From Thermoproteota archaeon (GTDB taxonomy: Archaea; Korarchaeota; JAOZGF01; JAOZFZ01), in the NCBI GenBank assembly GCA_027492035.1, contig JAOZFT010000022.1:1-20412 (forward strand): a stretch of 20,412 nucleotides of DNA, read 5' to 3'. A program made the position numbers and the translations under genes. Below are positions 1 to 20,412 of this stretch, in pieces. The first letter of the stretch is position 1. Every line of letters starts with the position of its first letter. The notes beneath the pieces were generated by a model. It saw nothing but the letters and a program-made list of their open reading frames with translations, was not told the DNA's origin and made no database searches.

Positions 1-1860
1 GAATACGCAAGAATCCCTTTAAGAAAAGGAGTGAACATTATCTGCGGCCCCAACGGTTCCGGAAAAAGCTCTATTCTACTTGCCTTGGCAGTAGCTCTAG
101 GTCAAACCTACACTGAAAGAGGGAGAAAACTAAGTGATCTAATCAGGAGAGGAAAGGATTTAGCCAGGGTTACTGTTGTTTTTGACAATTCCCCAAGAAA
201 AGGGAAAAGGCCAATACCTACGTGGAGAAATGACGACTTCTTACTTACCAGGTATATTAGAAAGGATGGAACTTATTGGCAAGAAATAAACTACAAAAGC
301 GTGACGAAAAACGAGGTAAGAAAGTTCCTTGAAAAGGTTGGAATTAACCCGGAAAACCTGTTGATTATTATGCATCAAAACATGATTGAGGAGTTCAGTT
401 TCCTTTCCCCTCAAGAGAAACTTCTGATGTTTGAGGAAGCAGTAGGTATTAAGGATTACCGTGAAAAAATTATTGAAGGAAGAAATAAACTTTCAGCTGT
501 GTTAAGTGAAGAAGAAGCTGTTAAAACAATGCTTAAAAAAGCACATGAAACCCTTTCTTACTGGGAAAAAGAATACAGGAAATTCCTGGAGAAAAAGGAG
601 CTGTTGAAAAGGAAAAAAGAGCTAGAGAGAGAATTAGCATGGGCCAAAGTAAAGAACCATGAAAGAACCCTTTCAAAACTTCAACAAGCAACGAAAAAAC
701 TTGAAAAAGAAATAACGGAGTTGAAAGCACTGCTTAAAAAAGAGAAACTGGAAATAAATGGGTGCAATTCACAAATCAACAAGTTACGAAAGCAAGTAGC
801 TAATAATTATGGGGAAGTTATTCAGTTAGAGAAGGAAATAACCCAGTTAGAAACAAAAAGGAAGATTTATTTAGAAATAAAGAATTTGTTAGGTGAAGAA
901 GAAAGGGTTACAAGGAAGAAACCCCTTGTCAAGTTCTTAGAAGAAATAACTTTTTCCCAGAAAGAAATAGACGAATTGAAGAAGAAAGTAAGGGAGGGGA
1001 AAAGGAGGATTAGTTCTGTAGAGGAGGAAAGGGATGTTTTCACCGAAAAATTGATTGGGTTAAAAATAAGTGAAGCGCTGCACATGTTCAAGGTAGAGCT
1101 GAAAACTGAAGAATTGGTAGACGTAAATAAGGAGATAAGGAAGGTAAGTAATGAACTGAAAGAACTTAAACTAAATGCTGAATTGAAGGGTGAAAGGGTG
1201 GAGAGTTTCAGGAAAATAAATGAAATAACTGACGAAATAAAGCTTGTGAATTCGAGATTAATGACGTTGAGGAATGTTTCACAAGACACTGAAACCTTTT
1301 ACCTAAATTACAAGGGAATAGTTAAGGATTTAGAGGAAAAAGCTAGAATAGCAGCGGAAAACAGGAAAAGAGCCATTGAAGAACTTGAGTTAAGGATTCG
1401 TAAATGGAGGGAGGTAGTAAGAAGTATTTTAAGGAACGTGAACAAAACCTATGACGAAATACTTAAAAAATTAAATGCTGTAGGTAACGTGAAGTTTGTA
1501 AACAGCCATGACGTTGAAGAAGCAGGCCTTGAGCTTCAAGTAGGTTTCCAGGGGGCTGAACCACAAATTCTTGACTCATACACTCAAAGCGGCGGAGAAA
1601 GGACGGTAGCAGTTATGTCTTTCCTTTTAGCTCTTCAACAGCACATAAAGTCACCTATAAGAGCAGTAGATGAATTCGACGTCCACATGGACCCAAAAAA
1701 TAGGGAAGCGTTACTTAATCAACTCTTCTCTGCAGTGGAGAAACAAAATATCCAGTATATAATCATCACACCTGGGATACTTCCAAATTTAAATGAAGAC
1801 GTGAATGTGATTGTGGTCCAGAATGTGGAGGGAGTTTCAAAAACAAGTTCAGTGGAGTGA
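1..1860 (+). CDS. SMC-family ATPase, Smc5/6-like, short coiled coil (5' partial)
   Basis: Probable motor subunit of a chromosome-structuring or DNA-repair SMC complex. The frame is open from base 1, so the true start lies outside the window; the GTG at 31 falls inside the conserved strand before Walker A and is not the start. Numbering from base 1, Walker A GPNGSGKSS is at 16-24. A Q-loop-like stretch with MHQN follows near 130, then long heptad-rich helices from about 150 to 480. The signature QSGGERT is at 529-535 and Walker B is SPIRAVDEFDVHMDP at 551-565, with D557 and E558. The Walker B segment and the following ITPGILPNL resemble Smc5 and Smc6 more than bacterial Smc or Rad50. There is no CxxC zinc hook and no obvious globular hinge of normal size, and each coiled-coil arm is only about 150 residues. 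The next gene begins 3 bases after the stop. ATPase/SMC identity is certain; the Smc5/6 affinity is inferred from motifs. Confidence 0.85.
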   Translation, partial: EYARIPLRKGVNIICGPNGSGKSSILLALAVALGQTYTERGRKLSDLIRRGKDLARVTVVFDNSPRKGKRPIPTWRNDDFLLTRYIRKDGTYWQEINYKSVTKNEVRKFLEKVGINPENLLIIMHQNMIEEFSFLSPQEKLLMFEEAVGIKDYREKIIEGRNKLSAVLSEEEAVKTMLKKAHETLSYWEKEYRKFLEKKELLKRKKELERELAWAKVKNHERTLSKLQQATKKLEKEITELKALLKKEKLEINGCNSQINKLRKQVANNYGEVIQLEKEITQLETKRKIYLEIKNLLGEEERVTRKKPLVKFLEEITFSQKEIDELKKKVREGKRRISSVEEERDVFTEKLIGLKISEALHMFKVELKTEELVDVNKEIRKVSNELKELKLNAELKGERVESFRKINEITDEIKLVNSRLMTLRNVSQDTETFYLNYKGIVKDLEEKARIAAENRKRAIEELELRIRKWREVVRSILRNVNKTYDEILKKLNAVGNVKFVNSHDVEEAGLELQVGFQGAEPQILDSYTQSGGERTVAVMSFLLALQQHIKSPIRAVDEFDVHMDPKNREALLNQLFSAVEKQNIQYIIITPGILPNLNEDVNVIVVQNVEGVSKTSSVE

Positions 1861-1863
1861 AGA

Positions 1864-2631
1864 ATGAAAAGGGAAGAAAAGGAATTAATTCAAAGAATTA
1901 TACAGCTTGGGGAAATGTTTGGAAAAGGGAACATAGACCCTTTCCAAATTAACGTAATAAGGTACTTAAACCTTTTAAGGGAAATATTTCCGAAAATGAA
2001 AACTACACAGGAACTGAAAATGGATATTGAAGCATTAAGGCAGTTGATTAACATAGTTTTTCAACAAAAGGAGTTTTTGAAACAGAAATCTTCAAAACTT
2101 TACCTGGACCCCTTACTTGTTGAATGGAAAATAGAAAACTTAAGCAATAAAGAGTTAAGTGAAATACTTATTAATTCGTGGCATCCAATAGTGGAAATAA
2201 ATCAGTTAAACAAAGAAAGGATTAAACAGTCAATAGAGTACTGGAGAGAGATTTTAGGTGGAAAAAGGAAGACGGAGCTTGAGAAACTATGTGAAGCTAC
2301 TCATGGAAAGATAAAACTTGAAGACCTTAAAAAGCATGGTTTTTTAAGTGAGGAAACCTTTATTCAAACCTTAAACAGTTTCTTTAAAGAAGTAACTTCG
2401 AAAATAATTGAAAAAGGACAAATATCTTATTGGGAAGCCGTGAAAAGTGAAAAGTTTCATCAAACAGTGAAGAAAGCTTACCTTCTAAGTTTCCTCTTAA
2501 CTGCAGGCTTATTAGAAATAGAAATAGATCCCATAAGGGAGGAAATCACCTTGAAAATTCCTATGAAAAGGAAGGGTGTTAGGATGGGGGGGTACTCCCT
2601 ACCTATTCCTCTCACACCTGGAAAAGTGTAG
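1864..2631 (+). CDS. Kleisin subunit, ScpA/Nse4-like
   Basis: A 255-residue protein that probably bridges the SMC heads, as kleisins do. Near the N-terminus, residues 23-78 have the ScpA-like pattern DPFQINVIRYL followed by a helix ending in a QxxFLKxKSSKLY-like stretch. This matches the kleisin helix bundle that contacts the SMC neck. The C-terminal part (about 165-235) looks like a winged helix. Its segment FHQTVKKAYLLSFLLTAGL (198-216) resembles the Nse4 C-terminal motif with SFxQTVxNxFxxSFL. The middle is lysine/glutamate-rich and probably extended. The ATG follows the SMC stop by 3 bases, with GGAG at 1854-1857 as the ribosome site inside the SMC gene, so translation is likely coupled. 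The assignment rests on pattern similarity and on its place between an SMC and a KITE-like gene; overall similarity to known kleisins is low. Confidence 0.6.
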   Translation: MKREEKELIQRIIQLGEMFGKGNIDPFQINVIRYLNLLREIFPKMKTTQELKMDIEALRQLINIVFQQKEFLKQKSSKLYLDPLLVEWKIENLSNKELSEILINSWHPIVEINQLNKERIKQSIEYWREILGGKRKTELEKLCEATHGKIKLEDLKKHGFLSEETFIQTLNSFFKEVTSKIIEKGQISYWEAVKSEKFHQTVKKAYLLSFLLTAGLLEIEIDPIREEITLKIPMKRKGVRMGGYSLPIPLTPGKV

Positions 2632-2659
2632 GAGTAAATGGGGAAGAGGAAAACAAGAA

Positions 2660-3235
2660 ATGTCTAAAAATGAACAATTGGAAATTAAAAGCAAAGTTGA
2701 GAAAGCAGCAAGGCTTTTATTAATGAAAAGGCAGCGTCAACCCGGAGTAAAGGGTTGGGAGTTAAAGAAAAACTTGGGGCCGAAATATTTAGAGGTTATA
2801 AAGCTCTTAAAGAAACAATTGGAGGATATAGGGTTATCAATTAAAATAATTCCCCAAGAGGAATCTGGAACAAATGGAAAGGAAGCAATGTACAATAAAG
2901 CAAAGTTTTATGTTGTTTTTAAGGAGCATCCCACTTTAAGTGAAGTTAAAACAGCAGGTTGGAGAATAGATGACTTAGCAATGCTTTCAGCAACTCTTTT
3001 ACAAATAATTTCACACCAAGGAAGAGTTGAAAGAAAGGAAGTTGAAGAAATGTTGTACAGCAAATTTTTAAAGTGGAGAGTCGACTACAACCTAAACAGG
3101 TTCATAAAAATGGGTTATTTAAGGGAAGATGAAAAAGGGTTACTTTACATAGATTGGAGGACTAAAGCTGAAATAGACAGCGAAACTTTAATGAGTTTAC
3201 TTTTAGCCAAACCCTCACTTAAGGAAAAAAGCTGA
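2660..3235 (+). CDS. KITE-type tandem winged-helix protein, Nse3/MAGE-like
   Basis: A 191-residue protein, probably the third subunit of the SMC complex, binding the kleisin. I chose the ATG at 2660. It is preceded by a purine-rich GGAAGAGG at 2642-2649, whereas starting at 2576 would overlap the kleisin gene by 56 bases and add an unlikely N-terminus. The first winged helix is about residues 12-65 (ARLLLMKRQRQPGVKGWELK, then a helix ending in LEDIGLSIKII). The second is about 104-168 (SATLLQIISHQGRVERKEVE, then LNRFIKMGYL and YIDWRTKAEID). The order of elements and the ending GYL...DWR.KxEI match the MAGE domain of Nse3, where an IDW...GPRGKxEIG segment occurs. ScpB, the bacterial KITE, is the alternative. 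It ends 30 bases from the convergent rubrerythrin stop, with short A and T runs between. Confidence 0.55.
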   Translation: MSKNEQLEIKSKVEKAARLLLMKRQRQPGVKGWELKKNLGPKYLEVIKLLKKQLEDIGLSIKIIPQEESGTNGKEAMYNKAKFYVVFKEHPTLSEVKTAGWRIDDLAMLSATLLQIISHQGRVERKEVEEMLYSKFLKWRVDYNLNRFIKMGYLREDEKGLLYIDWRTKAEIDSETLMSLLLAKPSLKEKS

Positions 3236-3265
3236 AAAAATTTTTAAAAAGATTAATCGAGTTGC

Positions 3266-3850
3266 TTAATACTCTTCACATTTAATTTGGAAATAGCTTC
3301 TTGGGTGGCCGCAGGAGGGACATTTTTCAGGAGGCTCTTTCCCGTAATGGACGTATCCACATTCTCTACAAACCCACCAGACCTCTTTCTCTTTACGGAA
3401 CACTGTCCCTGCCTCAACTTGTGAAAGCAACTTCTTAAATCTTTCTTCATGATGTTGCTCCGCTTTAGCAATAGCCCTTAATCTCTCTGCAATTTTATTC
3501 AACCCTTCCTTTTCAGCAACATCTGCGAAAGACGGGTACATTTCAGTGTACTCATAGTTTTCACCAGCAATGGCTGCTTTCAAGTTTTCTTCGGTGCTGC
3601 CGAACACGGTTGAGGCTAAAGCTTCCACTTTAACTTCTTTCAGGTCTTCACCGCCCCCCTTTTTTAGTTCATCAATGAATTTAAACAGTGTATTAGCATG
3701 TTCCTTCTCATTTTCTGCGGTTAAAAGAAAAATTTCAGCTATCTGTTCAAACCCTTCCTTTTTCGCTACTTTTGCGTAAAAACCATAGCGATTCCTGGCT
3801 TGGCTTTCACCAATAAATGCTTTAACTAAGTTTTTAAAGGTTTCTTTCAT
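3266..3850 (-). CDS. rbr: Rubrerythrin
   Basis: Non-haem di-iron peroxidase that reduces hydrogen peroxide in the cytoplasm of anaerobes using electrons from rubredoxin or NAD(P)H oxidoreductases. The 194-residue protein starts at the ATG at 3850, because the usual rubrerythrin N-terminus KxTxxNLxxAFxGESQARNRY begins here; an upstream ATG at 3889 would add 13 atypical residues. The di-iron ligands are visible: E15 in GESQARN, E48 and H51 (EKEH), E97 in AGENYEY, and E131 and H134 (EQHH). The C-terminal rubredoxin-like domain has C161, C164, C177 and C180 in two CxxC pairs. Length and domain order are those of classical rubrerythrin. It is probably transcribed alone from a promoter containing a palindrome (see 3867-3884). 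Such genes suggest an anaerobe facing oxygen exposure. Confidence 0.95.
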   Translation of the reverse strand: MKETFKNLVKAFIGESQARNRYGFYAKVAKKEGFEQIAEIFLLTAENEKEHANTLFKFIDELKKGGGEDLKEVKVEALASTVFGSTEENLKAAIAGENYEYTEMYPSFADVAEKEGLNKIAERLRAIAKAEQHHEERFKKLLSQVEAGTVFRKEKEVWWVCRECGYVHYGKEPPEKCPSCGHPRSYFQIKCEEY

Positions 3851-3866
3851 AATAAACCACTCATAT

Positions 3867-3884
3867 CCTTCAAAAATTTGAAGG
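3867..3884. promoter_or_regulatory. Palindromic operator candidate in the rubrerythrin promoter
   Basis: CCTTCAAAAATTTGAAGG is a perfect inverted repeat, with 8-base arms around a central AA. It lies about 20 bases downstream of the TATA-like box at 3901-3910, so it covers the expected transcription start and the short leader. That is a normal position for an archaeal repressor site. The regulator is unknown. A 5' leader hairpin is the alternative. Confidence 0.45.
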
Positions 3885-3900
3885 GTCATCCAGTTAAAAA

Positions 3901-3910
3901 GTATTTATTT
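3901..3910 (-). promoter_or_regulatory. TATA-like box for rubrerythrin
   Basis: On the - strand this reads AAATAAATAC, in an A-rich context. It would place transcription initiation near 3880 and leave a leader of about 30 bases before the ATG at 3850. Confidence 0.45.
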
Positions 3911-3932
3911 TTTACGGTTTAAACCCAAACTT

Positions 3933-3948
3933 AAAAACCAACAAAAAA
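3933..3948 (-). terminator. T-rich terminator candidate downstream of the Lhr helicase
   Basis: On the - strand, 30 to 45 bases past the helicase stop, there is a run of six T (3943-3948) followed by a run of five T (3933-3937). Oligo-T clusters without a hairpin are the usual intrinsic termination signal of archaeal RNA polymerase. It also separates the helicase from the rubrerythrin promoter. Confidence 0.35.
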
Positions 3949-3979
3949 TCTTTTTTAAGCATTTTTAGAAGGTAGTGAG

Positions 3980-6853
3980 TTAAAAGTATTTTGCCTTCTC
4001 AAATTTATTCAGAAGCTCTTCCCTTTCAGCTCTCCAAATTTCTTCAAACAATTTATTAGTGACTTTATCCTCCCTTTCTATTAACTTTTTTGCTTTCTTG
4101 AAGCTTATGTTAGCAGTTAAAACAATAACTGCTAAAATTCCCTTTAAAGAAACAAGTTCAGATGTTTTAACTAGTTTTCTCCAGATTTTATTTTTCTTTT
4201 CAACTCCCTTCTTTCCTTTCAAAGTTTCTATTTCTCTCCTAACTTTTTCAACAGGTTCATTCACTAACCCTACCCTTTTTGACTTGCAGAAGGGGCAAGT
4301 GACCGGGGGCTCCAGCTCAAACACTTTCCTTTCTTCAACATATTTTAAACAGTTTAAGCAAACAAATACACGGGACTCTGAAAGAATTCTTGTTTTGACC
4401 GAGAGAATCCTTAACATCCTGTTTTTTTCAGGTTTAAATGGTTCAAGGTGCTCTTGAAGGAACTTAAACGAGTTTTTAGCTATTTCAGTGGGTTTTTCCT
4501 GCTCCCCTAAAACCTGTATCTCTATTTCTCCCTCCCTTATCTTTTCAAGTACTTTAGTTGTTTTCTCCAGATCTAAATCTTTACTTTTAACTTCTTTCAG
4601 TGCCTCGACATATACTGGAGTGTCTTTTAAACCAGTCAACAATTGTTCAATCAAAGTATTTGTCACCCTAACCTTCTTCTCCAATACACCCATTCTCTGC
4701 GCTACATGTGTTAGTCTCCACTTAAAGAAGCCACTCCTTGAAATGAAAGGCTCCAAGTAGGTTTCAATGTCTCTCTCATGCTCAACCAAAATTTCTTTAA
4801 TTACTGACGGAGTCAATGTTTCAGTGTTAATTATTATCCTGTATGGTCCTTCGTGGATATATATGTTTTCAGCTGTTAAATCCGTTAATTTAGAGGATAA
4901 ATACAGCCCCAAGGTTCTGTTGACTTTTGTGCCAAAATGCATGTGGACAATTATGTGCCCTTTAATTTTTTCAATCAGGACTCTTTTGTTTGTGGGTAAG
5001 GGCAAGCCTTTGGAGGCTTGGATATAGGCATCCTTCAACCCCTTAATTAAAGCTTCTTTACTGAAAGGGTAAACTTTTAAGGTTTCCTCCACTATTTCTG
5101 TAAAATTTCTTCCCTCCTTAACCATTCTCTCAACTATACCCCTTAATTCACCTACTTCTTGAGCTATTTCGAAGGGGACAGGGATGTATTCCCCTACCCA
5201 ACTGGGAATTGAACCTAGATAGTCTTCTTCAGGGGAAACATAAACTTTGTCCTCAAACACCTGAATTATTTTCCAAGGTTTGCCTGAAATAACGAATTTT
5301 GTCCCTGGAGTGCCGTGTTCGGCAACAAAGAAATCGTCAAGTAAACCTACAGGCAAGTTATCTTCCTCATTAATCACCAGGTATTGTTTAACTTCAGGTA
5401 TCATGGAGAGGTTTTGGTAGAAGTAATTGTATAGTCTTGCACGGTTCCTGCCTCGGCCGAATTCTCCATCTTCCCTTGAAAACCAAACAAATTTGTTTGG
5501 CAGGTTTTCCATGAAAAGTAAAAGCTTAACTAATTCTTCTTTTTCAAGGTTTCTGTAAGGATAAGCCTTTTTCACGAGATTAAAAAGCTCCTCTAAACCC
5601 CATTTGCCTTTTACAATTAAGTAACTAGTTATTTCATGCATCAAAACGTCTAAAGGTTTGTCAGGGATGTTTAATGGTTCAAGTTTTTCTTTTGAAGCAT
5701 TTTTAATTATTGCCAGGGATTCTAAAGCGTCGTCTGAGTTCTGAACCACTACAACCCCTTTAGAAACCTCTTCCAGTTTATGCCCACTTCTACCAATTCT
5801 TTGAATAAGTCTTGTAACCTGTCTTGGGGAATTGTACTGGATGCAGAAATCAATAGTTCCAATATCTATTCCTAACTCAAGGGATGAAGTGCAGATTACG
5901 CTTCTATACTCTCCCTCTTTTAACCCTTGCTCTGATTTAAGCCTTGTCGCAGTTGACAGTGAACCATGGTGAATGTTTATAGGTGTCTTCAAATCCAAGA
6001 GTTTAAACCTGCTCGTTAAAAGTTCAGCTGTGGTTCTTGTGTTTGTGAACAAAAGAGTTGTCTTGTTCCTATCTATTATTTCCCTTATCACCCTTAACCT
6101 GGCTGCAACTTCAGGGTGTAGGAAAAATTTCTGGGCTGAAAAGAAGTCCTTCCTAGAGGGGGTTGGAAAAACGACGTCAACCTTAATTTTTTTAGCTACA
6201 GGCACATAAACGATTTTACATTCCCTTCCTACACCACAAAGAAGTTTAGCTGCTTCTTTAGGGCTTCCCACGGTAGCCGACAAACCAATTATTTGAAAAT
6301 CTCTTCCAATAGTCCACCTTAACTTTTCAAGTGAGAGAGTTAACTGCACACCCCTCTTGTTCTCAGCTAATTCATGAACTTCATCCACAATAACCCATTT
6401 AACGGTTTTAAGTGTTTCACGCAGTAATTTACCGTTCAAAATTATTTGTAAAGTTTCAGGAGTTGTAATTAAAACATCAGGAGGAGCAATAACTTGTTTC
6501 CTTCTTTCAAAAGGGAGAGTGTCACCATGTCTCACATTAATTCTCACATCTAATCTTCTACACCACCATTCAAGCCTCTCAAGCAAATCCCTGTTCAAAG
6601 CCCTTAAAGGAGTTATGTAGATTAATTTGACACCGTACTCCCTAGGTGTTGAAAGGATTTTTTGCAGAACAGGTAAAAAAGCAGCTTCTGTTTTACCTGT
6701 TCCAGTTGGAGCAATTACTAAAACATTCTCTCCCTTAAGAATAAAAGGAATTGCTTCAAGCTGAGGGGGAGTAAGTTCAGTAAATCCATGAGCCTTAAAA
6801 AGCTCCTTAACAGGTTTAATTAACAAATTTAAAATTTGAGAGGAATCACTCAA
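3980..6853 (-). CDS. lhr: Lhr-type (Ski2-like SF2) ATP-dependent helicase
   Basis: A 957-residue DNA/RNA helicase of the Lhr family, whose members unwind or anneal nucleic acids and are linked to repair and RNA metabolism. Visible motifs are a Q-like motif FTELTPPQ (24-31), Walker A APTGTGKT (48-55), TPLRAL (81-86), DEVHEL (157-162), SATVG (192-196), the helicase 2 segment LELGIDIG (325-332) and QRIGRSGH (351-358). The Lhr core of winged-helix and beta-barrel domains follows, including a WKII...YLGSIPSWVGE stretch. Near the C-terminus four cysteines (C832, C835, C853, C856) form a zinc ribbon, after which comes a helical tail. The start is TTG: there is no usable ATG nearby, the TTG has GGTGG at 6862-6866 as a ribosome site, and the N-terminal length suits the family. 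The subfamily (aLhr1 or aLhr2) cannot be decided here. It appears monocistronic. Confidence 0.93.
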   Translation of the reverse strand: MSDSSQILNLLIKPVKELFKAHGFTELTPPQLEAIPFILKGENVLVIAPTGTGKTEAAFLPVLQKILSTPREYGVKLIYITPLRALNRDLLERLEWWCRRLDVRINVRHGDTLPFERRKQVIAPPDVLITTPETLQIILNGKLLRETLKTVKWVIVDEVHELAENKRGVQLTLSLEKLRWTIGRDFQIIGLSATVGSPKEAAKLLCGVGRECKIVYVPVAKKIKVDVVFPTPSRKDFFSAQKFFLHPEVAARLRVIREIIDRNKTTLLFTNTRTTAELLTSRFKLLDLKTPINIHHGSLSTATRLKSEQGLKEGEYRSVICTSSLELGIDIGTIDFCIQYNSPRQVTRLIQRIGRSGHKLEEVSKGVVVVQNSDDALESLAIIKNASKEKLEPLNIPDKPLDVLMHEITSYLIVKGKWGLEELFNLVKKAYPYRNLEKEELVKLLLFMENLPNKFVWFSREDGEFGRGRNRARLYNYFYQNLSMIPEVKQYLVINEEDNLPVGLLDDFFVAEHGTPGTKFVISGKPWKIIQVFEDKVYVSPEEDYLGSIPSWVGEYIPVPFEIAQEVGELRGIVERMVKEGRNFTEIVEETLKVYPFSKEALIKGLKDAYIQASKGLPLPTNKRVLIEKIKGHIIVHMHFGTKVNRTLGLYLSSKLTDLTAENIYIHEGPYRIIINTETLTPSVIKEILVEHERDIETYLEPFISRSGFFKWRLTHVAQRMGVLEKKVRVTNTLIEQLLTGLKDTPVYVEALKEVKSKDLDLEKTTKVLEKIREGEIEIQVLGEQEKPTEIAKNSFKFLQEHLEPFKPEKNRMLRILSVKTRILSESRVFVCLNCLKYVEERKVFELEPPVTCPFCKSKRVGLVNEPVEKVRREIETLKGKKGVEKKNKIWRKLVKTSELVSLKGILAVIVLTANISFKKAKKLIEREDKVTNKLFEEIWRAEREELLNKFEKAKYF

Positions 6854-6948
6854 AATAAATCCACCAAAAACCTAAAAGTAAAGAAATTAAAAAATAAGTT
6901 TGCTTTTTCAACTGAAAAGAAACAGGGAACTAAAGTCTCAAAAATACT

Positions 6949-6967
6949 CCCCCCCCCCAAAAAAAAA
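6949..6967. repeat. Homopolymer tract, C10 followed by A9
   Basis: Ten C are followed directly by nine A, about 96 bases upstream of the helicase TTG start. As G10 on the helicase-sense strand it could alter promoter spacing if its length varies. It could equally be a sequencing or assembly length error. Confidence 0.8.
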
Positions 6968-7376
6968 GAATAAACCACAATATTGAAGCCACATACAAGT
7001 TACGCATTAACTTACGTATTTAACCCAATTGGCATTCACTTAATTCTTACCGGCGCCTTCCCTTATTTAAACATTTCCACTCTTTCCTCAGTTTTACATA
7101 ACCTATCCCTACTTTTTTGGGGGATTTAGGAGATTTGCCTCTTTATTAAACAATTTTTTAAATGCTCCAGTTTAAATACCTGAAACAGTTAAATGAAAAT
7201 TTTTAAGCACCCTACATTTCCATTCACCCAAAAAATCTCCTTAAAAACCCTTTTTTGAAGAGTTTAATGGTTTATGAAGGTGAACTTATGCATTACATTC
7301 ACAGCATTTATTTTGAAAATTAGATTGCTTGTTATAGAGGCCGAGTAAAGCAGGTTATCGATATTGTCTACGTGGC

Positions 7377-7627
7377 CTAGTTTACGAAGCTTAAAGCCAA
7401 CTTTACAGCCTTAGGCGAGGGATTGATCCATTCATAAAACCCTAATTCTAAAAGAGATTTCACTGCTACACCTACTTCATCCTCCACATTTAAATTTAGA
7501 CGTTCCTTTCTCCATAACCCTTGTCTATGACTTCAATCTATGAGATTGTTAAACAGTAAAACTTAACTACTCCCTTAAACACGGCCTCCCTAAGCTTAGA
7601 TATTTGTTCATCAGGTAAATCCCTTTA
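7377..7627 (-). pseudogene. Remnant of a small broken gene, family unknown
   Basis: Two neighbouring open stretches on the - strand have protein-like composition but lie in different frames. The first (7627-7538, 28 codons before TAG) contains LPDEQISKLREAVFKG. The second (7532-7377, ending TAG) contains EDEVGVAVKSLLELGFYEWI and then NPSPKAVKLAL. Joined by a frameshift they would make a gene of about 80 codons. No start with a ribosome site is evident. This is a weak call: it may be chance, and I do not recognise the family. Confidence 0.25.
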
Positions 7628-7967
7628 CTTCGATGCCGAAGCTTGGCAGGATATATGTTGAACCTAATAAAACTTTAAACATCATAAAGTTCTCGTTGCT
7701 CCTTTTCAGAGGGTTCCATCCGGAAAGGAAACATGCAAGAGGGCATGCACATTACCTCTATGTAGCGTTGCTGTGTTTTGTATTTATTTAATAGGTATTC
7801 AATTGTTTTATTGTCTTTAAATACTTCTTTTTTAATACTTTATTAACTGTGACACCACCTGTAGGTATATCGAAGCTTTGAACCATCTTTATAAATCCCT
7901 TTCACCGCTGATATTGGGAGGGATAGTGGTAAAGTTATAAAGAAGAAAGCTGTTTTCTCAGGTCTTT

Positions 7968-8390
7968 TTATAGTTGAGAGATGCTTACTATGTGTTTTCT
8001 ATATTTCTCCCCTAAGGTTTGAGTTAATTTTTGATCTGCAGTGTAGAGCACGGTTTTCAGTTTAAGCGCTAGGGCTAAGTATGATGCGTCATATATAGTT
8101 ACATTTCTTTCTACTCCTATTTCAACAGTTTTTTCAGCCAGATCCCCTATTAAAGGGTAAAATAATATCCCGTAGCTTGAAAGTGACGCGGCGGCTGCTT
8201 TAAGTTCTTCTAAACTAAATAATTTACTATATTTAAGGGCGTTAAGGACTTCAAATGGAAGCAGCTCAGGTGCAACTATGTTTATTTCCCTGTTTACATG
8301 CATATCCCTCAGTTTGTTGGCTTTATCTGAATATTTCTCTTTAATAAACCACTTCGCAATTACACTGGCGTCACTGACCACGTTCTCCAT
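7968..8390 (-). CDS. vapC: PIN-domain ribonuclease toxin, VapC family
   Basis: A 140-residue single-domain PIN nuclease, the toxin of a type II toxin-antitoxin pair; VapC toxins cleave tRNA or rRNA. The acidic metal-binding residues are all visible: D7 in VVSDASV, E47 in LLPFEVLNAL, D101 in TIYDASYLALA and D119 in YTADQKL. The active site therefore appears intact. The ATG at 8388-8390 is preceded by GGAGGG, and the gene overlaps the end of the antitoxin gene by 20 bases, which couples their translation. It sits at the edge of a decayed region. Confidence 0.92.
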   Translation of the reverse strand: MENVVSDASVIAKWFIKEKYSDKANKLRDMHVNREINIVAPELLPFEVLNALKYSKLFSLEELKAAAASLSSYGILFYPLIGDLAEKTVEIGVERNVTIYDASYLALALKLKTVLYTADQKLTQTLGEKYRKHIVSISQL

Positions 8391-8616
8391 AGCGACTTTC
8401 CCTCCAGTGTCTTATTAAGTCAGTGCTGTTCCACCCTTTAGGGGCTGTTTTCCTAATTTTTTCGTTGAGTAACACTGCTTTGGCGAGGTTTCTCCCTTTC
8501 TCTTCCTCTATTACCCTTAAAACAGCGCTTCTAATGACCTCGCTCCAATTTATATGTTTAAGTTTCTCCATCTGCCTTTTAACATCTTCCTCTACTCTAA
8601 CACTTATTACAGGCAT
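8371..8616 (-). CDS. vapB: Ribbon-helix-helix antitoxin, VapB family
   Basis: An 81-residue antitoxin partner of the downstream VapC. The N-terminus ISVRVEEDVKRQMEKL followed by NWSEVIRSAV is a ribbon-helix-helix DNA-binding fold, which usually represses its own promoter. The C-terminal tail with DLIRHWRESRYG is the part that typically wraps the toxin active site. The ATG at 8614-8616 lies at the position expected for the transcript start from the TATA box at 8629-8640, so the message is probably leaderless; no ribosome site is visible. Confidence 0.88.
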   Translation of the reverse strand: MPVISVRVEEDVKRQMEKLKHINWSEVIRSAVLRVIEEEKGRNLAKAVLLNEKIRKTAPKGWNSTDLIRHWRESRYGERGQ

Positions 8617-8628
8617 ACATGTTACACA

Positions 8629-8640
8629 TAAATATATTTA
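8629..8640 (-). promoter_or_regulatory. TATA box of the vapBC operon
   Basis: AT-rich AAATATATTTAT lies 13 to 24 bases from the vapB ATG. Archaeal initiation about 25 bases from the box centre would fall at or next to the start codon, giving a leaderless transcript. Confidence 0.5.
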
Positions 8641-8825
8641 TTAAAAATTTTCGCCTTAAAATTTAAAAACATGCCTCTATTCTTAGCCGAGATAACCATT
8701 TAAAGCGGTTACGTTATTAAGTAGATGCTTCAGTAGATTCTTTTAAGCAATCTTTTATTGGTAAGCAAGTAGGTATGTCTTCACTTCACTTTTAAATCAG
8801 TAGTTGTTCTATTATACCTTTAAAG

Positions 8826-9042
8826 GTGGTGTTGTGGAGGAAGATAGCTGATATAGGTGAGTTCATGTATTCCTGCGGGTTAGAAATCCTTCACCTTGGT
8901 GGTTTGGAAAGGGCAGGTAAGATGGTGGGAATGTGGGGTGTGGGGGAAGGTAAACACGTCTTAGATGTTGGAGTGAGGAGGGGGGGTCACAGCTTGTTAT
9001 CTAGCTGAGAAGTATGGATATAAGATGTTTAGAGTAGGCTAG
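8826..9042 (+). pseudogene. Truncated, frameshifted SAM-dependent methyltransferase
   Basis: The first frame starts at GTG 8826. It reads through CGLEILHLGGLERAGKM and GEGKHVLDVGVRRGG, the N-terminal part and motif I of a class I SAM methyltransferase (usually DVGCGRGG). It then continues out of frame to a stop at 9006. Moving one base at the G7 run (8980-8986) restores TACYLAEKYG, the expected continuation, but this ends in TAG at 9040-9042. Only about 70 residues of a roughly 250-residue enzyme remain. The glycine-rich motif is also altered (VRRG for CGRG), which points to old decay and not to a single sequencing error. Confidence 0.75.
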
Positions 9043-9374
9043 AGGGATTTACGGTGAAACCCATTGGTCTATAACTGTTGAAGATCTAATAAATCTGACT
9101 GAATTCTTTTTAACCCCTTTAAACTCCATTAATATTTTTCCAAGTTTTAAAGGGTATAAGTAGCTATGTTGAAAGTTGCCCATGCAAAAACTATTAATCA
9201 AAGGTCTCTACTCCTTAAATTATAGCAACATCTATTTTCTAAGTTTCTCTTCAAACATTTCTAGGTAAAGTATTATTTCCTTTCCTTTTCCGCCTAAAAA
9301 GGCTTGTGCTTTCTTTTTAAGTGTTTTTCCTAAACTTTCTTACTTTAACCTTTTTCAAAAGGTTTTTAATGAAG
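9043..9374. other. Intergenic stretch with possible - strand remnant
   Basis: No intact gene is seen. On the - strand an open stretch from 9339 to a TAG at 9232 would encode about 35 residues including KKKAQAFLGGKGKEI and YLEMFEEKLRK. It has no start codon with a ribosome site, and a stop lies just upstream. It could be the tail of a lost gene downstream of the MmgE/PrpD gene. The + strand part shows nothing continuing the methyltransferase. Confidence 0.35.
9347..9364. repeat. Perfect inverted repeat after the dicarboxylate operon
   Basis: AACCTTTTTCAAAAGGTT forms an 8-base stem with a 2-base centre, 10 bases past the stop of the MmgE/PrpD gene. It could be a 3' hairpin for the long - strand operon, but a T-run follows it only on the + strand. 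Its role is uncertain. Confidence 0.4.
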
Positions 9375-10703
9375 TTAAATGTATTCAAAAATGCTTATTT
9401 CTTTTTCAGAGTCTATTTCCATAATTTTTTTGAAAAGAGTTTTACTTCTTTCTTCACCTATGTTTCCTTCAACTAAACTAATGAACTTTTCCTTTAATTC
9501 ATTGATTGTTAAAGGGTTTTCAGGGTCTCCTTTAGGTTTATCAACAAATTCTTCCAAAACTTCCCCGCTTTCTTTCTCAATTCTTAGAAGTGAGGGCTGT
9601 TTAGGGAGTAGGTTGTTGAATTCTTCCCTAACTTTAACAATTACCTTGTCCCTAAGTTTAAGGACTTCTTTGTCTTTTAAAGAACTCCTTAAATCCTTAA
9701 CTGTAAATGACCCGTTCACAAGCGCCGCAGCTACACAGTGACTTAAACTGAACTTTGCTTCCTCTATTGTTACCGGTTTCCTTAACCCAGCCACTTCCAC
9801 CGCCTCCCTATATGTCTCTACTTCCACCTTCCTTACTTTATTCACTTCCACTTTTTTGTGCATTTTCAAAGCTGCTTCAATGGAGGAGTGGATGTGGCGG
9901 CATGAAGGGTAAGGCTTAATTGAAACATTTAAAATTTCCTTCGCCTCCAAGTTTTCAATTATTTTTTTGGGGGAAGCATTGGGAGCTAAACCAGCCATGA
10001 ATCCTTGGCTACCTTCAAAAATGGTTAATGGGGAAGCTATTCTTTTTAAACTCAACATTGACGCTAATGCCCCAAGCCATGAAGCATGTGCAGGTATTAA
10101 AGGCTTTAAAGATGAACCTGATTTAATGTACTCCCATAAACCTGAAGTTAAAACCCCTGCTATGCCAATGGCTTCAGCTGTTTCCTTTGAGTCGAGTTTT
10201 TGAATTTTTGAAGCTGAAGCAGCTGCTCCAAAAGATCCACAGGTGCCTGTTGTGTGCCATATTTTGTAATGTTCCTGTCCAGCTGCAACTGCAACTCTTA
10301 TGCATACTTCATACCCTGCAACAATTGCTTCTATGAGTTCTTTCCCGGATTTTTTCTGTTCTTCAGCTAAAGCTAAAGCTGCTGAGTTTACGACCGTGCC
10401 TGGATGTATTATTCCGCCCATGTGTACATCATCAAGTTCTGTTGAGTGAGATGAGAAAGAGTTTAGGAATGCTGCAGAAAGAGGGTTTGTTTTATTCCAT
10501 AAACCAATTAAGGTTGATTCTCCTTCTCCGCTAAATTTTTCAGTTAAGAATTTCATGTTTTTGTTTCTGGAACCATAAACTGCACATCCAATCCAGTCAA
10601 GTAAAAGTTCTTTAGTTTTCTTTTTTACTTGTGAAGATAAATTCTTGTAAGTGATGGATTCCACATGTTCCCCCAAAACTTCAGAAATCGTCTTCATTTC
10701 CAT
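9375..10703 (-). CDS. MmgE/PrpD family hydro-lyase or decarboxylase
   Basis: A 442-residue enzyme of the family that includes 2-methylcitrate dehydratase, cis-aconitate decarboxylase and iminodisuccinate epimerase. Family motifs are clear: HSTELDD (86-92), HPG (100-102), GYEVCIRV (130-137), WHTTGTCGSFGAAA (149-162), a lysine at 200 in SLKPLIPAHA, and KPYPSCRHIH (263-272). D92, H100, H150, K200 and H272 align by position with residues described as catalytic in cis-aconitate decarboxylase, but most are shared across the family. The substrate therefore cannot be fixed; citramalate/mesaconate, 2-methylcitrate and cis-aconitate are all possible. It is the last gene of the operon and overlaps the CitE-like gene by 23 bases, so it probably supplies or removes the acid handled by the CoA ligase and lyase. 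The ATG at 10703 is used; an ATG at 10697 is equally possible. Confidence 0.88.
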   Translation of the reverse strand: MEMKTISEVLGEHVESITYKNLSSQVKKKTKELLLDWIGCAVYGSRNKNMKFLTEKFSGEGESTLIGLWNKTNPLSAAFLNSFSSHSTELDDVHMGGIIHPGTVVNSAALALAEEQKKSGKELIEAIVAGYEVCIRVAVAAGQEHYKIWHTTGTCGSFGAAASASKIQKLDSKETAEAIGIAGVLTSGLWEYIKSGSSLKPLIPAHASWLGALASMLSLKRIASPLTIFEGSQGFMAGLAPNASPKKIIENLEAKEILNVSIKPYPSCRHIHSSIEAALKMHKKVEVNKVRKVEVETYREAVEVAGLRKPVTIEEAKFSLSHCVAAALVNGSFTVKDLRSSLKDKEVLKLRDKVIVKVREEFNNLLPKQPSLLRIEKESGEVLEEFVDKPKGDPENPLTINELKEKFISLVEGNIGEERSKTLFKKIMEIDSEKEISIFEYI

Positions 10704-11592
10704 TCTTCTCTTTCTCTTTAATTTGTTTCATTAACTCAATTACTTCTTTAGCTTGTTTATAATGTACTTCATCTATCATTCTACCTGCGTAAGTTGTTGC
10801 CCCTAACCCTCTAGACACTGCTTCCTCATAGGCTTTCACTATCCCTTTTGCTTCCTCGATTTCTTGTTTTGTTGGAGTGAAGACTTCATTTATTATTTTT
10901 ACATGCGAAGGGTGAATGGCGAATTTTCCTTTAAACCCTAATTTGGAAGCTATTTCGGATTCTTTCTTAACTCCCTCTTTATCAATTATTAACCCTAGAA
11001 AAGGAGAGTCAATAGCTAATTGGTTGTTGGCTCTTGCAGTGACTGAAATAGTTGATCTGGCATGTAAAAGCTCATATTGGTTACTGGATAACTTCACGTA
11101 ACTTTTTCCCATATCTCTCAAAAAATCAGCCGCTCCGAAAGAAATAGCTGTTACTCTTTCACTTGAGAAAGATATTTCTCTTAAATTAATTATTCCTTTT
11201 GCACTTTCAATTAAAGGGATTAGAAACACTTTCTTGTTTATTCCTCTCTTCTTTTCCAGTTTTTCAAGAACTTTAACTGTTTCTTTAACTTCTTCTTTTG
11301 ACTCTGTTTTAGGCAAAACTATTCCGTTAAGTCCTTTCTGGACAACAAACTCCAAGTCTTTCTGAAGTAAACCTGTTCCTGCACTGTTAACCCTTACAAT
11401 AATGTTTTGTTTCATTTTTTTGTTTTCCACCTCCTCCAAAAAATCTTTAATGAACCACCTAGCTGTTTCTTTTTCATCAATAGGTACTGAATCCTCTAAA
11501 TCAAGAACTACAGCGTCAGCTTCTTCTTTCATTGATTTTTTCATCATTCTCCAACTGTTAGCTGGAACGAAAAGAAGGGATCTGAGAATCAC
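10681..11592 (-). CDS. CitE/malyl-CoA lyase family (HpcH/HpaI) C-C lyase
   Basis: A 303-residue TIM-barrel enzyme that cleaves or forms 3-hydroxyacyl-CoA esters such as malyl-CoA, citramalyl-CoA or citryl groups. Motifs: RSLLFVPA (4-11), LDLEDSVP (30-37), RVN (67-69), PKTES (94-98), IPLIES with E129 and FGAADF with D156 as the Mg2+ ligands, and KGKFAIHPSHV (221-231). No citrate-lyase acyl-carrier or alpha subunit is nearby, so a stand-alone acyl-CoA lyase is more likely than a true citrate lyase subunit. The start is GTG, sharing GTGA with the stop of the SucD-like gene (a 4-base overlap), so translation is coupled. With the CoA ligase upstream it would turn malyl-CoA into acetyl-CoA and glyoxylate, or citramalyl-CoA into acetyl-CoA and pyruvate. 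That substrate choice is inference. Confidence 0.88.
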   Translation of the reverse strand: MILRSLLFVPANSWRMMKKSMKEEADAVVLDLEDSVPIDEKETARWFIKDFLEEVENKKMKQNIIVRVNSAGTGLLQKDLEFVVQKGLNGIVLPKTESKEEVKETVKVLEKLEKKRGINKKVFLIPLIESAKGIINLREISFSSERVTAISFGAADFLRDMGKSYVKLSSNQYELLHARSTISVTARANNQLAIDSPFLGLIIDKEGVKKESEIASKLGFKGKFAIHPSHVKIINEVFTPTKQEIEEAKGIVKAYEEAVSRGLGATTYAGRMIDEVHYKQAKEVIELMKQIKEKEKNGNEDDF

Positions 11593-12491
11593 TTATTTCC
11601 ACCTAATACTTCAAGGAGGGTTGAAGGTATTTCTTTAGGTTTGTTGACAATTCTTACACCTGCCTCCTCCAAAGCCTCTATTTTGCTTTTAGCTGACCCT
11701 TTCCCACGTGTAACAATGGCACTTGCATGTGAAAACCTAACTCCACCAGGTAAAAATTTACCTGCTACATAAGCTACAACAGGTTTTTTGATGCCTTTCT
11801 TCTTAATTATTTCAGCTGCTTCTTCCTCTTGAACCCCACCTATTTCACCGAACAAAGCTACGGCTTTTGTTTCATTGTCTTTTTCAAACATTTCCAGAAG
11901 TTCAGCTTCAACTGTTCCAAGGACAGGTTCTGCACCTACATGTATAGCTGTTGAAACACCAAGTCCTGCTTTGCTTATGCTCCAAGAAATAGTTGTTGTT
12001 TGGCCTCCGCTTCTTGAAATAACCCCTATTTCTCCTGGTTTGAAGGCTTCTCTAGCTAATTCAATGGATCCCCCTATCCATCCAAGAACAGCTTTACATG
12101 GACTTATAACCCCGAATGAACCAGGTCCAATAATTTTCACTCCCATTCTTTTTGCTTTCGCAAGTATGTAGAGAACGTCATGTACGGGAACGTTTTCTGT
12201 CGGGATAAGTAACTCCTTAACTTTGTTCATTATGGCTTCAAGAGCAGCTTCCTTGACGTTTGAAGGAGGGACAAGAGTCACTGCTGCATCAACTTCTCCA
12301 TGTTTCTCAACAACTTCCTCTACACTGTTGTAAACAGGAACCCCCCAAACTTTCATTCCTCCTTTCCCAGGAGTTACGCCTGCAATAACTTTTGAACCAT
12401 ACTCAAGCATGTACCTGGTTGCAAATTCACCTGTTCTACCTGTTATTCCTTGAACAATTATTTTTGTTTCTTCATTTACAAGAATAGCCAC
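11589..12491 (-). CDS. sucD: Acyl-CoA ligase alpha subunit, SucD-like
   Basis: A 300-residue CoA-binding and phosphohistidine-bearing subunit of an ATP-dependent acid-CoA ligase. The CoA-binding motif VQGITGRTGEF is at 13-23. The catalytic region has GEIGG with E216 and the phosphohistidine H255 in RFSHASAIV, followed by the GKGSAKSK loop. The segment GPNCPG of typical SucD is changed to GPGSFG (122-127), and the following loop is unusual (ISPCKAVLGWIGG). The chemistry is therefore conserved while the acid pocket may not be. The start is GTG, with a strong AGGAGG ribosome site 12 bases after the ferredoxin-like gene. It pairs with the beta subunit at 12757-14004. Malate, citramalate, itaconate or succinate are candidate substrates. 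Confidence 0.88.
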   Translation of the reverse strand: MAILVNEETKIIVQGITGRTGEFATRYMLEYGSKVIAGVTPGKGGMKVWGVPVYNSVEEVVEKHGEVDAAVTLVPPSNVKEAALEAIMNKVKELLIPTENVPVHDVLYILAKAKRMGVKIIGPGSFGVISPCKAVLGWIGGSIELAREAFKPGEIGVISRSGGQTTTISWSISKAGLGVSTAIHVGAEPVLGTVEAELLEMFEKDNETKAVALFGEIGGVQEEEAAEIIKKKGIKKPVVAYVAGKFLPGGVRFSHASAIVTRGKGSAKSKIEALEEAGVRIVNKPKEIPSTLLEVLGGNK

Positions 12492-12503
12492 TTTTCTCCT
12501 CCT

Positions 12504-12764
12504 TCACAACGGAACATTTATTTTGATTGCTTCTCCACCGCTCCATTTACAATGTATTTCACAGGCTAAACATTCATTGCAGAGTTTACTTGCTTTTTCA
12601 GGAGCAACAGCTAAGGCAGGTTTTGAATTAAATATTTTAAGGACGTTTCTGCCGTAAAGCCTGTCGGCTTTTACACATGCAAATTTACAGTTTGGAGCTA
12701 TGCATTTACTGTAATCAATAATTATTTCACATGTTCTTGTTTTGAAAACTAAAGAATTAGACAA
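12504..12764 (-). CDS. Small ferredoxin-like protein between the ligase subunits
   Basis: An 86-residue cysteine-rich protein with eight cysteines. The N-terminal half has C12 and then C21-x4-C26-x3-C30. The C-terminal half has C62-x2-C65-x2-C68-x3-C72, a regular 4Fe-4S motif. It resembles a divergent two-cluster ferredoxin with a spaced first site; whether C12 completes the first cluster is unknown. The start is TTG, overlapping the end of the SucC-like gene by 8 bases, with GGAGG at 12771-12775 as the ribosome site. Its place inside the ligase gene pair implies joint function or joint expression. It may be an electron carrier for the TfrAB-like enzyme, or a small FeS subunit of the ligase. 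I know no standard ligase subunit like it. Confidence 0.8.
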   Translation of the reverse strand: MSNSLVFKTRTCEIIIDYSKCIAPNCKFACVKADRLYGRNVLKIFNSKPALAVAPEKASKLCNECLACEIHCKWSGGEAIKINVPL

Positions 12765-14004
12765 ACTTGTTCCTCCTCTCTCTTAAATATTCATCAATCA
12801 TTTTTTTCAATTTGTCCACTATAAAGTCTGTTTCGTAAATGTAATCCCTACCATAAAGTTTAAGTTTGATAGGGAGTTTTTGAAGCCCTTTCCTTATTAT
12901 TTCATGTGTTTCTTTTTCTTTGTTGCCAGCTATCAATATTAAAACAGGAAATCCTGGTTTATTCTTTAATGATTCATTTAACGCCTTCACTATTGCGTGA
13001 GCATGGTGCCATTGTTCTTGGCTTGCAATCACTGAACCTATTAAGGCGTAACCAATTATTCCTGGTTGGGAAAGAATTGTTTTAATAACTCTATAGATTT
13101 TAGATGCCGGAGGGTCTCCGCTTGTATCTGCGTAATTAGCTATTTTTAACCCTTTCTCTAAAAGAGCATCTGTTGCAAGCATCGCTCCTCCTCCACCTAT
13201 TCCGTGGAAGCCGACACATCCCTTTGTGTCCTTTGTTAACTGTATAAAGTACCCTGTCCCTCTTTTATCTATTTGTTCAAACCTCCATATTTTTTTCTCC
13301 AGCTCCGTTAACCCTCTGCCTATTTCTCTTCCAACCCCTATTTCTTTATGTTTAAAAAGGGAGTTGTCATCTATTGTTACTCTACAGTCTGCAGCTATAA
13401 CTTTTCTGTTAACTGTTTGAACTAAAGGGTTAATTTCTACAGTGGTTGCGTCATATTCCTTCGACAACTTGCAAATTTTTTCTGCGTAATCAATTATTTC
13501 CTTAACAGGTAAACCTTTGATTTTTGAAATTTTCCCTTCAAATTCTTCCTTTTTTAATCCATCCACAGGATCTATCACGGTCTTAATTATTCTTGAAGGT
13601 TCTTTCTCAGCTATTTCCTCTATGTCAACCCCTCCTTCGTCGTTGAAAATAAGGACTTGGCTTCTTACTTTAAAGGAGTCGTCAATCGTTACCCCTAAAT
13701 AAAACTCTCTTTTAATTTCAAGTTTCTTTTCAACCAAAATTTTACTTACTTTAAACCCTTTAACAGGGTTGCTGAAAATTTTTTCAGCTTCTTTTTCAAC
13801 TTTTAACTTGTTTTCAGCAAATTTTATGCCTCCAGCTTTAAATCTTCCTGTAACATGAACCTGAGCCTTTAAAACAACAGGAAAACCTATTTTGGAAGCT
13901 GATTCAACAGCTTCTTCAGGAGTTTCAGCCACTAAACCTACAGGAGTTTCTATGCCATATTTTGCAAGTAAATTTTTCCCTTGATATTCGAAAAGTTTAG
14001 CCAA
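12757..14004 (-). CDS. sucC: Acyl-CoA ligase beta subunit, SucC-like ATP-grasp
   Basis: A 415-residue nucleotide-binding subunit of an ADP- or GDP-forming acid-CoA ligase. The ATP-grasp part is recognisable: EYQGKNLLAKYGI (6-18), KAQVHVTGRFKAGGIKFAE (46-64), EINPL (190-194) and IDDNSLF (211-217). The C-terminal domain departs from succinyl-CoA synthetases. The usual NGAGLAM becomes HGIGGGGAM (267-275). DVGG becomes ADTSGDPP (292-299). The succinate loop, normally with FGGIxRCD, becomes LIGSVIASQEQWHHA (321-335). The enzyme probably acts on a different acid, or succinate is bound differently. The start is TTG with GGGGAG upstream; no ATG is near the conserved N-terminus. It lies 27 bases after the TfrB-like gene. 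Annotation pipelines would call it succinate-CoA ligase beta. Confidence 0.88.
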   Translation of the reverse strand: MAKLFEYQGKNLLAKYGIETPVGLVAETPEEAVESASKIGFPVVLKAQVHVTGRFKAGGIKFAENKLKVEKEAEKIFSNPVKGFKVSKILVEKKLEIKREFYLGVTIDDSFKVRSQVLIFNDEGGVDIEEIAEKEPSRIIKTVIDPVDGLKKEEFEGKISKIKGLPVKEIIDYAEKICKLSKEYDATTVEINPLVQTVNRKVIAADCRVTIDDNSLFKHKEIGVGREIGRGLTELEKKIWRFEQIDKRGTGYFIQLTKDTKGCVGFHGIGGGGAMLATDALLEKGLKIANYADTSGDPPASKIYRVIKTILSQPGIIGYALIGSVIASQEQWHHAHAIVKALNESLKNKPGFPVLILIAGNKEKETHEIIRKGLQKLPIKLKLYGRDYIYETDFIVDKLKKMIDEYLRERRNKFV

Positions 14005-14031
14005 TTCTTCTTCTCCCCTGTATAAGAATTT

Positions 14032-15612
14032 TTAAGGGTTCTTTTTTAAAGATTCATAAACTAAAGACCCTATATCCTCAACTTTAATTTTCTCCTCAAC
14101 CCCCATAGTTTTCACAGCGTCACTTAACATTATTAAACAAAAGGGACAAGCTGTAGCCACCACGTCAACCCCTAACTTAATTGCTTCCTTTATTCTTTCC
14201 ATGGACGGTCTTTCACCGTGAGGAACAGATTCTTCAGACCAAAGCCTTCCTCCTCCTCCGCCGCAACAGAAACTGTTTTCTCTGTTCCTTTCCATTTCAA
14301 CAAATTCGGCTCCAGGTAAAGACTTAATTATTTTTCTAGGTTCCTCAAACACTTTATTTATTTTACCTAAGTAACATGGGTCATGGTAAGTAACTTTTAA
14401 CTTGTTTTCTTGTTGAGGAATTAACTCTCCTTTATCGATAAGTTCAGCTAAAACTTCAGTGTAATGTTTAACCTTTAACCCTAATCTTTTGTAGGGTTCC
14501 TTTTTCTTTAATGTGTCGTAGCAGTGGGGGGAAATAGTGACAACTTTTCTTAATCCACTGTTCTTTATTAAGTTGAAGTTGTGTTCAGCCAAGTACTCGT
14601 AAAGGCCTTTTTCACCTAGTTTCGAAGCAGAGTCTCCGCAACACCACTCCATGTTTTCGAAAGATGCAAGAGCCAATCCTCCTGCTCTAAGGGATTTAAC
14701 AATTTTTTCAGCTGCTTCTTTACATCTTTGGTCGTAACTTGCTGTGCAGCATGTGAAAAATAAATGGTTTTCTTCAGGGTTTAAAAACATGTCCTTTATA
14801 GGTTTTACACCTAACTCCATCAGGAACTTATTTCTTTCAGTTGAAGAGAAACCCCATGGGTTATAATTATTTCTTAAACTAAGTAACACTTTTATGATTG
14901 ATCTGGGAAGTTTCCCTTCCTCCGTTAAAAGTTTACGTATCTCTACAATTGACTCAGCTATTTCCACTTCTTTTGGGCAAGTTAAGTTGCAGGAACTGCA
15001 CTGTGTGCAAAGCCATGCATTCTCTTGGCAAATCACCAACCTCTCTTTTAAACCTTGATCTCTTGAATCAGCCATGAACCTGTAAAGGGTTGAGAGATGC
15101 GTAGGTCCTAAAAAGTTTTCATCTGGGGATGTAGGACATGCAGCAAAACATATTCCGCATTTAATGCAAAGTGAGTAACTCCAAATTCTTGAATGTTCAT
15201 TTACTGTTTGAGGAATTTCTTTTTCAAAAGTTGCTGGCTTCTTCCTTAACAAGAAAGGTTTCAAATTTTTGTATTTATTCATGAAAAAGGAGAAATCAAC
15301 AACTAAGTCCTTAATAAGTGGAAAGTTTGGTAAGGGTTCAATGATTATCTCTTTCTTCATCACATCTGCAACTTGGGTGCAGCATGCAAGCACTGGTTTA
15401 CCATTTACTTGAACTGCGCAACTTCCACAAATACCCATTCTGCAAGAAAACCTGTAAGAAAGGGTCCCATCCACTTTATCCTTTATGTAATTTAAAGCAT
15501 CTAAAACTGTCATACCCTTTTGAAGAGGAACATAGTAAATTAATTCCTTAAAAGTTTCCTTTTCAGGGTTAAATCTTTTTATTTTAAACCTAACAGTTTC
15601 CCTTTTCCCCAT
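14032..15612 (-). CDS. tfrB: TfrB-like iron-sulfur / HdrB-type fusion subunit of fumarate reductase
   Basis: A 526-residue electron-transfer subunit that fuses an SdhB/FrdB-type ferredoxin to a heterodisulfide-reductase-B-type domain, as in thiol:fumarate reductase of methanogens. The 2Fe-2S site has C57, C62, C65 and C77. Two 4Fe-4S sites follow: C149, C152, C155, C159 and C202, C205, C208, C212. The C-terminal half has two CCG domains: WCCGD (323-327) with a preceding CC pair, and FCCGGGG (448-454) with an upstream DPC and a downstream ACPFC. I chose the ATG at 15612, with AGGA upstream and 11 bases after the tfrA stop. The ATG at 15651 would overlap tfrA and add 13 odd residues. No membrane segments are seen, so a soluble enzyme using a thiol pair or another HdrB-type donor is likely. 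Confidence 0.9.
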   Translation of the reverse strand: MGKRETVRFKIKRFNPEKETFKELIYYVPLQKGMTVLDALNYIKDKVDGTLSYRFSCRMGICGSCAVQVNGKPVLACCTQVADVMKKEIIIEPLPNFPLIKDLVVDFSFFMNKYKNLKPFLLRKKPATFEKEIPQTVNEHSRIWSYSLCIKCGICFAACPTSPDENFLGPTHLSTLYRFMADSRDQGLKERLVICQENAWLCTQCSSCNLTCPKEVEIAESIVEIRKLLTEEGKLPRSIIKVLLSLRNNYNPWGFSSTERNKFLMELGVKPIKDMFLNPEENHLFFTCCTASYDQRCKEAAEKIVKSLRAGGLALASFENMEWCCGDSASKLGEKGLYEYLAEHNFNLIKNSGLRKVVTISPHCYDTLKKKEPYKRLGLKVKHYTEVLAELIDKGELIPQQENKLKVTYHDPCYLGKINKVFEEPRKIIKSLPGAEFVEMERNRENSFCCGGGGGRLWSEESVPHGERPSMERIKEAIKLGVDVVATACPFCLIMLSDAVKTMGVEEKIKVEDIGSLVYESLKKNP

Positions 15613-15623
15613 TTTAGGTTCCT

Positions 15624-17327
15624 TCAATACTTTCTCGCAACAGGTTTCCATTTAGTGATTGTGACAGGTAAGAAATTGAACTTCAACCCTTCTTTTGAAC
15701 AATAAATTAAAGTGTGTACAAGCCATTCTTTGTCGTTTCTTTCAGGGTAATCTACCCTTACATGAGCCCCTCTGGATTCTTTCCTTAAAAGTGCACTTGT
15801 TAATATAGTTTCAGCTATGTCAAGCATGAAATCAAGCTCTAAGGCAGCTATAAGTCCTGTGTTGAAAATTTTTCCTTTATCTTCCACTGCAACATGTTTA
15901 AACCTTTCCTTTAACTCTCTTATCTTCTTTAACCCTTTCTTTAACCCTTCTTCGTTTCTGAAAAGCCAACAGTTTTCATTCATTGTTTCCCTCATTTCTT
16001 TCCTGATCTCAGGTACCTTTTCAAACCCCTCCTTACCAAGAATTCCGTCGAAAACTCTTTCCTCTTCACTTTTTACCTTGTCCAAAGGAGCTTCGCTGAA
16101 GTCATGTTTTAAAGCGTATTTGGCAGCTTCAACACCTGCAACTTCCCCAAAAACTAAGCATTCAGCTGTGGAGTTTGTTCCCAACCGGTTTGCTCCATGT
16201 AAACTTAAACATGAACATTCACCTGCGGCGTATAAACCTCTTACTTCTGTTTCTGTTTTTACGTTAACATGTATACCTCCCATTGAGTAATGAGCTGTTG
16301 GTTTAACAGGTATTAAGTCGTTTGCAGGGTTTAAACCAGCCAGTTTCCTGCAAATCTCTTTTATGAAAGGAAGTTTTTCCTTTATTTTCTCTTCCCCTAA
16401 ATGTCTGAGGTCAAGAGCTATGTATTTCCCGAAAGAACTGCTAAAGCCTCTTTTCTCCATTATCTCTGTCCATTCAGCTCTTGCTACAACGTCCCTAGGT
16501 GCAAGTTCCATCATTTCCGGTGCATATTTCCCCATAAACCTCTCTCCTTTGTTGTTTAACAGGAAGCCTCCTTCCGACCTCGCACCTTCAGTTATTAATA
16601 CACCGTCAGCTGGGACAAGTCCTGTTGGGTGAAACTGAGTCATTTCCATGTCTTTCAAAGGAACTCCTGCCCGATACGCGATGGCTACTCCGTCGCCTGT
16701 TGCTGTATGTGAATGACTTGTGAAACTGTAAACCCTCATGAACCCGCCAGTAGCTAAAATAACTGCTTTAGCTTTAAACAGATGCATTTCTCCAGTTTTT
16801 ATGTTGATAACAGTTAAACCTTTAATTTTTCCCTCTTCAGTTAAAAGAGAAGTTGCGAACCATTCATTATAGAAAGTAATATTTTCAAGGGCTGAAGCTT
16901 TTCCATATAAAGTGTGCATTTCATGTAAACCTGTGTAGTCAGCTGCGAAACAGCCTCTAGAGAAACTATGTCCACCAAATCTTTTCTGAGCTATTAACCC
17001 CTCCTCATCCCTGCTCCAAGGCATACCTAAACAATCAAGGAAAATAACTTGCTTAGGTGCTTTTTTAACGAAGAACTCAACAACATCCTGATCTGCAAGA
17101 AAGTCAGAACCCTTCACTGTATCCCATGCATGTAAATCAAATGAGTCCCCCCTTCTCAAAACAGCAGCAGTGCCTCCTTGTGCACAAACAGAATGTGAAC
17201 GGACAGGAAAAGTTTTACTTATAACTGCAATGTTTATTTTCTTATTGAAATTTGAAGCTGCAATTGCAGCCCTTAAACCAGCTATGCCTGCGCCTACAAT
17301 AGCGATATCGCAGCTAATTTTCTCCAA
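15624..17327 (-). CDS. tfrA: TfrA-like flavoprotein of fumarate reductase/succinate dehydrogenase
   Basis: A 567-residue catalytic flavoprotein of the fumarate reductase/succinate dehydrogenase family. The FAD-binding GAGIAGL is at 12-18. H45 in [11 protein letters not shown] is at the position where related enzymes attach FAD covalently. Further motifs are QFHPTGLVP, the RDVVARAEW segment with a likely catalytic arginine, [10 protein letters not shown], and [17 protein letters not shown]. The C-terminal helical domain is complete. The start is TTG: no in-frame ATG precedes the dinucleotide fold, and GGTG lies 8 bases upstream. It is the first gene of the operon, directly followed by the TfrB-like partner. 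With CoA-ester enzymes behind it, the substrate could be fumarate/succinate or mesaconate/methylsuccinate; only the family is secure. Confidence 0.92.
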
Positions 17328-17390
17328 AGTTACGGCACCATCAATCCTTGCCTAAGAATTTAATTAAAAAATTTCCTTTACCACCTTTTC

Positions 17391-17402
17391 ATTTAAATAT
17401 TT
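17391..17402 (-). promoter_or_regulatory. TATA box for the tfrA-led operon
   Basis: The - strand AAATATTTAAAT is a good archaeal TATA element. It would place initiation near 17370, about 43 bases before the TTG start. A second AT-rich element at 17360-17371 is an alternative. Confidence 0.5.
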
Positions 17403-17533
17403 CTTTGTTTAAAAGTGAAATCTTGCAAATTTTCCAATTTACCTTTGCTACCCTTCTTCACAAGTGTCAAAAAACTTAAATTGAGTCAATAAACTTCACC
17501 TAAATAAATAAGGAAAAGAAGAAAAGGGGATTC

Positions 17534-17575
17534 TTTTCCGTAAAAACCCTTTTTCTTAACTTGTTTACGGGAAAA
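17534..17575 (-). terminator. Imperfect hairpin downstream of pgk
   Basis: Arms TTTTCCGTAAA (17534-17544) and TTTACGGGAAAA (17564-17575) pair with one bulged base around a 19-base loop, starting about 15 bases past the pgk stop. A T5 run lies within the - strand transcript. It probably marks or stabilises the 3' end of the pgk message; the function is inferred. Confidence 0.35.
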
Positions 17576-17590
17576 TGTTTCTCTACCCCG

Positions 17591-18814
17591 CTAAATTTCA
17601 AGGGAGGTTCTTTGTTTAATAATTTCATCCAGTGAAGGGTAGTTAAAACCAGCTAATCTGTGAAGGAAAGCTCCACCACTTAACAACACCTGTCCACCTG
17701 TTGATTGAATCTTATCCAGCAGTCCCTCATTAACCAATTCTTGGGTAGTGTCTCCACCAACGAAAACTAACCCATAGCCAAGAATCCTCTTTGTTAACTT
17801 GATCCCGTTTATAAACCCTTTCTCGAAAACACCTAAGGGACCTGCCCTTATTCTCACTTCTTTACTCGCCAGTTTTTCACTGTACCTGTCAACTGTTTCC
17901 TCCCCTATGTCAACTATTAAACCATTAGATTCACTTAGTTCGTTTAGTTCCACACGTTTCACTTCTCCCTTTTCGTAAAGAATAAAGTCCACAGGGTGCT
18001 CCACGTTCATTTTTAACAGTTCCCCAGCTAATTCAAACTGTTTCTTAGATGCTTCCTTAAGGAGGAATTCTTCGTTTTGAGGGCCTAAATTGTATCCTTT
18101 GGCTTTGACAAGTAACTGACCTGGAATGCCCCCAGTGAAAACCTGCATCTTCTTTGCAATGTTCAGAATGTACTCTGTTTTCCCAAATTTCTTCCCCCCC
18201 ATAACTATTGCCTTATCTTCATCCCTTACGCTGTCTATTTCATGTAAAATCTTCAGTTCAGTTGTGGATCTAACCCCAACATATGTCCTGCTTATCTTAG
18301 GCAGAGCCATAATGCTTGTATGTGCTCTGTGCCAAACTGGAATTGCGTCGTTTATGCATGTGTTAACCAACCCTTTGAAAAAATTTATGTAGAGGCTGTT
18401 TTCAGGGTTGTAGCTTGTTTCCCAGTCAAAGTAACGAATGTTATCCAACAAAATTATTTCTTTCTCCTTCAACGCCTTTATTTTCTTCTTTGTTTCTTCA
18501 GTAAAAATTTCGTTTTTCGGTATGAAACTGAAATCAATATCCAGCGGCAAATGCTTCCTTATAAGTGCAAAGTGTTGGTTTAAGGGAAGAAAGTCTTTTT
18601 CACCTTTTCTTCCCTGATGAGCCACAACTATTAACCCTGTATACTCTGAAAGGAATTCAAGCACGTTTGAGTAAATTTTACATCTTAAACTTTTTTCATT
18701 AAGAACCCCCTCAACCACCGTGGAATTTATATCAACCCTAATGAGGGTAGGGCTCTTTAATTGGGTTGGAAGGTTTATGAGTCTGAAATCCTTTGTTTCT
18801 TCGAAATAATTCAT
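17591..18814 (-). CDS. pgk: Phosphoglycerate kinase, archaeal type
   Basis: A 407-residue cytoplasmic enzyme interconverting 1,3-bisphosphoglycerate plus ADP and 3-phosphoglycerate plus ATP. Motifs: IRVDIN (25-30), AHQGRKGEKDF (65-75), NDAIPVWHRAHTS (155-167), GGKKFGK (206-212), VDIGEET (301-307), AGPLGVFEK (324-332), GGDTTQE (353-359) and STGG (371-374). The HQGRxGxxDF and WHRAHTS variants are typical of archaeal PGKs. I chose the ATG at 18812-18814, preceded by GGGGGAG; a GTG at 18841 would add nine residues made of that ribosome site. A possible TATA element is at 18891-18904. It is transcribed away from the FrhB-like gene and appears monocistronic. Confidence 0.94.
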   Translation of the reverse strand: MNYFEETKDFRLINLPTQLKSPTLIRVDINSTVVEGVLNEKSLRCKIYSNVLEFLSEYTGLIVVAHQGRKGEKDFLPLNQHFALIRKHLPLDIDFSFIPKNEIFTEETKKKIKALKEKEIILLDNIRYFDWETSYNPENSLYINFFKGLVNTCINDAIPVWHRAHTSIMALPKISRTYVGVRSTTELKILHEIDSVRDEDKAIVMGGKKFGKTEYILNIAKKMQVFTGGIPGQLLVKAKGYNLGPQNEEFLLKEASKKQFELAGELLKMNVEHPVDFILYEKGEVKRVELNELSESNGLIVDIGEETVDRYSEKLASKEVRIRAGPLGVFEKGFINGIKLTKRILGYGLVFVGGDTTQELVNEGLLDKIQSTGGQVLLSGGAFLHRLAGFNYPSLDEIIKQRTSLEI

Positions 18815-18890
18815 CCCTTCTCCCCCTTCTAAATTCTCCACGTAAAAACTTAAGCGATTTCCTAAATTGAAACGTTAAACAAAAAAGATG

Positions 18891-18904
18891 TTAATTTTTT
18901 AAAC
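18891..18904 (-). promoter_or_regulatory. Possible TATA element for pgk
   Basis: The - strand reads GTTTAAAAAATTAA. Initiation would be near 18872, leaving a leader of about 57 bases before the ATG. A second AT-rich element near 18845 is closer, so the assignment is weak. Confidence 0.3.
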
Positions 18905-18940
18905 GATCCTTGATTGAATCTTTCTTTAAAACCAAAAAGG

Positions 18941-18948
18941 ATAAATAC
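18941..18948 (+). promoter_or_regulatory. TATA-like box for the FrhB-family gene
   Basis: ATAAATAC is preceded by a purine-rich AAAAAGG that could serve as a BRE. Initiation near 18970 would leave a leader of about 35 bases containing GTGAGGGG as the ribosome site. Confidence 0.45.
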
Positions 18949-19006
18949 AGTTACATTTTAAATGTGTTTAGGGTTTAAGGGGGAAAAGGAACGTGAGGGG
19001 TTTTAA

Positions 19007-20068
19007 ATGGTTAACAACTTCGCTTCTCTCTTTAAAGAAGTTATTCTCAAAAATAAATGTGTTTTCTGTGGGGCATGTATAGCTTCCTGCCCAGTTGAAG
19101 CCATAGAGGTAGTTAAAAACAAACCTATGCTTAAGGGGGTCTGTTACAACTGTGAAGTATGTTACTACCAATGTGCAAGAACAGGTATTTACGATAAACA
19201 ATTCATTGAAGAGAAGAAATTTGGAAGAAGAAGGGAGAGAGATGAGGTTTTCGGGGTTTACTTAAAGGTTTTCAAAGCCAAAGCTACAGATAAAAACATA
19301 CTTAATGTATGCCAAAATGGTGGAGCAGTGACTTCTTTACTCAAATACATGTTTGATGAAGGTTTAATTGACGCTGCAGTAGGTGTTAAAAGAGACGAAA
19401 ACTGGGAAGCTTACCCCTTTGTCGTACTTAATGAAAAAGATTTATTAGAGGTTGCAGGGTCAAAATACATGGTTGTACCTACATTAACAGCTGTAAGAGA
19501 AGCTGTGGATTACTTGTTCAAGAAATCAATTGCCGTTGTTGGCTTACCTTGCCAAATAGAAGCTGTAACAAACTATAAATACTCTTTGAAGCATCCCTTA
19601 AAATTAGGGAACAAAATAAAGTTAACAATAGGGGTTTTCTGTTTCCATGAATTCAAACATGCAGAAATGCTTAATTTCTTTAAAGAGAAAAACATAGAGT
19701 TGAAGGAAGTAACAAAAATGGATATTGAAAAGGGAAGATTCAAAGTTTATAAAGGAGACGAGTTAATTCTGAACATAAAAATAAGTGAATTAGATCCCTT
19801 CACAAGGGAAGCTTGCAAGATATGTAAAGACTTCACAGCTGAACTTGCAGACATATCTGTTGGAAACGTTGATTCACCTTCAGACTGGTCAACAATAATA
19901 ATTAGAAGTGAATATGGCCTAAAAATATTTGAAGACGCTGTAAATAGGGGATACTTAACAGCTGAACCCCTAGAAAAACTAGAAACAGTTAAATTGTTGT
20001 CGAAAGTTAAAAGAAAGAATGCATTAAAACATTTAAAGGAAACAGCTGAAGTGAAGGCGAGGAAATAA
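19007..20068 (+). CDS. FrhB/FdhB-family iron-sulfur flavoprotein (coenzyme F420 hydrogenase/dehydrogenase beta subunit-like)
   Basis: A 353-residue soluble redox protein of the family that passes electrons between FeS clusters and F420, or another flavin-linked partner, via FAD. The N-terminal 4Fe-4S sites are C18, C21, C24, C28 (CVFCGACIASCP) and C46, C49, C52, C56. The FrhB core follows: QNGGAVTSLLKYM, GSKYMVVPT, VVGLPCQIEAV, GVFCFHEF, and a C-terminal CKICKDFTAELADISVG that includes another cysteine pair. The ATG at 19007 has GAGGGG upstream at good spacing. Divergent from pgk, it is followed directly by another gene that starts at the base after its stop. Family members serve hydrogenase, formate dehydrogenase, glutamate synthase or sulfite reductase; the partner here is unknown. 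Confidence 0.9.
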   Translation: MVNNFASLFKEVILKNKCVFCGACIASCPVEAIEVVKNKPMLKGVCYNCEVCYYQCARTGIYDKQFIEEKKFGRRRERDEVFGVYLKVFKAKATDKNILNVCQNGGAVTSLLKYMFDEGLIDAAVGVKRDENWEAYPFVVLNEKDLLEVAGSKYMVVPTLTAVREAVDYLFKKSIAVVGLPCQIEAVTNYKYSLKHPLKLGNKIKLTIGVFCFHEFKHAEMLNFFKEKNIELKEVTKMDIEKGRFKVYKGDELILNIKISELDPFTREACKICKDFTAELADISVGNVDSPSDWSTIIIRSEYGLKIFEDAVNRGYLTAEPLEKLETVKLLSKVKRKNALKHLKETAEVKARK

Positions 20069-20412
20069 ATGGGTTCCGAAGTTGAAAAGGATCAGGGGCA
20101 ATACTTCAGCATAGAAGTAGCTGAAGTTGAAGATCTAGTCAGAATAGCAGCTTGTTTACCTTCAGGAGGACCTGTAGGGATCCCCATCATCCTTCATTTA
20201 GAGAAAAGAAACAAACATGTCTACTTAGTTATTCCCATCTTCTCTATCTCGGACGAAGAGCACAAAGTTGTTTTTTATTCAGTTTTGGAGGAAACCGTTA
20301 AGAAAAAATTTGCTAAGTACAAGGTTGAAGATGGAAAAGAGGAAATTTCTTTCACAAACGATTTAAAGGATGCAGAGGCTAAGTACTTCCCCATAATAAC
20401 AATTAAAAAACT
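20069..20412 (+). CDS. Unrecognised protein, 3' partial
   Basis: An open frame from the ATG at 20069 to the window end (114 complete codons, no stop). The ATG abuts the stop of the FrhB-like gene, with GAGG at 20060-20063 as the ribosome site, so the two are co-transcribed and coupled. The visible part begins with an acidic, polar stretch. It then has a segment with CLPSGGPVGIPIILHLEK, a beta-rich hydrophobic strand (VYLVIPIFSI), and a charged alpha-helical stretch. There are no membrane helices, signal peptide or cysteine motifs. I do not recognise the family; the context suggests a partner or accessory of the FrhB-like protein. Confidence 0.75.
   Translation, partial: MGSEVEKDQGQYFSIEVAEVEDLVRIAACLPSGGPVGIPIILHLEKRNKHVYLVIPIFSISDEEHKVVFYSVLEETVKKKFAKYKVEDGKEEISFTNDLKDAEAKYFPIITIKK

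Follow-up and report, generated by a model that had tools for sequence, protein, structure and literature searches.

Do the three co-directional genes at positions 1-3235 of the window (the whole stretch of DNA analyzed here, 20,412 nucleotides long and the entire contig G000:C4) encode an SMC complex other than Smc-ScpA-ScpB, and how is that complex related to Smc5/6, the chromosome-repair complex of eukaryotes? A sequence-only reading had proposed a set of Smc5/6-like SMC, kleisin and KITE subunits with a single SMC gene and, further, a candidate for the ancestral form of the eukaryotic complex.

An SMC-kleisin-KITE gene order conserved among archaea

The genes, and the regions of the SMC protein referred to below, are as follows:

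1..1860, + strand: Smc5/6-class SMC ATPase, predicted to be hingeless (619 aa; truncated at its 5' end where the contig begins)
31..78, + strand: Walker A region, VNIICGPNGSGKSSIL (residues 11-26)
451..888, + strand: ascending arm, a single unbroken helix in AlphaFold2 (residues 151-296)
889..918, + strand: arm tip, a low-confidence turn of about 10 residues in AlphaFold2 (residues 297-306)
1588..1695, + strand: signature SGGERT to Walker B, RAVDEFDVHMDP (residues 530-565)
1864..2631, + strand: Nse4-like kleisin (255 aa; Nse4_C in family, PDB profile search)
2660..3235, + strand: Nse3/MAGE-like KITE, tandem winged-helix (191 aa; AlphaFold, Foldseek, VIA)
3980..6853, - strand: Lhr-family helicase, a convergent neighbor outside the complex

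In the same genome, the last 127 bases of contig C8 (reverse complement) are identical to the first 127 of the window, and this contig adds the 25 residues missing from the SMC N-terminus (MKVAETLEVTNSFLKEVIIENFMSY), so that the full protein has about 644 aa; the 66 complete family members range from 555 to 726 aa. The KITE open frame covers 2576-3235, reaching back to a GTG at 2576; translation probably begins at the ATG at 2660, ten bases past GGGGAAGAGG.

A search of related archaea for the three-gene order found it in the relatives examined first and in dozens of archaea overall (Bathyarchaeota, Hadesarchaea and others). The KITE gene adjoined and followed the kleisin gene in 87/87 loci, and the SMC gene lay upstream of the kleisin in 74 of the 82 loci where the contig permits judging, these loci having been retrieved mostly through KITE alone. 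The proposal of an SMC-kleisin-KITE operon distinct from Smc-ScpA-ScpB is supported. Where the SMC gene was not adjacent, it was present elsewhere in 5 of 7 genomes, and the genomes checked in this way held at most one Smc5/6-type SMC each. Across many genomes, linkage was stable and copy number low. The Lhr helicase neighbor, a possible functional partner of the complex, was kept in 24 loci, while ribosomal or translation genes and CdvB-like genes recurred as neighbors in some loci.

The SMC head is closest to Smc5 and Smc6

The window SMC matched SMC_N at E=6e-33, a value that excludes chance, and all ATPase motifs were present in its head. Within Walker A, G16 to G19 and G21 to S23 were invariant among 42 members, and Walker B residues D557 and E558 were likewise invariant in the family. 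The motifs DEFDVHMDP and ITPGILPNL, earlier quoted as Smc5/Smc6-like, were both found; the Walker B segment resembles Smc6 and the ITP segment resembles Smc5. In a search of the PDB with the SMC profile, every Smc5 and Smc6 scored above all other SMCs (human SMC6, 209 bits; yeast Smc5, 199; yeast Smc6, 182; human SMC5, 174), the next matches being the best archaeal Smc (144 bits) and SMC2 (129 bits). A C-head profile gave 93-101 bits for Smc5 versus 22-56 bits for canonical archaeal SMCs, including 48 bits for the canonical SMC of the same genome. With the N-head profile alone, SMC2 (86 bits) scored slightly above Smc5 (83 bits), and in a whole-SMC structure comparison many SMC heads matched about equally. 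Rad50 was outranked in the SMC profile searches and placed far lower.

In a tree of N and C heads combined, the family and SMC5/6 stood apart from all canonical SMCs (UFBoot 98), and in the best tree the family was sister to eukaryotic SMC5/6 (UFBoot 98-99). The head did not group with Rad50 or SbcC. AU tests of constrained trees on 287 columns rejected no alternative (P values, 0.11 to 0.37), placement with canonical SMCs included (P value, 0.11). The head trees favor kinship with Smc5/6 (UFBoot 98-100), and the earlier assignment of the head holds in profile ranking and tree, with the AU tests not decisive. One SMC, that of genome G226, has a C-head scoring only 40 bits and fell into the canonical group in a C-head-only tree and on the Smc5/6 side in N+C head trees; single-domain trees are thus unreliable here.

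An Nse4-type kleisin and a predicted Nse3/MAGE-fold KITE

Single-sequence PDB searches with the kleisin and with KITE returned nothing useful, and profiles were required. Pfam Nse4_C was matched by 52 of the 54 kleisin members (best, 5.7e-6), the score of the window's own kleisin falling under the curated cut-off. From the PDB, the kleisin profile retrieved yeast Nse4 (3.5e-6), human EID3 (5.8e-5), ScpA (0.33) and nothing else. No ScpA family match was listed for the kleisins of the family; the actual ScpA of the same genome scores 8e-14. By these profile matches the kleisin is Nse4-type in its C-terminal region, as had been proposed.

For KITE, sequence-level similarity to MAGE was weak (6/50 members; best, 0.0052), and a weak MAGE chain found with a smaller KITE profile was lost with the enlarged one, so that the assignment rests on structure. 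In Foldseek, the AlphaFold model (pLDDT 84.5; beginning 5 residues downstream of the ATG) matched chains of MAGE/Nse3/Nse1 or Smc5/6 entries at all of ranks 1-8. VIA aligned it with 7dg2_C, a MAGE-domain Nse3, over its full length (residues 1-181; Z 13.6); matches to ScpB (Z 8.9) and JetB (Z 8.7) were lower. The modeled KITE thus has an Nse3/MAGE fold, so that both partners called in the sequence-only reading were recovered, sequence supporting the kleisin and structure the winged-helix KITE. A genome search with the family profile found one KITE, a count that a very divergent second copy could escape.

The SMC arms are predicted to be short and to have lost the hinge

The hinge domain pairs SMCs in known kleisin-bound complexes. 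In the AlphaFold model of the window SMC (pLDDT 83.9), the arm, with 146 helical residues, would measure about 22 nm (1.5 Å per residue), and its tip, the place of the hinge in other SMC proteins, is modeled as a plain helical hairpin. A hinge profile seeded on canonical SMC, which divergent Asgard hinges escape although Pfam SMC_hinge detects them, matched 0/49 family members versus 20/22 canonical archaeal SMCs; it replaced an earlier profile that was seeded on the G226 SMC and missed canonical hinges. Pfam SMC_hinge was absent among the 25 commonest families listed for 42 SMC members, which leaves room for a few carriers. Model and profiles together indicate that the arm is short and the hinge lost. 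Close to the tip, A359, in an LVExxVxxA stretch, is nearly invariant. In one long relative (P0004 of genome G404), a CxxC resembling the Rad50 zinc hook sits at the apex, so that apex dimerization may matter after all; the CxxC is absent from the window SMC and from short members.

In a phylum that we infer to be Asgard, SMC-kleisin-KITE operons with a hinged SMC, belonging to this clade and with this gene order, are common (KITE found in 65 of 148 genomes), and they branch just outside the hingeless family. Since the window form is hingeless while such hinged archaeal relatives exist, the simplest reading makes it a side branch; the hingeless version is therefore probably derived and not a direct picture of the ancestor. 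Because the hinge is absent, we term the family a relative of the Smc5/6 class and not an ordinary member.

Comparison with known SMC complexes

Eukaryotic Smc5/6 (Smc5, Smc6, Nse4, Nse3, Nse1) supplies the nearest known relatives: for the SMC according to whole-protein and C-head profiles, for the kleisin in its C-terminus, and for KITE in its fold; it also shares the KITE-type architecture. It differs in having two SMCs, whereas the window genome has one of Smc5/6 type, in agreement with the single gene noted earlier; in having both Nse1 (RING) and Nse3, whereas one KITE was found here; and in its hinge and longer arms. The operon contains no gene for the SUMO ligase Nse2 or for Nse5/6. Canonical Smc-ScpA and bacterial Smc-ScpA-ScpB follow the same SMC plus kleisin logic but have a hinge, and all three proteins are less similar to them. 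The same genome also has a canonical SMC and ScpA pair, next to each other and separate from the operon, and archaeal canonical Smc-ScpA has been reported without a KITE partner (PMC7055376). Wadjet JetABC and MukBEF likewise combine kleisin, KITE and SMC in an operon, but their SMC is of another class, their KITE similarity is lower (JetB, above) and their SMCs carry a hinge (PMC10512200). Rad50, ASRP (ClsN/Sph) and RecN have a zinc hook or plain tip in place of the SMC hinge, but their heads are more distant. ASRP (ClsN/Sph) and RecN are not known to have kleisin or KITE partners. Rad50 lacks both (PMC10586767). As identities for the locus, Rad50, ASRP, arcadin-4 and Wadjet were ruled out by head scores, partner proteins or the absent effector.

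Archaeal "SMC5/6-related" SMCs that group with SMC5 and SMC6 have already been published (Yoshinaga and Inagaki 2021) and are very probably the same as, or overlap, the present family. The published descriptions consulted deal with the SMC alone, to which the present analysis adds its kleisin and KITE partners and the loss of the hinge; we found no published report of these partners or of hinge loss for such SMCs.

A probable second, KITE-type SMC complex

Strict gene linkage, the missing hinge, the Nse4-type kleisin and the Nse3/MAGE KITE support a second, KITE-type SMC complex on the Smc5/6 side, with lost hinge and short arms, alongside canonical SMC-ScpA; we assign this explanation a probability of roughly 0.78. 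By analogy with Smc5/6 and Smc-ScpAB, two SMC heads would sandwich two ATP, and the kleisin would cap one head with its C-terminus while binding the neck of its partner with its N-terminal helices. DNA would be pressed against the engaged heads by two copies of KITE seated on the kleisin, and ATP hydrolysis would open this clamp. Without a hinge, the SMC pair would be held by the heads and kleisin, perhaps also by the helical tips, and DNA clamping or short-step movement is therefore expected, not a large hinge-closed ring. A homodimer, suggested by the single SMC gene, becomes a less safe assumption when the hinge is missing. The complex probably serves in genome maintenance, in repair or under replication stress, the only contextual hint being the Lhr helicase neighbor.

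A variant of this explanation, not its opposite, is that the arm tips dimerize through a non-hinge contact, either a helical bundle or, among long members, a zinc hook, giving a closed ring and loop extrusion with shorter steps. The near-invariant A359 and the apex CxxC of one long relative speak for such a contact, but the modeled tip is a short low-confidence turn in a region of varying length and the short members have no CxxC, and we hold this variant only tentatively. The proposal that the locus encodes the direct ancestor of eukaryotic Smc5/6, passed on to eukaryotes as a homodimer, draws on the sister position in the best tree and on the pairing of a Smc6-like Walker B with a Smc5-like ITP segment. 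It is nevertheless quite unlikely: the hinge of eukaryotic Smc5/6 is missing, hinged operons of the same order from putative Asgard genomes branch just outside, and the AU tests leave the branching order unfixed.

Wadjet carries the nuclease JetD, and a defense complex against plasmids or viruses, in the manner of Wadjet or antiviral Smc5/6, would fit the KITE-type architecture shared with JetB. Smc5/6 also works in human antiviral immunity (PMC10586767). However, no nuclease effector gene adjoins the operon, its recurrent neighbors are of the housekeeping type, and its stable linkage at low copy number in many genomes also argues against defense, which we regard as unlikely. A diverged canonical Smc-ScpA-ScpB or Rad50-type complex is disfavored as highly improbable. 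Although a position among canonical SMCs is not formally rejected by the AU test, the genome has a separate canonical SMC with ScpA, Smc5/6 parts rank first for all three proteins, and Rad50 ranks far below.

Significance

Returning to the second, KITE-type complex, we lean slightly toward a history in which pre-eukaryotic archaea had two complexes, canonical SMC-ScpA and a KITE-type one of Smc5/6 class, the latter having hinged Asgard operons and a hingeless branch as its present-day representatives, with the hinge dispensable for an SMC-kleisin-KITE machine. The family qualifies the published view of archaeal SMC complexes as lacking KITE subunits (PMC7055376). With Nse4-like and Nse3-like partners encoded in one prokaryotic operon, ideas on where Smc5/6 came from can be tested on small subunits, each from a single gene, and this bears on the origin of the three SMC complexes of eukaryotes. 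Because the hinge has been lost naturally, its purpose can also be tested directly: should the complex still be able to bind, clamp or move DNA, ring closure through a hinge would not be essential.

The SMC-kleisin-KITE operon and its partner subunits

Three adjacent, co-directional genes had been claimed at window positions 1-3235 in the sequence-only reading, and all three are present there. The reverse complement of contig C8 from the same genome ends in the first 127 bases of the window, so that the SMC gains 25 residues.

1-1860: SMC ATPase, co-directional with the kleisin and KITE genes; 5' part cut off by the contig start
1864-2631: kleisin, 255 aa, co-directional with the SMC and KITE genes
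Likely start ATG 2660: KITE, co-directional with the SMC and kleisin genes; start preceded by GGGGAAGAGG
Directly after the KITE gene, opposite strand: rubrerythrin
7968-8616, minus strand: toxin-antitoxin genes of VapBC-like type, for a PIN-domain protein and a VapB-type antitoxin
20069-20410: truncated ORF, weakly similar to the Cap15 cyclic-dinucleotide receptor (0.0015, not reaching the Pfam cut-off)

The C terminus of the kleisin had been read as Nse4-like, and sequence comparison argues for this assignment. Pfam Nse4_C was matched by 52 of 54 kleisin members (best, 5.7e-6), with the window kleisin itself scoring 18.3 bits, below the curated cut-off of 26. A search of the PDB with the family profile was led by yeast Nse4 (3.5e-6) and human EID3 (5.8e-5), after which only the ScpA N-domain was matched, at 0.33. 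The KITE protein was modeled by AlphaFold2 as tandem winged helices (50 sequences; pLDDT, 84.5; pTM, 0.60). With this model, all eight of the best PDB chains in Foldseek came from MAGE, Nse1/Nse3, or Smc5/6 entries, and VIA-align matched residues 1-181 to the MAGE-domain chain 7dg2_C at Z 13.6 (ScpB, 8.9; JetB, 8.7). The predicted fold is consistent with the MAGE/Nse3-like third protein proposed earlier; the MAGE match at the sequence level is weak (6 of 50 members; best, 0.0052).

Kinship of the SMC head

SMC_N was matched by all 42 aligned members of the SMC family, in which Walker A, the signature, D557, and E558 are invariant. When the whole-protein profile was searched against all PDB sequences, the human (SMC6, 209 bits; SMC5, 174) and yeast (Smc5, 199; Smc6, 182) proteins all outscored the top archaeal Smc (144) and SMC2 (129). 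The C-head was the most telling region, its profile giving 93-101 bits for Smc5, 53-62 for SMC6, and 53-57 for archaeal Smc; canonical (Smc-ScpA-type) SMCs of other archaea scored 22-56 bits and that of the window genome 48. The N-head profile alone was not discriminating (SMC2, 86 bits; Smc5, 83; Smc6, 79). In a tree of both half-heads, UFBoot 98 supported a split between the window's family with SMC5/6 and the canonical SMCs with SMC2, the eukaryotic rows being fragments from the PDB search output, some without one half-head. The profile ranking and this tree uphold the Smc5/6-like head that had been proposed, but AU tests on a denser sequence set rejected none of five placements (p 0.11-0.83). 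Kinship with Smc5/6 is thus favored by several measures and not proved.

The window genome encodes one Smc5/6-type SMC and one KITE of this family, as well as a canonical SMC adjoining ScpA and a Rad50-like protein. The canonical SMC gene (locus L149:4995-7850, minus strand, contig C9 of the window genome, G000) carries an apparent intein within Walker A (GPNGSGK, then CVKGDTLIQL...).

Conservation of the operon

A kleisin relative was found in 13 of the 61 genomes searched, the window genome included, and the gene order SMC-kleisin-KITE, whose check in related archaea had been suggested, was present in all 12 others. A scan of genome contigs by KITE alignment alone gave 183 relatives, of which 80 were kept; these relatives are mostly from Bathyarchaeota, and also from Hadesarchaea, Hecatellales, Culexarchaeota, Methylarchaceae, and others. 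Kleisin and KITE were neighbors in all 87 loci with both on the contig, and their frames overlap in 82 loci. Of the 82 loci in which the position of SMC could be tested, 74 had its gene within 1 kb upstream (median SMC-kleisin gap, 0 bp), and five of the seven genomes without an adjacent SMC have a strong member of this SMC family at another site. Because most loci were not chosen by linkage, the linkage is independent evidence of a common function.

A convergent Lhr-family helicase gene lies near the operon in 24 loci, including the window, and upstream of the SMC gene in 29 loci is a divergent gene for an uncharacterized 230-aa protein with no known Pfam family (e.g., loci L018:7233-7937 and L034:2401-3105, minus strand). 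These neighbors hint at DNA repair and prove nothing. In some Bathyarchaeota (loci L027, L031, L040, L057, L062, and L076), the genes downstream of KITE include CdvB/ESCRT-III-like ones, one of which matches Snf7 weakly. A second kleisin-KITE pair is present in two genomes (L053 and L093; L062 and L076), the L053 pair without an adjacent SMC.

A missing hinge and its probable loss

In the AlphaFold2 model of the SMC (42 sequences; mean pLDDT, 83.9), a single helix (151-296) leads into a 10-residue low-confidence turn, and the return helix starts at 307 and breaks near the joint. When a hinge profile was made from canonical archaeal SMCs, it matched 20 of 22 of these (143-206 bits) and none of 49 family members (best, 4.1 bits). 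Since this profile overlooks some divergent hinges, such as that of genome G226, the absence call also needs the model and the small size of the proteins. Complete members have 555-726 aa; the exception, P0004 from genome G404 (contig C85, L223:1-2424), is contig-truncated at no fewer than 807 aa, has a Rad50 hook-like CNKC at the arm apex, and has its kleisin and KITE on a separate contig (L028).

A canonical-type SMC of 728 aa with a DEIDAHLD Walker B (L190; G042:C1:325000-328500, minus strand) was also negative with the hinge profile; it may have another divergent hinge that the profile overlooks, or the hinge may have been lost more than once among archaeal SMCs.

Genome G226, found through a weak kleisin match, has consecutive genes for an SMC (1145 aa), a kleisin, and a KITE. 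Large genomes related to it have weak profilin matches, and one has a Gtr1/Rag-type GTPase beside its canonical SMC; we infer that G226 and these genomes are Asgard archaea. Within this putative Asgard phylum, KITE was present in 65 of 148 genomes and the three-gene row at 20 of 21 examined loci. Pfam SMC_hinge was found in all seven scanned SMCs, two of which scored around or under the strong range. Loci L151, L235, L238, and L260-L275 are such operons, with a hinged SMC on the Smc5/6 side; in the first three, a gene of 370-440 aa (AAA-like in L151) precedes the operon. A denser tree placed these SMCs, eukaryotic SMC5/6, and the window's family on one side (UFBoot 100), opposite canonical SMCs. 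Profile-profile matches between the two archaeal groups were moderate for kleisins (E 2.5e-5; probability, 75%) and KITEs (E 3.6e-4; probability, 37%). Most simply, the ancestor had a hinge, and the branch leading to the window's family lost it. One Asgard-type KITE (L264:6890-7450) matches Pfam ScpB (1.2e-6), linking Nse3-like with ScpB-like KITE families.

Discussion

SMC5/6-related SMCs in archaea have already been published (Yoshinaga and Inagaki 2021, as cited in PMC9389158). A 2020 paper (PMC7055376) argued that archaeal Smc complexes are without KITEs, and a review from 2023 names Smc5/6 as the KITE complex of eukaryotes and, for prokaryotes, names Smc-ScpAB and MukBEF/MksBEF/Wadjet. 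We found no report of the Nse4-like and Nse3-like partners, the operon, or the hinge loss in the searched literature, whose scope left out preprints and most subscription journals. The SMC type itself is already known.

The working of Smc5/6 and Smc-ScpAB serves as the model for the complex proposed here. By analogy, one kleisin and two copies of KITE would join two ATP-bound SMC heads into a clamp on DNA, and ATP hydrolysis would let the DNA go. A hingeless complex would have no hinge-closed DNA compartment, and clamping or short-range movement would therefore be more likely than hinge-closed entrapment.
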